A model generated the notes under the pieces. It was not told the origin of the DNA, made no database searches, and saw only the letters and a list, made by a program, of their open reading frames with translations. From positions 1,860,001-1,924,000 of the forward strand of contig NC_014935.1 of assembly GCF_000186245.1 (NCBI RefSeq): 64,000 nt of DNA. Reading direction: 5' to 3'. The stretch is from Nitratifractor salsuginis DSM 16511 (lineage in GTDB: Bacteria; Campylobacterota; Campylobacteria; Campylobacterales; Sulfurovaceae). This document shows, in pieces, positions 1-64,000 of this stretch (within the stretch, counting starts at the first letter, position 1; every line of letters starts with the position of its first letter). The position numbers and the translations under genes are program-made.

Positions 1-449
1 CCCGCCTCATAGCTCATTCGGGCGAACTCCCGAGCTTTCTCGTCGATTCCCTTCCCATAGATACGGCGAAACTCCTCTTCGCTGAAAGAGGTCAACGCCG
101 TCACCGCCAGGACCAGGGGACGATCCTCTCCATAGGGTTCCAGCCGCTCCATGACCGTCCGCAGGGCCCGCTCCCCGGCGCTGGCGTGGACATTGAACAT
201 CTCCACCCCCAACTCGGCGATCTCCGCCGCCGCGTCAGCCATTGTGTTGGGGATGTCGTAGAGCTTCAGATCGAGAAAGATCCTGAAACGGGGGTTGATG
301 CTCCGCAGGGTATCGAGAAAGTCCCGGCCGTCGCGGATGTAAGTGCGAAAGCCAACCTTCATCCAAAGATCATCGAACTCCCCCAGGGCTTCGGCGAGAC
401 GGAGATTCTCCGCGGAGCTGGGCAGGTCCAGGGCTATAGCAAGTTGCAT
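1..449 (-). CDS. pyrF: Orotidine 5'-phosphate decarboxylase (3' end outside window)
   Basis: The last enzyme of UMP synthesis, converting OMP to UMP plus CO2 in the cytoplasm. About 149 residues are visible, starting MQLAIALDLPS. The family signature DLKLYDIPNT with its catalytic Asp-Lys pair lies near residue 70, followed by the helix-strand pattern of a TIM barrel (FNVHASAGE). The gene runs off the left edge, so the second half of the barrel and the phosphate-binding loop are not seen. The start at 449 is 3 bases past the moeA stop, so the two genes are probably co-transcribed. Nothing suggests a broken gene. Confidence 0.93.
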   Translation of the reverse strand, partial: MQLAIALDLPSSAENLRLAEALGEFDDLWMKVGFRTYIRDGRDFLDTLRSINPRFRIFLDLKLYDIPNTMADAAAEIAELGVEMFNVHASAGERALRTVMERLEPYGEDRPLVLAVTALTSFSEEEFRRIYGKGIDEKAREFARMSYEA

Positions 450-452
450 CGG

Positions 453-1688
453 CTATCCTTCCTGTGAATCGTTTCGAAATTCTACCGCATCCCAAAGGGG
501 GATCACCTCGATCGATGTTCCTTCCGGAAGTTCCCGGACCTCCTCCCCGAATATCGCTAGGACATCGCTCTCCGCCAGGGGAGTGAGCATCCCCGATCCG
601 TAGCGGTTGCCCCGGGTAGGAAAGAAACGCCCCTCTCTCATTCGCCCCAGGACCATTTCGCTCCGCCCGCCCCGCAGCTTGAGCACTTCGCCCATCGCGG
701 CGCTGAAACGGCGGTGCCGGACCGATCGGGCCCCCTGCATCCGAAAGAGCACCGGAATCGCAAGGACCAAAATATTGAGCATCGTAGCCAGAGGATTGCC
801 CGGCATCGCCATCACGAAGCTCCGCCCCATCCGACCCATCATCGTGGGACGCCCCGGTTTGACATTGACCCCGTGAAAGAGAGGCTCAAGCCCATTAGCG
901 AGGAAGGCTTCGTAGAGAAAATCGGCTTCTCCCGTACTGATCCCTCCGCTGGTGAAGATCACATCGTAACGCTTGAGCTCCCCCAGCATTGCGACGGTGC
1001 TTTCCCGATCGTCGGGGATGCGGCCGTGGTATTCCGCCGCGAAGCCATAGCGCTGCAGCAGGGCAATGATCCCAAAAGCGTTGGCATTGTAAATCTCGTC
1101 CTCCTCCGCTTCCTCCCACGGTTCGCGGATCTCATCTCCGCTAGACAATACAGCGATCCTCAGCGGCGCCGTCACCTCGGCCGCCATCAACCCCTGGCTG
1201 CTCAGCAACGCGATATGGGAGGGTTCCAACACCGTTCCCGCCTCCAAGAGCGTCGTCCCCACGTCGAGCTCTTCGCCTCGTTTGCGCAGGTTGCTCCCCC
1301 GCTTGATCCCCTCAGGAATCGTCACCGCTTCATCCGTCACATCAGAGCACTTCTCGATCGGAACGATCGTATCGGCATCGGCCGGTACCTGTGCCCCCGT
1401 CATAATCCGGTAGCACTCTCCCTCCTCTAAAATCGCTTCGGGTCGATCTCCGGCAAAAATCGTCGCGGCGATCCGCAGTCGCTTCCCGCCATCCCCATAA
1501 CGAAAAGCGAAGCCGTCCATAGCCGAATTGTCAAATGAAGGAAGGTTTTTGCGAACCTTCACCTCTTGCGCGAGAATACGCCCCAAAGCCCGATCAAGCG
1601 TCACAATCTCCCGTTCCCTTTTGAGCGGCGCATTCTCCAACGCCAAACCCAGCGCCTCTTTTAATGACAAGGTATCCAGCTTCACCAT
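453..1688 (-). CDS. moeA: Molybdopterin molybdenumtransferase
   Basis: Inserts molybdate into adenylylated molybdopterin to complete the molybdenum cofactor. The 411-residue length is normal for MoeA. Family motifs visible in order are SSGDEI, GGISTGEADF and the MPGNPLA loop of the MoCF-binding domain, with a C-terminal beta domain after residue 330. An upstream in-frame start at 1709 exists, but the ATG at 1688 has AGGAG about 8 bases before it and begins MVKLDTLSLKEAL, so I prefer it. It lies directly ahead of pyrF on the same strand. Its presence implies molybdoenzymes elsewhere in the genome, such as nitrate or formate enzymes. Confidence 0.92.
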   Translation of the reverse strand: MVKLDTLSLKEALGLALENAPLKREREIVTLDRALGRILAQEVKVRKNLPSFDNSAMDGFAFRYGDGGKRLRIAATIFAGDRPEAILEEGECYRIMTGAQVPADADTIVPIEKCSDVTDEAVTIPEGIKRGSNLRKRGEELDVGTTLLEAGTVLEPSHIALLSSQGLMAAEVTAPLRIAVLSSGDEIREPWEEAEEDEIYNANAFGIIALLQRYGFAAEYHGRIPDDRESTVAMLGELKRYDVIFTSGGISTGEADFLYEAFLANGLEPLFHGVNVKPGRPTMMGRMGRSFVMAMPGNPLATMLNILVLAIPVLFRMQGARSVRHRRFSAAMGEVLKLRGGRSEMVLGRMREGRFFPTRGNRYGSGMLTPLAESDVLAIFGEEVRELPEGTSIEVIPLWDAVEFRNDSQEG

Positions 1689-1853
1689 AAAGATCACTCC
1701 TCTCTGCAATTGTTCAATGGAGCTATTATGTCTAAATCATTGTTAGAGATCGAAATGAAAAAGGCAGTATTATCTAAAAGGCCAACTGTGTGACTGTGGG
1801 TTAAAAATAAAAAAAAAGATGGAAAATAGTAATGAGAAATAAAAAAGGGGGAA

Positions 1854-1930
1854 TGGTAGCAGGGGGGGAACTTGAATCCCCGACCTCCGGCTTATGAGAC
1901 CAGCGCTCTAACCAGCTGAGCTACCCTGCC
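1854..1930 (-). tRNA. tRNA with CAU anticodon (probably tRNA-Met)
   Basis: On the minus strand a complete cloverleaf of 77 bases including the encoded CCA can be drawn. The acceptor stem is GGCAGGG/CCCTGCT, the D-arm GCTC/GAGC, the anticodon stem CTGGT/GCCGG with loop CTCATAA, and the T-arm GGGGA/TCCCC with TTCAAGT. The first acceptor pair can form, unlike in an initiator tRNA, so this is elongator Met, or the Ile tRNA whose CAU is modified to lysidine; sequence alone does not separate these. A good promoter lies just upstream and T-rich DNA follows. Confidence 0.95.
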
Positions 1931-1949
1931 ATCAAAAATACAGGCCGGA

Positions 1950-1978
1950 ATATTACCCTAGAAAACTTTAAAAGTCAA
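1950..1978 (-). promoter_or_regulatory. Sigma-70 promoter of the CAU tRNA
   Basis: On the minus strand TTGACT (1973-1978), a 17-base spacer and TAATAT (1950-1955). The expected start is about 7 bases on, some 13 bases before the mature tRNA 5' end at 1930. Confidence 0.75.
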
Positions 1979-2069
1979 TACCAAGCCAAAGAGAGAGAAA
2001 TAAGTATTAAAAATAAGGTAACTTTAGTCAATAACACTAATGATTCTTAAATATTTTCCTGGAATTGAC

Positions 2070-2098
2070 TTGACATACATCAAAAAACTCACTAAAAT
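2070..2098 (+). promoter_or_regulatory. Sigma-70 promoter of groES-groEL
   Basis: TTGACA (2070-2075), exactly 17 bases, TAAAAT (2093-2098): close to consensus and the strongest vegetative promoter in the window. No CIRCE inverted repeat for HrcA (TTAGCACTC-N9-GAGTGCTAA) is present around it. Confidence 0.8.
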
Positions 2099-2128
2099 AC
2101 CGTCAAACTAAACCAAAAAGGAGCGAGC

Positions 2129-2395
2129 ATGAACTTCAAACCCCTGGCTAATCGTGTACTGATCGAGCGTGAGGAGGAAGTCACAACCACCGCTTCCGGC
2201 ATCATCATCCCCGACAACGCCAAAGAAAAGCCCCTTCAAGGGAAAGTCCTGGCAGTCGGACCCGATGCGGAAGAAGAGGGAATCAAAGTAGGCGACACGG
2301 TCGTCTTCGGCAAATACGCCGGGACCGAGATCGTTCTGGACAATAATGAGTATCTCATCCTCAACAGCGACGAGATCCTCGGTATCCTGGGCTAA
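2129..2395 (+). CDS. groES: Co-chaperonin GroES
   Basis: Seven-subunit lid of the GroEL folding chamber. The 88-residue length is near the family norm, starting [14 protein letters not shown]. The mobile loop that contacts GroEL is residues 12-31 ([16 protein letters not shown]), followed by the beta-barrel pieces GKVLAVGP and [21 protein letters not shown] precedes the ATG by about 6 bases. It is followed by groEL 69 bases downstream on the same strand, and a near-consensus sigma-70 promoter lies 31-59 bases upstream. Confidence 0.97.
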
Positions 2396-2425
2396 GCCCC
2401 GAATATTAGAGAGTAAGAAGAGTAG

Positions 2426-4102
<1,677 letters not shown>

Positions 4103-4159
4103 TCTCCCCCACCTCCTGAAGGAATTTTCCCAAAACGTCGATTCATTCCCTCCTTTTCT

Positions 4160-4179
4160 TTCCGGTCGTGAGACCGGAA
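4160..4179 (+). terminator. Stem-loop after groEL
   Basis: Perfect 8-bp stem TTCCGGTC/GACCGGAA with a GTGA loop, followed by a short T-rich run (TCTTTC). The position fits the end of the groESL transcript. The T-tract is weak, so termination efficiency is uncertain. The remaining 4180-4396 is AT-rich with no other feature I can support. Confidence 0.55.
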
Positions 4180-4396
4180 TCTTTCATATCTGAATAAAAT
4201 ACTTCATTCCTTTAACAAGAAGATCCCATCACACTGCTTTCCCTATCAATATTCAGGACAATATAACCTCTTCGCAATGCTTCAATTTCCATTTTGATTC
4301 CAGAGGTCTTCAACCTACCTTCCTTGTTCTGGCAATGATTAGATTTTATCAACTTTCTATTTTAAACTGGTAATATATTTAAGGGAAGGAGTAGTT

Positions 4397-5227
4397 ATGG
4401 CTTTTTACGAAAAATTCAGATCAGACCAGTTGATCGGTGCCCACAGAGGTTGGAGGGAGATCCGTCCGGAGAATACACTTTGTGCTTTCGAAGCGGCGGC
4501 AGGGCATTGCGACTTCATCGAACTTGATGTGCAGCTGAGCCAGGATGGAGCCTGGGTCGTTTGCCACGATGAGACATTGGAGCGAACCACCGATGTGGAA
4601 CAGTGTTTCCCGGGGGAACTGCGCCCAAGACGGGTCATCGACTACGCCGTGGAAGAGCTTCGCCGACTTGATGCAGGAAGTTGGTTTCTCGACCGGGACC
4701 CCTTCGGTACGCTGAAATCGGGAAGGGTGTGGAGAGAAACGATTCAGGCCCTGATGCCTATCCGACTGCCTACCCTGGAGGAAGTTCTCGATTTTTCCGC
4801 AGCGAGCGGGATCTCTCTGAATATCGAGATCAAAGATATGCAGACGCTTCCGGCAAAAAAGGTCGTTCGAAGATTCAGGGAGGTCTTGGAAGAGTATCCC
4901 AAGGCGCTGCCGCCCATCCTGGTCTCCTCCCTCAACCACTATTACCTGGCCGAGCTCAGTCGAGGGATCCCTTCACTCCCTCTGGCTGCTCTGGTGAATG
5001 CATCCCATCCTCCACGACTCAAAGACTACCTGAAGCGGCTCTGGGTCGAAGCCTATCACGTCGATACGACACTGATCAAAACTACCCCGATCGAGTCTTT
5101 GGAACGTCTCGGCATCTACTGCGGCGTCTATACCGTTAACAACCCCATCCATCAGGAGTACCTCTTCCGCCAAGGCTATCGATCGATCTTTTCGGATTGT
5201 CTCATCGAAAGAGATACCCCCTGTTGA
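4397..5227 (+). CDS. Glycerophosphodiester phosphodiesterase
   Basis: Hydrolyses glycerophosphodiesters from phospholipid turnover to glycerol 3-phosphate and an alcohol. The 276-residue protein has the GDPD motifs in order: AHRG..IRPENT (residues 15-26) with catalytic His and metal Glu, IELDVQLSQDG (about 41-51), CHDETLERTTDV with the second catalytic His (about 56-67), and NIEIKDM (about 141). No signal peptide is visible, so it is probably cytoplasmic (UgpQ-like). It stands alone between the groEL terminator and a small membrane-protein gene. Confidence 0.88.
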   Translation: MAFYEKFRSDQLIGAHRGWREIRPENTLCAFEAAAGHCDFIELDVQLSQDGAWVVCHDETLERTTDVEQCFPGELRPRRVIDYAVEELRRLDAGSWFLDRDPFGTLKSGRVWRETIQALMPIRLPTLEEVLDFSAASGISLNIEIKDMQTLPAKKVVRRFREVLEEYPKALPPILVSSLNHYYLAELSRGIPSLPLAALVNASHPPRLKDYLKRLWVEAYHVDTTLIKTTPIESLERLGIYCGVYTVNNPIHQEYLFRQGYRSIFSDCLIERDTPC

Positions 5228-5299
5228 AACAGGGCAGTAACGAGAAGGTAACGATCTTTCGCCACAATTCTGCATCCAAATACAGAAAAAGGATGCATT

Positions 5300-5470
5300 A
5301 TGCAACTCAAACTATCAGAAAAAATCTTTATCTATTCAATGATCGTGATTGGTGTGGCCATCTATCAACTGCTCCGCCTGATTCCTCAACCGGGATTTAT
5401 GCTCAAAGAGTTGGAAGAGGTACCGGAAAGAGAAGAGAGCCGAAAAGAGCGACTCTGTTACAGTTGCTGA
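5300..5470 (+). CDS. Small single-span membrane protein, 56 residues
   Basis: A short frame starting MQLKLSEKIF with AAAAGGA about 8 bases upstream. Residues 9-28 (IFIYSMIVIGVAIYQLLRLI) form one hydrophobic helix, followed by a charged tail rich in Glu, Lys and Arg and ending in CYSC. It sits between the phosphodiesterase and the convergent rimP, with only 4 bases between the two stop codons. I do not recognise the family. The ribosome site, the hydrophobic helix and the exact fit between neighbours make it plausible as a gene; function unknown. Confidence 0.5.
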   Translation: MQLKLSEKIFIYSMIVIGVAIYQLLRLIPQPGFMLKELEEVPEREESRKERLCYSC

Positions 5471-5474
5471 GGGC

Positions 5475-5915
5475 TCAGGAGTTGTTGGCCCAGTCGAAGT
5501 AGGTACGGGCTTTGAGGATCTGGGGGTAGCTGTAGCGGTGTTCGCCCTCTTTATTGCGAAGAATGATCCCCTCTTCGTCGGCAGACTCCAGGATACCCCG
5601 GAGTTTTTCGCCTCCGGCGATCTTGAGTTTGACCCGTTCACCGACGGCACTTTGGAAATGCCGGGGCTTTTTGAGGGTCCGCTCGATGCCGGGGGAGCTC
5701 ACTTCCAGGAAGTATTTGCCGCCAACCGGCGGATGGACATCGAGAAGGGGGGAGAGGTCGTTGGAAATATCGGCGCAGGTGTCCAGATCAACACCCCCGT
5801 CCTTGGTGATATAGACCCGATAAATAGTCTGATCGTTCTCGTTGACGGTTTCGGTATCGTAAAACTCCGCTCCGTGGGAGCGCACGATCTTGGCGATCTG
5901 ATCCTCAAGATTCAT
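5475..5915 (-). CDS. rimP: Ribosome maturation factor RimP
   Basis: Needed for 30S subunit maturation. 146 residues, starting [13 protein letters not shown]. The family segments DLDTCADISNDLSPLLD and YFLEVSSPGIERTLK are clear. An upstream in-frame start at 5990 would extend back through rbfA; the ATG at 5915 with AAGGAG nearby gives the usual RimP length and leaves only an 11-base overlap with rbfA. It is the last gene of the ylxR-infB-rbfA-rimP run, the usual translation-factor neighbourhood. Confidence 0.93.
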   Translation of the reverse strand: MNLEDQIAKIVRSHGAEFYDTETVNENDQTIYRVYITKDGGVDLDTCADISNDLSPLLDVHPPVGGKYFLEVSSPGIERTLKKPRHFQSAVGERVKLKIAGGEKLRGILESADEEGIILRNKEGEHRYSYPQILKARTYFDWANNS

Positions 5916-6270
5916 TGCCAAGCTCCTTTTCGATCTTTTTGAACAGTTGATCCATCTTGCTGATACGCTCCAGCTGATCGTCGAACTCAAAGGTGAAGTT
6001 GGGAGCCTTGTACCATCCTTCCGCCTCTTTGACGTAGGTTTTGAGATAGCCGGCGACCTTGCGCAGACGCTTCAGGGCCTCCTCCTGCTCCTCGGGCTCG
6101 ATCCCGGTAGGGTCCAGGAAGACCCGGGCGTCGTAGCGCCCGCGGGAGCAGAGGACTTCCGTGACATTGAGCGCATTGATCCGCTCGTCGTCGAGCGTCG
6201 AGAGGGCTTCGGGGATCAACTCCTTCAGAACCGACTCGGTGCGCTTCCGTTTGATCTCGGCCTGGGTCAT
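5905..6270 (-). CDS. rbfA: Ribosome-binding factor A
   Basis: Late 30S assembly factor with a KH-like fold. 121 residues, starting [13 protein letters not shown], with [21 protein letters not shown] in the central sheet and the C-terminal [19 protein letters not shown] typical of RbfA (LTFEYDDSIERA in relatives). The start overlaps the infB stop by 4 bases, implying translational coupling. Its end overlaps rimP. Confidence 0.93.
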
Positions 6271-8924
6271 AGGGTCGCCTGCTCCTCCACCTCTTTGAAG
6301 GTTTCGATGACGTCACCGACTTTGATATCGTTGAAGTTCTCCAGCATAATTCCGCACTCGAAGCCGGCACGGACCTCTTTGGCATCTTCGGTGAAGCGCT
6401 TGAGGGAGCTGATCTTGCTGGTGTAGACGACCACACCGTTGCGGATCAGGCGGGCACCGGCGTTGCGCTCGATGACCCCTTCGGTAACCATACATCCGGC
6501 GATGGTGCCCACTTTGGCGACGGTGAAGGTTTCACGAACCTCCGCCTGGCCGGTCACCTCTTCGGTGATGACAGGGCTCATCAGACCGCTAAGCAGCGCT
6601 TTGACATCGTCGATCAGGTCGTAGATGATGGAGTAGGTCTTGATCTCCACACCCAGGTCCTGGGCCTTCTTCTTGACCGCGCCGGTGGGGCGGACGTTGA
6701 AGCCCAGGATGATGGCGTTTTCGCTGGCATCGGCCAGGAGCACGTCGCTCTCGGTAATTCCGCCGACACCGCCGTGGATCACTTCCACCTGGACCTCTTC
6801 GTTCTTGAGCTCCGCCAGAGCCGACTTGATCGCCTCGAGCGAACCCTGGACATCGGCTTTGACCACCAGAGGAAGCTTCTTGATCTTGCCTTCGGCGATC
6901 AGGGCACCCAGCTCGTCGATGGAGACTTTGGTACTCTTGGAGAGCTCTTTGGCGCGGGCATACTCTTTGCGCTTCTCGGCGAGTTCACGCGCCTCTTTCT
7001 CGTTCTCCATCGCGACCATCACTTCACCGGCGCTGGGGACTTCGTGCAATCCCACGACCCCGGCCGGAGTACTGGGCCCGATCTCTTTGGCGCGGCTGCC
7101 GTCGTCGAGGATCAGGGTCCTCACCCGGCCGAAGGTGGTCCCGACGATGACGTTGTCTCCGACATGGAGGGTTCCGTTCTTGATAATGACGTTGGCGACG
7201 GGGCCGAAGCCCTTCTCGACCGAACTCTCGATGACGATCGCTTTAGCCCGGCGGGTGGGATCGGCGGTGAGCTCCATCATCTCCGCCTGCAGGAGGATCG
7301 TCTCGAGCAGATCGTCGATCCCCTCTCCTGTCACAGCCGAAACACCGACGGTCTCGTAATCCCCACCCCATTCGACCGGCAGGATACCCGCCTCGGCCAG
7401 CTGGGATTTGACATTATCGATGTTGGCCGTGGGCTTGTCGATCTTGGTAATCGCGATGATGATGGGGACTCCCGCAGCCTGGGCGTGGGAGATCGACTCT
7501 TTGGTCTGGGGCATCACCCCGTCGTCGGCCGCGACGACGATGACGGCGATATCGGTTGCTTGGGCACCCCTCGCCCGCATTTCGGTAAAGGCGGCGTGGC
7601 CCGGTGTGTCGATAAAGGTGATCTTCTTGCCATCCTTCTCTACCTGGTAAGCCCCCACGTGCTGGGTGATTCCTCCAGCCTCTTTCTCCGCCACTTTCGT
7701 CGAGCGGATGTAGTCGAGCAGTGAAGTTTTACCGTGGTCGACGTGTCCCATGACCGTAATAACCGGGGGACGGGGCTCTTCGACTGTGTTGGGCTCGGCA
7801 TCGTAAGCGGCGACATAATCGAGTGCGTCGAGGGGATTGATGGTTTCGACCTGGACATCGAACTCTTCGGCCAGGATCTCGATGGAATCCTTGTCCAGGA
7901 AATCGTTTTTGGTTACCATCGTACCCAGAGAGAAGAGGACTTTGACCACTTCTCCCACACTGCGGCCAACCTTTTCGGCAAACTCATAGACACGGACATC
8001 TTCGGGAATTCTTACCACGCTGACCTTTTCTGTACTCTCTTGTTGTTTGTAATATCTGCGTTTCTTACCGCCGCGACGGCCTCCACGGCCTCCGGGACGG
8101 TTGGGGAAGTTGCGCTGGGGCATCCCTCCGATCCCCTGAGCGGCCCGGCGCTTGGCTTCGGCCCGGCGCCGCTCTTCCTGGCGCTGCTGCTCTTCGAAGA
8201 TCGTCTTGTCGGAGAAATCCAGGAGAACAACTTCCTGCTCTTCGAAGAGTTCGACGGAACCTCCCAGATCCCGCTCGCCCAGGATCTCCAGTTTCTCGCC
8301 GGTCGATTTGGCTTCGGCGGGAACCTTTTTCTTCTTCTTTCTCGAAGAGGCACTGGGAGAGACATCGGTCAGGGAAATCTTCTTCTCCCGACTCGGGGCC
8401 GGTTTGGCCTTTTTGACGATAGTGATTCCCCGTTTGCGAAGAGGAGCACGGCGCGGCTGGGGCGTCTCCTGCTCCTCTTCGCTCTTTTTGGCGACAGCCG
8501 TGATCCCTTTGCGGACGGTCGCGGGCTTTTTGGGAGCGGGAGCTTCGGGGGCAGGCTCTTCTTTGGCGGCAGCCTCCTTGGCTTCTTTGGCCTCTTCGCT
8601 CTTGGCAGGCTCACTCTTTTCGGGAGTCACTTCGCTTTCGGTACTTTCGACACGCTCGGCAGCCTCGGGACTCTTCGCTTCCTGAGGAGCCTTCGCCTCG
8701 GCTTTTTCTTCTTTGGGGGCTTCCGCCTTCTCCCCCGGTTTCGGCAGCCCGGCAGGCCAACGGCCCGTCATCGCATAGTCCATCAGCATCGCTGCCTGGT
8801 CCAGTGTGACGGAACTTCCCGCCACTTTTACATTGAACCCGAGCTCTTTGGCTTTGTTCAGCAGTTCGCTGTTGGACATTCCGGCTTCGGCCGCAATCTC
8901 CTGGATCTTGACTTTATCACCCAT
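6267..8924 (-). CDS. infB: Translation initiation factor IF-2
   Basis: GTPase that places initiator tRNA on the 30S subunit. 885 residues. The N-terminus has an IF2_N domain ([20 protein letters not shown]). A long low-complexity linker (about 65-300) is rich in Lys, Glu, Ala and Pro and ends in an Arg/Gly-rich patch ([13 protein letters not shown]). The G domain starts near residue 390 with GHVDHGKTS, then DTPGHAAF and ITKIDKP; domains II-IV follow. The linker is long, which accounts for its size. It overlaps ylxR by 8 bases and rbfA by 4. Confidence 0.97.
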
Positions 8925-9162
8925 CAGTAGTGCACTCCTTTAGTAGCTTGACAAGAACGTCTTCTTGGATGCGAAAACGTTTTGACAGTTGTTTGATCCT
9001 CTTCGAGTCCTGACTGCAGGAGCGGCAGATGTAACTGCTCCGACCGAAACCGCGATAGGGCATGACCTGACCGCTTTCAAACTGTATTCGGATTAATGTA
9101 TGTTGGGGTTCTCTGTTTCTGCAGGCAATACACATTCGAATAGGATATTTTTTCACGGGCAT
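8917..9162 (-). CDS. YlxR-family RNA-binding protein (DUF448)
   Basis: 81 residues, with the family signature [19 protein letters not shown] near the start and [10 protein letters not shown] in the middle; the paired cysteines suggest a zinc or RNA-binding site. YlxR genes typically precede infB, as here. The start overlaps a TATAAT sequence (9161-9166), so if that promoter is used, translation would begin at the GTG of residue 3 (9156) on a leaderless message. The thrB stop lies 13 bases upstream. Confidence 0.85.
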
Positions 9163-9175
9163 TATACCAAAAAAC

Positions 9176-10060
9176 TCAAGACTTTCCTATGACGCCCACA
9201 TTGTCCAGACCGTGTGTCATGATCCGAAACTGGGGAAAACGCTCCGCGAGAACCGCCGCGAGCTTTTTGGCATCATCCGCATAGGCCAGATTGAAGAAGG
9301 TCGAGCCGCTGCCCGAGAGGGTGCTCATCAAGGCCCCGTGGTCCAATGCGGTCTTCTGCACTTCGAAAAGCTCGGGCATCATCCGCATCCGGCGCTCCTG
9401 ATGGATCTTGTCCTTGGCAGCGATACGCAGCAGGTCCCAGGATTCGCTCATAAAGAGCGCCGTCATATAGGCGGCCCGGGAGAGGGAGTAGACCACCTCT
9501 TCCTTGGTATACATCTTGGGCAGGACGTTGCGGGAGCGGTTGGTGGAGATGGTCCGGTCGGGCACCACCAAAACAGCACGCAGGTAGGAAGGCAGACGCC
9601 GCTTCTTGCTGTAGACCCGCTCCCCCTCCAGGCAGGCGACGTTGAAGCCCCCCATCACCGCAGGAGTGATGTTGTCCGGGTGGTGTTCGTAGCGCAGAGC
9701 GGTATTGAGGATTTTGCGTTTGTTGTATTTGACCCCCGCGGCGAGATGGGCCGCGGTGATGGCGGAGACGATCACGGCCGAGGAGCTCCCCAGCCCCCGG
9801 GAGATGGGGATTCGGTTGGTAAATTCGAAACGGAAAGTGGCCCGTTTCCCGTCGGTGAGTTTCCGGTATTGCTCGTGAAAGATATGAAGAAAAAGGGAAT
9901 TCTTTTTGATCTTGGGGTTGTCGGCGCCCTCCCCTTTGGTCGAGACACTGTGAAAGCGGGCGGGTTTGATGACGATCTCATTACGCAGATCGATGGCCAG
10001 GCCCAGGGTATCGAAACCCGGGCCCAGGTTGGCACTCGTGGCGGGGACGCTGATAAACAC
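9176..10060 (-). CDS. thrB: Homoserine kinase
   Basis: Phosphorylates homoserine on the route to threonine. GHMP-kinase fold, 294 residues, as expected for the family. It begins with GTG: VFISVPATSANLGPGFDTLG is the conserved N-terminus. Earlier in-frame starts would run back into tsaB, and AAGGTCCGAA lies directly before the GTG. The GHMP phosphate loop is SRGLGSSSAVIVSAI near residue 85, and the late motif MSTLSGSGST is present. The gene starts 10 bases after the tsaB stop and probably shares its transcript with lpxC-tsaB. Confidence 0.92.
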   Translation of the reverse strand: MFISVPATSANLGPGFDTLGLAIDLRNEIVIKPARFHSVSTKGEGADNPKIKKNSLFLHIFHEQYRKLTDGKRATFRFEFTNRIPISRGLGSSSAVIVSAITAAHLAAGVKYNKRKILNTALRYEHHPDNITPAVMGGFNVACLEGERVYSKKRRLPSYLRAVLVVPDRTISTNRSRNVLPKMYTKEEVVYSLSRAAYMTALFMSESWDLLRIAAKDKIHQERRMRMMPELFEVQKTALDHGALMSTLSGSGSTFFNLAYADDAKKLAAVLAERFPQFRIMTHGLDNVGVIGKS

Positions 10061-10070
10061 TTCGGACCTT

Positions 10071-10535
10071 TTAGACGGCAGGCAGTCGATAATCTGGCCG
10101 GTTCCCCGGCTCCCGCTCCAGCGCATCCAATGTGGATGGGAACGAGAACTCCTGCGCAATAGTTTCCTCGAGAGGTTGCGTAATTATAGTCTCTTTTTCT
10201 TTGACGAAATAGAGCCGGCCCATCGCTTTGAGGGGCCGTCCGTCGTTAAGGGCAAAAGCGCTGACGGCACCGAAGGGGATCCCCCGAAGGAGATGGAGCG
10301 TCTCCAAAGCGATGTAGGTGAGCTTGATCCCCATCTGGCTTCCGGGGCCGTTGACATAGAGGATCTCATCGAGCCCGCTTTCGAGTCGGCGTTCCAATTC
10401 GGGAAGGAGGAGTTCCGAAGCGTAGCCTTCCCGTTCCCACTGCTCTTTGAGCTCGTTCCCCTCGTAGAGGGCGAACTGCAAAGGAGAAGAGATGGGGTTG
10501 ATGACCAGGGTGCGTTTAGGCAAAGCACCGCTCAT
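10071..10535 (-). CDS. tsaB: tRNA threonylcarbamoyladenosine protein TsaB (short form)
   Basis: Partner of TsaD in making the t6A modification of ANN-decoding tRNAs. About 154 residues, shorter than E. coli TsaB (about 230), as is usual in this phylum. The conserved core ILYVNGPGSQMGIKLTYIAL (residues about 76-95) is the typical VxxGPGSFTGIR-like motif. I start at the ATG at 10535, which overlaps lpxC by 20 bases. A TTG at 10523 just before PKRTLVINPISS is also possible, since neither start has a strong ribosome site. Confidence 0.8.
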   Translation of the reverse strand: MSGALPKRTLVINPISSPLQFALYEGNELKEQWEREGYASELLLPELERRLESGLDEILYVNGPGSQMGIKLTYIALETLHLLRGIPFGAVSAFALNDGRPLKAMGRLYFVKEKETIITQPLEETIAQEFSFPSTLDALEREPGNRPDYRLPAV

Positions 10536-11400
10536 AGTGGGGACTGCGGATCTGCTCGAGGGCGACGATCTCATAGTTTTGCGCATCGGCCAGGAGCTTG
10601 AGCGTGAGCTTGTGGTTGAGATCGTGGCTTCCGGCGAATGCAGTGTAGCGGCCCAGGAGGTTGTGGCCCGTGACCATCATATCTCCCATCGCATCGAGGA
10701 TCTTGTGGCGGACGAACTCATCGGGGTAGCGCAGCCCCTCGGGGTTGAGGACCTTGTGCTCATCCAGGCCGATGGCATTCTGGAGGCTGGCACCCAGAGC
10801 GAGGTTCTGGCTCTGGAGATACTGTATGTCCCGGGCGAAGCCGAAGGTCCGGGCCCGGGCGATCTCCTCCATATAATTGGCCAAGGTGAAATCGAAATAG
10901 AGACGCTGCCGACCGATCGCCGGGTGGGGGAAGTCGATGGTGAAGTCGAATTCGATCCTGTCAGAGGGTTCCAGCCGGGCAAACTTGTCTCCGTCACGAA
11001 CCTCTACGGGACGCTTGATCTTCAAAAAGGGCTTGGGACGCTCCAGGGATCGGATCCCCGCCTCCTGGATCAAGAGGCAGAAGGAGACGGCACTGCCGTC
11101 CATAATGGGCATTTCGTTGCCCTCCAACACGACCCGCAGATTGTCGATGCCGTGGGCGTAGAGCGCGGAGAGGAAATGTTCGATGGTGGAGATGTAGCCC
11201 TCAGGCGTACCGATCACCGTCGCCATCCGGGTATCGATCACCGCTTCGGGTGAAAGGGGGATGCTCCGCCCCAGCTCGCTGCGATAGAAAATGATCCCGC
11301 TGTCGGCATCGAGCGGTTCGATCCGCAAACGGACCGAATCCCCTTTGTGCAAACCGATCCCGACGACCTCCGTCGGCTCTGCTATTGTGCGCTGGAGCAT
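10516..11400 (-). CDS. lpxC: UDP-3-O-acyl-N-acetylglucosamine deacetylase
   Basis: Zinc enzyme for the committed step of lipid A synthesis. 294 residues. Zinc and catalytic motifs are visible: IEHFLSALYAHGIDN (first zinc His), HKILDAMGDMM (second zinc His and Asp) and GHNLLGRYTAFAGSHDLNHK near the C-terminus with the catalytic His. The start MLQRTIAEPTEVVGIGLHKG is conserved and AAAGGAAG precedes the ATG. It heads the run toward rimP. A TATAAT at 11447-11452 is a likely -10 element. Confidence 0.95.
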   Translation of the reverse strand: MLQRTIAEPTEVVGIGLHKGDSVRLRIEPLDADSGIIFYRSELGRSIPLSPEAVIDTRMATVIGTPEGYISTIEHFLSALYAHGIDNLRVVLEGNEMPIMDGSAVSFCLLIQEAGIRSLERPKPFLKIKRPVEVRDGDKFARLEPSDRIEFDFTIDFPHPAIGRQRLYFDFTLANYMEEIARARTFGFARDIQYLQSQNLALGASLQNAIGLDEHKVLNPEGLRYPDEFVRHKILDAMGDMMVTGHNLLGRYTAFAGSHDLNHKLTLKLLADAQNYEIVALEQIRSPHYERCFA

Positions 11401-11446
11401 GACTTCCTTTCAGGCTGCTTGAATGATCGCAGCATTATCTGAGCTA

Positions 11447-11452
11447 ATTATA
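11447..11452 (-). promoter_or_regulatory. Likely -10 element upstream of lpxC
   Basis: TATAAT on the minus strand, 46 bases before the lpxC start, with no clear -35 hexamer. Campylobacterota sigma-70 promoters often lack a recognisable -35. Confidence 0.45.
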
Positions 11453-11467
11453 GCCAAAGTCAGATTT

Positions 11468-11500
11468 TAGTGGGTAGTGGGATAGCGGGTAGATAATGAG
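11468..11500. repeat. Short heptad array (TAGTGGG type)
   Basis: TAGTGGG twice in tandem, then degenerate copies (ATAGCGGG, TAGATAATGAG). One of the 7-base-period arrays found in most long spacers. Confidence 0.5.
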
Positions 11501-11548
11501 CGATTAAGAATTGAATTAGGAACTGAGTGGCAGGTAATCCCTTATACA

Positions 11549-11574
11549 TCCCCAACGAGAACGTTGGGAACGAG
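11549..11574. repeat. REP-like hairpin (GTTCCCAACG type)
   Basis: Stem CCCAACG/CGTTGGG with loop AGAA, followed by AACGAGG. The minus strand reads CTCGTTCCCAACGTTC, like the widespread REP sequences mobilised by RAYT transposases. No RAYT gene is in the window. A related double copy is at 22375-22445. Confidence 0.6.
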
Positions 11575-11596
11575 GTGAAACTGAACAATAAAGTTC

Positions 11597-11631
11597 CTCA
11601 ACGCTCAACTCTCAGCACTCATCGCTCCCAA
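11597..11631. repeat. Heptad array (CTCAACG type)
   Basis: Five consecutive 7-base units: CTCAACG, CTCAACT, CTCAGCA, CTCATCG, CTCCCAA. The same unit family recurs at 22459, 28375, 39436-39531, 54407 and 59441. Confidence 0.75.
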
Positions 11632-11640
11632 TGACCGAAA

Positions 11641-13035
11641 TCACTTCTTCCCGATGATCCGGTCTGCTTCCCTGAAGACTCCGTCGATATGGCTTTTGAT
11701 CCAATTCTGCTTCATCCAATCCATCGGCCACACCTCGACTCCCTGGACCAGGATGCCGAAGTGGAGGTGATCTCCTAGCGCCAGGCCCGTCTTGCCCGTG
11801 CGGGCGATCACCTGGCCGGCACGCACGTGCTCCCCTTCGCTGACGAGGACGGAAGAGCAATGCCCGTAGAGGGTGTAGAGGCCGAAGCCGTGATCGAGGA
11901 TCGGCATATTGCCGTAGATGCCATTGAAACCGGCGAAGACCACCGTGGCGGGATTGGAGCTGATGATGGGGGCGTGGCGGGTACTGGCCAGATCGTACCC
12001 CAGGTGCCAGGAGCGGGAGACTTCCCGATTCCGATCACGGTAATAGTAGTGGCGCTCATCCCCGAAATCGGCGACACGCTTGGCACTCTTGAGAGGATAG
12101 AAAGCCCGCAGTCTCCAACGGGAGAAATCCACCGCCGTGGGTTTGGAGGTATAGTGATGGATCAAAGCTTCGTTCTTTTGCCGAAGATCCTCGTTGACCG
12201 CTTTGAAACGCTTGAGCGGATCGCTCAAGGCGGCGATTTCCGGATCGAGACGGGCAATCTCGGCGATCTTCCCCTGCAGGAAACGGTCACTGAGTTTGAT
12301 CCAGGAGACCCGATAGCTCCGGTCGATCCGTTCGAAACCGATGGGCTGCTCGGTCCGGTTGCCCGCCTGATCCACCGCCACGATCGTGGGAGCGAAGATC
12401 TCATCACGGAAGGGCCAGGCCAGCAAAGTGGCCCAATACCCTTTTGCCCGATAGGGAAGGACCTGGAACTCTTTTTTGCCCACCTGGACGTAGACCCGCT
12501 TGAGATGGGCATCCGTGGCTCGGAAGACCACCAGGCCGCTGCCGCCGCGGACCACACTGGGGCTGTGGGCCACCACACCCACCCGGGGAGGCTGGGTATC
12601 GACGACGACCCGGGCGGTCGCGACGGCACGATTGCCCCGCCCAAGGTTCCAGAGGCTTCGATCGTTTACTTCGATCTTCAGAGCCCAGTGCCCCTTGCTC
12701 AGATCGAGGCCGGTCGATTTTGGGAGGGTGATCTGAAGCGTCTCCTGGCGAAGAGGACGGTCAAACTGCCCGGAAGCCACCGTCAAAGAGCGGGAGCCGT
12801 CGCTGAGGATCGCTTCGTAACTTCCCAAGCCCTGATTGTCTCGGATCGGGACCCGAATCGTCTGCCCCGGTGCCCAGAAAAATCGGGGCTTCAGTGAAAT
12901 CTCCGGAGGGATACGTTCGAATTTGGGGGAGAGGTAAATATAGGCGGCCCCTCCGGCAATCAGCAAAAGCAGTAAAATCCACAGCCAGGCCCGGCTCTTC
13001 TTTCTGCGCCGCCCGTAAACATAGTTTCTTCTCAT
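11641..13035 (-). CDS. Membrane-anchored M23-family metallopeptidase
   Basis: Probable peptidoglycan endopeptidase acting in the periplasm. 464 residues. A basic N-terminus is followed by one transmembrane helix (about 18-36, WLWILLLLLIAGGAAYIYL). A beta-rich region of some 290 residues is not recognised as a named domain. The C-terminal LytM/M23 domain (from about 345) has HLGYDLA for the first zinc His and Asp, and GDHLHFGI for the last zinc His. M23 proteins with such N-terminal domains shape the cell wall in Campylobacter and Helicobacter; that role is inference here. The start overlaps the nrnA stop by 4 bases. Confidence 0.85.
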   Translation of the reverse strand: MRRNYVYGRRRKKSRAWLWILLLLLIAGGAAYIYLSPKFERIPPEISLKPRFFWAPGQTIRVPIRDNQGLGSYEAILSDGSRSLTVASGQFDRPLRQETLQITLPKSTGLDLSKGHWALKIEVNDRSLWNLGRGNRAVATARVVVDTQPPRVGVVAHSPSVVRGGSGLVVFRATDAHLKRVYVQVGKKEFQVLPYRAKGYWATLLAWPFRDEIFAPTIVAVDQAGNRTEQPIGFERIDRSYRVSWIKLSDRFLQGKIAEIARLDPEIAALSDPLKRFKAVNEDLRQKNEALIHHYTSKPTAVDFSRWRLRAFYPLKSAKRVADFGDERHYYYRDRNREVSRSWHLGYDLASTRHAPIISSNPATVVFAGFNGIYGNMPILDHGFGLYTLYGHCSSVLVSEGEHVRAGQVIARTGKTGLALGDHLHFGILVQGVEVWPMDWMKQNWIKSHIDGVFREADRIIGKK

Positions 13036-14018
13036 AGTTCTTTCAGGACTCCTTCTTCCTTGATCTTTTTGAGTAGGGCTTCGACCAATTCCTTGGTCGA
13101 AAGCCGATCGGTCTCAAACCCGGCCGCTACCGTATGGCCGCCTCCGCCAAAGGCCTGGGCGATCCGCATCACATCCGCCCCTTTGGAACGGAGAGAGACT
13201 TTGCGGTCTTGGGGACGTTCCACGATCAGGATCGCGATTTCCACCGTCACCAGGGAACGGGCATAATCCACGATACCGTCCAGGTCATCATAGCGTGCCC
13301 CCGTCGCTTCCAGATCCTCCCGGGTAATAGTCATCACCGCCACCCGGCCGTCCAGATGGAGCTCCAAAGACTCCAGGGCCCTCCCCAGGATTCGCAGAGA
13401 GGCCAGAGAGCGTCGCTGGAGCATCTGCTGGGCCACTTTGCCGGGATCGACCCCGAGGTGGATCAGCTCCCTGGCCACTTCGAAGGTCTCATCACTGACA
13501 TTGGCCGTGGTGAAATAGCGTGTATCGGAGATAAGCGCGGCATAGAAGGCTTCGGCACTCTCTGCGGGAATCTCGAAAAAGGGTTCGAAGAAGCGATAGG
13601 CCACTTCGGAACTGCTCACCCCCTCTTGGCGGACCAGGTTGAGGGTCCCGAAGCGGGTGTTGCTGGGGTGATGGTCGATATTGACGATCTTCCTGCCTTC
13701 CAGATCGAAACCCAGACGGTCGAGGCTGCCGCAGTCACAGCTGATCACCAGGGAGTCTTCGTAATCCATCTTATGTTTGATCTTCCCGAATCCCGGGAGA
13801 AAGTCGAGATAACGGGGCAGCTCTTTGGTGGCATTGGCCACCTCCACACGATGCCCCGCCTTTTTGAGCATCCAATAGACCCCCAGGGAAGTGCCCAGAG
13901 CGTCGGCATCGGGATGGATATGAGAGAGCACTGAGATAGAGCGATGGGCTGCCGCCAAAGCGAGGAACTCTTCACGCTCCTTCGGCGTAAACTCCAGGGC
14001 GGAACGGGAAGCGCTCAC
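13032..14018 (-). CDS. nrnA: DHH-family phosphoesterase, NrnA-like
   Basis: Oligoribonuclease and/or 3'-phosphoadenosine 5'-phosphate phosphatase. 328 residues. DHH motifs are SHIHPDADALGTSLG (metal site I), ISCDCGSLDR, and NIDHHPSNTRFG (the DHH box); the DHHA1 domain ends GGGGHTVAAGF. I start at the GTG at 14018, which overlaps the nadC stop in the sequence ATGTGAG; a longer frame exists only as a shadow of nadC. Fourth-position neighbours nadA, nadC and the peptidase form one tight run. Confidence 0.88.
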   Translation of the reverse strand: MSASRSALEFTPKEREEFLALAAAHRSISVLSHIHPDADALGTSLGVYWMLKKAGHRVEVANATKELPRYLDFLPGFGKIKHKMDYEDSLVISCDCGSLDRLGFDLEGRKIVNIDHHPSNTRFGTLNLVRQEGVSSSEVAYRFFEPFFEIPAESAEAFYAALISDTRYFTTANVSDETFEVARELIHLGVDPGKVAQQMLQRRSLASLRILGRALESLELHLDGRVAVMTITREDLEATGARYDDLDGIVDYARSLVTVEIAILIVERPQDRKVSLRSKGADVMRIAQAFGGGGHTVAAGFETDRLSTKELVEALLKKIKEEGVLKEL

Positions 14019-14851
14019 ATCCCGACCTTCATCGAGAGATCGGGCCATACCGCCTGATGGATAATGCTGCCCGAGCTCACCGCATCCACGCCGGTCTCGG
14101 CAACGGAACGGATCGTCTTGAGGGTGATGTTGCCGCTGGCTTCCAGCAGGACGTGGGGGAAGTGCTCGTTTCGCAGCGCCACCACTTCGCGAATCTGCTC
14201 GGGCGTCATATTGTCGCACATCACGATATCGGCTCCCGCTTCCATCGCCCGGCGGCTCATCTCCAGATCTTCGCATTCGATCTCGATCTTGGCGGTAAAA
14301 GGGATTTGGCGGCGGACCCGCTTCATAAACCCTTCCAGATCCTCGATGGCCCGAAGGTGGGTATCCTTGAGCATCAGGCAGTCATCCAACCCCATCCGAT
14401 GGTTCTGCCCCCCGCCGCAGCGCACAGCATACTTTTCAAAAGCCCGCAGTCCGGGACGGGTCTTGCGGGTGTCGAGGAGGACGCACTCCGTCCCCTCCAT
14501 CGCCGCCACGTAGCGGGCGGTCAGGGTGGCGATCCCGCTGGCGTGCAGAGCCATATCGAGGATAGAACGCTCCAGGGCAAGCAGATCTCTGGCATCTCCC
14601 CACAACACCAGGAGCCGATCACCGGGGGCGAAGGATTCTCCATCTTCGCGCATCCACTCCAGCTTAAGCGGATAGAGCTCCCCGAAAACATCAATATACT
14701 CCCGTCCGGCGAAAACTCCCTCGCTCTTGGCCACGATCACCGCCGAAATCTCTTTGGATTCGCTGATCCGGGCGAAGAGGTCTCCCCGCCCCAGATCCTC
14801 TTCGACCGCCCGGCGGACGAACTCCTCTTTCAGACGCTGCTCGACGGTCAT
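14015..14851 (-). CDS. nadC: Nicotinate-nucleotide pyrophosphorylase (carboxylating)
   Basis: Converts quinolinate and PRPP to nicotinate mononucleotide in NAD synthesis. 278 residues, the normal length. Motifs: TRKTRPGLRAFEKYAVRCGG (substrate site), HRMGLDDCLMLKDTH, and IEIECEDLEMSRRAMEAGAD in the barrel. The ATG at 14851 overlaps the nadA stop by 4 bases, which decides the start against a longer upstream frame. It acts directly after NadA. Confidence 0.96.
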   Translation of the reverse strand: MTVEQRLKEEFVRRAVEEDLGRGDLFARISESKEISAVIVAKSEGVFAGREYIDVFGELYPLKLEWMREDGESFAPGDRLLVLWGDARDLLALERSILDMALHASGIATLTARYVAAMEGTECVLLDTRKTRPGLRAFEKYAVRCGGGQNHRMGLDDCLMLKDTHLRAIEDLEGFMKRVRRQIPFTAKIEIECEDLEMSRRAMEAGADIVMCDNMTPEQIREVVALRNEHFPHVLLEASGNITLKTIRSVAETGVDAVSSGSIIHQAVWPDLSMKVGM

Positions 14852-15843
14852 TTGATCTCCAGCATACGTTCGAGGGCCAGGCGGGCGTAGTGCACCGTCT
14901 CCCCATCGACGTGGATCTCGTTCAGCGGCTGCCCCTCCTCGATGGACTTGAGAGTCCGGTAGAGATCCTCGAGGGTGGTTTCGTTCATCGTGGGGCACTC
15001 CGGTTTGGTGGAGGAGAGGACATAAGTGTTCTTCGGGCGCATCCGGTGGACCAGGTTGTACTCGGTCCCCACCGCCACCTTCTGCTCGGGGTCCAGTTCG
15101 TTGACGTATTTGATGAGCTGGGAAGTAGAGCCGACGAAATCGGCCGCCTGGACCACTTTGGGGTCACACTCGGGATGGACGGCGATCTTAATACCCGGGT
15201 ATTTGCGGCGGTAGAAGTTCACATCGTCCACGGTAAAGAGCTGGTGCACGGAGCAAAATCCGTTGAAGCAGAGCACATCCGCCTCTTTGGGGTCGCACCC
15301 CTCTTCGCCCACCACGCAGGATTTGAGCCCCATCATATTGGCCACATTCTGCCCCAGGCAGCGGTCGGGGACGAAGAGAATCTTCTTGCCGCTCTCCAGC
15401 CCCTTTTCGATGATCCTGACGGCGTTGGAGCTGGTGCAGACCAGGCCGCCCATCTTGCCTACCTTGGCTTTGACGGTGGCGTCGGAGTTGATGTAGGTGA
15501 TGGGCAGCAGATCCTCCCGGCTCACCCCGCCCTTCTCGATCGTTTCGACCGTCTCCTCGTAATAGCTGCTGTCGATCATCCGCGCCATCGCACAGCAGGC
15601 GACCTTGGGCATCAGGACCCGCTTCTCGGGGGCAATCACCTTCACGCTCTGCCCCATAAATCCTACGCCGCAGAAGACTACCCAGGGGTTATCGTCCGCC
15701 TTGCATTTGCGGGCCAGCTCCAGGCTGTCTCCGGTAATGTCCGCCATCTCGAAGACCTCGTCCCGCTGGTAATAGTGGGCCACCACAGTGACCGGCAACT
15801 CTTTTTTCAGGCGCTCGATCTCGGCGCGATAATCGATACTCAT
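14848..15843 (-). CDS. nadA: Quinolinate synthase
   Basis: 4Fe-4S enzyme condensing iminoaspartate with dihydroxyacetone phosphate to quinolinate. 331 residues. Conserved pieces: VVAHYYQRDEV, CGVGFMGQSVKVIAPEK, GGLVCTSSNA, VPDRCLGQNVA and VHPECDPKV; three of these cysteines bind the cluster. Start at ATG 15843 with AAGGTGG 8 bases upstream; an in-frame GTG 12 bases earlier is less likely. NadB, which supplies iminoaspartate, is not in the window. First gene of the nadA-nadC-nrnA-M23 run. Confidence 0.96.
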   Translation of the reverse strand: MSIDYRAEIERLKKELPVTVVAHYYQRDEVFEMADITGDSLELARKCKADDNPWVVFCGVGFMGQSVKVIAPEKRVLMPKVACCAMARMIDSSYYEETVETIEKGGVSREDLLPITYINSDATVKAKVGKMGGLVCTSSNAVRIIEKGLESGKKILFVPDRCLGQNVANMMGLKSCVVGEEGCDPKEADVLCFNGFCSVHQLFTVDDVNFYRRKYPGIKIAVHPECDPKVVQAADFVGSTSQLIKYVNELDPEQKVAVGTEYNLVHRMRPKNTYVLSSTKPECPTMNETTLEDLYRTLKSIEEGQPLNEIHVDGETVHYARLALERMLEIK

Positions 15844-15890
15844 TCTCTGGACCACCTTTTAAAAAAGTAATAAATAAGCGAATAGGGGAA

Positions 15891-15896
15891 ATTATA
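15891..15896 (-). promoter_or_regulatory. Likely -10 element upstream of nadA
   Basis: TATAAT on the minus strand, 48 bases before nadA. The position where a -35 would sit (about 15914-15919) is occupied by the GGTCGTT heptad array, so no -35 match is seen. Confidence 0.45.
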
Positions 15897-15900
15897 CAAT

Positions 15901-15933
15901 AGTCGTCGGTCGTTGGTCGTTAGTCGTTGGTAA
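15901..15933. repeat. Heptad array (GGTCGTT type), left arm
   Basis: Four and a half units: AGTCGTC, GGTCGTT, GGTCGTT, AGTCGTT, GGT. Nearly the reverse complement of 16021-16050. Confidence 0.75.
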
Positions 15934-16020
15934 TGTGTAGAACTCAACAGCACACAATTCCCATTTTATCGTCCTGATGATCAAAGAGACTCCTTGTAAA
16001 TGGGATATTTTCTCTTCTCT

Positions 16021-16050
16021 GACGACCAACGACCGACGACCGACGACCAA
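16021..16050. repeat. Heptad array (ACGACCA type), right arm
   Basis: Four units GACGACC, AACGACC, GACGACC, GACGACC then AA: the inverted partner of the array at 15901-15933, about 90 bases apart. Together they could fold into a stem of roughly 30 bp in the nadA-plsY spacer. Confidence 0.75.
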
Positions 16051-16101
16051 TTTCCGATAAAATACCGGCAACACTTTACATATACAAAGGTCATTATTAA
16101 A

Positions 16102-16731
16102 ATGGAACTGCTCAGTAATCTAAACATCCAGCTCTATCTCGCCGCCTATCTGATCGGCAGTATCCCCTTCGGCTACCTCCTGGCCAAAAATTTTGCCGGA
16201 GTGGATGTCAAACAGGAGGGCAGCGGCAACATCGGAGCCACCAACGTCCTTCGGGTCCTCAAGCAGCGGGACCCGGCTTTGGCCAAGAAACTGGGAGCCG
16301 CCACCCTCTTCCTCGATGCGATCAAAGGGGTTGTAATCCTCCTCATCGCCAAGATGCTGGGGGCTTCCCCCTCCACCCTCTGGACCATCGCCGTCCTGGC
16401 GGTCTGGGGGCACTGTTTCAGTATCTTCCTCGGCTTCGACGGAGGCAAGGGAGTCGCCACGGGCTTCGGGGTGCTGCTCTTCCTGCTCCCCATCCCGACC
16501 CTGATCGCTCTGGCCGCCTGGGCCGTCGCCGCCAAGACCCTCAAAATCTCTTCCCTCTCTTCCCTGATCGCCCTGGCCGCGCTGATGATCGCCTCCTATC
16601 TCCTTTATCCCGAAGGGGTCCCCGGCATCGGCACCCACGCCCCGGTCTGGATCATCGCTCTGACGGTGCTCTATAAGCACATTCCCAACCTCATCCGCCT
16701 CTTCAACAAAGAGGAGGCCCCCGTCGCATGA
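16102..16731 (+). CDS. plsY: Glycerol-3-phosphate acyltransferase PlsY
   Basis: Inner-membrane enzyme transferring acyl groups from acyl phosphate to glycerol 3-phosphate, the first step of phospholipid synthesis. 209 residues with five or six hydrophobic helices. Motifs: GSIPFGYLLAK, GSGNIGATNVLR (phosphate binding) and LGFDGGKGVATGFG. The frame is open back to 16000 but upstream codons only read repeat DNA; the ATG at 16102 with AAAGG upstream fits the family. Overlaps folB by 4 bases. Confidence 0.94.
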   Translation: MELLSNLNIQLYLAAYLIGSIPFGYLLAKNFAGVDVKQEGSGNIGATNVLRVLKQRDPALAKKLGAATLFLDAIKGVVILLIAKMLGASPSTLWTIAVLAVWGHCFSIFLGFDGGKGVATGFGVLLFLLPIPTLIALAAWAVAAKTLKISSLSSLIALAALMIASYLLYPEGVPGIGTHAPVWIIALTVLYKHIPNLIRLFNKEEAPVA

Positions 16732-17087
16732 AGATCGAGATCCGAGAGTTTCGCCTCGAAGCGATCATCGGCATCCTCCCCGAAGAGCGGCACACCCCCC
16801 AGGCACTGATTGTGGACCTGGAGGCCGAGTACTCCTACGCAGCTCAGGGTTTTCTCGACTACGCTCAGCTATGTGAACTGATCCGACACATCCTTCTGGA
16901 GGGAAAATTCAGCCTCCTCGAAGAGGCCCTCCTGGTCCTCAAAGAGCGGATCTTCGAGAATTATCCCCATATCGATTATCTCTTCCTACGCCTCAGCAAA
17001 CCGGATATCCTCTCCGATTGCCGCGTTGCCGTAAGCGAAAGCTGGAGCTCCGTCACATCTGCTCACTCAGAAGGATCGGAGATCTGA
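16728..17087 (+). CDS. folB: Dihydroneopterin aldolase
   Basis: Converts 7,8-dihydroneopterin to 6-hydroxymethyl-dihydropterin in folate synthesis. 119 residues, T-fold. It begins MKIEIREFRLEAIIGILPEE, matching the conserved GILPEER-type N-terminus, and has the DYAQLCELIRHIL and LEEALLVLKERIFE segments. The last 15 residues are Ser-rich and extend past the usual end. Starts inside the plsY stop (ATGA). Confidence 0.85.
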   Translation: MKIEIREFRLEAIIGILPEERHTPQALIVDLEAEYSYAAQGFLDYAQLCELIRHILLEGKFSLLEEALLVLKERIFENYPHIDYLFLRLSKPDILSDCRVAVSESWSSVTSAHSEGSEI

Positions 17088-17152
17088 AGGAAATCAGCCT
17101 CAACCCACCGGGAGTTTGACCAAAACGGCAAAAAAAAGACTACAATTTCGTT

Positions 17153-18319
17153 ATGGTCAATCGAAACATCATCACTCTCGGCTTCGTCAGCTTCTTTACC
17201 GATATGGCCAGCGCTATGGTCACGTCGGTGCTCCCCATTTTCATCGTCTATATCCTCGATCAGGGGGTGGACAAGCTGGGCTTTGTCGTCGCCGTCGCCA
17301 CCTTTGTCTCCTACGCTTTCCGGATCCTCTTCGGCTACCTGAGCGATCGACTGCAGATCGTCAAACCCTTCGTCGTGGCCGGCTACCTCATCTCGGCCGT
17401 AACCAAACCGATGCTGGCACTCGCCCACAGTTGGCAGGATGTAGCCGCGCTGCGGGGCCTGGAGCGGGTGGGCAAGGCGGTCCGTGCCGCCACCAAAGAC
17501 AGCCTCATCTCCGCCTACAGCGAAGGAAAAAGCGGCCGGAGCTTCGGTTTTCACAAGATGATGGATGTCGCCGGGGAGATGAGCGGGGCGCTGATCGCCT
17601 TCGCCCTGCTTTATTGGGTAGGAAAAAGTGAAGCGGTCTTTAGGGAACTCTTCGCCTGGACCCTCCTGCCGGGTGTGCTGGCGGTGATCCTGGTGATCTT
17701 TTTCGTCAAGGACGTGCCCTACAAAAAGAAAGAAAAGAAGCCCTTCGACTGGAAGGCTGATAAAAAGTTACTCCCTGTTTTGTTCCTCTATTTTCTCTTC
17801 ATCTTTTTCCTCTTCAGCGACAGTTTCTTCATCGTCAAAGCCAAAGAGGCCGGAATCGGGATCGAATTCATCCCTCTCCTGATGGTGCTTTACAATTTCA
17901 CCCAGACGACGCTTAGCTACTTCTTCGGTGTCCAGATCGACCGCTACTCTCCCCACCGCGTACTGGGCGTCGCTATGGGCTTCGGGATCGCCGCGATGGG
18001 CGCCCTCTATTTCGACCGGGTGATCGTCGGATTCATTCTGCTGGGCATTTTCACCGTTGCCGGGCTCAACGCGATTCGTGCGCTCATCAGCGACGAAGCG
18101 GTCAACAAAGGGACGGTCTACGGGATCTTTTACGGCGGCGTCGCCCTCTTCGGAGCGGCGGGAGCTTCGGTCATCGGATTGATCTGGAAACATTTAGGAG
18201 AAGAGCAAGCCATCCTCTTCTCCCTCATCGGACTGAGTCTCGTCTGGATCCTCTATCTTCTGAATGAACTCAGGGCACAACGAAGTAACCGAGTAATGAG
18301 TAATCGAGTAACCGAGTAA
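17153..18319 (+). CDS. Major facilitator superfamily transporter
   Basis: 388-residue inner-membrane transporter with about 12 hydrophobic helices. The loop after helix 2 reads GYLSDRLQIVKP, the MFS signature position (GxLSDRxG-like), and ERVGKAVRAATKDSLIS follows helix 4. Substrate unknown. The final residues SNRVMSNRVTE are written by a GAGTAACC-type repeat array that runs through the stop codon, so the natural C-terminus was probably shorter. It stands alone between folB and a long heptad array. Confidence 0.85.
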   Translation: MVNRNIITLGFVSFFTDMASAMVTSVLPIFIVYILDQGVDKLGFVVAVATFVSYAFRILFGYLSDRLQIVKPFVVAGYLISAVTKPMLALAHSWQDVAALRGLERVGKAVRAATKDSLISAYSEGKSGRSFGFHKMMDVAGEMSGALIAFALLYWVGKSEAVFRELFAWTLLPGVLAVILVIFFVKDVPYKKKEKKPFDWKADKKLLPVLFLYFLFIFFLFSDSFFIVKAKEAGIGIEFIPLLMVLYNFTQTTLSYFFGVQIDRYSPHRVLGVAMGFGIAAMGALYFDRVIVGFILLGIFTVAGLNAIRALISDEAVNKGTVYGIFYGGVALFGAAGASVIGLIWKHLGEEQAILFSLIGLSLVWILYLLNELRAQRSNRVMSNRVTE

Positions 18320-18320
18320 C
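18281..18320. repeat. Octamer array (GAGTAACC/GAGTAATG type) in the 3' end of a gene
   Basis: Units CGAAGTAAC, CGAGTAATG, AGTAATCG, AGTAACCG, AGTAAC. It includes the last codons and the TAA stop of the MFS gene. Same family as 22313-22364, 26580-26665, 36552-36700, 39436-39531 and 59441-59515. Confidence 0.75.
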
Positions 18321-18340
18321 TAGGAATTTTTTTCCGCTGC

Positions 18341-18432
18341 CTCATTCCTCATTCCTCATTCCTCATTCCTCATTCCTCATTCCTCATTCCTCATTCCTCA
18401 TTCCTCATTCCTCATTCCTCATTCCTCATTCC
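18341..18432. repeat. Thirteen-copy perfect heptad array (CTCATTC)
   Basis: CTCATTC repeated 13 times without error, the longest and cleanest array in the window, between the MFS transporter and the response-regulator promoter. Perfect copies suggest recent expansion, and copy number probably varies between strains. Related degenerate arrays lie at 49124-49157 and 50326-50361. Confidence 0.95.
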
Positions 18433-18474
18433 TTCCGTTTTCTCCCCTCAAGCCCTTCCCTCCGGATATTTTTG

Positions 18475-18483
18475 TGCTATAAT
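18475..18483 (+). promoter_or_regulatory. Extended -10 promoter of the two-component system
   Basis: TGCTATAAT (TGn plus TATAAT), 35 bases before the response-regulator ATG. The same 9-mer precedes ispA and addB, with one change ahead of the gene at 34102. The heptad array ends about 42 bases upstream. Confidence 0.6.
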
Positions 18484-18517
18484 TAAAAAAATCTTAAACT
18501 TAACAAAGGCTGAATCG

Positions 18518-19189
18518 ATGCGAATTCTGATCATCGAAGATGAAGTGACCCTGAGCAAAACCCTGGCCGAAGGACTCAAAGAGTGCGGCTACCAAAACGA
18601 TGTTGCCGAGAGTCTGGCCGACGGACGCTACTATCTGGATATCCGTAACTACGACCTCATCCTGCTGGATTGGATGCTGCCCGACGGCAACGGAGTGGAC
18701 CTGATCCCCGAAATCAAAGAGAAACGGCCCAAAACCGCCGTCATCGTCCTCTCAGCCCGGGACGACAAAGAGAGTGAGATCGAAGCGCTCAGGGCCGGTG
18801 CCGACGATTACATCAAAAAACCCTTCGATTTCGACATTCTGCTTATGCGGATCGAAGCCAAACTCCGCTTCGGGGGCAGCAACATCATCGAGATCGAAGA
18901 CTTGATCATCAATCCCGAAGAAGAGAAGATCATCTACAAAGGTGAAACCATCGAACTCAAAGGTAAACCCTTCGAAGTGCTGACCCATCTGGCGATGCAC
19001 AAAGACCAGATCGTCTCCAAAGAGCAACTCCTCGACGCCATCTGGGAAGAGCCTGAGCTGGTCACACCCAACGTCATCGAAGTCGCCATCAACCAGATCC
19101 GCCAAAAGATGGACAAACCCCTGGGGATTGTCACCATTGAAACCGTCCGACGGCGGGGATATCGGTTTTGCTTTCCTCAAAAAGCCTAA
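18518..19189 (+). CDS. OmpR-family response regulator
   Basis: 223 residues. Receiver domain with acidic pocket IIEDE (residues 5-9), phosphoacceptor Asp51 in LILLDWMLPDG, and the conserved Lys in YIKKPFDFD (about 101). The C-terminal winged-helix DNA-binding domain (about 128-223) ends VTIETVRRRGYRFCF, typical of OmpR/PhoB. It overlaps the sensor kinase by 22 bases, so the two form one operon. The signal sensed is unknown; the pair has the general make-up of ArsRS-type systems common in this phylum. Confidence 0.92.
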   Translation: MRILIIEDEVTLSKTLAEGLKECGYQNDVAESLADGRYYLDIRNYDLILLDWMLPDGNGVDLIPEIKEKRPKTAVIVLSARDDKESEIEALRAGADDYIKKPFDFDILLMRIEAKLRFGGSNIIEIEDLIINPEEEKIIYKGETIELKGKPFEVLTHLAMHKDQIVSKEQLLDAIWEEPELVTPNVIEVAINQIRQKMDKPLGIVTIETVRRRGYRFCFPQKA

Positions 19190-20469
19190 GACTCAATTTC
19201 CTCATCAAGCTCACCGCCTCGATGGTGGTGCTGCTGATCTTTTTTTCCCTGATTCTTTCCACCTACATCAACTACGGCGTGGAGACAAGCCTGCGCTCCT
19301 CTTTGATCAAGCAGGCCAACTATCTCTTCGCCAAATACCCCAACCTGGAAGAGGCGATCCAAAAGCAGGACCCTCTGCTGCGGCAAACCCTGAAGATCAA
19401 CGCAAAAATCGTTTCACTGCCCGGGGGGAGCTATAAACCTCGCCACTTTCGGCAGATCCGGAAGGGAAACCGGACCTATCTCGAAGGTTATTTCCCCTAC
19501 CGTTTTCAGCAGCAGCTCTATCTCGTCCTTAGCAGAGATATCACCTTGCAAAAACGCCTTCAAAACCAGGTCTTTCAAGCCATTATCTTTATGAATATCC
19601 TGGCGATGGGGCTGATCATCCTCTACGCCTTTTTCCTCTCCAAAATGCTCCTGTCTCCCATCCGCTACTTTTCCCAGAAACTGGAGAAGATGAACGAAAA
19701 CATCCTCGAACCGCTGGATCTCGAGAAGATCCCTTTGGAATTCCGCCCTCTGGGGCAATCCATCAACAAACTCATCACCCGGATCAAGAGTTTTCTCCTC
19801 TATAAAAAAGAGCTCTTCGTCGGCACCGCCCACGAGCTCAAAACCCCCCTGGCCGTCATCAAAACCCGCAGCCAGGTCACTTTGATGAAACGTTCCAAAT
19901 CCCAGGAAAGCCTGGAGCAGACAATCCGGGAAAACGTCTCCACCGTCGACGATATGAACCGGATCATCAGTGCCATCCTGGAGTTCGGTCGGGCCGAAGG
20001 GGCCCAGTTCGAGCCGCCCGTAACCCTGGACCTGATGGAATTCCTGCATAAAAAAGCCGAAGAGTACGCCCTTCTAGCCGAGGCCTCCGGAAAGACGCTA
20101 CGCTACCGACTCACCCCCAAACAGCTCAAAGGGCGTTTCCAGCCGCTGCTGCTGACACAGATTCTCCAAAACCTTGTTCAGAATGCCCTGCGTTTCACTC
20201 CCGAAGGGGGGACGGTACGATTCTTCTCCTATCTTAAAGAGAATCATCTCGTCATCAAAATCCGTGACGAAGGTCCGGGGATCGACGAGTCAGTGGACCT
20301 CTTCGCCCCCTTCAAGCGCTCGCAGGACTCTCCGGGAGCGGGGCTCGGGCTTTTCCTGGTCAAGAGCGCCGCCGATGCCCTGGGGGCGGAAGTGCGGCTC
20401 CAAAACCGCCGTGACGGCCGGGGAACCGTAGCGACATTGATCCTACCGTTGGAAAATCTCGACTCCTGA
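19168..20469 (+). CDS. Sensor histidine kinase
   Basis: Partner of the preceding regulator. 433 residues, starting at a TTG inside the regulator's 3' end (no ATG in frame before the first helix; GGGGAT lies upstream). Helix 1 is residues about 11-34, then a periplasmic segment of about 100 residues, helix 2 about 135-160, a HAMP-like linker, H-box TAHELKTPLAVIKT (His222), N-box NLVQNALRF, and G boxes IRDEGPGID and GAGLGLFLV. All catalytic motifs are intact. Confidence 0.92.
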   Translation: MLSSKSLRLNFLIKLTASMVVLLIFFSLILSTYINYGVETSLRSSLIKQANYLFAKYPNLEEAIQKQDPLLRQTLKINAKIVSLPGGSYKPRHFRQIRKGNRTYLEGYFPYRFQQQLYLVLSRDITLQKRLQNQVFQAIIFMNILAMGLIILYAFFLSKMLLSPIRYFSQKLEKMNENILEPLDLEKIPLEFRPLGQSINKLITRIKSFLLYKKELFVGTAHELKTPLAVIKTRSQVTLMKRSKSQESLEQTIRENVSTVDDMNRIISAILEFGRAEGAQFEPPVTLDLMEFLHKKAEEYALLAEASGKTLRYRLTPKQLKGRFQPLLLTQILQNLVQNALRFTPEGGTVRFFSYLKENHLVIKIRDEGPGIDESVDLFAPFKRSQDSPGAGLGLFLVKSAADALGAEVRLQNRRDGRGTVATLILPLENLDS

Positions 20470-20520
20470 TCCTTTGGCATCCTTGGCTTAAGCTTCCATA
20501 GGCTATAACTCGGAATCAAA

Positions 20521-20551
20521 AACGGATGGTGCCCATCGTGTGCCATCCGTT
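20521..20551 (+). promoter_or_regulatory. Perfect 9-bp hairpin in the ferredoxin-ppx leader
   Basis: AACGGATGG/CCATCCGTT around a 13-base loop, 23 bases before the ferredoxin ATG and after a possible -10 (TATAAC, about 20503). No T-tract follows, so it is more likely a leader or mRNA-stability structure than a terminator; it could also end the kinase message. Confidence 0.45.
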
Positions 20552-20574
20552 GAAATTTCCTACGAGGATAGAAT

Positions 20575-20826
20575 ATGGCTCTTATGATTACCGATGAATG
20601 CATCGCCTGCGACGCCTGCCGCGAAGAGTGCCCCAGCGAAGCGATCGAGGAGAACGATCCCATCTACATCATTGATCCCGACCGCTGCACCGAGTGTGTC
20701 GGCTTTTTCGACGAGCCTCAGTGCATCGCCGTCTGTCCGGTCGACTGCATCGTTCCCGATCCCGACAATGTCGAGAGCGTCGAAGAGTTGAAATTCAAAT
20801 ACGAGAAGCTCCAGGAGGAGCTCTAA
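20575..20826 (+). CDS. 2[4Fe-4S] ferredoxin, YfhL type
   Basis: 83-residue electron carrier. Two cluster motifs: CIACDACREECPSEAI, and a second with CTECVGFFDEPQCIAVCPVDCI. The longer loop in the second site (C-x2-C-x8-C-x3-C) is the YfhL or Allochromatium-type arrangement, associated with very low redox potential. The gene has a good ribosome site (TACGAGGATAG) and lies 6 bases ahead of ppx. Confidence 0.9.
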   Translation: MALMITDECIACDACREECPSEAIEENDPIYIIDPDRCTECVGFFDEPQCIAVCPVDCIVPDPDNVESVEELKFKYEKLQEEL

Positions 20827-20832
20827 ACCCCG

Positions 20833-22326
20833 ATGCCCAAGCGCATCGCCGTCATCGACATCGGCTCCAACTCCGCCCGGTTGGTGATCTTCCAACGCAC
20901 CAGCCGATACGGTTTCCATCTCATCCTCCAGCAAAAAAGCCGGGTCCGCATCGGCGAGGGGGCTTACGAGCACGGCGGGCACCTGCAGCCCGTCGGGATC
21001 CGCCGGGCCTTCGGTGCCCTCCACTCCTTTAGCCACACCCTCAAAGAGTACAAAGTCCACAAAGTCCACTGCGTCGCCACCTCCGCTCTGCGCGACGCTC
21101 CCAACCGCTCCCAATTCCTGGCCCTGGTCCGGAAACGCTTGGGGCTGAAGATCAAAGTGATCGACGGACTCAAAGAGGCCCGTTACGGCGCCGTTGCCGC
21201 GCTCAATCTGCTCCCGGTCGAAGAGGGGATCACCGTGGACATCGGCGGGGGATCGACCGATATGGCCCTGATCCAAAAAGGCAAGATCGTCGAAACCGTC
21301 TCTCTCGACCTCGGAACGGTCAGGATCAAGGAGCTCTTCACCGACAAGGGGCTCAGCCCTGCAGAGGCCCGCAAATACATCCGTGAGCGCCTCGCCGCCC
21401 TGCCCGAACACTTCCGCTCCTCCCTGGCCATTGGGATCGGGGGGACCGCCCGGGCCCTGGCCCGCGGTATTATGCTGCGCAACGACTACCCCTTCGACAA
21501 GATCCACGCCTTCTCCTACAGCTTCAAAAAGGAGAAGGATTACCTCAAAAAGCTGATCGAATCGCCCATCGATCGGCTGGGGGACCTGATGATCAAAAAG
21601 AACCGCTTCGACACTATCCGCGAAGGCGCCCATATCTTCCTAGAGGTCCTCAGACACCTGGAGGCCAAAGAGGTACTCACCAGCGGGGTAGGCGTGCGGG
21701 AGGGAGTCTTCCTGAGCGATCTGCTGCGCCGCGACGGCCTGCGCTTTCCCCGGGGGATCAATCCCAGCATCCGCAGCATCAAAGACCGCTTCGATCTGCT
21801 CAAACTCCCCGAGGGCAACAAACATCAGATCGGCAGACGCCTCTTCGAAGCGATCCGTGAGCGCTATGAGAGCCGGGAAGAGGACCTGAGCCTGCTCAAC
21901 CACGCGCTGAGCCTCTCCAATATCGGCAAGATGCTGACCATCTACAAAGAGCATCAGCACGCCTTCTACATCGCGATGCAGGAGCTCAACTTCGGCTTCA
22001 CCCACTCCCAGATGCTCACCATCGCCCTGCTGATGCGCTCCAAGGGGGATTCGCTCTACTACAAACCCCTCTACCGGCGCTATAAATCCCTCCTGCCCTC
22101 CAAGGAAGTGATCAAATGGCTCAGCTTCGCCTATACCCTGACCCTGATCCTCTATGAAAACTCCTCAGAAGCCAAAATCAGCTTCTCCTGGAAAGACAAC
22201 ACCCTCCAAATCCACAGCGACCGTCCCCTCTACCTCGCCCACGAAGAGATCGAATCCCTCAAAACCCCCAAAGGGGTAAGGATCGAATTGCTTGACGGAT
22301 GGGACGAACTCGTAATTAGTAACTAG
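20833..22326 (+). CDS. ppx: Exopolyphosphatase / guanosine pentaphosphatase
   Basis: Degrades polyphosphate and/or pppGpp. 497 residues of the ASKHA fold: phosphate 1 loop AVIDIGSNSARLVIFQ (residues about 5-20), phosphate 2 loop TVDIGGGSTDMALI (about 134-147), and GIGGTARALARG. An HD-like C-terminal region (about 310-497) follows, as in E. coli Ppx. The stop codon lies within a GAGTAACC-type array; the final SN codons may come from it. Co-directional with the ferredoxin 6 bases upstream. Confidence 0.9.
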   Translation: MPKRIAVIDIGSNSARLVIFQRTSRYGFHLILQQKSRVRIGEGAYEHGGHLQPVGIRRAFGALHSFSHTLKEYKVHKVHCVATSALRDAPNRSQFLALVRKRLGLKIKVIDGLKEARYGAVAALNLLPVEEGITVDIGGGSTDMALIQKGKIVETVSLDLGTVRIKELFTDKGLSPAEARKYIRERLAALPEHFRSSLAIGIGGTARALARGIMLRNDYPFDKIHAFSYSFKKEKDYLKKLIESPIDRLGDLMIKKNRFDTIREGAHIFLEVLRHLEAKEVLTSGVGVREGVFLSDLLRRDGLRFPRGINPSIRSIKDRFDLLKLPEGNKHQIGRRLFEAIRERYESREEDLSLLNHALSLSNIGKMLTIYKEHQHAFYIAMQELNFGFTHSQMLTIALLMRSKGDSLYYKPLYRRYKSLLPSKEVIKWLSFAYTLTLILYENSSEAKISFSWKDNTLQIHSDRPLYLAHEEIESLKTPKGVRIELLDGWDELVISN

Positions 22327-22364
22327 CAACCGAGTAATGAGTAACCGAGTAACCGAATAATGGG
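22313..22364. repeat. Octamer array (GAGTAACC type) at the ppx 3' end
   Basis: Units AGTAACTAG, CAACCGAG, TAATGAG, TAACCGAG, TAACCGAA, TAATGGGG. Begins inside the last codons of ppx. Confidence 0.7.
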
Positions 22365-22374
22365 GAATTGTTTT

Positions 22375-22445
22375 CTCGCTCCCACGTTGCACGTGGGAGT
22401 GCAGCATAGAGTGAAGTATGGGTTCCTACGTGCAACCTGGGAACC
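22375..22445. repeat. Paired REP-like hairpins (BIME-like)
   Basis: First hairpin: CTCCCACGT/ACGTGGGAG with loop TGC (22379-22399), followed by TGCAG. Second, inverted and decayed: GGTTCC/GGAACC (22421-22445) around ACGTGCAACC. Two opposed copies with a short linker resemble a bacterial interspersed mosaic element. The single copy at 11549 is related. Confidence 0.65.
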
Positions 22446-22458
22446 AGAACAAAAAACT

Positions 22459-22486
22459 CTCAACTCTCAGCGCTCAGCACTTAGCC
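22459..22486. repeat. Heptad array (CTCAACT type)
   Basis: CTCAACT, CTCAGCG, CTCAGCA, CTTAGCC; abuts the solitary IS end at 22485. Confidence 0.7.
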
Positions 22487-22569
22487 ATCTGTAAAAAAGT
22501 CCTTTTTAAAGCCTATATTACCGAAGTTCTGAAAGGTTTTTAGCAACCCGAAAAACCGCTTTAGCTCAA
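22485..22569. mobile_element. Solitary insertion-sequence end, 85 bases
   Basis: Almost identical to 35277-35361, the transposase-start end of the decayed IS at 34894-35361, including its terminal inverted repeat (TTTAGCAACCCGAAAAACCG). The rest of the element is absent. Embedded between two repeat arrays. Confidence 0.8.
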
Positions 22570-22575
22570 TTATTC

Positions 22576-22638
22576 CAATGCCCTATGCCCAATGCCTCAA
22601 TGCCACAGATCCAATTCCTACCTCATGACCAATGACCA
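22576..22638. repeat. Heptad array (CAATGCC and ATGACCA types)
   Basis: CAATGCC, CTATGCC, CAATGCC, TCAATGCC, then ATGACCA, ATGACCA. The rest of the 22327-22692 spacer holds the other repeats listed and no gene. Confidence 0.65.
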
Positions 22639-22644
22639 ATTTTC

Positions 22645-22686
22645 TTGCGACCTGAGGGGCGAAGCCCCGTGCCAGCGACTTGCGAC
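22645..22686 (+). repeat. 42-base hairpin repeat, copy A
   Basis: Starts TTGCGACCTGAGGGGC and ends GCGACTTGCGAC; the central hairpin is GGGGC/GCCCC with a 3-base loop. It differs from copy B (28434) at three positions. It follows a repeat array, as do all four copies. Confidence 0.85.
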
Positions 22687-22692
22687 TGAAAT

Positions 22693-24165
22693 CTATTCCC
22701 AATCCTCCGGAATCCTCTTCTCTCTCGCCAGTTTGGCGAAGTGCTCCAGCTCGTGATGGCGCAAGATACGGATGATGTTGGTGGTGCCAGGTACGCCCGG
22801 GGGGTCTCCGGCGGTGACGACGTAGTTGCTCTCTTTTTTGAGTATCCCCTCCTCCAAGCCGCGGCGGATGATATCGATCATCATCTTCCGGGCGCTCTCC
22901 GCTTTGGAGCGGAAGGCGGGGATCACCCCCCAGACCAGCGTGAGTTTGCGGGCGATCTCCTCGGAATGGGTCACGGCGTAGATGGGTTGGCGGGGGCGGT
23001 AGCGTGAAAGTTTTCGCGCCGACTGGCCGGAGCTGGTGATCGCCAGGATCGCCTCCGCCTCGATATTCTCCACGAGGTTCACCGCCGATTCGTCGATCAC
23101 ATCCATTTCGTCATTGTAGGCGAATTCGTGGATTTTGAAATAGGGATAAACCTTTTCCGCCTCTTTGATCGTGGCACTCATCGTCGCCACCGCCTCCACC
23201 GGATACTCCCCGATAGCACTCTCCTCAGAAAGCATCAGAGCATCCGAACCGTCAAGCACCGCATTGGCCACATCGCTGATCTCGGCACGGGTCGCCCGCT
23301 CGGAATGGGTCATACTCAGGAGCATCTGGGTCGCGGTGATGACCGGTTTGGCGGCTTCATTGGCTTTGCGGATCAGCATCTTTTGCACTTCGGGGACCCG
23401 GTAGTAGGGGATCTCGATCCCCAGATCCCCCCGAGCTACCATCAGGCCGTCGCTCTCCTCGAGAATGGCGTCGATATTCTCCACCGCGTCGAATTTCTCG
23501 ATCTTGGCGATGAGATCCTGCCGGCCACCCAGGGACTCCACCAGAGCCCGCACCCGCACCATATCCTCCGCCTTCTGGACGAAAGAGATCGCCATAAAAT
23601 CGACGCCGTGCTCCACACCCCAGGCGATATCTTTGCGGTCTTTGTCGGTCAGGACATCCAAATCGAGACGGGTATTGGGAAAATTCACCCCTTTTCGCGA
23701 AGAGAGCATCCCGCCGCTGATCACTTCGGCGATGATGTGTTCGCCGGTTTCCACGACCCGGGCACAGATGATGCCGTCATAAAGATAGATCAGCTCTCCG
23801 GGCTTGAGTTTGTCCAGGAGTTCCGGGTGGTTGAGGCTCACCACCAGATGATGGGGTTCCACGAAATCTCCCACGATCTCTTCACGGACAAACTCGATCT
23901 TGTCCCCGATTTCGAGAAAAACATCTTTTTTGAGTTTGCCGATGCGGACCTTGGGGCCGCTGATGTCCTGCAGCACCCCCACATAGATCCCCTGTTGACG
24001 CGACGCCTCCCGGATCATCTCCAGGCTCTCGAGATGATAGGCGTGATCGCCGTGACTGAAATTGAGTCTAAAGAGGTTCACCCCTGCCTGGAGCATCTCC
24101 TTGAGTCGCTCCACCGAATGGCAGGCGGGCCCGACCGTCGCCAGGATTTTGCAATGTTTTTTCAT
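22693..24165 (-). CDS. pyk: Pyruvate kinase
   Basis: Final step of glycolysis, phosphoenolpyruvate plus ADP to pyruvate plus ATP. 490 residues. Motifs: KILATVGPACHS and FRLNFSHG at the N-terminus, IAKIEKFDAVENIDAILEES with the catalytic Lys (about 220), MVARGDLGIEIP, and KPVITATQML. The C-terminal regulatory domain ends near IIRILRHHELEHF. I take the ATG at 24165, which has AAGGAGGAG immediately upstream; a frame extending to 24300 is not conserved sequence. Single gene, 70 bases after the rhomboid gene's stop. Confidence 0.95.
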   Translation of the reverse strand: MKKHCKILATVGPACHSVERLKEMLQAGVNLFRLNFSHGDHAYHLESLEMIREASRQQGIYVGVLQDISGPKVRIGKLKKDVFLEIGDKIEFVREEIVGDFVEPHHLVVSLNHPELLDKLKPGELIYLYDGIICARVVETGEHIIAEVISGGMLSSRKGVNFPNTRLDLDVLTDKDRKDIAWGVEHGVDFMAISFVQKAEDMVRVRALVESLGGRQDLIAKIEKFDAVENIDAILEESDGLMVARGDLGIEIPYYRVPEVQKMLIRKANEAAKPVITATQMLLSMTHSERATRAEISDVANAVLDGSDALMLSEESAIGEYPVEAVATMSATIKEAEKVYPYFKIHEFAYNDEMDVIDESAVNLVENIEAEAILAITSSGQSARKLSRYRPRQPIYAVTHSEEIARKLTLVWGVIPAFRSKAESARKMMIDIIRRGLEEGILKKESNYVVTAGDPPGVPGTTNIIRILRHHELEHFAKLAREKRIPEDWE

Positions 24166-24235
24166 CCTTCTCCTCCTTGGAAGATCGACAAAGTATACCC
24201 GAAGCAAACCGGCGAAGTGTAACAGGAAACCGATC

Positions 24236-24928
24236 TCAAAAGACTGGCGAAATCCTCCCCTGCACTCCATACTCCCGGGAGAGGTGATAAGCCCAGGCAA
24301 GCATCAGAATAGAGACGACGATTGTGAAAAGGAAAAAGAGCGATCTCCTGCCTCCGGCGAGATAACCGCCGATGATTCCCAGGATCAAGCCGGTGATATG
24401 AGCGCTAAGATCGATGCCGGGAACGAGTAGATCGAAGATCAGGTTGATCGCCAGAATGGCTCCGAACTCTCTGACGAAAGCACGGTAAGAGGCTCCAAAA
24501 CGCTCCCGGTGAAAGAACATAAAGCCGCCCAGAGCTCCGAAGAGCCCGAAGATGGCGCCGCTGGCACCGATGATCACCGTCTCTGGATGGAGGGTCATCG
24601 AAACCAGGAAGCCCCCGATTCCCGAAAGAAAATAGAGGATCAGATAATCGAGCAGAGGGAAATAGAGTTCCACGATCCGCCCGACGATATAGAGGGAAAT
24701 CATATTCAAAGCCAAATGCTCCGGACCGCCGTGGAGAAAGAGCCCGCTAAGAAGGCGCCACCACTCTCCCCCCTCCAGAACCGCGGGGGCGTAAACCCCG
24801 CCGCAGGCAATCAGAGAAGAAACAGGAATATCGCTCCAGCTACCCCCACAGATCAGCTCGGCTACATATCCCAGCAGGGAGAGGAGGATCAATCCCCAGG
24901 TCAGAGGGAAGCGGGCCGGCGAAGACAT
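24236..24928 (-). CDS. Rhomboid-family intramembrane serine protease
   Basis: 230 residues with six or seven hydrophobic helices. Catalytic Ser lies in IGASGAIFGLFGA (about 120-132) and catalytic His in LSAHITGLILG (about 170-180). HLALNM supplies the conserved Asn, and GEWWRLLSGLFLHGG matches the L1 region. Both catalytic residues are present, so it should be active. Targets unknown. It begins 1 base after the stop of the gene at 24930-25316, in a run dksA-like, PP0621-like, hypothetical, rhomboid. Confidence 0.9.
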   Translation of the reverse strand: MSSPARFPLTWGLILLSLLGYVAELICGGSWSDIPVSSLIACGGVYAPAVLEGGEWWRLLSGLFLHGGPEHLALNMISLYIVGRIVELYFPLLDYLILYFLSGIGGFLVSMTLHPETVIIGASGAIFGLFGALGGFMFFHRERFGASYRAFVREFGAILAINLIFDLLVPGIDLSAHITGLILGIIGGYLAGGRRSLFFLFTIVVSILMLAWAYHLSREYGVQGRISPVF

Positions 24929-24929
24929 C

Positions 24930-25316
24930 TCAGACCTGGTGGATCGCCGCAGGGAAAACCACCCCGTCTATATCGAACCGAGCCATCGTTTCGATCCCCC
25001 GCTCATCCTTTATCAGAACCAAAACTTTGGTATCGAAAAGATATTCATTGGCGATTTTCTGAGTCACGATTGCTTGTTCAAATTGGCAAAAGACATAGTC
25101 GGCCCCCAGAGCATTGGCCAACAACGCTTCTTTGACCGAGTTGATCGCGGGAGCGAAACTCAGGCCGTTCTTTCGGCAATGCTTCGCCAGCTCGATGGAG
25201 GCACTCAGAGGCTCCAGAAGCAGGATATCCTCCGGTCCGGTCTTGGCGATATCGTCCAGGCTGAAGACTTTTACAAAGCGGGGGCTCTCTATCCAGGGGT
25301 GTCCGAAAATCAACAT
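24930..25316 (-). CDS. Conserved hypothetical protein, 128 residues
   Basis: I do not recognise a named family. The sequence (MLIFGHPWIESPRFVKVF at the start) alternates strands and helices as in a small alpha/beta fold. Segments DILLLEPLSASIELAKHC, INSVKEALLANALGADYVFC and YLFDTKVLVLIKDE suggest a Rossmann-like or TIM-derived fold. No signal peptide or membrane helix. A ribosome site (GAAGGAG) precedes the ATG. Tight spacing with the rhomboid gene (1 base) suggests co-expression; related genes probably occur in other Campylobacterota, which I infer from the housekeeping context only. Confidence 0.75.
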   Translation of the reverse strand: MLIFGHPWIESPRFVKVFSLDDIAKTGPEDILLLEPLSASIELAKHCRKNGLSFAPAINSVKEALLANALGADYVFCQFEQAIVTQKIANEYLFDTKVLVLIKDERGIETMARFDIDGVVFPAAIHQV

Positions 25317-25337
25317 AACTACTCCTTCAGAAGAAAT

Positions 25338-25580
25338 CTAATGTTTTGAAGGGAGGCACTCTGCCGAGCAGTAGTATTTCCCCTTGAAGAGAATCGCTTC
25401 TCTCTTCACGACATAGGTAGAGCACTTGCTGCACTCCACCAGCTCTTCTCCCGACTCCACCGGATCTTTCCCCTTTGCCTTGGCAGAAGATCCGCTTCCG
25501 CTTTTGGGTAGGATCCTTCCTCCTGTCAGGCGGTAGAGGCCGTAGAGGATCGCGCCGATGATCAGCAGTTTCAACCACAT
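25338..25580 (-). CDS. PP0621-like small membrane protein with zinc ribbon
   Basis: 80 residues. One N-terminal hydrophobic helix (WLKLLIIGAILYGLYRL), a Gly/Ser/Lys linker, then VECSKCSTYVV and YYCSAECLPS: four cysteines in CxxC...CxxxC spacing, a likely metal site. This layout matches the PP0621 family of unknown function. Lies between the DksA-like gene (12 bases) and the hypothetical gene at 24930-25316. Confidence 0.7.
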   Translation of the reverse strand: MWLKLLIIGAILYGLYRLTGGRILPKSGSGSSAKAKGKDPVESGEELVECSKCSTYVVKREAILFKGKYYCSAECLPSKH

Positions 25581-25592
25581 CGAGGGTCACGC

Positions 25593-25931
25593 TTAGACAT
25601 CGGCCAGGGTTCGGGCGGCGGGATAGGCTTCGAGACGCTCGACGGGAATGGGTTTCCCTGTCTTTTCGCAGATCCCGTAGGTCCCCTCAGCGATCCGCTT
25701 CAAAGCCGCATTGACCTCTTCGAGTTGGGCTTTTAGATCATCGAGAAGTTTCTGATCGATGGCATTTTCGGCATCGATCTCGGAAATGTCCCCCCGATCC
25801 TCCGCCTCACTGGCCGCGACATCCAATGCCTGGGTATCGTTGGATACCGCGTCGATCTCACGCAGAAGCCGTTCGCGCTCTTCTTCCAACAGTTTTTTGA
25901 AATGTTCCAAATCAAGATCGTTTCTTTTCAT
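25593..25931 (-). CDS. DksA/TraR-family protein with degenerate zinc finger
   Basis: 112 residues. An N-terminal coiled coil (about 8-75) and a C-terminal segment YGICEKTGKPIPVERLEAYP correspond to DksA/TraR proteins, which enter the RNA polymerase secondary channel with ppGpp. Only the first of the four zinc cysteines remains: the second position is Thr and the last pair is absent (PAARTLADV). It may therefore act without zinc, as some TraR/YteA relatives do. Role in stringent response is inference. First gene of the run toward the rhomboid protease. Confidence 0.82.
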   Translation of the reverse strand: MKRNDLDLEHFKKLLEEERERLLREIDAVSNDTQALDVAASEAEDRGDISEIDAENAIDQKLLDDLKAQLEEVNAALKRIAEGTYGICEKTGKPIPVERLEAYPAARTLADV

Positions 25932-25979
25932 CTATATCGTCCTTTACAAGGTGTGTTTTATGAATGATAACACGTTTGC

Positions 25980-26579
25980 CTAAGCGGCGGGCTGGAGGTA
26001 GAGGTAGCGTCGCGGCGGTCGCTCGATGATCTCCGCTTTCAGAGTCTCGGGCAATTCGGCGATCTCCTCTTCGACCCGGGTCCCTTTGTAAAAGAGGTAC
26101 CGGGTCCGCTCGTCACTCAGATGACGTGTCAACTCCAGCAAAAGCCCCGTATCGGTCACCGCCCGGGACGAGATGAGCCCGAAAGGTTCATGCTGTAGAT
26201 CCTCCACCCGCTTGCGGGCCACCTCCACCCTCTCCAACCCCATCTCCAATGCCGCGATCCGCAAAAAGGAAGCCCTCTTTTTCAAGGGTTCACAAAGCAC
26301 CGTAGGGATTTCAGGCCAGGCTGCCGCCAACACCAGGCCCGGAAATCCCGCTCCCGTGCCAACGTCCAGGAGCGAATCGGGCTTCGATACAAAACTCAGA
26401 GGAACAAGGGAATCGAGAATATTCGCTTCGATCTCCCTACGATCCCTGGCTCCGGTGAGATTATGGACCCGGTTCCACTCCAGCAACAGCTCCGTAAAAT
26501 GCTCCAGCCGCTCCAGAACTCTCTCATCCAGCTCCAAACCGACTTTCACAAGCCCTACCCTCAGACTCTCACTCCCCAC
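25980..26579 (-). CDS. rsmG: 16S rRNA (guanine527-N7)-methyltransferase
   Basis: Methylates G527 of 16S rRNA with SAM. 199 residues as drawn from the GTG at 26579 (AGAGGA upstream). A second GTG at 26549 would give 189 residues, nearer to relatives, and the first ten codons overlap repeat-like GAGTGGGGAGTGAGAG DNA, so the shorter form is credible. Motifs: LLEWNRVHNLTGARD, SLLDVGTGAGFPGLVLA (SAM loop) and LISSRAVTD. It stands between ribA and dksA-like on the same strand. Confidence 0.9.
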   Translation of the reverse strand: MGSESLRVGLVKVGLELDERVLERLEHFTELLLEWNRVHNLTGARDRREIEANILDSLVPLSFVSKPDSLLDVGTGAGFPGLVLAAAWPEIPTVLCEPLKKRASFLRIAALEMGLERVEVARKRVEDLQHEPFGLISSRAVTDTGLLLELTRHLSDERTRYLFYKGTRVEEEIAELPETLKAEIIERPPRRYLYLQPAA

Positions 26580-26665
26580 TCACGAATCCTCTCTCAATCC
26601 AAAATCCAAAATCTTCCCATTCTTCTATTTTCAATTATTCGGTTACTCGGTTACTCATCATCAAA
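26580..26665. repeat. Mosaic array (CCAAAAT heptads and CGGTTACT octamers)
   Basis: CCAAAAT twice at about 26598-26611, then CGGTTACT twice at about 26638-26655. Fills the rsmG-ribA gap and shares word order with 36552-36700 (GATTTGATNATGAGTAACCGAG on the minus strand). Confidence 0.7.
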
Positions 26666-26672
26666 TCTTCCA

Positions 26673-27239
26673 TCATAAAAGATGTCCCATCTGCTCTTTT
26701 TTAGTCCGCAGATATTTTTCATTGTAGGGATTGGGTTCGATGATCAGCGGAACCCGTTCCAGGATCTCCACACCCTTCAGGGATTCGATCTTTCTGGGGT
26801 TGTTGGTCAGTAGACGCATTTGCCTGATCCTGAAATGCTCCAGGATCGTTTCGACGATCTCATAGGTCCGTTCATCGGCGGCGAAGCCCAGCTGATGATT
26901 GGCCGCCACGGTATCGAGACCCTGATCCTGGAGGGCATAGGCGTTGACTTTGTTGAGCAGGCCGATATTGCGCCCCTCCTGCCGATGATAGATGAGCATA
27001 CCCCCCTCTTCGGCGATCTGTTTCAACGCTGCCTGGAGCTGTTCACCGCAATCGCACTTGAGCGATCCCAGGGCATCTCCGGTCAAGCACTCGGAGTGGA
27101 CCCGCACCAGGGGGATCGACGGGAGCGGATCGGTAAAGAGGGCCAAATGCTCCTTGTCCCCTTCCCGGAATGCCTGGATTTTAAATGTTCCGTGCCGTGT
27201 CGGCAAGGTCGCAATCTGTGAAATATCGATTTTTTTCAT
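26673..27239 (-). CDS. ribA: GTP cyclohydrolase II
   Basis: First step of riboflavin synthesis from GTP. 188 residues. Zinc cysteines lie in [18 protein letters not shown] (C-x10-C-x-C). Further motifs are [14 protein letters not shown] and [12 protein letters not shown]. The conserved start [13 protein letters not shown] puts the ATG at 27239; the upstream extension does not resemble the family. TATAATGCCCCC directly precedes this ATG, so the message may be leaderless (see findings). Not fused to a RibB domain. Confidence 0.93.
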
Positions 27240-27245
27240 GGGGGC

Positions 27246-27251
27246 ATTATA
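27246..27251 (-). promoter_or_regulatory. TATAAT box adjoining the ribA start
   Basis: TATAAT on the minus strand ends 6 bases before the ribA ATG, which would put transcription start at or next to the start codon. There is no ribosome site between. Confidence 0.45.
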
Positions 27252-27313
27252 CCCCAAGCCTCCCCAGAGACAAAAACGAGTAAAATTCACTAAAAAGCGC
27301 GAAAGGATGCTTC

Positions 27314-28282
27314 ATGTTCACCCGATTCAGACGACGCCGTCTCTCCCCCGCCCTGCGGGATCTGCTCCAGGAGACCCATCTGAGCACCGACGATTTCATC
27401 TACCCTCTCTTCATCCGAAGCGGTGAAGGGATCCGCAACGAAGTGGCTTCTATGCCCGGAGTGTACCAGCTGAGCATCGATGAAGCGATCCGGGAGTGCG
27501 AAGAGCTCAAGCACCTCGGCCTCAAAGCGGTGATCCTCTTCGGCATCCCCGACGTCAAAGACAGCGTGGGCTCCGACGCCCTCTGCGAGCACGGCATCAT
27601 CGCCAGCGCCCTCCGGGCCCTCAAGAGCGCCCATCCCGACCTCTTCATCATTACCGATCTCTGCTTCTGCGAATATACCGACCACGGCCACTGCGGCATC
27701 CTCGACCCGGTCCTCGAAACCGTAGACAACGATGCGACGTTGGTCAACCTGGGCAGACAGGCGGTGATCCACGCCAAAGCCGGTGCGGATATGATCGCCC
27801 CCAGCGGAATGATGGACGGGATGATCACTGCCATCCGCGAAGCACTGGACGGAGCGGGCTACGAGCATCTGCCCATTATGAGCTACTCGACCAAATTCGC
27901 CAGCGCCTGGTACGGCCCCTTCCGGGATGTGGCCGAGAGCGCTCCGAGCTTCGGAGACCGACGCAGCTACCAGATGAACCCCGCCAACCGCCGCGAAGCG
28001 ATCCTGGAGAGCCTGGAAGATGAGAAAGAGGGCGCCGATATCCTGATGGTCAAGCCGGGCCTGGCCTATCTGGACATCCTCCGTGACATTCGCGAAGCGA
28101 GCCGTCTGCCTCTGGCCGTCTACAATGTCAGCGGCGAATACTCTATGCTCAAGATGGCCGCCAAAGCCGGGGTCATCGACTATGAACGGGTGATGATGGA
28201 GACCCTGCTCGGCTTCAAGCGTGCCGGAGCCGACCTCATCATCAGCTACCATGCCAAAGAGGCAGCGGCACTATTGAAATAG
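27314..28282 (+). CDS. hemB: Delta-aminolevulinic acid dehydratase
   Basis: Condenses two aminolevulinate molecules to porphobilinogen in haem synthesis. 322 residues. Zinc site [14 protein letters not shown] (C-x-C-x7-C, as in E. coli), Schiff-base lysines in [16 protein letters not shown] and [11 protein letters not shown], and the [13 protein letters not shown] segment. AAAGGATG precedes the ATG. The stop codon is followed immediately by a repeat array. Needed for the c- and b-type haems of the oxidase cluster below. Confidence 0.97.
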
Positions 28283-28357
28283 ATGGAAAATTGAAGATGG
28301 AGGATGGAAGATGATGGATTTTAGATTTTGGATTTTGGATTAAAGGAATAGTGAGTC
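28283..28357. repeat. Heptad array (GATGGAA and GGATTTT types)
   Basis: GATGGAG, GATGGAA, GATGATGG, then AGATTTT, GGATTTT, GGATTAA. Starts at the hemB stop codon. The same words recur at 54318-54438. Confidence 0.7.
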
Positions 28358-28374
28358 ATTGGGCGACAAAACTT

Positions 28375-28430
28375 CTCAACGCTCAGCACTCAATACTTAA
28401 CACTTAGCACATAACACGTAACACAAAAAA
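28375..28430. repeat. Seven-unit heptad array (CTCAACG type)
   Basis: CTCAACG, CTCAGCA, CTCAATA, CTTAACA, CTTAGCA, CATAACA, CGTAACA: a clear record of stepwise divergence along a 7-base register. Followed 4 bases on by the 42-base repeat. Confidence 0.8.
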
Positions 28431-28433
28431 CTC

Positions 28434-28475
28434 TTGCGACGTGAGGGGCAAAGCCCCGTGCCTGCGACTTGCGAC
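28434..28475 (+). repeat. 42-base hairpin repeat, copy B
   Basis: TTGCGACGTGAGGGGC..., hairpin GGGGC-AAA-GCCCC, ending GCGACTTGCGAC. It lies 21 bases before the gdhA start, directly upstream of its ribosome site, so it must be in the gdhA leader if transcription begins further up. Confidence 0.85.
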
Positions 28476-28496
28476 CCTCAAAGAAAGGACCATAAA

Positions 28497-29858
28497 ATGA
28501 GCGCCAAAGAGTACATTGACGATGTCCTGAAATTCATCCGGGAGTGCTCTCCCGGACAGAATGAGTTCTACCAGGCGGCGACGGAAGTCTTCGAGAGCCT
28601 CACCCCCCTTCTCGAAGAGGAGGAGAAGTATCGCGATTACGCCATCCTCGAACGGATCGTCCAACCCGAGCGCACCATCATCTTCCGGGTTACCTGGATC
28701 GACGACGCGGGGAAGATTCAAACCAATCTGGGCTACCGGGTCCAGTTTAATTCGACCCTGGGGCCCTACAAAGGAGGATTGCGTTTCCACCCCACCGTCA
28801 ATCTGGGAATCATCAAGTTCCTGGGCTTCGAGCAGATCTTCAAAAACGCCCTCACCGGCCTGGGGATCGGCGGCGGCAAGGGAGGGAGCAACTTCGACCC
28901 CAAGGGCAAAAGCGACGCCGAAGTCAACCGCTTTTGCCAAGCTTTTATGAACGAACTCTACCGCCACATTGGGACCACCCGGGACGTCCCCGCGGGAGAT
29001 ATCGGGGTCGGCGCCCGTGAGATCGGCTATCTCTTCGGACAATACAAACTCCTCACCGCCTCCTTCGAAGGGGCGATGACCGGCAAAGGGGTCGGCTGGG
29101 GCGGTTCCTTCGGCCGCAGGGAAGCGACCGGATACGGCTCGGTCTATTTCGCCGAGCACATTCTCAACAGTCACGGTGACGAGCTCAAAGGCAAAACCTG
29201 CTGTGTCTCGGGAGCGGGAAACGTGGCAATCTACACCATCGAAAAGCTCAAAAGCATGGGGGCGACCCCCGTCACCTGCTCCGACAGCCGGGGAACGATC
29301 CATCATCCCAAAGGGATCGACGTCAAAACCCTCAAAGCGATCAAAGAAGTGAGCCGGGAATCGCTGGAGAAGTATGCCCAGCTCCACCCCGACGCCACCT
29401 ACATTCCGATCCACAAATACCCCGAGGGGGGCCACGCCGTCTGGTCGATCCCCTGTGACGTCGCCTTCCCCAGTGCGACCCAGAATGAGTTGACCCTCGT
29501 GGATGCCAAAAATCTGGTCAAAAACGGTTGCAAACTGGTCAACGAGGGGGCCAACATGCCCACCACTCCCGACGCCCTGGAGTATCTGCGCAAACACGGA
29601 GTGCTCTTCGGCCCCGCCAAAGCGGCCAACGCCGGCGGTGTCGCCGTCAGTCAGCTGGAGATGGCCCAAAACGCCTCGATGCAGCGCTGGAGTTTCGCCG
29701 AAGTGGATACCAAACTCTTCGGGATTATGAAAAGCATCTTTGAGACAGCCGACGAAACCGCCCGGGAATTCGGCCACGAAGGAGACCTGCTCATGGGAGC
29801 CAACATCGCCGGCTTCCGCCGGGTCGCCGACGCGATGATCGACGAGGGAGCGGTCTAA
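28497..29858 (+). CDS. gdhA: NADP-type glutamate dehydrogenase
   Basis: Assimilates ammonium by reductive amination of 2-oxoglutarate. 453 residues, typical of the small hexameric enzyme. Motifs: PYKGGLRFHPTVNLGIIKF (catalytic Lys region), GGGKGGSNFDPKGK, PAGDIGVGAREIGYL and the Rossmann loop VSGAGNVAIYTIEKL. I start at ATG 28497 (AAAGAAAGGA upstream); the frame extends back only through repeat DNA. Monocistronic. Confidence 0.96.
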   Translation: MSAKEYIDDVLKFIRECSPGQNEFYQAATEVFESLTPLLEEEEKYRDYAILERIVQPERTIIFRVTWIDDAGKIQTNLGYRVQFNSTLGPYKGGLRFHPTVNLGIIKFLGFEQIFKNALTGLGIGGGKGGSNFDPKGKSDAEVNRFCQAFMNELYRHIGTTRDVPAGDIGVGAREIGYLFGQYKLLTASFEGAMTGKGVGWGGSFGRREATGYGSVYFAEHILNSHGDELKGKTCCVSGAGNVAIYTIEKLKSMGATPVTCSDSRGTIHHPKGIDVKTLKAIKEVSRESLEKYAQLHPDATYIPIHKYPEGGHAVWSIPCDVAFPSATQNELTLVDAKNLVKNGCKLVNEGANMPTTPDALEYLRKHGVLFGPAKAANAGGVAVSQLEMAQNASMQRWSFAEVDTKLFGIMKSIFETADETAREFGHEGDLLMGANIAGFRRVADAMIDEGAV

Positions 29859-29913
29859 GCCCCGCTTCTTCCCATCCCCCTGTCACGACGAGAACTTCAT
29901 TACCTCTTTTGCT

Positions 29914-29942
29914 TTGTTCCCAACAAATACTTACGATACAAT
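29914..29942 (+). promoter_or_regulatory. Possible promoter of the diguanylate cyclase gene
   Basis: TTGTTC (29914-29919), 17 bases, TACAAT (29937-29942), 64 bases before the ATG. Confidence 0.4.
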
Positions 29943-30005
29943 ATTAGGAGTTAATTGTTATTTACTTTTAATATAAATCTGTATAAATGATTGGCTGGCT
30001 GAAAA

Positions 30006-31490
30006 ATGTTTCCCGTGAAAAAGCGACTCTTCTCCTTTTCTCTCAATAATAAAAGAGATTGGATCCATAATCTCTGTTTGGCACTGCTTTATTACGCCGG
30101 AGGAAAATTCAGTTTCGCTTTTTTCTACCAGGACAAGATCGTCACCCTCACCGCTTTTCTGCCGGAGGGCTTGGCCCTGGCGGCGGTCCTGATCTACGGA
30201 CCGCGGATTCTTCCCGGTATTTTCCTCGGGCAATTCGCTCTCGCCCTCGACTCGGGACTCCATTTATCCGCTTCTTTGGGTGTCGCGCTGGTCAACAGCG
30301 CCGAAGCACTCCTGGCTTACCTCCTTGCCGAACGCTGGAAACTGGATATCCATCTGAGACGCCTGAAAGATATTCTGATCCTCATCGGGATGATTCTCTT
30401 CATTCTCCAGCCCTTCAGTGCACTGTTGGGCAACGGGGTCCTCTATCTCACCGGGGAGAGCAGCAACCGCTACTTTCACCTCGACCTCTTTTACTGGTGG
30501 TTCGGCAACTCCGTCGGGCAACTGCTTCTGACGCCGCTTCTGCTGATGATCTACACCCTTCGCCCCCGTCCCAAAGTCCTGGAGATCTTTCTCGTCGCAG
30601 GAGTGGCGGCAGGATTGAACTTCGTTTTACAAACAGCTATGGGGATCGAGAGCCCAGCCCTGCTTTTGCTGATCATCCTCCCGCTTCTTCTCGGCCTCAG
30701 TGCCGTGAACCTGCCCTACGCCCTGACGGCTGCTCTCGCCTTCAATCTAAGCAGCCTGATACTGATCCACTATGGCCGAGGCGTCTTCGCCGGGGCATCT
30801 GGGCTCGGCAACACTCTTTTCGACCTGGATCTCTTCATCTTCAGTACAACCATCCTCATTCTGATCTTCGGAACCGTTTTTCGCGAGAGACAGGAAGCGG
30901 TCAGAGAGCTTCAGATCGCCTATTTCGATCCCCTCACCGGAACATTGGATCGGCGGCATCTCGAGACGAAAATCACCCAATGCTTCCAGGATATGCAAAT
31001 CCATCAGACTCTTTTCGCCCTCTGCTATCTGGATCTCGACCATTTCAAATCGATCAACGATACCTATGGCCACGCTATCGGGGATCTGGTCCTCAAAGAA
31101 GTCACCCATCGTATCAAACACAATCTGAGGGAATATGACGAGTTGATCCGTCTCGGCGGAGATGAATTTATCCTCCTGATCACTCGTCTGCAACACATCG
31201 ACCAGTTGCATAAAGTCCTGGACCGAATACTCAAAGCCCTCTCCAAGCCTTTCTACATCAAAGGTTTCCGCTGCATAGTCACCGCCAGTATCGGCGCGGT
31301 GTTCGTCACACCCGAAATCCACAATACCGATGAGCTCCTGAACATTGCGGATATGGCTATGTATCAGGCCAAAAAAGAGGGAAGGAACCGTTACTTCATC
31401 GCTCAGATAAGCTCCGGAGAGTCCAACGGTCCATCACCATCCCCTGCAGCCATGCAGCTCCCAGGGTCAGAAGTGTCAAAACAATCGTGA
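30006..31490 (+). CDS. MASE1-GGDEF membrane diguanylate cyclase
   Basis: Makes cyclic di-GMP from GTP. 494 residues. The N-terminal MASE1-type sensor (about 20-290) has eight or so hydrophobic helices, with LPEGLALAAVLIYGPRILPG and WWFGNSVGQLLLTPLLL. The GGDEF domain begins FDPLTGTLDRRHLE (about 311) and has active site LGGDEFILLI. An RxxD product-inhibition site (REYD) lies exactly five residues before GGDEF, so feedback control is expected. The last 28 residues (after GRNRYFIAQ) overlap the opposing permease gene by 95 bases and look like extra tail. Confidence 0.92.
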   Translation: MFPVKKRLFSFSLNNKRDWIHNLCLALLYYAGGKFSFAFFYQDKIVTLTAFLPEGLALAAVLIYGPRILPGIFLGQFALALDSGLHLSASLGVALVNSAEALLAYLLAERWKLDIHLRRLKDILILIGMILFILQPFSALLGNGVLYLTGESSNRYFHLDLFYWWFGNSVGQLLLTPLLLMIYTLRPRPKVLEIFLVAGVAAGLNFVLQTAMGIESPALLLLIILPLLLGLSAVNLPYALTAALAFNLSSLILIHYGRGVFAGASGLGNTLFDLDLFIFSTTILILIFGTVFRERQEAVRELQIAYFDPLTGTLDRRHLETKITQCFQDMQIHQTLFALCYLDLDHFKSINDTYGHAIGDLVLKEVTHRIKHNLREYDELIRLGGDEFILLITRLQHIDQLHKVLDRILKALSKPFYIKGFRCIVTASIGAVFVTPEIHNTDELLNIADMAMYQAKKEGRNRYFIAQISSGESNGPSPSPAAMQLPGSEVSKQS

Positions 31491-31917
31491 AATCGAGCCC
31501 GAAATAGGCCACCATCATCGGCAGAAGCGGCACCTTGATCGCCCGGGCATAGAAAAAAGCGGCCACCAGGCCGTCGCGCATCCCGTGCCGGCGCAGATCC
31601 TCGATCAGGGGATACCAGGCATACATCGGGCCATGGCTCAGCACCCCGGCCCCCAAAGCGATGAGCCATCCCCGCCAACCGCTCTCTTCCCCCAGGTGCC
31701 GTGCCAGAGCCTTGGGGTTCAGCCAGGTATTGATAAGGGCTGCGAGAAAAACCGCTACCGCCAGAATAGGCAGGAGCATTTTCAGAATGTGGCCTGTCTT
31801 CTGCAGCGCCGGCCCTACCCCCGGACTCCCCGCCAGCCAAAGTAACAGATAGAGCAGAACCACTCCGCCCAGGAGTCTCAATCCCCTCCAGCGAAATTTC
31901 CTTCGCTTTTCGCTCAT
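31396..31917 (-). CDS. Permease, second half of a two-gene COG0701-like transporter
   Basis: 173 residues, four or five hydrophobic helices. LGAGVLSHGPMYAWYPLIEDL with the FFYARAIKVPLLPMMV helix resembles one repeat half of the DUF318/ArsP permease family. The start at ATG 31917 overlaps the upstream half-gene by 4 bases (ATGA) and has GGAG 8 bases before it. The 3' end lies antisense within the GGDEF gene for 95 bases. Substrate unknown; ArsP-type relatives export organoarsenicals, but nothing here fixes that. Confidence 0.75.
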   Translation of the reverse strand: MSEKRRKFRWRGLRLLGGVVLLYLLLWLAGSPGVGPALQKTGHILKMLLPILAVAVFLAALINTWLNPKALARHLGEESGWRGWLIALGAGVLSHGPMYAWYPLIEDLRRHGMRDGLVAAFFYARAIKVPLLPMMVAYFGLDFTIVLTLLTLGAAWLQGMVMDRWTLRSLSER

Positions 31918-32351
31918 CGCCAAAGCTCCAGAATCCAAACCGTCATCACCGAAACCAGCAACGTCGAAATGAAAGCCAAAAGATTACGCCGGATCGTAAA
32001 GCCAAGCCCCAGGACTTCCGCCTCCATCGGCAGCTGCACCACTCCCAGAGTCACCCAGGCCAAGATGAATGCGGTCACCGCATAGAGGCTCACCCCCTGC
32101 TTCAGGAGTTCCCCGCCCAGAATGTAGCTCACGACCGCCTGCCCTACCGCGATCATCCCTGCCAAAGTCCCCGCCAGGGTATCATGCACCGCGTTGCCGT
32201 CGAAGACCGAAGCGAACATCTCCTGGGTGATGTAACTTTGAAAAAGCCCCACCAACCCCACGATCGCCAGGATCATCGGAAGCATAGAGATCATAGAGAT
32301 TGCGGCACCCCTGAGCATCCTAGTAAAAGGCTTTCGCTTCACGTCCCCCAT
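31914..32351 (-). CDS. Permease, first half of a two-gene COG0701-like transporter
   Basis: 145 residues with four hydrophobic helices; AVGQAVVSYILGGELLKQGVS and FILAWVTLGVVQLPMEAEVL are its strongest family-like segments. In single-gene relatives such halves are joined in one protein of about 300 residues. Here two genes coupled by ATGA overlap probably give a heterodimer. There is no frameshift mark at the junction: each part has its own start and ribosome site. Confidence 0.75.
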   Translation of the reverse strand: MGDVKRKPFTRMLRGAAISMISMLPMILAIVGLVGLFQSYITQEMFASVFDGNAVHDTLAGTLAGMIAVGQAVVSYILGGELLKQGVSLYAVTAFILAWVTLGVVQLPMEAEVLGLGFTIRRNLLAFISTLLVSVMTVWILELWR

Positions 32352-32432
32352 TTCAGCCTCCCAAAAAGAATTGCCTCATTCTACTGAAAATCACTCTCCC
32401 CTCGAATCGCAAAGGTGTGTTATCATTGAACT

Positions 32433-33923
32433 ATGAAGCATCTCGAGATTGAACGAAAATTCCTGTTGCCTCCCTGCTCTCTCAAGCGCTTTCTGAAAAA
32501 GCACGGTATCTCTTACCGCAAAATTCCTATCGAGCAATTTTATCTGCAGAGCTCCGAAACAGGAATCGAGCGTTACCGCCGCATCGGCGAGCGCTTCATC
32601 CACACCCGCAAAAGCGGCAGCGGGCTGGTACGGGAAGAGAGCGAAGAGACGATCGACGAAGCCCGCTACCGCGAAGCCCTGCGGCGCAACCGGGGCGGGG
32701 TACTGCGCAAAGACCGCTACATTTTCCGACTCGGCCGGTGGACGGGGGAGCTGGACCACTTCAAAGGATCCCTCAAAGGGCTCAATGTCCTGGAGGTCGA
32801 ATTTCCCGATGAAACAAGCGCCAGGCTCTTCTGCCTCCCCGAGCCCTTCGCCGCCCTCTGCCTCGGCGAAGTCACGGAGGATCCCCGTTTCACCAACGGA
32901 TCGCTCTCCCGGCAGATGCGTATCCCCTCGATCGAAAGCGACCTCTCGACCTTGAGAGAACAGGTAGACGGGCTCGGAGAGAAACGGCTCAATGCCTCGG
33001 TGAGCTTGAGCTTCCACCCTTTCGAATCGACAGGAAATGTGATCAAAACGATTATCTACGCTCTGCTCCGAAGCCTCGAAGCCAATCGTGAAGCCATCCT
33101 CTCCGGTGACCACGATCCCGAGCGGCTCCACCAATTCCGGGTGGCGCTACGCAAACTTCGGGCACTTCTGAGCCAAATGAAAGAGCTCTTCGATCCCGAA
33201 TGGTTGTCCGAGCACCGCGCCGCGCTGGCGCGGCTGATGAAAGCCACGGCGGACAAACGAGAGATCGATGTCCTGCTCCGACACATCGACGCATACCGTC
33301 GAATACTCCCCAAAGCCTGTCACCCCGGCCTGAAAAAGCTCGAAGCCCATCTCCAAAAGGAAGAGGAGGCATCGCAGCGCTCTCTGGAAACCTTTTTGAG
33401 CTCCGAGGTTCTTGAAAGGGAACTGCAAGCTCTCCGGGACTTTGCCCGAAAGGAGACGATGGAGGAGCTGCAAGCGGAGAACGCCGGCCTGCCGATCGTC
33501 TTTCCGGCAAAAGCCCGAGTCAAAAGAGGCTACCGTCGGGTCCTCACCCGGGGGGCTCAACTCGACAAAGATTCTGCTCCCAACGACTACCATAAAGAGC
33601 GGATCGAAGTGAAAAAGCTTCGCTATCTCCTGGAATTTTTCAGCCCGATTTTCGAGGAGAAGAGCTACCGGCTCCTCCTCAAAGAGCTCAAGAGATTCCA
33701 AACGATCCTGGGAGATCACCAGGATCTCGTTACGCAGCGAGCGCAGCTGCAAAAGCTCGCCTCCGCACCCGATCTTCAAAACCATGAAGTTCAGAAAACA
33801 CTCTCCATACTCGGAAAAATAATGAAGAAGCTGGCGAAGGAGAAGAGAAAAGAGTTTCGAAAATCCTTCCGGGGTTTTCGGAAGAAAAAGCGATACTTTC
33901 ATCGGCTGATCTGCCGTTTTTGA
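32433..33923 (+). CDS. CYTH-CHAD domain protein
   Basis: 496 residues. N-terminal CYTH (triphosphate tunnel) domain opens with LEIERKFLLPP (ExExK motif) and has FIHTRKSGSGLVREESEE and LEVEFPDE. The C-terminal CHAD domain (about 200-496) is helical and basic, with RLHQFRVALRKLRALLSQ and ERIEVKKLRYLLEFF, histidine-bearing motifs that bind polyphosphate in characterised relatives. Such fusions are linked to polyphosphate or triphosphate metabolism. It is not next to ppx (20833) but may act on the same pool. Monocistronic, divergent from the permease genes. Confidence 0.9.
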   Translation: MKHLEIERKFLLPPCSLKRFLKKHGISYRKIPIEQFYLQSSETGIERYRRIGERFIHTRKSGSGLVREESEETIDEARYREALRRNRGGVLRKDRYIFRLGRWTGELDHFKGSLKGLNVLEVEFPDETSARLFCLPEPFAALCLGEVTEDPRFTNGSLSRQMRIPSIESDLSTLREQVDGLGEKRLNASVSLSFHPFESTGNVIKTIIYALLRSLEANREAILSGDHDPERLHQFRVALRKLRALLSQMKELFDPEWLSEHRAALARLMKATADKREIDVLLRHIDAYRRILPKACHPGLKKLEAHLQKEEEASQRSLETFLSSEVLERELQALRDFARKETMEELQAENAGLPIVFPAKARVKRGYRRVLTRGAQLDKDSAPNDYHKERIEVKKLRYLLEFFSPIFEEKSYRLLLKELKRFQTILGDHQDLVTQRAQLQKLASAPDLQNHEVQKTLSILGKIMKKLAKEKRKEFRKSFRGFRKKKRYFHRLICRF

Positions 33924-34035
33924 ATCCATTTTTGAGGGAACGCAGATTGGAAGAATCGCTTTTCCCAGTACCGCAGCAGGTGATAATGTTGCCAACCAAA
34001 GGCTATCTTATGCTATCTATAAGCTGTTCCAAAAG

Positions 34036-34044
34036 TGCTACAAT
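34036..34044 (+). promoter_or_regulatory. Extended -10 promoter of the gene at 34102
   Basis: TGCTACAAT, 58 bases before the ATG. A small hairpin ATGCC/GGCAT (34055-34069) falls in the predicted leader. Confidence 0.5.
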
Positions 34045-34101
34045 AAAGGAGTCAATGCCCTTACGGCATCCAAATTAACAATTTATAGAAAGGAAAAGAT
34101 T

Positions 34102-34608
34102 ATGACTCATCATTTCGCAGTAGGAGTTTTCAACAATATCGAAGAGGCCGACAAGGCAGTCCGCACTCTTATCAAAGAGGGTGTCGACAAGCACCAAATC
34201 TCCATCATCGGTAAAACCAACGAAGAGAAGGTCGATGAAGAGGTCCGAAGCAAAGTCGAAGCCGATGTCTTCTTCTGGGGAGCCCAGGGAGGTCTCTGGG
34301 GCGGTCTGCTGGGATTGTTGGTCGGCGGTGCCCTCTTCGTGATTCCCGGTATCGGGCCCATCGCCGGGGCCGGGACCATCGCCGGATCACTGGCGGGCCT
34401 GGTAGGTGGGGCGGTCGCCGGAGCCACGGCACTGGGTCTGGTGGATGGCCTAGTCGAATGGGGCCTCAGCCGCGAAAAAGCGGAACACTACAAAGACCTC
34501 GTCGAGCAGGGAAAAGTCATCGTCTTTGTCAAGGGCAATGTGCAGGAAACCGCCGATGCAGGCGAAACCCTCCGCTCCCTTTCGGCTGAAGAGGTTGAGG
34601 TCAAGTAG
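34102..34608 (+). CDS. Glycine-rich membrane protein of general-stress type
   Basis: 168 residues. The N-terminal part (FAVGVFNNIEEADKAVRTL) resembles the YflT/GsiB-like general-stress fold with a ferredoxin-like pattern. The middle (about 58-120) is an unusually Gly/Ala-rich hydrophobic stretch (GGLWGGLLGLLVGGALFVIP and AGTIAGSLAGLVGGAVAGAT), probably two glycine-zipper helices. The end (GLSREKAEHYKDLVEQGKV, then VFVKG) resembles domains that bind membranes or form pores in stress proteins. Function unknown. Strong ribosome site AGAAAGGAAAAG. The following 960 bases hold no intact gene. Confidence 0.75.
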   Translation: MTHHFAVGVFNNIEEADKAVRTLIKEGVDKHQISIIGKTNEEKVDEEVRSKVEADVFFWGAQGGLWGGLLGLLVGGALFVIPGIGPIAGAGTIAGSLAGLVGGAVAGATALGLVDGLVEWGLSREKAEHYKDLVEQGKVIVFVKGNVQETADAGETLRSLSAEEVEVK

Positions 34609-34731
34609 CCGGTACCGGCTCGTCACCCCTCTTCAATAATAGGGTCTGAATGGGCACAACCATAATCTGATAATATTCTGCAAATCACAAGTAGTTATTC
34701 AACTACCGAGATAATCAAGAAAATTTCTCGT

Positions 34732-34840
34732 TTAACTTCGGTTATACTTTGGAAGGCATACTTCCAATGTCGGCTTCCGGCTGACAACGCGATACCAACC
34801 GACCATCGAATTCATTTTTCCTCCTTTTGAATGAATTCAT
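34732..34840 (-). other. Possible tiny ORFs behind duplicated ribosome sites
   Basis: Two near-identical blocks of about 24 bases each give AAAGGAGG followed by ATGAATTC on the minus strand (starts at 34840 and 34815). They open frames of 32 and 27 residues in different registers. Neither peptide resembles anything I know. A hairpin TTGGAAG/CTTCCAA lies at 34749-34767. Probably decayed DNA next to the IS remnant, but the strong ribosome sites are worth recording. Confidence 0.25.
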
Positions 34841-34893
34841 TCCCTCCTTTTGAAACGGCCCTGTTTGGGTCGGATCCAATTATTCCAAAATTT

Positions 34894-35361
34894 CGACTTA
34901 AAGCGGGTTTTCGGGTTGCTATTTCATGGCTTTTTCCAGGAAATCAGAGATAAGTTTTTTCTTCATGGAGTCTCCGATACCCCTATGGACTTTCATCAAT
35001 GATTTCAGAGGAGAGAAGAGTCCTCCATCTAAAGCGTTGGTTGTGTTGGGAATGCCAAGGTGTGGATGAGTTTTATAGGTGGTAGATCCGGGATAATACT
35101 TTTAAGGTTTGGTGCTCATAGAAATAGGCGGTAAAGAGCTGTTTTTGAATCCGGGATTGACGTCTACGGGAAGAAAAGCTATGCTGACAGCTGAGACAAA
35201 AATAGCGTTGAATTCCACCTCTTTTCCCATTCTTTTTAGTCTGTTTTGAACCACATACAGGGCACTTTTTTACAAACCATCTGTAAAAAAGTCCTTTTAA
35301 TCAACCATATTACCGAAGTTCTGAAAGGTTTTTAGCAACCCGAAAAACCGCTTTAACTCAA
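34894..35361 (-). mobile_element. Decayed insertion sequence with terminal inverted repeats
   Basis: Ends are CGACTTAAAGCGGG... (34894-34921) and its inverted match at 35333-35360, sharing AAGCGGNTTTTCGGGTTGCTA. Only about 470 bases lie between, too short for a full element. Inside are the first and last parts of a transposase (next entry). No clear target duplication can be seen. The right-hand 85 bases recur at 22485-22569, so the family has moved within this genome. Confidence 0.8.
34919..35276 (-). pseudogene. Transposase remnant (zinc-ribbon DDE type, middle deleted)
   Basis: The N-terminal piece (to the stop at 35073) reads FVKKCPVCGSKQTKKNGKRG then YFCLSCQHSF, a CxxC...CxxC zinc ribbon. 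In the next frame a C-terminal piece (35080-34919) reads HPHLGIPNTTNALDGG, then SLMKVHRGIGDSMKK, then LISDFL, the typical end of such transposases. The catalytic middle is missing and the join is out of frame, so it is dead. Family not fixed: IS1595/ISXO2-like or IS1249-like are candidates. No standard start codon is seen before the zinc ribbon. Confidence 0.75.
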
Positions 35362-35539
35362 AATTTCTGACAACACTGGCGATACGGAACTTAAACGCCT
35401 TCAACGATAGATTTGACTTTCCAACAAGCATTTGGAACATCCCGATAAGACATAGCGATCTATGCTTTATCGTATCACGTTGCGGTCGCTAAAAGTATTT
35501 GGAAAATAAAAGAGGAAAATGAAAATCGGAGGAGTCGTG

Positions 35540-35559
35540 AAGAGCCGTATGGGCTCTCC
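35540..35559 (-). terminator. Stem-loop after rpsI
   Basis: On the minus strand GAGAGCC/GGCTCTT around CATAC, about 12 bases after the rpsI stop. T-rich DNA follows only after some 20 bases, so it may instead be a 3' stability hairpin. The spacer 35362-35570 has one more imperfect hairpin (GATAAGACATAG/CTATGCTTTATC, about 35441-35470) and no gene. Confidence 0.4.
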
Positions 35560-35570
35560 GAAAAGAAGGC

Positions 35571-35960
35571 TTAACGCTTGGAGAACTGAGGGCTCCGGCG
35601 GGCTTTCTTCTTTCCGTATTTTTTCCGCTCGACCACACGGGAATCCCGGGTGAGCAGGCCCATGGGCTTGAGGATGGCACGGAAAGCGGGTTCATACTCT
35701 ACCAGGGCTTTGGAGATACCGTGCTTGAGGGCATCGGCCTGGGCGCTGTATCCGCCGCCGAGGGTGGTCGCTTTGACGGTGACCGCCTCGAGCTGCTTGG
35801 TCGCTTCGAGGGGGAGGCGGACTTTCATCTTGAGGGTTTCGTGACCGCCGAGCCACTCGTCGAGGCTCTTGCCGTTGACGATGATCCCGCCATTGCCGGG
35901 GGTCAGCCAGACTTTGGCGATTGCCGTTTTTCTTTTACCGGTTGCGTAGACTGTCGCCAT
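35571..35960 (-). CDS. rpsI: 30S ribosomal protein S9
   Basis: 129 residues, small-subunit head protein whose C-terminal tail reaches the P site. It starts [19 protein letters not shown], has [19 protein letters not shown], and ends with the basic RRSPQFSKR tail (SKR is conserved). One base separates it from the rplM stop, in the usual rplM-rpsI operon. Confidence 0.98.
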
Positions 35961-35961
35961 C

Positions 35962-36387
35962 TTACTTTCCTTTGTTCAGTTGTGCAGTATGGGGATGCTC
36001 GGCGCCTTCATAGACTTTGAGCTTCTTGAGCATTTGGCGCCCCAGCTTGGTCTTGGGCAGCATGCCGCGGACCGCCAGGCGGTAGAGCTTCTCGGTGTGG
36101 TTTTCCAGCATATCGGAGAGCTTGTTGCTCTTGGTGCTTCCGAAGTATCCGCTGTGGCGGAAATACTCTTTGTCATCCAGCTTGTTCCCGCTGAATTTCG
36201 CCTTTTTGGCGTTGATGATGACCACATAGTCCCCGCAGTCGACGTTGGGGGTGAAAGAGGGCTTGTGCTTGCCCCGGAGGTAGGTGGCGGCTTCGGTCAG
36301 GATGCGGCCGAAGGTTTTGCCTTCCGCATCGATCAGATGCCAGTCGCGCTCTACTTCATGAGGCTTGACGACTTTTGTCATTTTCAT
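35962..36387 (-). CDS. rplM: 50S ribosomal protein L13
   Basis: 141 residues, early-assembly large-subunit protein. Motifs: [54 protein letters not shown] and [10 protein letters not shown] start at ATG 36387 (AAGGAA 7 bases upstream); an alternative ATG two codons on is possible, and the longer frame is leader. First gene of the operon with rpsI; TATAAT with a -35-like TTGATT lies about 50-75 bases upstream. Confidence 0.97.
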
Positions 36388-36435
36388 GATCGTTTCCTTG
36401 TTTGGTTTCCACGGACGAACCGTTTGGTAAGCGGG

Positions 36436-36462
36436 ATTATAGGGTCTTATCCTTAAAATCAA
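36436..36462 (-). promoter_or_regulatory. Promoter of rplM-rpsI
   Basis: On the minus strand TTGATT (36457-36462), a 15-base spacer and TATAAT (36436-36441). The spacer is short of the ideal 17, but both hexamers are good. Confidence 0.55.
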
Positions 36463-36506
36463 CTAAATTTCAGTAATTTTTAAGGAATATTCTCTGTTAT
36501 TTTGGG

Positions 36507-36548
36507 GTCGCAAGTCCCAAGCACGGGGCTTCGCCCCTCAAGTCGCAA
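36507..36548 (-). repeat. 42-base hairpin repeat, copy C
   Basis: On the minus strand TTGCGACTTGAGGGGC, hairpin GGGGC-GAA-GCCCC, ending TGGGACTTGCGAC. On that strand it follows the mosaic array at 36552-36700, the same order as in the other copies. Confidence 0.85.
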
Positions 36549-36551
36549 AAA

Positions 36552-36700
36552 TTGGAGTCAGTGGTCGTTGGTCGTTGGGAAACATTACTCCAATAATCTA
36601 AAATTTAAAATCTATCATTCTCAATTATTCGGTTACTCGGTTGCTCATTGCTCGGTTACTCATTATCAAATCCATCTTCTCCCATTCTCAATTCTCCATT
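36552..36700. repeat. Long mosaic array (GGTCGTT, CTAAAAT, CGGTTACT, CCATTCTC types)
   Basis: Includes GGTCGTT twice (about 36563-36576), CTAAAATTTAAAATC, CGGTTACT/CGGTTGCT/CGGTTACT (about 36628-36662) and CCATTCTCAATTCTC (about 36675-36700). It runs into the last codons of addA (36688). With the 42-base repeat and the rplM promoter it accounts for the whole 36388-36687 spacer; no gene is seen. Confidence 0.75.
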
Positions 36701-39435
36701 CCCAATCCCTCAATCTCCACTCCCTCCTCCGTCAGATAGACCAGTGCCCCCTCGGCAGGACGGCCGGTGATCGACTCTACCGCTTCGATATAGGTCCGAA
36801 GCTGCCGGCGATGATGCTCGGCGAATTTCCGGGAGCTTTTGTAGTCGAGGATCCGGAAACGATCCCCATAGTCGAGCAGCAGGTCAATCTGCAGAAGCTT
36901 GCCCCGGTGGGCCAGAGGCTGTTCTTTTTGGATCCGGGCACCGCGGAGCATCTGCGTGAAAGGCTCATCCTGCATCAGGGCTTCCATCCGGGATGCGATG
37001 GCGGCGATCTGCTCTTCGCTCAGCTGCGCTCCGTAGCGGTTGCGCACCGCATCCAGAGCTCCCTCGATTCCCTCCGGGCCGAAAGGCTCCATCATCTCCA
37101 GGGCATAGTGCAGCGCCGTCCCGAAGAGGATCGCCTCATAATCGGGCCCCTCCCCCTCATCCTCCGAAGTGGGCGGTTCCTCCTGCCGTCCGTAACGGCT
37201 CAGGACCACATCGGGGATCCTCGGTGCCTCCTCTTGTACCTTGCTTTCATCTTCGATTTTCGGCAACTCTCCCCGTCTCATCGGCACCATCCCCAGAGGC
37301 TCGAAGATCGACTGCTCGGGCTTTTTGAGCACGATCATCCCCTCAGCCGCGCGGGTGAGGGCCACATAGAGCAGATTGAGCCGGTCTTTCTCCGCCGCCG
37401 CTTTGCGCTCCTCCAGCAGCTCGGCGTAAGTTTCGTCGAAGCGCTCCCTTCCGCTGATCCGGTAGAAGAAGCGTTCGATATGCAGATTCTCATTGTAGCG
37501 GGGGATCAGAGCATCCCGCTCCGAACTTCCCCGGCCGCTGCGATCCAGGAGGATCACATAATCAAACTCCAACCCCTTCGAGCCGTGAATGGTCAGGATC
37601 CTCGCCCCCCGAAGGGTATGGGGCGCGACGCCGATGCGGCTGCTTTCGAACTCTTCGAGAAACTCCGGCAAAGACTCGTAGCCGGCGGCGAATTCCAGGA
37701 GCCTGAGGAAATTGGGGTCGTTGTCGAAGGCGGCATAGCTCTCCAGCAAACGATGAAGCACCTCCACAGGGCGCATCGAAGGGCGGTACCATCCCAGGTC
37801 GGGGTGTTCCTTGCGCCCGCTGCGCCGCAGCAGCGCCTCCGCATCCAGCGCCTCCTCCCGGTAGAGATGCTCCGCCATCCGCACCAGGGCCGCGATCTGC
37901 GGCAGCGTGCGCAGCGACGAGCTGGTCTGCAGCACGGTCGGGATCCCCGCCTCCACACAGCGCTCCTGAAGCTCCTTGCCCTCCTTGTTGGTCGCCACCA
38001 AAAAGGCGATGCGCTCCGGATCGATCCCCGCATCAATGAGCCTCAAGGCTTGAGCGGTCGCCTCGGCCAAAGGCTCCTCCGCCTCCAGGACCTCCACATA
38101 CCCCTCCTTCCCACTCTGGGGAATCTGGGGAAGATAGCCCGGCATCACCTCGGCGAACCAGCGGTTGACACTCTCCACGATCCCTTTGGCACTCCGGTAG
38201 TTGTGACTCAAAGGATTCACTTCGATACCGTAATGTTCGGCCACCCGGTCAAAGAGCTCCTCTACCCCGCCCCGGAAGCGGTACAGCGACTGCTTGGTAT
38301 CCCCCACATAGAAGAAAGTGCGAAAATCGCTCTGTCCCTTCCCGGCGAAGATCTCGTCGATCAACGGTTTGAGGAGGAGAAACTGCAGCGTCGAAGTATC
38401 CTGAAACTCATCCAGGAGAATATGGCGGAAGCGGCTGTCGAGGCGAAAATAGAGGAGATCTTTGGAAAGGCTCTCATAGAGGAGGCGGTAGGCGAAATAG
38501 CCCAGGTCGTCAAAGTCCAGCATATTGCGGCTTTTGGCCCGGGAGATGCGGGTGTTGCGGTAGTGGTCGTAGAGCCGTCCCAGACGGTGCAGCACCGCCC
38601 GCTCCCTCGCCGCCGCCCAGCGGCCAAGAAGGGTTCTGAGCTGCTGATACTCCTCCTCGATCCTGGGATCCTTCGGGAGATACTTGCGGTAGTTGCGGTG
38701 CTCTTCGAGGCTGGGATGATTGAAAACTGATTTGGCGAAAAGCTCGGCGACCGTAGCAGGAGCGAAATTGCGCACCGCCGTAGCGGAGGCCCCTACCTGC
38801 TGTACCCGTTCGTATAGAGAAGCCCTCAGCGCCTCGATCTCCCCCTCTAGCCCCCGCAACGTCCCGTCCCCCTCGGGGAAAGGCGGCAGCAGCGGGTCCT
38901 GGGCATAAAGAGAAGCCAGACTCTCCGTCATCCCCTCGACCCGGCGCCGCTCCATCTGAATCGCCAGCTCCACCAGTACGGGCAGCATCCCTTCCCGGTC
39001 CAGCTCCTCCAAAAAGGCTTCCTGCAAACCGACGGAGGCCTCCTCCTTGGTCACGAAGCCGGGATCGAGCCCGATCTCCAGCGCCCCCGCCTTCAAAACG
39101 GAGACGAAAAAGCTGTCCAGGGTCACGATATGGGTCGGACTGTCCAAAAAACGCCGCAGCACCCCCGGTCGCTTGGCAAGAATCTCATCGGGACTCAGAC
39201 CCGTCTGTTTGGCCAGTTCCCCGAGAAAGGGAGCGAAGTCAGCCTCATCGAGCCTTCGGAGCGCCTCGACGACCCGGTGGCGCATCTCGGCGGCCGCTTT
39301 GTTGGTAAAGGTCGCCGCCAGAATCGACGAGGAGGATTCCCCCAGAAAAAGCAGCGCCACATAGCGCACACTCAGGGCAAAGGTTTTGCCGCTCCCCGCC
39401 GAAGCCGAAAGGGCCAGAAAAGGTTGAAATCCCAT
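36688..39435 (-). CDS. addA: AddA-like helicase-nuclease (RecB-type)
   Basis: Superfamily 1 helicase with a C-terminal nuclease, processing double-strand breaks with AddB. 915 residues. Walker A ALSASAGSGKTFALSV (about 7-22), motif II LLDEFQDTS, motif III VGDTKQSLYRFRGG, motif V TIHGSKGLEFDYVILLD, motif VI LNLLYVALTRAAEG, and the nuclease core RILDYKSSRKF near the end. The ATG at 39435 has GAGGAG upstream; an earlier start lies in repeat DNA. The last residues (LGMEN) coincide with the start of a repeat array. Shorter than Bacillus AddA (about 1230). Confidence 0.92.
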   Translation of the reverse strand: MGFQPFLALSASAGSGKTFALSVRYVALLFLGESSSSILAATFTNKAAAEMRHRVVEALRRLDEADFAPFLGELAKQTGLSPDEILAKRPGVLRRFLDSPTHIVTLDSFFVSVLKAGALEIGLDPGFVTKEEASVGLQEAFLEELDREGMLPVLVELAIQMERRRVEGMTESLASLYAQDPLLPPFPEGDGTLRGLEGEIEALRASLYERVQQVGASATAVRNFAPATVAELFAKSVFNHPSLEEHRNYRKYLPKDPRIEEEYQQLRTLLGRWAAARERAVLHRLGRLYDHYRNTRISRAKSRNMLDFDDLGYFAYRLLYESLSKDLLYFRLDSRFRHILLDEFQDTSTLQFLLLKPLIDEIFAGKGQSDFRTFFYVGDTKQSLYRFRGGVEELFDRVAEHYGIEVNPLSHNYRSAKGIVESVNRWFAEVMPGYLPQIPQSGKEGYVEVLEAEEPLAEATAQALRLIDAGIDPERIAFLVATNKEGKELQERCVEAGIPTVLQTSSSLRTLPQIAALVRMAEHLYREEALDAEALLRRSGRKEHPDLGWYRPSMRPVEVLHRLLESYAAFDNDPNFLRLLEFAAGYESLPEFLEEFESSRIGVAPHTLRGARILTIHGSKGLEFDYVILLDRSGRGSSERDALIPRYNENLHIERFFYRISGRERFDETYAELLEERKAAAEKDRLNLLYVALTRAAEGMIVLKKPEQSIFEPLGMVPMRRGELPKIEDESKVQEEAPRIPDVVLSRYGRQEEPPTSEDEGEGPDYEAILFGTALHYALEMMEPFGPEGIEGALDAVRNRYGAQLSEEQIAAIASRMEALMQDEPFTQMLRGARIQKEQPLAHRGKLLQIDLLLDYGDRFRILDYKSSRKFAEHHRRQLRTYIEAVESITGRPAEGALVYLTEEGVEIEGLGMEN

Positions 39436-39531
39436 AGTGACTCCTCTATTGTGAGTGTTAAGTCTTGAGTGTTGAGCGTTGAGAGCTTTCATTGCTCGGT
39501 TCCTCGGTTACTCACTCCTCACTCCTCACTA
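39436..39531. repeat. Mosaic array filling the addB-addA gap
   Basis: On the minus strand it runs GTGAGGA repeats, GTAACCGAG/GAACCGAG, then CTCAACG, CTCAACA, CTCAAGA, CTTAACA, CTCACAA heptads, ending next to the addA ribosome site. Every base between the two genes except that site belongs to the array. Confidence 0.8.
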
Positions 39532-41895
39532 TCACAGATATTCTCCCCGTTCACAAAGAAGCTGATAGGGGCACCAGGTACAGCGCTTGAGATCTTCACA
39601 TCGCTCGGCGACGAAGGAGCAGGTCTGTTTCAACTGCCCCAGATGCTCCAGCAGCAGAACATTCTTCTCCTCCAGTGCCGCTACGGGGACGAAAGATCCT
39701 CCATCCAGCGGAGTCACGAAAGCCAGATCCAGCTCCGGGAAACGGCTGCGGAGCAATAGATCGTAGATACTCATTTGAAAATCGGTGAGCTTGTCGAGAT
39801 TACTTTTTCGGTTGGCCTCTTTGATGGAGCCGCTTTTGTAGTCGAGGGCCAGCCGTGCTTCCCCGAGGCGGTCGATACGGTCGATCCGTCCGCCGAAACG
39901 CAGCCCGTCGATCTCTCCCTCCACCGCCGTTTCAATGCTCTCGACCCGCCAGCCCTGGGTGAAGCGCTTCGCTTCCTCTCGGAAGTAGGATTCCAGCTTT
40001 CGCTTCCAGTAGGCCAGGATATAGCGGCCGGCACTGCCGTGACGCTCCAGCTCTCTCGCCGCCAAGATCGCGAACTCCCGACTCATCTGCTCCGGATCGT
40101 CGTAATGGTCCCGCTCACGAAAAAGCCCTTCGAGTACCCGGTGAAGAAACAAGCCCTCATTGAGCTCCTCGCTCTCTTTCTCCTCCAGCCCCTCGATGTA
40201 ACGGTAATAAAAACGTCTTTTGCACTCCAGCCAGGTACGTAGGCGGCTGGCCGACCAACGCATCTGCGTCGGGTCGAAGGCTTCCACCACCGGGTCGGCG
40301 TCGGCTGCAGGGAGAGGACTGTGGTCATAGAGCAGCTTGCGGGGGGCGGCGACCTCCCGCCCCTCTTCGAGGCCCAGTTCATAGAGAAAACGGGTCGGCA
40401 AACGGTTCTCACCCGTCGCATAGAGGATCACCGCCTCTTTGGCACCCTCCAGAAGCCGGGCGTAGTAGTGTTTCTGAAGCGCTTCCCGATCCCGGCGGTC
40501 GGGCAAGCCGGCAAAGTGGCGCACCCGGCTGTCGAGAAAGCGGTCCTTGCCGCTGCTCGCCGGCACGACCCCTTCGTTGAAATCGACGATCACCACACCG
40601 TCGAAGGCCACGCCCCGCGTCTCCAGCACCCCCATCACCGTCACTTTTCCGCCACGGACATCGTCCAGGCGAAGCGCCCCCACCTCTTCGAGCCAGAGAA
40701 AGAGCCACTCTTTCAGGCTCAAAGTTCGGCCGGCATTGAGCTTTTGGAAACGATGCCTCAACTCCCAAAGGGGCTCCTCCTCCCGGCGGGGTTCCCGGCC
40801 CGGCTCGGGGAGTTCGAATCCGGGGATTTTCGCTTCGGCAAAACGCTCCAGGAATCCGTCCACACCACAGCGTTCACTTGCCTTCAAAGAGCCCAAAACG
40901 TCGAGGCTTAAGCCGTAATGGGCAAGCCGGCGACGGTATTCGGGCTCATCCGGACGGTTCCAGGATTCGAGCAACGCCGCGGGCAGGCGGTATTCGGGGC
41001 GGTCACGATAGTCATATCCCATAGAGAAGTTGAGGTTGTCCATCCGGTCATAGAGGTCAAAGATCTGCATCAACCCCTCATCGGGCAAGACAAGAGCGAT
41101 CCGATCCGGAGAAATCCCGCGGTGCACCATCCCTTCGATCTCCGCCAAAGCCACCGCCACCTGCTCGTAGCGCTCCTGCACCGCCAGGACCCTCGCATCG
41201 ATCTTCAGGGGATCTTTTTCTGCCTCCAAAACCTCTTCCCGGCTCAGACTGAAGCGAAGGCGGCTCTGAGCAGGAAGCTCCAGACCCACATCGGCGAAGC
41301 GCCGTCGCATCTTCTCATTATAGGGGGTGCTGCGCCAGGAGATCTCCAGCTCCGCCCTTTTCGCCGCCTGGGTGAGCAGTTCCATCTCAAAGCGGCTCAG
41401 ATACCCTTCCAGGTGCAACTCCACCCGCTCCCACTGACCCAAAAAGCTTTCGTTGAAACGGTAGAGCTCGGGCAGAAAGATCCGGTCATAGGCCGATTCC
41501 CGATCCAGGATCGCCCGGTAGCGCTCTTTGAGTGTGTGTAGGAGCTCGATATGTTCCGCATATTCCGCATAGGCATCCGCCTCGTCGAGACGCTCCAGCG
41601 GCACCTGCTCCCAGGCCAACTCTTCGAAAAAGCGGAAAAAATCGCTGCTTCGGGTGAAGAAGCGGATCAATTCCCGATCACGGCTCAGGCGCGAAAAGCC
41701 GTCGAACTCCGCCGCCTCCCTGAGCCAGAAGATCCGCTCGCTCCCCTCTGCCGCCCGACGCCCAGGCACCCGTACCAGGCGGTTGATAAACTCATCCATC
41801 CTCATCAACTGAGGCAGAAAACGCTCCTCGGTCCGGCAATGGGACAGCTCTTCACGTATGGCACGAGCCGTGGGGTATATTTTCAAAAGTGACAT
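39532..41895 (-). CDS. addB: AddB-like nuclease subunit with iron-sulfur cluster
   Basis: Partner of AddA. 787 residues. The N-terminal helicase-like part has no Walker A motif (MSLLKIYPTARAIREEL), so it is probably inactive as an ATPase. The C-terminal PD-(D/E)XK nuclease reads GGRIDRIDR then LALDYKSGSIK. Cluster cysteines are in LECKRRFYYRY and CTWCPYQLLCERG, the AddB-type 4Fe-4S site. An extended -10 (TGCTATAAT, 41922) lies upstream. It precedes addA by 96 bases of repeat array. Confidence 0.9.
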   Translation of the reverse strand: MSLLKIYPTARAIREELSHCRTEERFLPQLMRMDEFINRLVRVPGRRAAEGSERIFWLREAAEFDGFSRLSRDRELIRFFTRSSDFFRFFEELAWEQVPLERLDEADAYAEYAEHIELLHTLKERYRAILDRESAYDRIFLPELYRFNESFLGQWERVELHLEGYLSRFEMELLTQAAKRAELEISWRSTPYNEKMRRRFADVGLELPAQSRLRFSLSREEVLEAEKDPLKIDARVLAVQERYEQVAVALAEIEGMVHRGISPDRIALVLPDEGLMQIFDLYDRMDNLNFSMGYDYRDRPEYRLPAALLESWNRPDEPEYRRRLAHYGLSLDVLGSLKASERCGVDGFLERFAEAKIPGFELPEPGREPRREEEPLWELRHRFQKLNAGRTLSLKEWLFLWLEEVGALRLDDVRGGKVTVMGVLETRGVAFDGVVIVDFNEGVVPASSGKDRFLDSRVRHFAGLPDRRDREALQKHYYARLLEGAKEAVILYATGENRLPTRFLYELGLEEGREVAAPRKLLYDHSPLPAADADPVVEAFDPTQMRWSASRLRTWLECKRRFYYRYIEGLEEKESEELNEGLFLHRVLEGLFRERDHYDDPEQMSREFAILAARELERHGSAGRYILAYWKRKLESYFREEAKRFTQGWRVESIETAVEGEIDGLRFGGRIDRIDRLGEARLALDYKSGSIKEANRKSNLDKLTDFQMSIYDLLLRSRFPELDLAFVTPLDGGSFVPVAALEEKNVLLLEHLGQLKQTCSFVAERCEDLKRCTWCPYQLLCERGEYL

Positions 41896-41921
41896 GATGA
41901 TTCTTTGGGGTTTTGGGGATT

Positions 41922-41930
41922 ATTATAGCA
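41922..41930 (-). promoter_or_regulatory. Extended -10 promoter of addB-addA
   Basis: TGCTATAAT on the minus strand, 27 bases before the addB ATG. Confidence 0.55.
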
Positions 41931-41977
41931 GTAGAAAAAAGAGGCGTCGCGGCAGATTCCCCCTAAGGTGACCTGCC

Positions 41978-42529
41978 CTATTTTTTGGGAGCCAGGTAGG
42001 CTTCGGTATCCCGGAAGCCAACGGCATCGCCCTTTTGGACCCGAACACGCAGGATATAGCGCCCGGGTTTTTTGAGGCTCAGGTGATCGACGGGATAGTG
42101 ACCATCTCTATAGGGAATGGAATCGAAATGTTGATCCTCTTTTTCGGTAAAAGGGCGGGTCACCAGCAGAGAAACATTGGCGTCGCTTACCGGCTTACCC
42201 GCTTTGTCGGTTACCACATAGGCAAAGCTGTTCTCCCGGTTCAAAGCGACGATTTGGGCGTGCTTACGCTTGAGATGCTTGGGTTTGAAATCCGAAGCTT
42301 TCAGACCTTCAAGCTTGAGATTGTAACGGCTATCGAAACGCTGCTGGGCTTTGATGATCTCATTGGCATCCTCTTCGGCCGTCTGGTATTTGAGCATATA
42401 CTCATTGGACTCGTGCACCGGCATACCGATGGCATGCTTGACAGTCCAATAGCCCAACGTAATCCCGATGGCCAGAAAGCCCAGGATCATATAGGGCCAA
42501 TATTTACCTTTGTCACTATTGTTTGCCAT
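41978..42529 (-). CDS. FixH-family protein
   Basis: 183 residues. One N-terminal transmembrane helix (WPYMILGFLAIGITLGYWTV), then a periplasmic part with a beta-sandwich region (GKPVSDANVSLLVTRPFTEK, then GRYILRVRVQKGD). FixH-type proteins are linked to cbb3 oxidase assembly and copper supply, which fits its place at the end of the cco cluster. It overlaps the preceding gene by 14 bases. Longer than classical FixH, with extra residues at 45-95. Confidence 0.8.
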   Translation of the reverse strand: MANNSDKGKYWPYMILGFLAIGITLGYWTVKHAIGMPVHESNEYMLKYQTAEEDANEIIKAQQRFDSRYNLKLEGLKASDFKPKHLKRKHAQIVALNRENSFAYVVTDKAGKPVSDANVSLLVTRPFTEKEDQHFDSIPYRDGHYPVDHLSLKKPGRYILRVRVQKGDAVGFRDTEAYLAPKK

Positions 42530-43115
42530 GGCGTATCCTCATATAAAGTGGTCGCCCGAAATATACCCAAAAAACCAAAACGGCTCCTAAATAGACAAGC
42601 CAGGTTATAACTTTTATAATCCAACGCCCCTGGTCCTTGATGGTGTTTTTGAGCTTGACCCCTTTGGAGGCTGCCAATTCATCGGCCAGCTCCGAATAGG
42701 CTTGGACCATCGCTACATCGTATTTCGATTGCACGGAGTTGCTGTCGGCGCTCCCCAGAATATCGATGGCATACTTTTTGACCTCGGAAGGATCATAAGC
42801 TTTTTTTAGACTCGGATCGGAGACGAGTATCCCCAAACGCTTATTATTGGGGAGAAAAAGAATGGCGACCCAGGGCTCGTTCAGCTCCTTCTCGTATTTT
42901 TTCACATACTCGTAGAGATTGCCACGTTTGTCCAGCACATCGTTGCTCGCGATGACATAAGCGTTCAATCCGGTCTTCTGTGTCAATTCCTGACCGATCT
43001 TTTCGATCACATCCCCTGCTTTGGGTGAGATCAAATGGTCATTGATGAGATATTGGGCTGAGAGTGAAAAAGTGAGAAGAAACACGAGCAAGGTCACCCT
43101 TGCTGTGTGAAACAT
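42516..43115 (-). CDS. TPM-domain-like membrane protein of the cbb3 cluster
   Basis: 199 residues. Cleavable-looking signal peptide (VTLLVFLLTFSLSAQ), a periplasmic domain of about 130 residues with YVKKYEKELNEPWVAILFLP and RLGILVSDPSLKKAYDP resembling the TPM (YgcG) fold, and a C-terminal helix VITWLVYLGAVLVFWVYFG. Its role is unknown; position suggests help in oxidase maturation. Preceded by a 33-residue ORF and followed by fixH. Confidence 0.65.
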   Translation of the reverse strand: MFHTARVTLLVFLLTFSLSAQYLINDHLISPKAGDVIEKIGQELTQKTGLNAYVIASNDVLDKRGNLYEYVKKYEKELNEPWVAILFLPNNKRLGILVSDPSLKKAYDPSEVKKYAIDILGSADSNSVQSKYDVAMVQAYSELADELAASKGVKLKNTIKDQGRWIIKVITWLVYLGAVLVFWVYFGRPLYMRIRHGKQ

Positions 43116-43121
43116 GAATGA

Positions 43122-43223
43122 TTAACCTACGTAGAGGTGATTGGGAGTCAGAACCGCCCACAGTGTGATGATCGCCAGGAGAACCATCATCCATCCGATA
43201 ACTTTATCCATAATCTTGATCAT
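43122..43223 (-). CDS. 33-residue membrane peptide in the cbb3 cluster
   Basis: MIKIMDKVIGWMMVLLAIITL followed by WAVLTPNHLYVG: almost one transmembrane helix with a short polar end. The ATG overlaps the DUF4006 gene's stop by 4 bases (ATGA), as in other coupled pairs here, and the next gene starts 6 bases after its stop. Coupled position and a clean helix make it a believable small oxidase-associated subunit, comparable in size to CcoH/CcoM-type peptides; this is inference. Confidence 0.6.
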   Translation of the reverse strand: MIKIMDKVIGWMMVLLAIITLWAVLTPNHLYVG

Positions 43224-43480
43224 TTTTTCTCCCCTTTCTGAGCAGGTTTCGCATCGACAAAGCTGAATTTGGCATTGTCTTTGCTGATCATCTTCACATT
43301 ATCCAGACTGTTCCACAGAGGAGTGGGGTCGTAATAATGAGTCGACTGTGCGCGCTCCACTTCGATAGCCTTGGTCACGAGGAAGGCCAGGATGCTCAGC
43401 AGGAGCGCCGTAGCGATCAGCATTCCAACGATCCCGTTGATTCCCCACATATTGCGGCTGGTATTTTCTGTTGCTGCCAT
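43220..43480 (-). CDS. DUF4006 family protein
   Basis: 86 residues, one helix (about 13-36, INGIVGMLIATALLLSILAF), then a polar tail VERAQSTHYYDPTPLWNSL. DUF4006 proteins follow ccoP in Campylobacterota. Ten bases after the ccoP stop, in the same transcript. Confidence 0.82.
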   Translation of the reverse strand: MAATENTSRNMWGINGIVGMLIATALLLSILAFLVTKAIEVERAQSTHYYDPTPLWNSLDNVKMISKDNAKFSFVDAKPAQKGEKK

Positions 43481-43490
43481 GATACGCTCC

Positions 43491-44378
43491 TTACTGTTTC
43501 AATGTTTTCAGGTAAGCTGCCAGCGCTTTCTCCTGGACAGGAGTGAAGCGTCCGGGGAAGGCGGGCATTTGTCCGATGATACCCTTTTTACCGTGCTTGA
43601 GAACATGCTTGACCAGTGTCTCGTCATATTCGGCAAGGTCGGGTGCGCTGCCGCCGTTACCTTTACCGTCCTGACCATGGCAACCGGCACAGGTCGCCCA
43701 GGTAGCGGGCGCTTTACCCTTCATTCCACCGGCAATCCAAGCGGCAACCTCTTCAGCCTGCTTCCCGGAAGCCATACCCGCAGGCATGGCACCCAGAGGA
43801 TACATCAACTGATGCTGGCCGCTTTTGATGACAGCCAGGATCTGCTCTTTGGTCATCCGGCTGGTGAAATCCTGCGCTTTACCGTCCAAACCATCACCGG
43901 TTTCACCGTGACAGGGAGCACACTGGACCAGGAAGATCGACTCACCCATATCTCTGAGGACCTCGGGAGAGGGGTTTTTCCATTTTGCTTCGAACTTCTT
44001 TTGATAGTTCTTGACCTCTTTGTTGTACTCTCCGATCTGGCTGTAGGCATTGAGGGGATATCCCCAGAGGAAATACCAGATCGCCCAGATCATAACACCT
44101 ACGTAAGACCAAGCCCAACCGGAAGGCAGTTCGTTTTTATACTCACCGATACCGTCCCAGTTCTCTTCAGCCAGCTCTCCACTGGCGGTATCGGTCTTCA
44201 TCTGAGCCATATATTTCGCTCCGACCCCGAAGGTCAGAACGGCAATGGCCACAGCACCCAGGAATGTGATCAGGTTGACCGGATCGCTCAGATCGATATG
44301 CATCTGCTTGATCACCACCAGCGTCGCCACGATCAATACCCCGGCGAGCACCAGCCCTTTGACAATGAATGAATTCAT
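43491..44378 (-). CDS. ccoP: cbb3 cytochrome c oxidase subunit III (dihaem)
   Basis: 295 residues. N-terminal membrane helices (about 4-24 and 33-53, with a further hydrophobic stretch at about 85-105), then two c-type haem domains with CAPCHGETGDG (about 153) and CAGCHGQDGKG (about 237). Each has a distal Met candidate (AMPAGM, QMPAFPG). Passes electrons to the catalytic subunit. Its start directly abuts the ccoQ stop. Confidence 0.96.
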   Translation of the reverse strand: MNSFIVKGLVLAGVLIVATLVVIKQMHIDLSDPVNLITFLGAVAIAVLTFGVGAKYMAQMKTDTASGELAEENWDGIGEYKNELPSGWAWSYVGVMIWAIWYFLWGYPLNAYSQIGEYNKEVKNYQKKFEAKWKNPSPEVLRDMGESIFLVQCAPCHGETGDGLDGKAQDFTSRMTKEQILAVIKSGQHQLMYPLGAMPAGMASGKQAEEVAAWIAGGMKGKAPATWATCAGCHGQDGKGNGGSAPDLAEYDETLVKHVLKHGKKGIIGQMPAFPGRFTPVQEKALAAYLKTLKQ

Positions 44379-44591
44379 TTAACGCTCCTTCTTTTCGTTC
44401 ATAACTTTGGGATTCGCTTCGACGGGCTTGTCGTGGAGCTCGTCGTCGAGCGCCATTTTCCCGTACTTTTCATAATCCGCTTCACCCTTCTTTTCACTGC
44501 GGTAGAGATGCAGGATATAACCATATAGAATCACGACCAGGAAAACCGTGAGAAAGAAATAGGCGTAACCCTGCAACTCGGTCAATGTCAC
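44379..44591 (-). CDS. ccoQ: cbb3 oxidase small subunit
   Basis: 70 residues, one helix (YAYFFLTVFLVVILYGYILHL) then a charged tail. CcoQ/FixQ-type subunits stabilise the complex. Ten bases after ccoO and directly adjacent to ccoP. Confidence 0.88.
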   Translation of the reverse strand: MTLTELQGYAYFFLTVFLVVILYGYILHLYRSEKKGEADYEKYGKMALDDELHDKPVEANPKVMNEKKER

Positions 44592-44601
44592 CGCAGACTC
44601 C

Positions 44602-45270
44602 TTACTTCAGACGTTCGAGGTAGGCAATCAAGGCGACGATCTCGGGGATCTTACCTTGCTGGACCTGTGCGAGAACCTCTTTGTTCTTCATCTCTTTGGC
44701 GATCTTGAGCGCTTCGGGGAGGGCCTTCTCTTTGTAATACTTTTCGAAGGCAGCTTTGCCGGGCTGAATATCATCGCCATAGGGAGTATTGAAGACCTTC
44801 TTGACCGTTACGGCTTCCGCATAAGCGGTCTCGAGATCAGCAATGTTCTTGAACTGATGCTTATACGCGGGCATGATCGACGCGGGAACGACCGATTTGG
44901 GATCCCACATGTGGTTGGCATGCCACTCGGGTGTCCGGTAGTTACCGACACGGTGCAGGTCGGGACCGGTCCGCTTGGATCCCCAGAGGAAGGGACGGTC
45001 ATAGGCATACTCTCCGGAGAGGGAATACTTACCGTAGCGGTCAGTCTCAGCTTTGAAAGGACGGATCAGCTGCGAATGGCAGGCGATGCAGTTGTCTTTC
45101 TTATACACCTCTTTACCGGCCAATTGCAGAACGGTATAGGGTTTGAGCCCGACGATAGGGCGAGACGCTTTGGCGAAGTCAGGCAGGATCTCTACCAGTC
45201 CCGCGAACGCGATAACGATGAAGACCCCTACCGAGAAGAGGAAGGGATTTTTTTCCAACCAATGAAACAT
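44602..45270 (-). CDS. ccoO: cbb3 cytochrome c oxidase subunit II (monohaem)
   Basis: 222 residues. One N-terminal helix (FLFSVGVFIVIAFAGLVEIL) anchors a periplasmic domain with haem motif DNCIACHSQLIRPFKAET (about 58-75) and axial Met in SIMPAYK. Eleven bases after ccoN. Confidence 0.97.
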   Translation of the reverse strand: MFHWLEKNPFLFSVGVFIVIAFAGLVEILPDFAKASRPIVGLKPYTVLQLAGKEVYKKDNCIACHSQLIRPFKAETDRYGKYSLSGEYAYDRPFLWGSKRTGPDLHRVGNYRTPEWHANHMWDPKSVVPASIMPAYKHQFKNIADLETAYAEAVTVKKVFNTPYGDDIQPGKAAFEKYYKEKALPEALKIAKEMKNKEVLAQVQQGKIPEIVALIAYLERLK

Positions 45271-45281
45271 TCTTTACCTCC

Positions 45282-46748
45282 TTAGGCCATAGGGGAGCGG
45301 AACTGAGGCTCCTGCTCGAGTTTGCGTCCTGCGGTCGCTGTCATGAAGAAGTTGTAAGCGAACATGAACACACCGATCAAATAGAGCAGACCACCGATTG
45401 CACGAATCGTATAGTAGGGGTGCAGAACGGATACGGTATCGATGAAGCTGTACATCAGGTTACCGTACTCATCGACTGCACGCCACATCATACCCTGGGT
45501 AATTCCGGCGATCCACATCGAGGTGAAGTAGAGAACAACACCAGTCGTTTGGATCCAGAACTGAGCCTCAAGCAGAGACTTGCTGTAGATTTCACGCTTG
45601 AAGACGCGGGGAGCCGCATGCATCATCGACGCAAAGATCATAAAGGCAACCCATCCCAGAACACCGTCGTGAACGTGACCGGGGATCCAGTCGGTGAAGT
45701 GAGCGATCGCGTTGACCGACTTGACCGCCTGAATGGGACCTTCCAGAGTCGAAAGCATATAGAAGGTGGAGGCGAGAACCATGAATTTGATCAGGGGGTT
45801 CTCGGTCAGCTGATTCCACTCACCCTTCATTGTCAGCAGCATGTTGATCGCAGAACCCCAGGAGGGGAGGATCAGTACGACAGAGAAGACAGAACCCATG
45901 GTCTGCATCCAATCGGGAACGGTGGACCAGAGCAGGTGGTGACCACCGGCCCAGAGATAGACGAACATCAGTCCCCAGAAGCTCAGCAGAGAGAGCTTAT
46001 AGGAGTAGACAGCCTGTCCGGACTCTTTGGGCAGGAAGTAGTAGATGATTGCGATGATGGGCACGGTGAAGACGAAGGCCACCGCGTTGTGACCCCACCA
46101 CCACTGCACCAATGCATCGTTGGTTCCGGCATACATGGAGACGGAGTGATACCAGTGACCGAGTCCGCCGGAGAAGAAGACGGTGGGAACTTCCATGTTG
46201 TTGAAGAGATAGAGCATCGCTACCCCGAGGAAAGTAGCGATGTAATACCACATGGAAATGTAGAGGGCTTTTTCACGGCGCATACCGATCAGGCCGAACA
46301 TAATAATTCCCCAGAGAACCCAGATCACGACGATCAGGACATCCAGAGGCCATTCCATCTGAGCGTACTCTTTGCTAGCGGTGATTCCCATCGCCAGGCT
46401 GATGACCAGGAAGGTCGCCGCGATCAGATAGAGACCGAACTGCAGGTAACCCAGGCCTTTGAGAAGCTTCGATTCACCCAAGGATACCTTCAAAACACGG
46501 GGCGCGGCGTAGTAGAACGACGCGAAGATCCCGCTGACGGTAAATCCGTAGATGACCACGTTGGTGTGAAGGGGTCTCAGGCGGGAGAATGTCCCGTACT
46601 CACCGAAAAGATAGTTGAGTTCCGGGAACGCCAATTGAGACGCGATCAGAACACCGATGGTCATTCCGACAATACCGAAAATGACCGCGGTCCACATGTA
46701 GAGTTTGGCAACGGAATAATCATATTCCAGCGCTGCACTAGACTGCAT
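45282..46748 (-). CDS. ccoN: cbb3 cytochrome c oxidase subunit I (catalytic)
   Basis: 488 residues with about 12 helices. Haem and copper ligands: LHTNVVIYGF (haem b), QWWWGHNAVAFVFT (CuB), GGHHLLWS (CuB pair), and HFTDWIPGHVHDGVLGW (haem b3 and b). Proton-pumping terminal oxidase with high oxygen affinity, suited to microaerobic life. AGGAGG precedes the ATG. First of a run ccoN-O-Q-P, DUF4006, 33-residue ORF, TPM-like, fixH. Confidence 0.98.
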   Translation of the reverse strand: MQSSAALEYDYSVAKLYMWTAVIFGIVGMTIGVLIASQLAFPELNYLFGEYGTFSRLRPLHTNVVIYGFTVSGIFASFYYAAPRVLKVSLGESKLLKGLGYLQFGLYLIAATFLVISLAMGITASKEYAQMEWPLDVLIVVIWVLWGIIMFGLIGMRREKALYISMWYYIATFLGVAMLYLFNNMEVPTVFFSGGLGHWYHSVSMYAGTNDALVQWWWGHNAVAFVFTVPIIAIIYYFLPKESGQAVYSYKLSLLSFWGLMFVYLWAGGHHLLWSTVPDWMQTMGSVFSVVLILPSWGSAINMLLTMKGEWNQLTENPLIKFMVLASTFYMLSTLEGPIQAVKSVNAIAHFTDWIPGHVHDGVLGWVAFMIFASMMHAAPRVFKREIYSKSLLEAQFWIQTTGVVLYFTSMWIAGITQGMMWRAVDEYGNLMYSFIDTVSVLHPYYTIRAIGGLLYLIGVFMFAYNFFMTATAGRKLEQEPQFRSPMA

Positions 46749-46771
46749 ACAAGCCTCCTAAATAAGATTTT

Positions 46772-46804
46772 GTTACGACGATGTAACGGTAACGGCATAT
46801 TATA
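46772..46804 (-). promoter_or_regulatory. ccoN -10 element and leader inverted repeat
   Basis: TATAAT on the minus strand at 46799-46804, 50 bases before the ATG. Just downstream an inverted repeat GTTAC-N6-GTAAC (46772-46787) lies in the leader. It could be an operator for a redox regulator or a weak mRNA hairpin; FNR/NssR-type sites have similar symmetry but not this exact sequence. Confidence 0.4.
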
Positions 46805-46910
46805 GGCGCTCATAGCTATAAAAAAACTTAAACAGGAAGGATTTTATTCGGAGGGGATAATTAGATTATATTTTTAATTTATGTATAAGTTTTAGGAGGG
46901 AAGGGCCCTG

Positions 46911-47960
46911 TCACGCCTTCCCTTTGGCACTCTGGATCGAGTGGATGTAGCGATAATCGACGGGAATACTCTTCTCTTTCGGCAAATTCTTCGCCAAACG
47001 CTCTATGATCCCTTCAAAATCATCGAAGAGGTAATGAGCCATCGACCCCGGGATCGGATTGATCTCATTGAGATACACCTTCTCCTCCACAACGAAAAAG
47101 TCGCAGCGGATCAGGCTCCCGAGGAAAAGAGGATCGTAGATATTTTTGAAAGCCGTTTCCAGACGCTCCCTGAGCGGGGCGTCGATCACCGCCTCCTGCA
47201 CCCGCGTATCCCGGGAGAAGTCCATGTACTTCTTGTCGAAATCGAGGAACTCCTCTTTCTGGGGTTCTTCGATCAGTGAGAGTTCCCAGGCGGAGGTTTT
47301 GCAGCCGGCGAGGTTGTACTCCCGGATTCCCTCCACAAAGGGCTCCACAATCACCAAATCATCGAATTCAAAAGCCACATCGAGAGCATAATCGAGCTGG
47401 GAAGCTTCGCGAACGATACTGACCCCGATGGAGCTGCCAAGGTGTACCGGCTTGACGATGACCGGATATTCAAGTCGGGAGAGCTTCCGGGGCCCTTCTT
47501 TTCGAAGCAGCTCATACTCCAAAACCGAAATTCCCAGTGCCTGGGCCAGGAGCTTGGTATTGAGCTTGCTGTAACTCATCACCGACGCTTCCAACCTCGG
47601 ACCGATAAAAGGGATCCTGAAAAACTCCATCATTCCGGCGATCTTGCCGTCTTCACCGTCCCGACCGTGAATGAGATTGAGCAGGCAATCGAATTCAAGG
47701 GGCTTGCGGCCTCCCAACAATCCTCCTGCCATCGAAAAGCCTCCCCTTTCCAGGGAGAGCTTTTTGGCTTTTTTGTACTCACCGGAGCTAAACGTCTTGG
47801 ATTTCATCTTTTCGGGTTCGATGAGATAGAACTCCCGGGCGCTGTCGACAAAAATAAAGAGCGGTTCATTTCGCTTCAAACTCTTTTTGAGGGTAATTGC
47901 GCTGACGATGCTGATCTCATGTTCATAACTGGAGCCGCCGAAGAGAATGGCGATTTTCAT
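46911..47960 (-). CDS. ddl: D-alanine-D-alanine ligase
   Basis: Makes the D-Ala-D-Ala dipeptide for peptidoglycan. 349 residues, ATP-grasp fold: LFGGSSYEHEISIVSAITL at the N-terminus, NLIHGRDGEDGKIAGMMEFF, PVIVKPVHLGSSIGVSIV (ATP-binding Lys), EINPIPGSMAHYLF (metal and substrate). Usual length and complete. GAGGT precedes the ATG. It stands apart from its neighbours on the same strand. Confidence 0.95.
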   Translation of the reverse strand: MKIAILFGGSSYEHEISIVSAITLKKSLKRNEPLFIFVDSAREFYLIEPEKMKSKTFSSGEYKKAKKLSLERGGFSMAGGLLGGRKPLEFDCLLNLIHGRDGEDGKIAGMMEFFRIPFIGPRLEASVMSYSKLNTKLLAQALGISVLEYELLRKEGPRKLSRLEYPVIVKPVHLGSSIGVSIVREASQLDYALDVAFEFDDLVIVEPFVEGIREYNLAGCKTSAWELSLIEEPQKEEFLDFDKKYMDFSRDTRVQEAVIDAPLRERLETAFKNIYDPLFLGSLIRCDFFVVEEKVYLNEINPIPGSMAHYLFDDFEGIIERLAKNLPKEKSIPVDYRYIHSIQSAKGKA

Positions 47961-48067
47961 ATCACGATACCTCTTTCATTCCACTGGGGATTTGATGGCA
48001 CCATTTTAACATTATTGCTTTCGGAAAAGTGTCAGGAAACCGGATTAGAAGTAAAAAGAGGGCATCT

Positions 48068-48088
48068 CTATCCGGAAAAAGCGGATAG
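48068..48088 (-). terminator. Stem-loop after the ComEA-like gene
   Basis: Perfect 7-bp stem CTATCCG/CGGATAG with a 7-base loop, 20 bases past the stop at 48108. A short T-run follows after GAGATGCCC. Confidence 0.4.
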
Positions 48089-48107
48089 AAATCATAGAGA
48101 CAAGGCT

Positions 48108-48653
48108 CTATTTTTTATTTTTGGGACTTTTCCTGGACTTTTTGCTTTGAGACGTCTTCAATCCCTTCTCATTCTTTTTGAGCTGAGACTCCTCCTTGGC
48201 GATCTTCTTTTTGAGGACGGCCGCTTTTTTGCTGTCCTTGGCTTTTTGAGCCTTTTTCAATGCCGCTTTGTCCTTTTTGAGCTGGACCTTTTCCTCTTCG
48301 ACCTTGCTTTTCAATCTGTCGGAAGCAGCACTTTTCTTTTTGGTCGTGCCGGAGGATCGGGGAGAGCCTGTTTTTGAAGACTTTGTTTTCGAACGAGAGG
48401 CTGATGCAGTGCCAGGCGCCTTTGCTTTGACATTTTTGTAGACATTCTCGGCGATCTCGGGTCCGATCCCCTGGACTTTCATCAAATCCTCTCTATTGCG
48501 TATGGTATGGGTACGTCGACATTTCAGGATCGCCGCGGCTTTGACCGGGCCGATCCCCTTGATACTCATGAGCTCCTCTTTGGAAGCGGTTTGAGGATTG
48601 AGGGCGAAAGCGAACGCAAAGCAGAGTGACAAGAGCAAGAGAACTTTTTTCAT
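48108..48653 (-). CDS. ComEA-like helix-hairpin-helix protein with Lys-rich tail
   Basis: 181 residues. Signal peptide (VLLLLSLCFAFAFA), then two helix-hairpin-helix units (KEELMSIKGIGPVKAAAIL and REDLMKVQGIGPEIAENVY), the ComEA DNA-binding fold. The remaining 100 residues are almost only Lys, Ser, Ala, Glu and Gln, forming a long charged helix (QLKKDKAALKKAQKAKDSKK). Ordinary ComEA proteins in this phylum end soon after the HhH domain, so the tail is unusual. Likely periplasmic DNA binding in natural transformation. Start at ATG 48653 with AAAGGAA. Confidence 0.8.
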   Translation of the reverse strand: MKKVLLLLSLCFAFAFALNPQTASKEELMSIKGIGPVKAAAILKCRRTHTIRNREDLMKVQGIGPEIAENVYKNVKAKAPGTASASRSKTKSSKTGSPRSSGTTKKKSAASDRLKSKVEEEKVQLKKDKAALKKAQKAKDSKKAAVLKKKIAKEESQLKKNEKGLKTSQSKKSRKSPKNKK

Positions 48654-48730
48654 ACTGTTCCTTTGGTGTGAGATGCGGTAATTATAATGTAAAATAGATA
48701 ATTTTATATAAAAATAGTTAGGTTCTGACT

Positions 48731-49060
48731 CTACAAAAGCCAATTGCTCATTTCAAAAGCTTCTTCGCTCAGGGGCATACTCTTCCAGCCTCCGCTCTCG
48801 AGATACATCACCCTTCCGCCGAAATATCCGACGGCATATTTTTCGAGATAGATGGGATAGTTCCTCTGACGCAGAGCCGAAAAAATCTCCGAAGGCTCAG
48901 CGGGATGCACACAGGCATCAAACTCCATCAAATGGATCTTTCGCAGAGTCTCCCGCAGGTTCTCGTCGCGGTAAAGTTTGGGGCTAAGCAGATACCAGGC
49001 AGGATAGGTGACGACAGGATCGTCGAGCAATTCGTGGAGATAAAGTCGGAGTTTTTTCAT
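48731..49060 (-). CDS. Hypothetical protein, 109 residues
   Basis: No family recognised. It starts MKKLRLYLHELLDDPVVTYP, with LREFLRKIHL-like helix LRETLRKIHLMEFDACVHPA in the middle and aromatic-rich strands (NYPIYLEKYAVGYFGGRVMY). No signal peptide or membrane helix. Codon use matches its neighbours. There is no clear ribosome site, so the start is uncertain. Possibly a small alpha/beta cytoplasmic protein. Confidence 0.6.
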   Translation of the reverse strand: MKKLRLYLHELLDDPVVTYPAWYLLSPKLYRDENLRETLRKIHLMEFDACVHPAEPSEIFSALRQRNYPIYLEKYAVGYFGGRVMYLESGGWKSMPLSEEAFEMSNWLL

Positions 49061-49099
49061 CTATTATTTGTGCTAAATGCTCTATATTTAAGAAAAAAG

Positions 49100-49116
49100 G
49101 TGTTGCGAAGCAACAC
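49100..49116. repeat. REP-like hairpin (GTGTTGC type)
   Basis: GTGTTGC-GAA-GCAACAC, 7-bp perfect stem, beside a heptad array. A related hairpin is at 50305-50321, at the other end of carA. Confidence 0.6.
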
Positions 49117-49123
49117 ATACGTC

Positions 49124-49157
49124 AATTCCTAATTCCTCACTCCTCATTCCTCATTTA
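49124..49157. repeat. Heptad array (CATTCCT type) after carA
   Basis: AATTCCT, AATTCCT, CACTCCT, CATTCCT, CATTTAT: five units, starting 5 bases from the carA stop. Confidence 0.75.
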
Positions 49158-49161
49158 TTTT

Positions 49162-50280
49162 TCAGAGCATCTCATAGAACTCTTTGAAAATATAGGCACT
49201 TTCATGGGGGCCGGGGCTCGCTTCGGGGTGGTGTTGAACCGACATGACCGGCTCCTCTTTGTAGCGTACCCCTTCGATGGTATTGTCGAAGAGGTTAACA
49301 TGGGTTACTTCCGCTACTTCTGTCAAACTTTCGGGGACATTGTAATTGTGGTTCTGAGCGGTGATCTCCACGGTGCCTTTTTCGACATTTTTGACCGGAT
49401 GGTTTCCTCCGTGGTGTCCGAATTTGAGCTTGTAGGTATCGTAGCCATGGGCGATGGAGAGCATCTGATGCCCCAGGCAGATGCCGAACATGGGGATCCT
49501 GGCATCCAGGAGCTTTTGGGTGCGCTCTTTTTCATCGTGGAGGATCAGCGGATCGCCGGGGCCGTTGGAGAGGAAGACTCCATCAATCTCTCCCGCCTGG
49601 AAACGCTCGATGACCTGCTCGGCAGGCGTATCGTTGGGGATCACTTCTACCCGGATGCCGGCGTGAGTCAATTCATTGAGGATGTTGCGTTTGATCCCGA
49701 AGTCATAAGCGACGATCTTTTTGCTGGTCTGAGGTTTTTCATAGCGGAAGGTTTTGGCATCGTAGCGTCCCTCTTCATGCACATAGGGTTCGTCGGTGCT
49801 CACCTCTTCGATGTAGTTAATCTCTTCGATCCTCGGAGCGGCCTCCAGGCGCTTTTTGAGCTCCTCTTTGTCGTGGATTTCCGTCGAAGCGATCATCTCC
49901 ATCGCCCCCTGATTGCGGATCATCCGGGTCAGATAGCGGGTATCGATATCGCAGATCCCCATCACACCGAAGCGTTTGAGCAAGGCATCGAGGGGCTCTT
50001 CGCTGCGGAAGTTGGAGGGGCGCTTCTGATACTGACGTACCAGGATCCCCTTGCAAAAGGCTCCACGGCTCTCCATATCCTGGGCATTGCACCCCACATT
50101 GCCGATCTCGGTCATGGTAAAGGTGACGAATTGACCGGCATAGCTGGGATCAGTCACGATCTCCTGGTAACCGGTCATCGAAGTGTTGAAGACGATCTCC
50201 CCTACCGCCGTCCCCTCGGCACCGAAACTGCGCGCCTCCAAAAAGAGCCCGTTCTCAAAATAGAGTGAAACCTTCTGCAT
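49162..50280 (-). CDS. carA: Carbamoyl-phosphate synthase small subunit
   Basis: Glutaminase subunit supplying ammonia for carbamoyl phosphate (pyrimidine and arginine synthesis). 372 residues. N-terminal domain has FNTSMTGYQEIVTDPSYAGQ. The class I amidotransferase domain has the nucleophile in MFGICLGHQML (Cys about 263) and the His/Glu pair in SVQHHPEASPGPHES. carB is not in the window. Preceded by an array-filled leader of about 100 bases after the DUF507 gene. Confidence 0.96.
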   Translation of the reverse strand: MQKVSLYFENGLFLEARSFGAEGTAVGEIVFNTSMTGYQEIVTDPSYAGQFVTFTMTEIGNVGCNAQDMESRGAFCKGILVRQYQKRPSNFRSEEPLDALLKRFGVMGICDIDTRYLTRMIRNQGAMEMIASTEIHDKEELKKRLEAAPRIEEINYIEEVSTDEPYVHEEGRYDAKTFRYEKPQTSKKIVAYDFGIKRNILNELTHAGIRVEVIPNDTPAEQVIERFQAGEIDGVFLSNGPGDPLILHDEKERTQKLLDARIPMFGICLGHQMLSIAHGYDTYKLKFGHHGGNHPVKNVEKGTVEITAQNHNYNVPESLTEVAEVTHVNLFDNTIEGVRYKEEPVMSVQHHPEASPGPHESAYIFKEFYEML

Positions 50281-50304
50281 TTTTACCTCATTCTCAATTC
50301 AAAG

Positions 50305-50321
50305 GCGTTGCAAGGCAACGC
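50305..50321. repeat. REP-like hairpin (GCGTTGC type) in the carA leader
   Basis: GCGTTGC-AAG-GCAACGC perfect 7-bp stem, 25 bases before the carA start. Confidence 0.6.
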
Positions 50322-50325
50322 TTTC

Positions 50326-50361
50326 CTTAATTCCTCATTCCTCATTCCTAACTCCTCATTT
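50326..50361. repeat. Heptad array (CATTCCT type) between DUF507 gene and carA
   Basis: TAATTCC, TCATTCC, TCATTCC, TAACTCC, TCATTTG: five units in phase. Confidence 0.75.
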
Positions 50362-50365
50362 GCTC

Positions 50366-50382
50366 TGATGCCTCCGGCATCA
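50366..50382. repeat. Palindromic hairpin overlapping the DUF507 stop codon
   Basis: TGATGCC-TCC-GGCATCA, perfect 7-bp stem. It contains the TGA stop of the gene at 50380. Possible REP insertion or terminator, without a T-tract. Confidence 0.5.
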
Positions 50383-50931
50383 CAACATACCCCGCCGTCT
50401 CAGCTCCTCCTGGTAGAGCCGCTCATAGAGGAGTTCGTAATCCTGGGAGCCGGGAATGACTTCACGCTCCATGTTCCGGATCTTGTTGTAGACGATGTCG
50501 TCGATCTCTTCATAGGCGTTGGCGAACTCTTTGAAGGCTTTGAAGATAACGTTTTTGACCTGGTTCTCATTGACATCATATTCGATGAGATAATTCTCAT
50601 AGAGCTCATCGAGGATCTTGTGGGAGAGATCGTTGTAACGGTCGTCGTAGTTCATAATCACACCGTATTCGGGTGCCAGCTTCTTTTTGATCATAAAGAA
50701 GAGCTGTCGCTCATCGGCGTGCTGAAACTCGATCTCATCGTAGTTTTCGTCGATGATCTTGTGGACCTGCTCATCGAGTGCTTTTTCGATCTGCAGATTC
50801 GCGTCGATCAGCTCTTTGACCTTCTCCCGGACGGCATCCTTGCCTTTGAGAAGCTTGACGAAGGGGGCATTGGCCAGATCGATGGCTACCTTGCTCGCTA
50901 CGTATCCGGTCTGTTGCGGTTTCAATCTCAT
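50380..50931 (-). CDS. DUF507 family protein
   Basis: 183 residues, mainly helical and highly charged (DENYDEIEFQHADERQLFFM and MNYDDRYNDLSHKILDELYE). The start MRLKPQQTGYVASKVAIDL matches the DUF507 N-terminus; ATG 50931 has AAAAGG 7 bases upstream. Function unknown; conserved in Campylobacterota and Aquificota. Downstream of purA by 84 bases, with a TATAAT at 50964-50969 that could give it its own promoter. Confidence 0.8.
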   Translation of the reverse strand: MRLKPQQTGYVASKVAIDLANAPFVKLLKGKDAVREKVKELIDANLQIEKALDEQVHKIIDENYDEIEFQHADERQLFFMIKKKLAPEYGVIMNYDDRYNDLSHKILDELYENYLIEYDVNENQVKNVIFKAFKEFANAYEEIDDIVYNKIRNMEREVIPGSQDYELLYERLYQEELRRRGML

Positions 50932-51015
50932 ACTCATCCTTTTGGCGGTCATACGCTCTAAAAATTATATCCAATCACGGTGAAGATCGGCGATCGATCT
51001 CCCGGCTGCCGACCT

Positions 51016-53113
<2,098 letters not shown>

Positions 53114-53117
<4 letters not shown>

Positions 53118-54247
53118 TCTTCACCCTTCGCTTTGCTCAGCATTGTTTTGTAGTAGGTTTCGTTCCAGATCCGTGCGGCGGTGCCGTCGAAGGGGCGGCG
53201 GCCCATCTTCGCCAGGGCCAACTCCACGGCATTGACCACCCAGACCATCTCGTGGGGCTCGATGAGGCCCATCTGGTTGATGCGGAAGATCTTGCCTTTG
53301 AGATGATCCTGCCCTCCGGCGACATTGACACCGAAGTCACTCTTGAGCAGGGAGCGGATGGTGTTGGCGTCGGGATCGTCAATGGTCGTCATAGAGCGGG
53401 CGGGGGTCTTGGGATAGCTGTGCAGGCCCAGAGCCTCCAGGGCAAAACGGGTCGCCTTGGCCCGGCGGGCGGTGTCGCAATAGAGTTTCCCCAGGCCGCC
53501 CTGCTTTTCAATCTCTTCGAGGATCGCTTTGAGCCCGATGATCAGAGTCGTCGGCGCCGTGTAGGCGGTGGTGTTCTGGCGCTGCTTTTTGATCTCAGAG
53601 GCGAGATTGAAATAGTAACCCCGACCATTGCCGATCTTCTCTACTGCCACGTTGCTGAGCCCCAGGATCGCCAAACCGGGAGGGAGCATCAGCGCCTTTT
53701 GGCTGCCGGCGATGAGGGCGTCGATGTTGCTGGTATCGATCCGCTCGACCCCTACCGCGGTGATCCCGTCGGCGATTACCATCACTTCGGGGCGCTCCGC
53801 TTTGACCGCGGCGGCGATCTCTTCGACTGGATGGCGCAGCCCTCCCGCCGATTCGCTGATCTGGATCGCCAACGCGTCGATCTCACTGTCGCTGCGCAGG
53901 ATCTCCATCACTTCCCCCACCGTAGCGGGGGTATCCCACTCGTGAACGATCTCGGTATGGGGCAGGCCGTGAGCCTGGGCAATGAGGCCGAAGCGCTGCC
54001 CGAACTTGCCGGCATTGACATTGAGGAGTTTACGGTGGCAGAGGTTGGTCACTGCCGCCTCCATCGCGCCGGTGCCACTGGAGGCCAGCATCACCACCTC
54101 ATCGGTAACCATCAGCTCGAAGAGTTTGGTCCGGGCGACGGCGAAGATCGCTTCGAACTCGGGAGTACGATGGTGCAGGGTCGGCCCCGCCATCGCCAGG
54201 CGGACCGATTCGGGAACGGGCGTAGGCCCGGGGGTAAAGAGCAGCAT
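53114..54247 (-). CDS. Class V PLP-dependent aminotransferase (serine-glyoxylate/alanine-glyoxylate type)
   Basis: 377 residues. It begins LLFTPGPTPVPESVRLAMAG, the hallmark of this subgroup. Other motifs are ASSGTGAMEAAVTN (PLP phosphate), VIADGITAVGVERID and SQKALMLPPGLA with the PLP lysine. Relatives act as serine-pyruvate or alanine-glyoxylate transaminases, or as a non-canonical phosphoserine aminotransferase; I cannot choose. Overlaps the hisZ-like gene by 4 bases and leads the run to purA. Confidence 0.85.
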
Positions 54248-54317
54248 AGAGAATCCTTCTGCAAAAAATATACGCCAAGCAATGCGGCATAAATCGTTGG
54301 ATTATATCCAAAGGGGG

Positions 54318-54438
54318 GTTAAAGAAGTTGATGGAGGATTGAAAATGGAAGATTGAAGATGATTTTGGATTAGGGGATTTTGGATTTTGGATGAAGAATC
54401 AACTTTCTCAGCTCTCAACTCTCAACGCTCAACACTCC
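54318..54438. repeat. Mosaic array running into the mutY 3' end
   Basis: GATGGAG/GATTGAAAATGGAAGATTGAAGATG, GATTTTG/GGATTTTGGATTTTGG, then CTCAGCT, CTCAACT, CTCAACG, CTCAACA heptads (54407-54434). The last three units are inside mutY and write its final codons. Confidence 0.8.
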
Positions 54439-55395
54439 AAAATACTTTTTGAAAATTTTTCGGTCGATGCCGCCCAAGGGGAGTTCTTCAATCGATTTGG
54501 GGGTGAAAAATCCGATCGGCTTGTCATAATCTTTGGGAAGGACCGCAACCCGCCAAATCTCCGCTTCCAGTGCAAAATGACTGTAACGGGCGAGCTCCCG
54601 CCCCAGAAACTCTCCCGAGACTTCATCTTCGAATCGGGGAAAATGCCAGAGCCCTCCGTGAAAACGCTCCCGGCTTTGGCTCAGGGCCCAGGCTCCACCT
54701 CGTTCACAAAGAAGGATTTTGGCCCGACGCACAGGCGTTTTGGAAGCCTTTTTCGCTTCGGGGTAGCGCTCGGGGGCTTGCCTGCCCCGGCACCCCTCCC
54801 GAAGGGGACAGAGATCGCATCGGGGATCTTTGGGAGTGCAGATCATCGCTCCCAGATCCATCATCGCCTGGTTGTAATCGTAGGGGCGTTTGGCGTCAAA
54901 GAGTCGCTCGGCCATTCGCCAAAGCTCCCGCTCCGTGGCCTTCCGGCGCCGGAAAAAGCGGTAGAGGATGCGGCGGACATTGGCATCGAGGATCGGGGCC
55001 GCCTCATCAAAGGCGAAACAGGCGATCGCCCGGGCCGTGGAGCGGCCGATCCCGGGCAGACGCTCCAACTCCTGTGAAGTGGAGGGGAGCACGCCGTTGC
55101 ATAGACGGGCAGTGCGGTGCAGATGGCGCGCCCGGCTGTAGTAGCCCAGCCCTTCCCACGCTTTGAGCACCTCCTCTTCGGAAGCCTCAGCCACCACCGC
55201 CAGAGTCGGGAAACGTTCCAAAAAAGGGAAATAGAATCGCTCCAGTACCGTCGACACCTGGGTCTGCTGGAGCATAATTTCACTCAAATAGATCCGATAA
55301 GGGTCGCGGGTTTGGCGCCAGGGGAGATCGTGGCGGCCATGCTCCCGGTACCAAAGATTCAGGCGCTCGTGAAGCTCTTTATATCGTGAACCCAT
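54415..55395 (-). CDS. mutY: A/G-specific adenine DNA glycosylase
   Basis: Removes A opposite 8-oxoguanine. 326 residues. Catalytic Glu in LSEIMLQQTQVSTV, HhH motif LERLPGIGRSTARAI, catalytic Asp in ILDANVRRIL, 4Fe-4S site CTPKDPRCDLCPLREGC (C-x6-C-x2-C-x5-C), and a C-terminal NUDIX-like domain. ATG 55395 gives the family N-terminus. The C-terminal GVLSVES is written by a CTCAACG-type array, so the original end was probably different. Confidence 0.94.
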   Translation of the reverse strand: MGSRYKELHERLNLWYREHGRHDLPWRQTRDPYRIYLSEIMLQQTQVSTVLERFYFPFLERFPTLAVVAEASEEEVLKAWEGLGYYSRARHLHRTARLCNGVLPSTSQELERLPGIGRSTARAIACFAFDEAAPILDANVRRILYRFFRRRKATERELWRMAERLFDAKRPYDYNQAMMDLGAMICTPKDPRCDLCPLREGCRGRQAPERYPEAKKASKTPVRRAKILLCERGGAWALSQSRERFHGGLWHFPRFEDEVSGEFLGRELARYSHFALEAEIWRVAVLPKDYDKPIGFFTPKSIEELPLGGIDRKIFKKYFGVLSVES

Positions 55396-55415
55396 CCGCT
55401 CGTCTTCGGAACGTT

Positions 55416-57251
55416 TCAACCCTCTATCAGGGCAATTTTCTGACCGATCTCCAGATAGCGTCGATAGTAGGCTTCGACGAACTTTCGCACTTCGGGTGTG
55501 ACCGGCAGGAAATGGCCGTCGACCTTTTGGGCGTAACATCCCAGGTAATCCGCGGCATCCTCTTTGCGGACGTAGTGGGTGGCGAGATCCCGGTACGCCT
55601 GCCGATACCCTTCTTTCATCCGGTCATAGGCAGCCGGATCGATATGGACCCGGACCCCTTCGAAATCGATAGCACGGCTCCGATAGAGGATCTCCAGATG
55701 GATCAGCCCTTCACAGTAGTAGGGGAGCACCTCCCCCACTTCCCGCCACGCCATCAATCCGACCGCCCGGCTGACGAGGTCCTCCATCACCTCCTCTTTA
55801 AGCGAAGCCTCTTCGTAATCGAAAAAGGCCATCAAGCCGCCCGTCGTCGCTTTGAACTCTTCGATGTTCTTGAATTGCCCGCTTCGGTTCATCGCCACTT
55901 CGGTATCGCTGTCGATCCAGAGGATATGCCCGTATTCGTGGCCGATGGTAGCGATCTCGTAAAGGCGCATCCAACGCTCGGGCTGCTCCAGCAGGACTCG
56001 GCGCTTGCGCACCAGCTCCTCCCCGAGGCTCTCCAGGCTCAGCTGCATGACCGGCTTGTCCTTTTGGGACTGCCGCACATAATCGGCATAGGCAAAGATC
56101 TTTTTGCCCAGTTCGCTGGAGACCTTTTCATCGTTGGGGACTACCTGGGCGGAGAAGAGGCCGTTGAACTCCGCACCGTAATAGAGCATCGGCCGGCCGA
56201 TGTAGAGTTGGGTCTTTTCGATCTGATCGACGTTTTTGGCGAAGATCCTCTGCGCTTCCAGGCCCAGCTCCACCGCCATATGCGCTCCGAAGGCCCGGAT
56301 CTGCTCCGGAACTTTGACGGCGGTCTGCAGCCGGGGGTTGATCACCCGCAGGTCCCACTCCAGAGCCACCGCTTTGCGGTAGTGATCTTCGTAATACTCC
56401 AGGGGATGCCCTACCTGGATCGGGGTCGTCACCCCCATCCACGCCCGGTCCACCTCGGCCCAGTAGGCCACCAGCTCATCTGGATCGGTATGGGCAAAAG
56501 CCCGCTTCAGCGCCCGGAAATACTCCAGCCAGGGTTCTTTTTGACCGTAGATCTTATCCTCCAGACCCTCCAGCGTCTCCAGGAGCATCGTGAGCGCCTG
56601 AGTCACTTCACGGACCTCTTCGGCAAAGGCTTCGGCATAACTCACCCGCCGATACCCCCCGCTGTCGGGCACCAGCACCGAATAGCAGCGATCGGCCTCC
56701 TCCCCTTCGTGGCGATCCAGAAGCTTCTGCTCCCGAAGCGTTTCGAAGATCTTCTCTTCATCGCCGTTGAAAAGCTCCAGTAATTCCCGATTGATCCCAT
56801 GGATGATGTGAGAAGTCCAGCCGTTCTGCCAACGGGTCACCGCCAGGCCCACGGCGTGGACCCCTGAAATGAGTGAACGGTAGAAGGGGGTCAAAAGCCC
56901 CTGCTCCTCGATCCAGACGATCAGGGATTCGAAACGCTCCAGATGGAAGTCGGCGACGAAAAAGTAGGCTTTTTCCTTTGCCGCGATGATCTCCTCGGCA
57001 GAAAAACCCTCCTGCTTCATCACCTGCTCCAGGGCATCCTCCCTGAGGTTCACCAGCCGTGTCAGAGCCGCCATCTCCGTTTCGGGGTTCTTGGGCAGGC
57101 CCAGCTGTTCCAGCATACGTTCCACCGTCTGTGTCGCCTCGGGATTCTCTTTGCCGTGGAGGATCTCCATATAGGCTCCCAGCTCCTCCTGACGACGCTG
57201 GAGCTCATCGTAGAGCGCCTGAAGGTCTCTCATAAAGGACTCTCTCATCAT
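55416..57251 (-). CDS. ciaB: CiaB-family protein with HEXXH metallopeptidase motif
   Basis: 611 residues, closely the length of Campylobacter jejuni CiaB (about 610), and mostly helical. [17 protein letters not shown] (about 436) contains [25 protein letters not shown] some 30 residues later supplies a Glu, the gluzincin arrangement seen in M49-like peptidases. No signal peptide or membrane helix. Named 'invasion antigen B' in pathogens, but present in environmental relatives, so the ancestral job is likely a peptidase. Starts 4 bases inside rdgB; mutY lies 20 bases downstream. The family call rests on length, neighbourhood and memory of the family, not on an alignment. Confidence 0.7.
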
Positions 57252-57850
57252 TCTCCTCCTCTGCGTTGAAGTAGCTCCAGAACGGGGCGGGCCAGCGTGA
57301 TCGCCTTGGCGCGGTGGGAGATCCCCGCCTTGACCGACTCATCCAGCTCCCCCAGGGTCCGGTCGTACCCTTCGGGGATGAAGATGGGATCGTAACCGAA
57401 GCCTTTGTCCCCCCGGGCTTCGTCGATCACCTTACCGTGCATCCAGCCGTGGACCACATATTCCCCCAGCGCTCCGACGATGGCGAGCGCTGCCGTGTAA
57501 TAGGCGGGAGTTTGCTGTATCCCTCTCTCTTTGAGTACCTCGATGAGCTTTTGGAGGTTTTCCCGGTCCGTGGCCCCTTCTCCGGCGTATCGGGCGGAGT
57601 AGATCCCCGGTGCGCCTCCCAATACAGGGACGGAGATCCCGCTGTCATCGCTGATGACCAGATAGTCCGGCCCCAGGAGATCATAGATCGCTTTCGCTTT
57701 GATCAACGCGTTTCCGGCAAAGGTGTCGGCATCCTCCACGATCTCGGGCACCGAATCGAGCACCTCATCCATCCCCAGGATCTCTTTTCCGAACGCTTCG
57801 CGAAATTCACGCAATTTTCCCCGATTTCCTGTCGCAAGCACCCACTGCAT
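57248..57850 (-). CDS. rdgB: dITP/XTP pyrophosphatase
   Basis: Cleans non-canonical purine nucleotides from the pool. 200 residues. [14 protein letters not shown] at the N-terminus, [20 protein letters not shown] with catalytic acidic residues, [15 protein letters not shown], and SHRAKAI near the end. Overlaps the CiaB-like gene by 4 bases. Confidence 0.96.
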
Positions 57851-57949
57851 TCATTAACCTTCTTTAATCATCTTGGGACTATAATTCCGGCATCTCTGAC
57901 GAACATATCTCATCGATAGAGAATATCTTCACCATAAATTCCTCTTATG

Positions 57950-57980
57950 CCCAAATTTTGGGTATGACGAGATTATACCC
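57950..57980. promoter_or_regulatory. Nested palindromes upstream of the YajR-like transporter
   Basis: CCCAAA-T-TTTGGG (57950-57962) is followed by and overlaps GGGTAT-N9-ATACCC (57960-57980), with TATAAA right after. These look like an operator overlapping a promoter for the transporter. The regulator is unknown. Confidence 0.4.
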
Positions 57981-57998
57981 TATAAAGGATCTGACCCT

Positions 57999-59333
57999 AT
58001 GAAACCGATCATTGCCAAAACCTGGCATTTGAGCCTGATTATCGGCCTGCGTTTTCTCGGCCTCTTCGTCGTCATCTCGGTCCTCTCGGCCTACGCCAAG
58101 GACCTCCCCGGTGCCACCCCGACCCTCGTGGGTCTGGCCGTCGGAGGTTACGCCTTCACCCAGGCGGCCTTCCAGGTCCCTTTCGGGAGCCTGAGTGACA
58201 AAATCGGCCGTAAGAAAGCGATCCTCATCGGTCTGCTCATCTTCGCCGCCGGTTCGGTCATCGCCGGAATGGCCCACGATATCTATACGCTGCTTACCGG
58301 ACGCTTCCTCCAGGGAGCCGGGGCCATCGGAGCGGTCATCATCGCCATGATCAGCGATCATGTCCGCGAAGAAGAGCGCGCCCACGCTATGGCGGTCATG
58401 GGGATGGTCATCGCCCTCGCCTTCACCGCCGCGATGATCATCGGGCCCATCATCGGAGGACTTCCCGACGGCGTCCCCCTGCTCTTCTATCTGACCGCCG
58501 CGATGGCGCTGCTTTCGATCGTCCTGCTCTTTACCGTGGTCCCCGAACCTCCCAAGATCACTCATACCTTCGCCGAAGAGGAGGCCAAGGTCGTCCACGT
58601 CTTCAAGGATAAAGACCTGGTACGGATGTATGTGACCTTCCTCTTCCACTCTTCGACGATGGCGATCGCCTTTTTCCTCATTCCCCTGGAATTGAAAAAT
58701 ACCTTCCATCTTCCCCTCTCCGAATTTTGGAAAGTCTATCTCCCCGCGGTAATCTTCGGAATCCTGGCGATGGGGCCCTCGGCGGTCTTTGGTGAAAAGT
58801 ACAACAAAGGTAAAGAGGTCTTCCTCATCTCCATCGCCTTCATCGCCCTCGCCTTTGTCCTGATGGGCTTCGCCCCCTCGCTTTGGCTCTTCGGCGTAGG
58901 GGTCACCCTCTTCTTCATCGGTTTCAATATGTTCGAACCCCTGCTCCAGAGCTTCGTGAGCAAATTCGCCAAAGCCCACCAGAAAGGGGCCGCTCTGGGC
59001 GTCGCCAATACCTTCGCCTATGTCGGAATGGGGATCGGCGCCACCCTGGCCGGATGGATCTTCGCCCACTGGAGTGTCAAAGGGGTAGCCATCACCGTCC
59101 TGATCGTTTCGGTCTTCTGGGCACTCTGGATCGCAGGAATGCGCAATCCGGGCCTGCGAGGAACCCTCTACCTCGATACCGAGCATTACGACCGGAACAA
59201 ATTGCCCGAGCTGAAAAAAGAGGCGGGGATCAATGATGTCTACGTCAATGAGACCGAGGGGGTGATGGTGATCAAATACGATAAAGAGCTGCTGGATGAA
59301 GACGAAATCAGGGGAAAAATGCTCAAGCGGTAG
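57999..59333 (+). CDS. YajR-like MFS transporter with C-terminal soluble domain
   Basis: 444 residues, about 12 helices. The motif A GSLSDKIGRKKAI (about 66-78) and the MFS fold are clear. After residue 385 a cytoplasmic ferredoxin-like domain follows (AGINDVYVNETEGVMVIKYD), as in the YAM domain of E. coli YajR. Substrate unknown; proton-driven export is likely. AAAGGA 8 bases before the ATG; palindromes upstream suggest its own regulation. Confidence 0.85.
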   Translation: MKPIIAKTWHLSLIIGLRFLGLFVVISVLSAYAKDLPGATPTLVGLAVGGYAFTQAAFQVPFGSLSDKIGRKKAILIGLLIFAAGSVIAGMAHDIYTLLTGRFLQGAGAIGAVIIAMISDHVREEERAHAMAVMGMVIALAFTAAMIIGPIIGGLPDGVPLLFYLTAAMALLSIVLLFTVVPEPPKITHTFAEEEAKVVHVFKDKDLVRMYVTFLFHSSTMAIAFFLIPLELKNTFHLPLSEFWKVYLPAVIFGILAMGPSAVFGEKYNKGKEVFLISIAFIALAFVLMGFAPSLWLFGVGVTLFFIGFNMFEPLLQSFVSKFAKAHQKGAALGVANTFAYVGMGIGATLAGWIFAHWSVKGVAITVLIVSVFWALWIAGMRNPGLRGTLYLDTEHYDRNKLPELKKEAGINDVYVNETEGVMVIKYDKELLDEDEIRGKMLKR

Positions 59334-59353
59334 ATCGAAGCCTTCGGCTATCG

Positions 59354-59395
59354 GTTGCAAGTCGCAAGCACGGGGCATTGCCCCTCACGTCGCAA
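59354..59395 (-). repeat. 42-base hairpin repeat, copy D
   Basis: On the minus strand TTGCGACGTGAGGGGC, hairpin GGGGC-AAT-GCCCC, ending GCGACTTGCAAC. On that strand it lies downstream of the array at 59441-59515. Confidence 0.85.
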
Positions 59396-59440
59396 GATTT
59401 TTTTGTGCTAAACGTTATGGGCAAGTACTAAAAGAATCGA

Positions 59441-59515
59441 TGAGTGTTGAGCACTGAGCCTTCAAAGATTTTATTGCTCGGTTACTCGGTTGCTCATTAC
59501 TCATTATTCTCAATT
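59441..59515. repeat. Mosaic array after tkt
   Basis: TGAGTGT, TGAGCAC, TGAGCCT heptads (from 59441), then CGGTTACT, CGGTTGCT, CATTACT, CATTATT. On the minus strand it begins 5 bases after the tkt stop. Confidence 0.75.
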
Positions 59516-59519
59516 CTGT

Positions 59520-61499
59520 TTACGCCTCTCCCATTTTTTCGATCGTGACGCTTTTGTTCTCCACACCCATCAATGCCGCGGCACGGGCTTTGATGTTTTT
59601 GATGGTGAAACCGAACTTTTTGAAGAGATCTCCTGCCGGTGCCGAAGCCCCGAAGGTCTCCATACCCAGCACGTCGTCGGCATATTTGTAATACTCGATC
59701 CCCCGGGCCGCTTCGACGGCTAATACCTTGGTATTGGGGTCGATCACCGCTTTTTTGTACTCTTCATCCTGCTCATCGAAAAGGTCGAAGCAGGGGACGG
59801 AGACGATGTTGGCATTGATCCCCATCCGCTCCAGGAAGCATCCCGCCTGAAGGGAGGGCATCAGCTCTGACCCGCTGGCCATAATGGTCAAAACCGCATC
59901 CTTGCGTTTCTTGACGATATAGGCGCCGCGACTGACATCGCCGAAGTCCTTTTCGGGTTTGAGGGTCTTGAGCTTCTGGCGGCTGAGGACGAAGGCCTGG
60001 GGCTTTTGCATCCGGATCGCCACCTTCCACGCTTCCACATTCTCCGTCGCATCGGCGGGGCGCCAGACATAGAAATCAGGCAGAGCACGGAATTGGCTCA
60101 GATGCTCGATGGGCTGGTGGGTCGGGCCATCCTCACCCACTCCGATACTGTCGTGGGTCCAGATGAAGTGGTTGGGAATCCCCGAAAGTGCCGCGATGCG
60201 GACCGCCGGCTTCTGATAGTCGCTGAAGACGAAGAAGGTGGCGTTGAAGGGGATGACCGTGCCGTAGAGCGCCATCGCGTTGGTGATGGCTCCCATCGCA
60301 TGTTCCCGAATACCGAAATGGAGGTTTTTCCCTTCGGGGAAGTCACCCATATCCTTGAGGTAGGTTTTGTTGGAGGGGGCCAGGTCGGCGCTACCGCCCA
60401 CAAAGCCGGGGACGGCCCGGGCGATGGCATTGAGGATCTGTCCATTGCTGTCGCGGGTGGCCATCTCTTTGGTGTCGCTGAAATCGGGCCAGGCGATGGC
60501 GTCAAAATCAGGATTGAGCAGGCGCTCAAGGGCTTCGTTCTGCTCGGCGTAAGGGGCCTGCTTGAGCAGGTGGCGCCACTCTTTTTCGTAGAGTTCGCCC
60601 TGCTCTACCGCACAGCGGAAGCGAATCAGCACATCTTCGGGCACATAGAAGCTCTCGTCGGGCGGGAAGCCCGCTTTCTCTTTGGAGACTTTGATGACCT
60701 CTTCGCCCAGAGGGGCGCCGTGGACTTCGTGGTTGCCCTCCAGGCCGACCGCCTTGCGCCCGATGATGGTGTTGGCCACGATGATGGTGGGACGGTCGGA
60801 AGCCTTGGCCTCCGTCAGGGCCGCATCGATCTCATCATAGCAGTGACCGTTGATCTTGAGGACTTTCCAATTCTGGGCTTCGAAACGCTTTTCAACATCC
60901 TCGTTCCAGGCGATGGAGGTCTCCCCCTCTATCGTGATGTGATTGCTGTCGTAGATGAGGATGAGGTCTTTGAGGGCGAAGCGCCCGGCCAGGGCGCAGG
61001 CTTCGTAGCTGATCCCCTCTTCCAGGTCGCCATCCCCGCAAAAGCAGTAGACCTTATGGTCGATGAGTTTGCAAGTGGGAGAGTTGACCTTGCTGGCGGT
61101 AAACTCTTTGGCCATCGCGAAGCCCACGGCGTTGGCTACGCCCTGTCCCAAGGGGCCGGTAGTGATCTCCACGCCGGGGGTGTGGCCGTACTCGGGGTGA
61201 CCGGGGGTTTTGGAACCCAGCTGGCGGAAGTTCTTCAGGTCCTCCATGCTCAGGTCATAGCCCCAGAGATAGAGGAGGCTGTAGATCAGACCCGTAGCAT
61301 GACCGCCGGAGAAAACTACACGGTCCCGGTTGAGCCATTGGGGATTTTTGGGATTGTGGCGCAGGTGTTCACTCAGCACCACCGCGATATCCGCCAAACC
61401 CATGGGAGCACCCGGGTGGCCGCTGTTGGCTTTTTGAATCATATCCGCCGCGAGAAACCGGATGGTATCCGCCATCTTTTTACGCATTTCGTTTGACAT
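59520..61499 (-). CDS. tkt: Transketolase
   Basis: Thiamine-diphosphate enzyme of the pentose-phosphate and Calvin-type pathways. 659 residues. HPGAPMGLADIAVVL, GGHATGL, the TPP motif GDGDLEEGIS...DSN, and HDSIGVGEDGPTHQPIEHLS in the pyrimidine domain. ATG 61499 with AAGGA 8 bases upstream is preferred to the ATG at 61514, which overlaps that site. 26 bases after ispA in the same direction. Confidence 0.96.
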   Translation of the reverse strand: MSNEMRKKMADTIRFLAADMIQKANSGHPGAPMGLADIAVVLSEHLRHNPKNPQWLNRDRVVFSGGHATGLIYSLLYLWGYDLSMEDLKNFRQLGSKTPGHPEYGHTPGVEITTGPLGQGVANAVGFAMAKEFTASKVNSPTCKLIDHKVYCFCGDGDLEEGISYEACALAGRFALKDLILIYDSNHITIEGETSIAWNEDVEKRFEAQNWKVLKINGHCYDEIDAALTEAKASDRPTIIVANTIIGRKAVGLEGNHEVHGAPLGEEVIKVSKEKAGFPPDESFYVPEDVLIRFRCAVEQGELYEKEWRHLLKQAPYAEQNEALERLLNPDFDAIAWPDFSDTKEMATRDSNGQILNAIARAVPGFVGGSADLAPSNKTYLKDMGDFPEGKNLHFGIREHAMGAITNAMALYGTVIPFNATFFVFSDYQKPAVRIAALSGIPNHFIWTHDSIGVGEDGPTHQPIEHLSQFRALPDFYVWRPADATENVEAWKVAIRMQKPQAFVLSRQKLKTLKPEKDFGDVSRGAYIVKKRKDAVLTIMASGSELMPSLQAGCFLERMGINANIVSVPCFDLFDEQDEEYKKAVIDPNTKVLAVEAARGIEYYKYADDVLGMETFGASAPAGDLFKKFGFTIKNIKARAAALMGVENKSVTIEKMGEA

Positions 61500-61525
61500 T
61501 TTTTTATCCTTCATCCTAGTGGTGT

Positions 61526-62410
61526 TTATTTTTCCGTCTCAGAGTCTTCAGACTTGCTTTTAAGCGCATGCCGAAAGAGGTACTGCTCCATCAGCGGTGA
61601 GAGGGCCTCTTTCAATGGAGCGTCGAAAAGCTCGAAACGTTCCCGAAGCCCCTCGGCCAGTCCGTCGGCATAGGCCATCGCCCCTTCCAGGCCCAGAAGG
61701 GTGACGAAACTGTTCTTCTCACTGTCATGGCCGGTGGGCTTGCCCGCCTCTTCGGCACTCTGGGTCGCATCCAGAATATCATCCTGGACCTGAAAGAGCA
61801 GCCCCAGATCGATCCCGAAGCGGTAGAGCGCCCGGCGTGTCTCTTTGGGCAGGTCCACGATCACCGCCCCCATCTCGAGCGCCGCGGCGATCAGTTTGGC
61901 GGTCTTGTTGGTATGCAGTTCCACCACCTGTTCCAGGCTCAGAGGGCTTTTCTCAAATTCCAAGTCGATCGCCTGTCCCAGGACCATTCCGCCGCTGCCG
62001 CCGTTTTCCGCCAGGATCCGCACCAGCTCGATCCGCACATCCGCCCGAAAAGCGCTACGGGAGAGCATCTCGAAAGCATGGGTATTGAGGGCATCCCCCG
62101 CTAGGATCGCCAACGCTTCATCGAAACGCGTATGCAGGGTCGGTTCTCCCCGGCGCAGATCGGCATCATCCATCGCCGGCAGGTCATCGTGAATCAGGGA
62201 ATAGGTATGAAAGATCTCCAAGGCCAATGCCGGCGTCATCGCCGACTCGACAAGAAGGGGCGCATAGGCTTCCACGATCCCCAGAAGCAGACGGGGGCGG
62301 AACCGCTTGCCCCCGGCCAGGACCATCGCCCTCAGCGCTTCGTTGTAATCGGGATGAAAGGTATCGACAACGGGGAGGTTTTGTGTCAGGAAGTTTTCGA
62401 AATCCTGCAT
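61526..62410 (-). CDS. ispA: Farnesyl/geranyl diphosphate synthase
   Basis: Chain-elongating prenyltransferase for quinone and undecaprenol precursors. 294 residues. First Asp-rich motif HDDLPAMDDADLRRGEPT, second FQVQDDILDATQSAEEAGK, and GGKRFRPRLLLG near the start. ATG 62410 (GGAAAGGAAA upstream). An extended -10 TGCTATAAT is 28 bases before it. Likely an ispA-tkt transcript. Confidence 0.93.
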   Translation of the reverse strand: MQDFENFLTQNLPVVDTFHPDYNEALRAMVLAGGKRFRPRLLLGIVEAYAPLLVESAMTPALALEIFHTYSLIHDDLPAMDDADLRRGEPTLHTRFDEALAILAGDALNTHAFEMLSRSAFRADVRIELVRILAENGGSGGMVLGQAIDLEFEKSPLSLEQVVELHTNKTAKLIAAALEMGAVIVDLPKETRRALYRFGIDLGLLFQVQDDILDATQSAEEAGKPTGHDSEKNSFVTLLGLEGAMAYADGLAEGLRERFELFDAPLKEALSPLMEQYLFRHALKSKSEDSETEK

Positions 62411-62437
62411 GGTTTCCTTTCCGGAAAAGTGGAGCAA

Positions 62438-62446
62438 TTATAGCAA
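62438..62446 (-). promoter_or_regulatory. Extended -10 promoter of ispA-tkt
   Basis: TGCTATAAT on the minus strand, 28 bases before the ispA ATG. The interval 62447-62592 has no supported gene. Confidence 0.55.
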
Positions 62447-62592
62447 AATAGGCTAAAATGGTCTCGTGAAGCGGGACGAGAAAAGCAGATCCTGAGACTA
62501 TCGCCGAATCAAGAGGAACAGGTCGCGCCTGAAGTCTCTTTCCGACTCATTTCCATCGTGGAGACCCTCCCCGTGGGAGATCAGGAAACGAG

Positions 62593-63141
62593 CTAAGATC
62601 GAACACCCTTTCTCTTTTGCAGCTGCTCAACCCCTTCATGAATCTCCGTCAAAATCTCGTCCATACTTTTCCCCTCCACGTTGACAATCAGGTCAGCTAC
62701 TTTCCTGTAAGCCTTTTCCCGTTTTTCGTAGAGCTTTTTGGCTTTTTTCGGTTCGGAGAATAGGGGGCGCTTCGCCAGCTTCTTTTTGGCGTTTTTGGCA
62801 CTGCTGAGCCGATGGTAGATCCAATCGTAGGAAGCATCCAGCAGCACGACCGTCCCCAGTTTTTTGAGGTTGTCCACCTGGTAGAAACCTCCGCCGCAGC
62901 TGATCAGGGTCCCATCGACACAACATTCGATCCAGTCGGCGGTCTCCTGCTCCAGCCGCCGGAAATAGGCTTCCCCCTTCTTTTTGAAGATCCGGGGAAT
63001 ACTCCGGTTCTCCTTCGATTCGATCAGATCATCGGTATCGATATTGTAGATGCCGTATTTTTTGGCATAGGCCCGGGCGGTGGTTCCCTTTCCTACCCCC
63101 ATAAAACCGATCAGGATAATATTCTTTTTCACCGTTTCCAT
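62593..63141 (-). CDS. aroK: Shikimate kinase
   Basis: Phosphorylates shikimate in aromatic amino-acid synthesis. About 182 residues from the ATG at 63141. Walker A IGFMGVGKGTTAR, shikimate-binding DTDDLIE and SCGGGFY, and lid Arg in KRPLF. An ATG at 63168 is also in frame, but TATAAT at 63180-63185 would leave it almost no leader, and a GTG (63132) also fits. Divergent from the short-chain dehydrogenase 40-70 bases away. Confidence 0.92.
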   Translation of the reverse strand: METVKKNIILIGFMGVGKGTTARAYAKKYGIYNIDTDDLIESKENRSIPRIFKKKGEAYFRRLEQETADWIECCVDGTLISCGGGFYQVDNLKKLGTVVLLDASYDWIYHRLSSAKNAKKKLAKRPLFSEPKKAKKLYEKREKAYRKVADLIVNVEGKSMDEILTEIHEGVEQLQKRKGVRS

Positions 63142-63179
63142 CCGTTTTGACAAGTAGTGTTCGATCATGTATCATAGGC

Positions 63180-63185
63180 ATTATA
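63180..63185 (-). promoter_or_regulatory. Likely -10 element upstream of aroK
   Basis: TATAAT on the minus strand in the aroK/dehydrogenase divergent gap. Predicted start near 63173, which favours the internal aroK start codons. Confidence 0.4.
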
Positions 63186-63208
63186 CATTATCCTCCTGGA
63201 GGTGAAGA

Positions 63209-63907
63209 ATGCGCAAGGTTTTGATCACAGGGGTGAGCACGGGGCTGGGCGCCGCCCTGGCCGAGGCCCTCCTTCGGCGCGGTGATGCCGTCTACGCCAT
63301 CGGACAGCATGAAAACCGGGCATTCGCCAACCGGCCCGGCTACTATTTTCTGCCTGCCGACCTCAGTGATGTGGAGATGATCCCCGAAAACATCAAGGCT
63401 TTTATCGACAGGCACAACTTCGATCTGGCTATTCTCAACGCCGGAATCCTGGGAGACATCCGCGAAATGGATCAGTTCACGCTTCCGGAGATCCGAGAGG
63501 TGATGGACCTCAACGTCTGGGCCAACAAGCAGATCATCGATACCCTGGACCGCCATGCACGTCCCAAACAGGTTGTCGCCGTCAGCTCCGGGGCCGCGGT
63601 CAACGGTTCCAAGGGTTGGGGCCCCTACTCCATCTCCAAAGCAGCACTCAATATGATGATCAAAGTCTATGCCGCCGAAAAGCCCTGGACCCATTACAGC
63701 GCCATCGCCCCCGGAGTCGTCCTGACCCCGATGCTGGAAAAGATCCTTCACCGTGAAGACGAGAAAGAGTTTCCTTCGATCCGCCGGATAAAAGACGGCC
63801 CCATTCTGCGCCCTGAAACCGCTGCAGAGCGTTTCCTCACAGCCTGTGAAGCTGCACTGCGTCATCCCAGCGGCACGTTCCTCGATGTGCGGAAGATGGA
63901 TCTCTGA
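63209..63907 (+). CDS. Short-chain dehydrogenase/reductase
   Basis: 232 residues, Rossmann fold. Nucleotide loop TGVSTGLGAALAEAL (residues 7-21), NAG (structural), Ser in VVAVSSGAAV and catalytic YSISK. Cofactor and substrate cannot be told; a classical SDR. CTGGAGGTG is a strong ribosome site. It ends 1 base before the convergent partial gene's stop. Confidence 0.9.
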   Translation: MRKVLITGVSTGLGAALAEALLRRGDAVYAIGQHENRAFANRPGYYFLPADLSDVEMIPENIKAFIDRHNFDLAILNAGILGDIREMDQFTLPEIREVMDLNVWANKQIIDTLDRHARPKQVVAVSSGAAVNGSKGWGPYSISKAALNMMIKVYAAEKPWTHYSAIAPGVVLTPMLEKILHREDEKEFPSIRRIKDGPILRPETAAERFLTACEAALRHPSGTFLDVRKMDL

Positions 63908-64000
63908 TCAAGAGGCGGCCTGCCGGCTCAGATAGAGATAGAGCAGGATCACCGCAAGCGCCGCACTCCCCAGCAGCCATCCATAGGCCGCCACCCAGCG
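63908..64000 (-). CDS. C-terminal end of an unidentified membrane protein (partial)
   Basis: The last 30 residues of a gene entering from the right edge: RWVAAYGWLLGSAALAVILL then YLYLSRQAAS, one transmembrane helix and a short cytoplasmic tail. Its stop is directly adjacent to the convergent dehydrogenase stop. Too little is visible for a family call. Confidence 0.55.
   Translation of the reverse strand, partial: RWVAAYGWLLGSAALAVILLYLYLSRQAAS

Follow-up and report, generated by a model that had tools for sequence, protein, structure and literature searches.

A short tandem array at a gene edge supplies the C-terminus of an MFS transporter in Nitratifractor salsuginis and belongs to a strand-polar population of repeats

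Mazel et al. are said to have described, in 1990, several tandem heptanucleotides within one genome, that of the cyanobacterium Calothrix. In the sections drawn on here, Rehm et al. 2015 (PMC4692102) report intergenic heptameric repeats in Xanthomonas and Nostoc, built of GGGAATC or GGGGA(C/T)T, with four units as the commonest length and with 70 and 75 convergent pairs in two Xanthomonas and few in Nostoc. These repeats lie nearer the 5′ neighbouring ORF whatever the ORF orientation. Downstream copies occupy the coding strand, within 50 bp of the stop or overlapping it, and upstream copies the non-coding strand; G-quadruplexes are discussed there and no role was found for them. The TAACTGA direct repeats of Beggiatoaceae, as presented in the cited parts of MacGregor 2015 (PMC4679880), are abundant intergenic heptamers whose forward strand carries stops and whose sets overlap CDS ends only briefly, 132 + 15 of 170 sets pointing toward a start codon. 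Bacillus tandem repeats of constant size and variable sequence have units of 20–21 or 52 nt in the portions cited of Subirana and Messeguer 2021 (PMC8161180), where the search floor was 10 nt, so that 7-mers would appear as 14.

Here we describe arrays of 7- and 8-bp units in Nitratifractor salsuginis DSM 16511, in and beyond a window of 64,000 nucleotides (NC_014935.1, positions 1,860,001 to 1,924,000). With the Rehm repeats, as far as the cited sections set them out, these arrays share a period of 7, a mode of about 4.4 copies, an intergenic position, convergent pairs and an inward strand rule, with the G-rich strand leading away from the gene edge into the gap. The Rehm repeats are of one G-tract heptamer type per genome and are linked to G-quadruplexes, whereas Nitratifractor has many heptamers and an octamer without GG; unlike them, its arrays often change heptamer at the same slot and have a linked REP-like hairpin. 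Abundance between genes and limited overlap with CDS ends due to stops recall the TAACTGA repeats as cited above; those have a single sequence, unlike the units GAGTAAT and GAGTAACC here, and our octamer arrays lie near starts in only 2/62 cases. A fixed unit length with varying sequence is a likeness to the Bacillus repeats as presented in the portions cited, although the unit lengths differ. A dispersed hairpin with compensatory changes beside arrays recalls REP/BIME sequences; unlike these, as described in the cited part of PMC3733652, it has no GTAG or CGTC tag and no adjacent transposase was found. Judged by its units, the octamer class resembles the Rehm repeats in placement and is not a G4 repeat: GAGTAAT and GAGTAACC contain no GG, and the runs of at least three G needed for a G-quadruplex are absent. 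A G-quadruplex cause was ruled out for the octamer class on that absence of GG, and the G-quadruplex idea for Xanthomonas and Nostoc therefore cannot be the general cause.

The MFS transporter locus comprises four features.

17153 to 18319, plus strand: MFS transporter gene (PF07690, E=4e-29), its final 11 codons and stop within an array
18281 to 18321, plus strand: 7/8-bp array GAAGTAACC-GAGTAATGAGTAATCGAGTAACCGAGTAAC, its G-rich strand in sense with the MFS gene
18340 to 18433, minus strand: opposing array of 13.4 perfect CCTCATT copies, GAGGAAT on the minus strand (TRF match 100%, score 188)
18518 to 19189, plus strand: response regulator gene, downstream of the MFS gene (PF00072 and PF00486)

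The array at the MFS stop mixes 7- and 8-bp units, GAGTAAT (7) and GAGTAACC (8), and was called by TRF at 18284–18320 with period 8, 4.8 copies and a score of 53. GAGTAANNGAGTAA has 63 copies in the genome and 0 for the reversed-letter control. Across the array the MFS reading frame is ...QRSNRVMSNRVTE*, and the 11-residue C-terminus SNRVMSNRVTE and its stop are translated from it, as the earlier note had read. That note had also proposed a comparison with orthologues. The MFS protein is present in 10/13 genus genomes, the source genome counted, and the 11 congener matches that cover the C-terminus end in unrelated short tails, with an array in 0/11. The tail is thus array-derived. On the far side of the gap, the GAGGAAT array points inward from the response-regulator start. 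Neither an intrinsic terminator (a G+C-rich stem followed by a T run, sought in 18100–18560) nor an Rfam covariance-model match (sought in 17900–18700) was found, and both were ruled out as accounts of the locus.

Further genes of the window end in or just before arrays.

20833 to 22326, plus strand: ppx
22317 to 22361, plus strand: array at the ppx stop, contributing ...SN and TAG
26634 to 26656, minus strand: array 16 nt past the stop of the GTP cyclohydrolase II gene (identity from Pfam)
36624 to 36661, minus strand: GAGTAACC-class array 26 nt past the stop of the addA-like gene
36688 to 39492, minus strand: addA-like UvrD helicase gene (Pfam)
39491 to 39513, minus strand: array 18 nt past the stop of the PD-(D/E)XK nuclease gene
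50305 to 50350, minus strand: GAGGAAT array (50330–50350), 36 nt past the DUF507 gene stop, then a REP-like hairpin (50305–50326)
54406 to 54433, minus strand: heptamer array of GTTGAG(C/A) units, with a 19-nt overlap at the mutY stop
54415 to 55539, minus strand: mutY (HhH-GPD, Pfam)
59473 to 59509, minus strand: array 17 nt past the transketolase stop

The MFS, ppx, addA-like and mutY genes had been singled out as four genes ending at arrays. All four do end in repeat units; their repeat sequences differ, so there is not one common repeat. The end of ppx is ATT AGT AAC TAG, within TAGTAACTAGCAACC units, and that of the addA-like gene, GGA ATG GAG AAT TGA, sits in degenerate GGAGAAT-like heptamers before the GAGTAACC array. 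In the window, 6/6 arrays of the GAGTAACC class share the sense of the gene, at positions from stop overlap up to 26 nt past the stop; with 7.6% of strand-specific intergenic placements falling within 30 nt past a stop in sense, the probability of 6/6 is about 2e-7. At 4067–4092, 2.9 copies of GGAATGGGC code for the end of the Cpn60 chaperonin. This repeat does not look like a gene-edge array of the MFS kind and is presumably the usual GGM tail.

The wider survey used an unbiased own sample of 464 kb (the window and 20 evenly spaced 20-kb stretches) and targeted own loci picked for carrying GAGNAA arrays, the latter amounting to at least 113 clusters in 79 stretches, of which 76 were read and the other three lie within the window. 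The unbiased sample contains 35 period-7 and 7 period-8 arrays, and shuffled sequence contains 0. Across periods 4–6 and 9–13 it has only one array each at 9 and 12, and periods 14 and 16 are multiples of 7 and 8. Congeners gave 20 period-7 arrays in 170 kb and 0 at other non-multiple periods; 126 kb of other family genomes gave 2 period-7 arrays. Across many heptamers, copy number clusters at about 4.4 copies, or about 31 bp. The occurrence of several tandem heptamers in one genome is a likeness to Calothrix. GAGTAACCGAGTAA is confined to the source genome (1/175 family genomes; 0/174 of the others), and GAGTAACCGAGTAATGAGTAA had 0 matches in the genome_contigs collection, from which the source genome is possibly absent. 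GAGGAAT x3 occurs in 30/175 family genomes. Its distribution is patchy across species, with high counts in three genomes of another genus of the family (18, 65 and 71 array matches in G083, G109 and G115).

Some arrays are very long and perfect: AACTCTC with 27.6 copies (G000:C1:1504111-1504475), AACGACC with 15 (1313307) and GAGGAAT with 21 (99210). Such exceptional arrays are possibly hypervariable. A single called ORF (L160/L081, G000:C1:1007771-1008130) holds five arrays of different repeats and possibly has a miscalled start or is a gene built over a spacer.

Placement relative to stops and starts was scored on genes called with a simple custom caller, whose starts are approximate. The octamer class yielded at least 71 arrays, of which 8 lie inside called genes and 1 at a stretch edge; among the 62 analysed, 47 have a stop as their nearest gene edge and 15 have a start (null 36.0 and 26.0), a stop count matched in 0/2000 simulations. 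Within 20 nt of a stop there are 38/62 (null 15.4), with 0/2000 simulations as high, and within 20 nt of a start 2/62 (null 8.6). At these stops, 37/38 genes share the sense of the array. Of the GAGGAAT arrays (at least 49 found, 45 analysed), 24 are nearest a stop and 21 a start (null 23.9:21.1); 17 have a stop within 20 nt (null 8.7), 17/17 in sense. Other heptamers of the unbiased sample divide into 18 near stops and 20 near starts. The stop bias, 47:15 for the octamer as opposed to 24:21 for GAGGAAT, is therefore a property of the octamer class and not of arrays overall. The claim that array-ended genes are unlikely by chance is thus borne out for the octamer class, whereas a preference for gene 3′ ends, read in the note as preferential arrival and for which a genome-wide comparison of distances to stops and starts had been proposed, describes that class and does not extend to a general rule.

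Arrays with stops in all frames supply new C-termini that replace a few native residues. Overlap with a CDS end at stops occurs in 27/58 arrays with stops in all three frames and in 2/37 stop-less arrays, because G-rich strands with a stop in every frame close the frames that enter them. The observation that genes end where an array begins is therefore real, and partly a reading-frame effect. Unrelated proteins end in ...NRVTE, ...NRATE or ...NEE (examples are EQLRNRATE, EQLSNRATE and KNNRVTE), and most orthologues do not; an EE ending is also found in one orthologue, at 526521. The same C-terminal peptide on unrelated proteins is a warning for annotation and for studies of C-terminal motifs.

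With few exceptions, an extragenic 7/8-bp array has its G-rich, C-poor strand directed away from the gene edge and into the gap. Read in gene sense, this gives G-rich sequence past a stop and C-rich sequence ahead of a start, and in gaps with two arms both face inward. On the strand in which G outnumbers C, about 6% of the bases are C. Inward polarity was found in 39/49 arrays of the unbiased own sample, 116/134 targeted own arrays and 64/70 arrays of congeners (507 kb, mostly genome G043), counts that omit inside-gene or edge rows and G=C ties (9+1, 26+9 and 5+2, respectively), stop-less arrays that prolong an open frame being liable to be scored as inside a gene. Where a gap holds both kinds, every G-rich array precedes every C-rich one in 51/52. 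The polarity is seen in co-directional, convergent and divergent gaps and is weaker in the divergent ones (8 in and 4 out in the unbiased sample, 8 in and 5 out among targeted loci). Stop-less arrays are also inward, at 30/37 near stops and 20/28 near starts, which rules out the supply of stop codons as the cause of orientation. Background base skew was ruled out as well, array-free gaps at stops having a value of −0.06.

The rule extends beyond the family. The GAGGAAT 28-mer occurs in at least 119 stretches of the genome_contigs collection, and 77 of 80 loci were analysed, assigned by record title to Bacillota, Bacteroidota, Campylobacterota, Verrucomicrobiota, Chloroflexota, Cyanobacteria and others. 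Among the matches listed, which include several contigs per genome and are thus not independent species, arrays at most 60 nt from a gene edge are inward in 51/54 (in:out 34:2 for GAGGAAT and 17:1 for other heptamers), and those farther than 60 nt are 24 in and 16 out. This count excludes period-8 arrays and leaves out 26 arrays inside genes, 28 at edges, 7 with weak skew and 3 loci shorter than 2.5 kb.

Comparison with a congener bears on how long such arrays persist. Both genomes have arrays in 12 of 62 strand-consistent syntenic gaps, the own genome alone in 13, the congener alone in 7 and neither in 30 (odds ratio 4, P 0.024, with an own set that is array-enriched by design). In the 12 gaps with arrays in both, most arrays occupy matching slots, G-rich ones beside the left edge and C-rich ones beside the right, with 5 heptamer classes shared; gap 598074 departs from this pattern. 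With the same slots and mostly different heptamers, slots therefore appear to persist while heptamers change.

A REP-like hairpin, GGTWDGCRTTGCnnnGCAAYGC (about GGTWNGCGTTGCnnnGCAACGC), is dispersed in the genome with compensatory variants. Several gaps also have small hairpins with CTTCGG-type loops between arrays and beside gene edges (for example L172 4130 and L198 1016). Y1 transposase genes are present as seven IS200-like copies of equal score with 143-aa frames (G000:C1:1266380-1266742 and six other places) and as two non-IS200 proteins, one of 256 aa with a C-terminal HTH (L136:2123-2893) and one of 169 aa, possibly with a frame-shift close to the end (L135:1480-1989). A transposase link was ruled out at both non-IS200 genes, neither having a hairpin or array beside it.

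We consider it rather probable that the MFS tail is a by-product of a genome-wide polar array population at gene edges. The tail is read from one of the many short arrays, of period 7 or of period 8 in a derivative specific to the species, that lie beside genes in the genus. At gene edges such arrays may form and be replaced through a polar DNA process, and not through selection for the C-terminal peptide; most likely, heptamer tracts next to small hairpins are copied, and slip, again and again. Purifying selection would keep them just outside the stop or just upstream of the ribosome-binding site, and C-terminal rewriting would be a tolerated by-product. Several observations count against this reading: it does not account for 47:15 in the octamer class as opposed to 24:21 for GAGGAAT, polarity is weaker beyond 60 nt from edges and in divergent gaps, and copies of the heptamers outside arrays lean inward too (77:35 own, 30:20 congeners), so that a functional signal is possible.

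Selection on RNA could instead keep G-rich, C-poor repeats past stops and C-rich, G-poor ones before starts, through less spurious ribosome binding upstream of starts, back-up stops or a loose stem that spans the gap. GAGGAATG is similar to a Shine-Dalgarno sequence with an added ATG, arrays of the octamer class favour stops and lie in sense, and the arms of the MFS gap can pair (MFE −19.4 and −11.7 for shuffles, z −2.93). Such selection accounts for orientation at starts but not at stops, where stop-less arrays keep the inward direction given above. Pairing of the two arms was rejected as the cause of polarity, since arms within a gap are no more complementary than arms from other gaps (−15.5 and −14.7, sd 1.9, in the own genome; −14.0 and −14.6, sd 2.6, in congeners). 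On balance, we regard selection on RNA as unlikely.

A slightly less likely reading takes the arrays as the ends of a REP/BIME-like mobile element, consisting of a G-rich arm, a hairpin and a C-rich arm, that inserts in gaps. Copies of the hairpin with at most 2 mismatches number 60, with 0 in the control. Read from the foot strand, 37/45 unique hairpins follow a G-rich array within 60 nt and 0 follow a C-rich one; the array past the hairpin is C-rich in 15/16 (1 tie), and 43/498 random intergenic points have an array. Yet most listed arrays have no hairpin, and the two arms of one gap carry different heptamers, sharing a class in 3/34 where 2.45 are expected. The hairpin also lacks the GTAG/CGTC tags described for REPs in the cited part of PMC3733652, and the stretches surrounding the two non-IS200 Y1 genes contain no hairpin or array.

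Simple polymerase slippage on heptamers already present, where tolerance outside genes is all that determines position, seems doubtful. The Discussion of PMC4692102 quotes a previous hypothesis that linked a bacterial heptamer excess to polymerase slippage, and long perfect arrays of 13, 21 and 27 copies exist. Slippage gives no strand rule, however (64/70 in congeners; 51/54 across phyla among the matches listed), and neither a 4.4-copy mode nor octamer arrays restricted to one species. Chance, with array-ended genes picked by eye, can be set aside: only four genes had been named, and the 38/62 octamer arrays that have a stop within 20 nt refute it.

A more speculative and improbable proposal concerns the form that a polar process might take. 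Gene edges could be capped in a telomere-like manner by untemplated or self-templated G-rich heptamer synthesis on 3′ DNA ends: after a break in the spacer, each gene-side 3′ end would gain about four heptamers, and the ends would be rejoined. If true, this would explain the inward polarity at stops and starts and the independent heptamers on the two arms. It would also explain the near-constant 31-bp length and the stacking of arms, as well as small C-terminal replacements and fast turnover, across phyla.

The placement rule itself is already known for G4-capable heptamers in Xanthomonas and Nostoc, as set out in the cited sections of PMC4692102. New here are its validity in the absence of G-tracts, the many different heptamers that follow it in a single genome, the replacement of heptamers at orthologous gaps and the link to a REP-like hairpin. 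The literature searched, which leaves many journals outside, held no prior account of the rule for non-G4 heptamers, of many heptamers per genome or of the hairpin link, and no paper on both Nitratifractor salsuginis and tandem repeats. We know of no mechanism that explains a polar process of the kind proposed here. Such a process, shaping bacterial spacers, is what the strand rule points to, since it holds at both gene ends, whatever the type of gap, and in several phyla.
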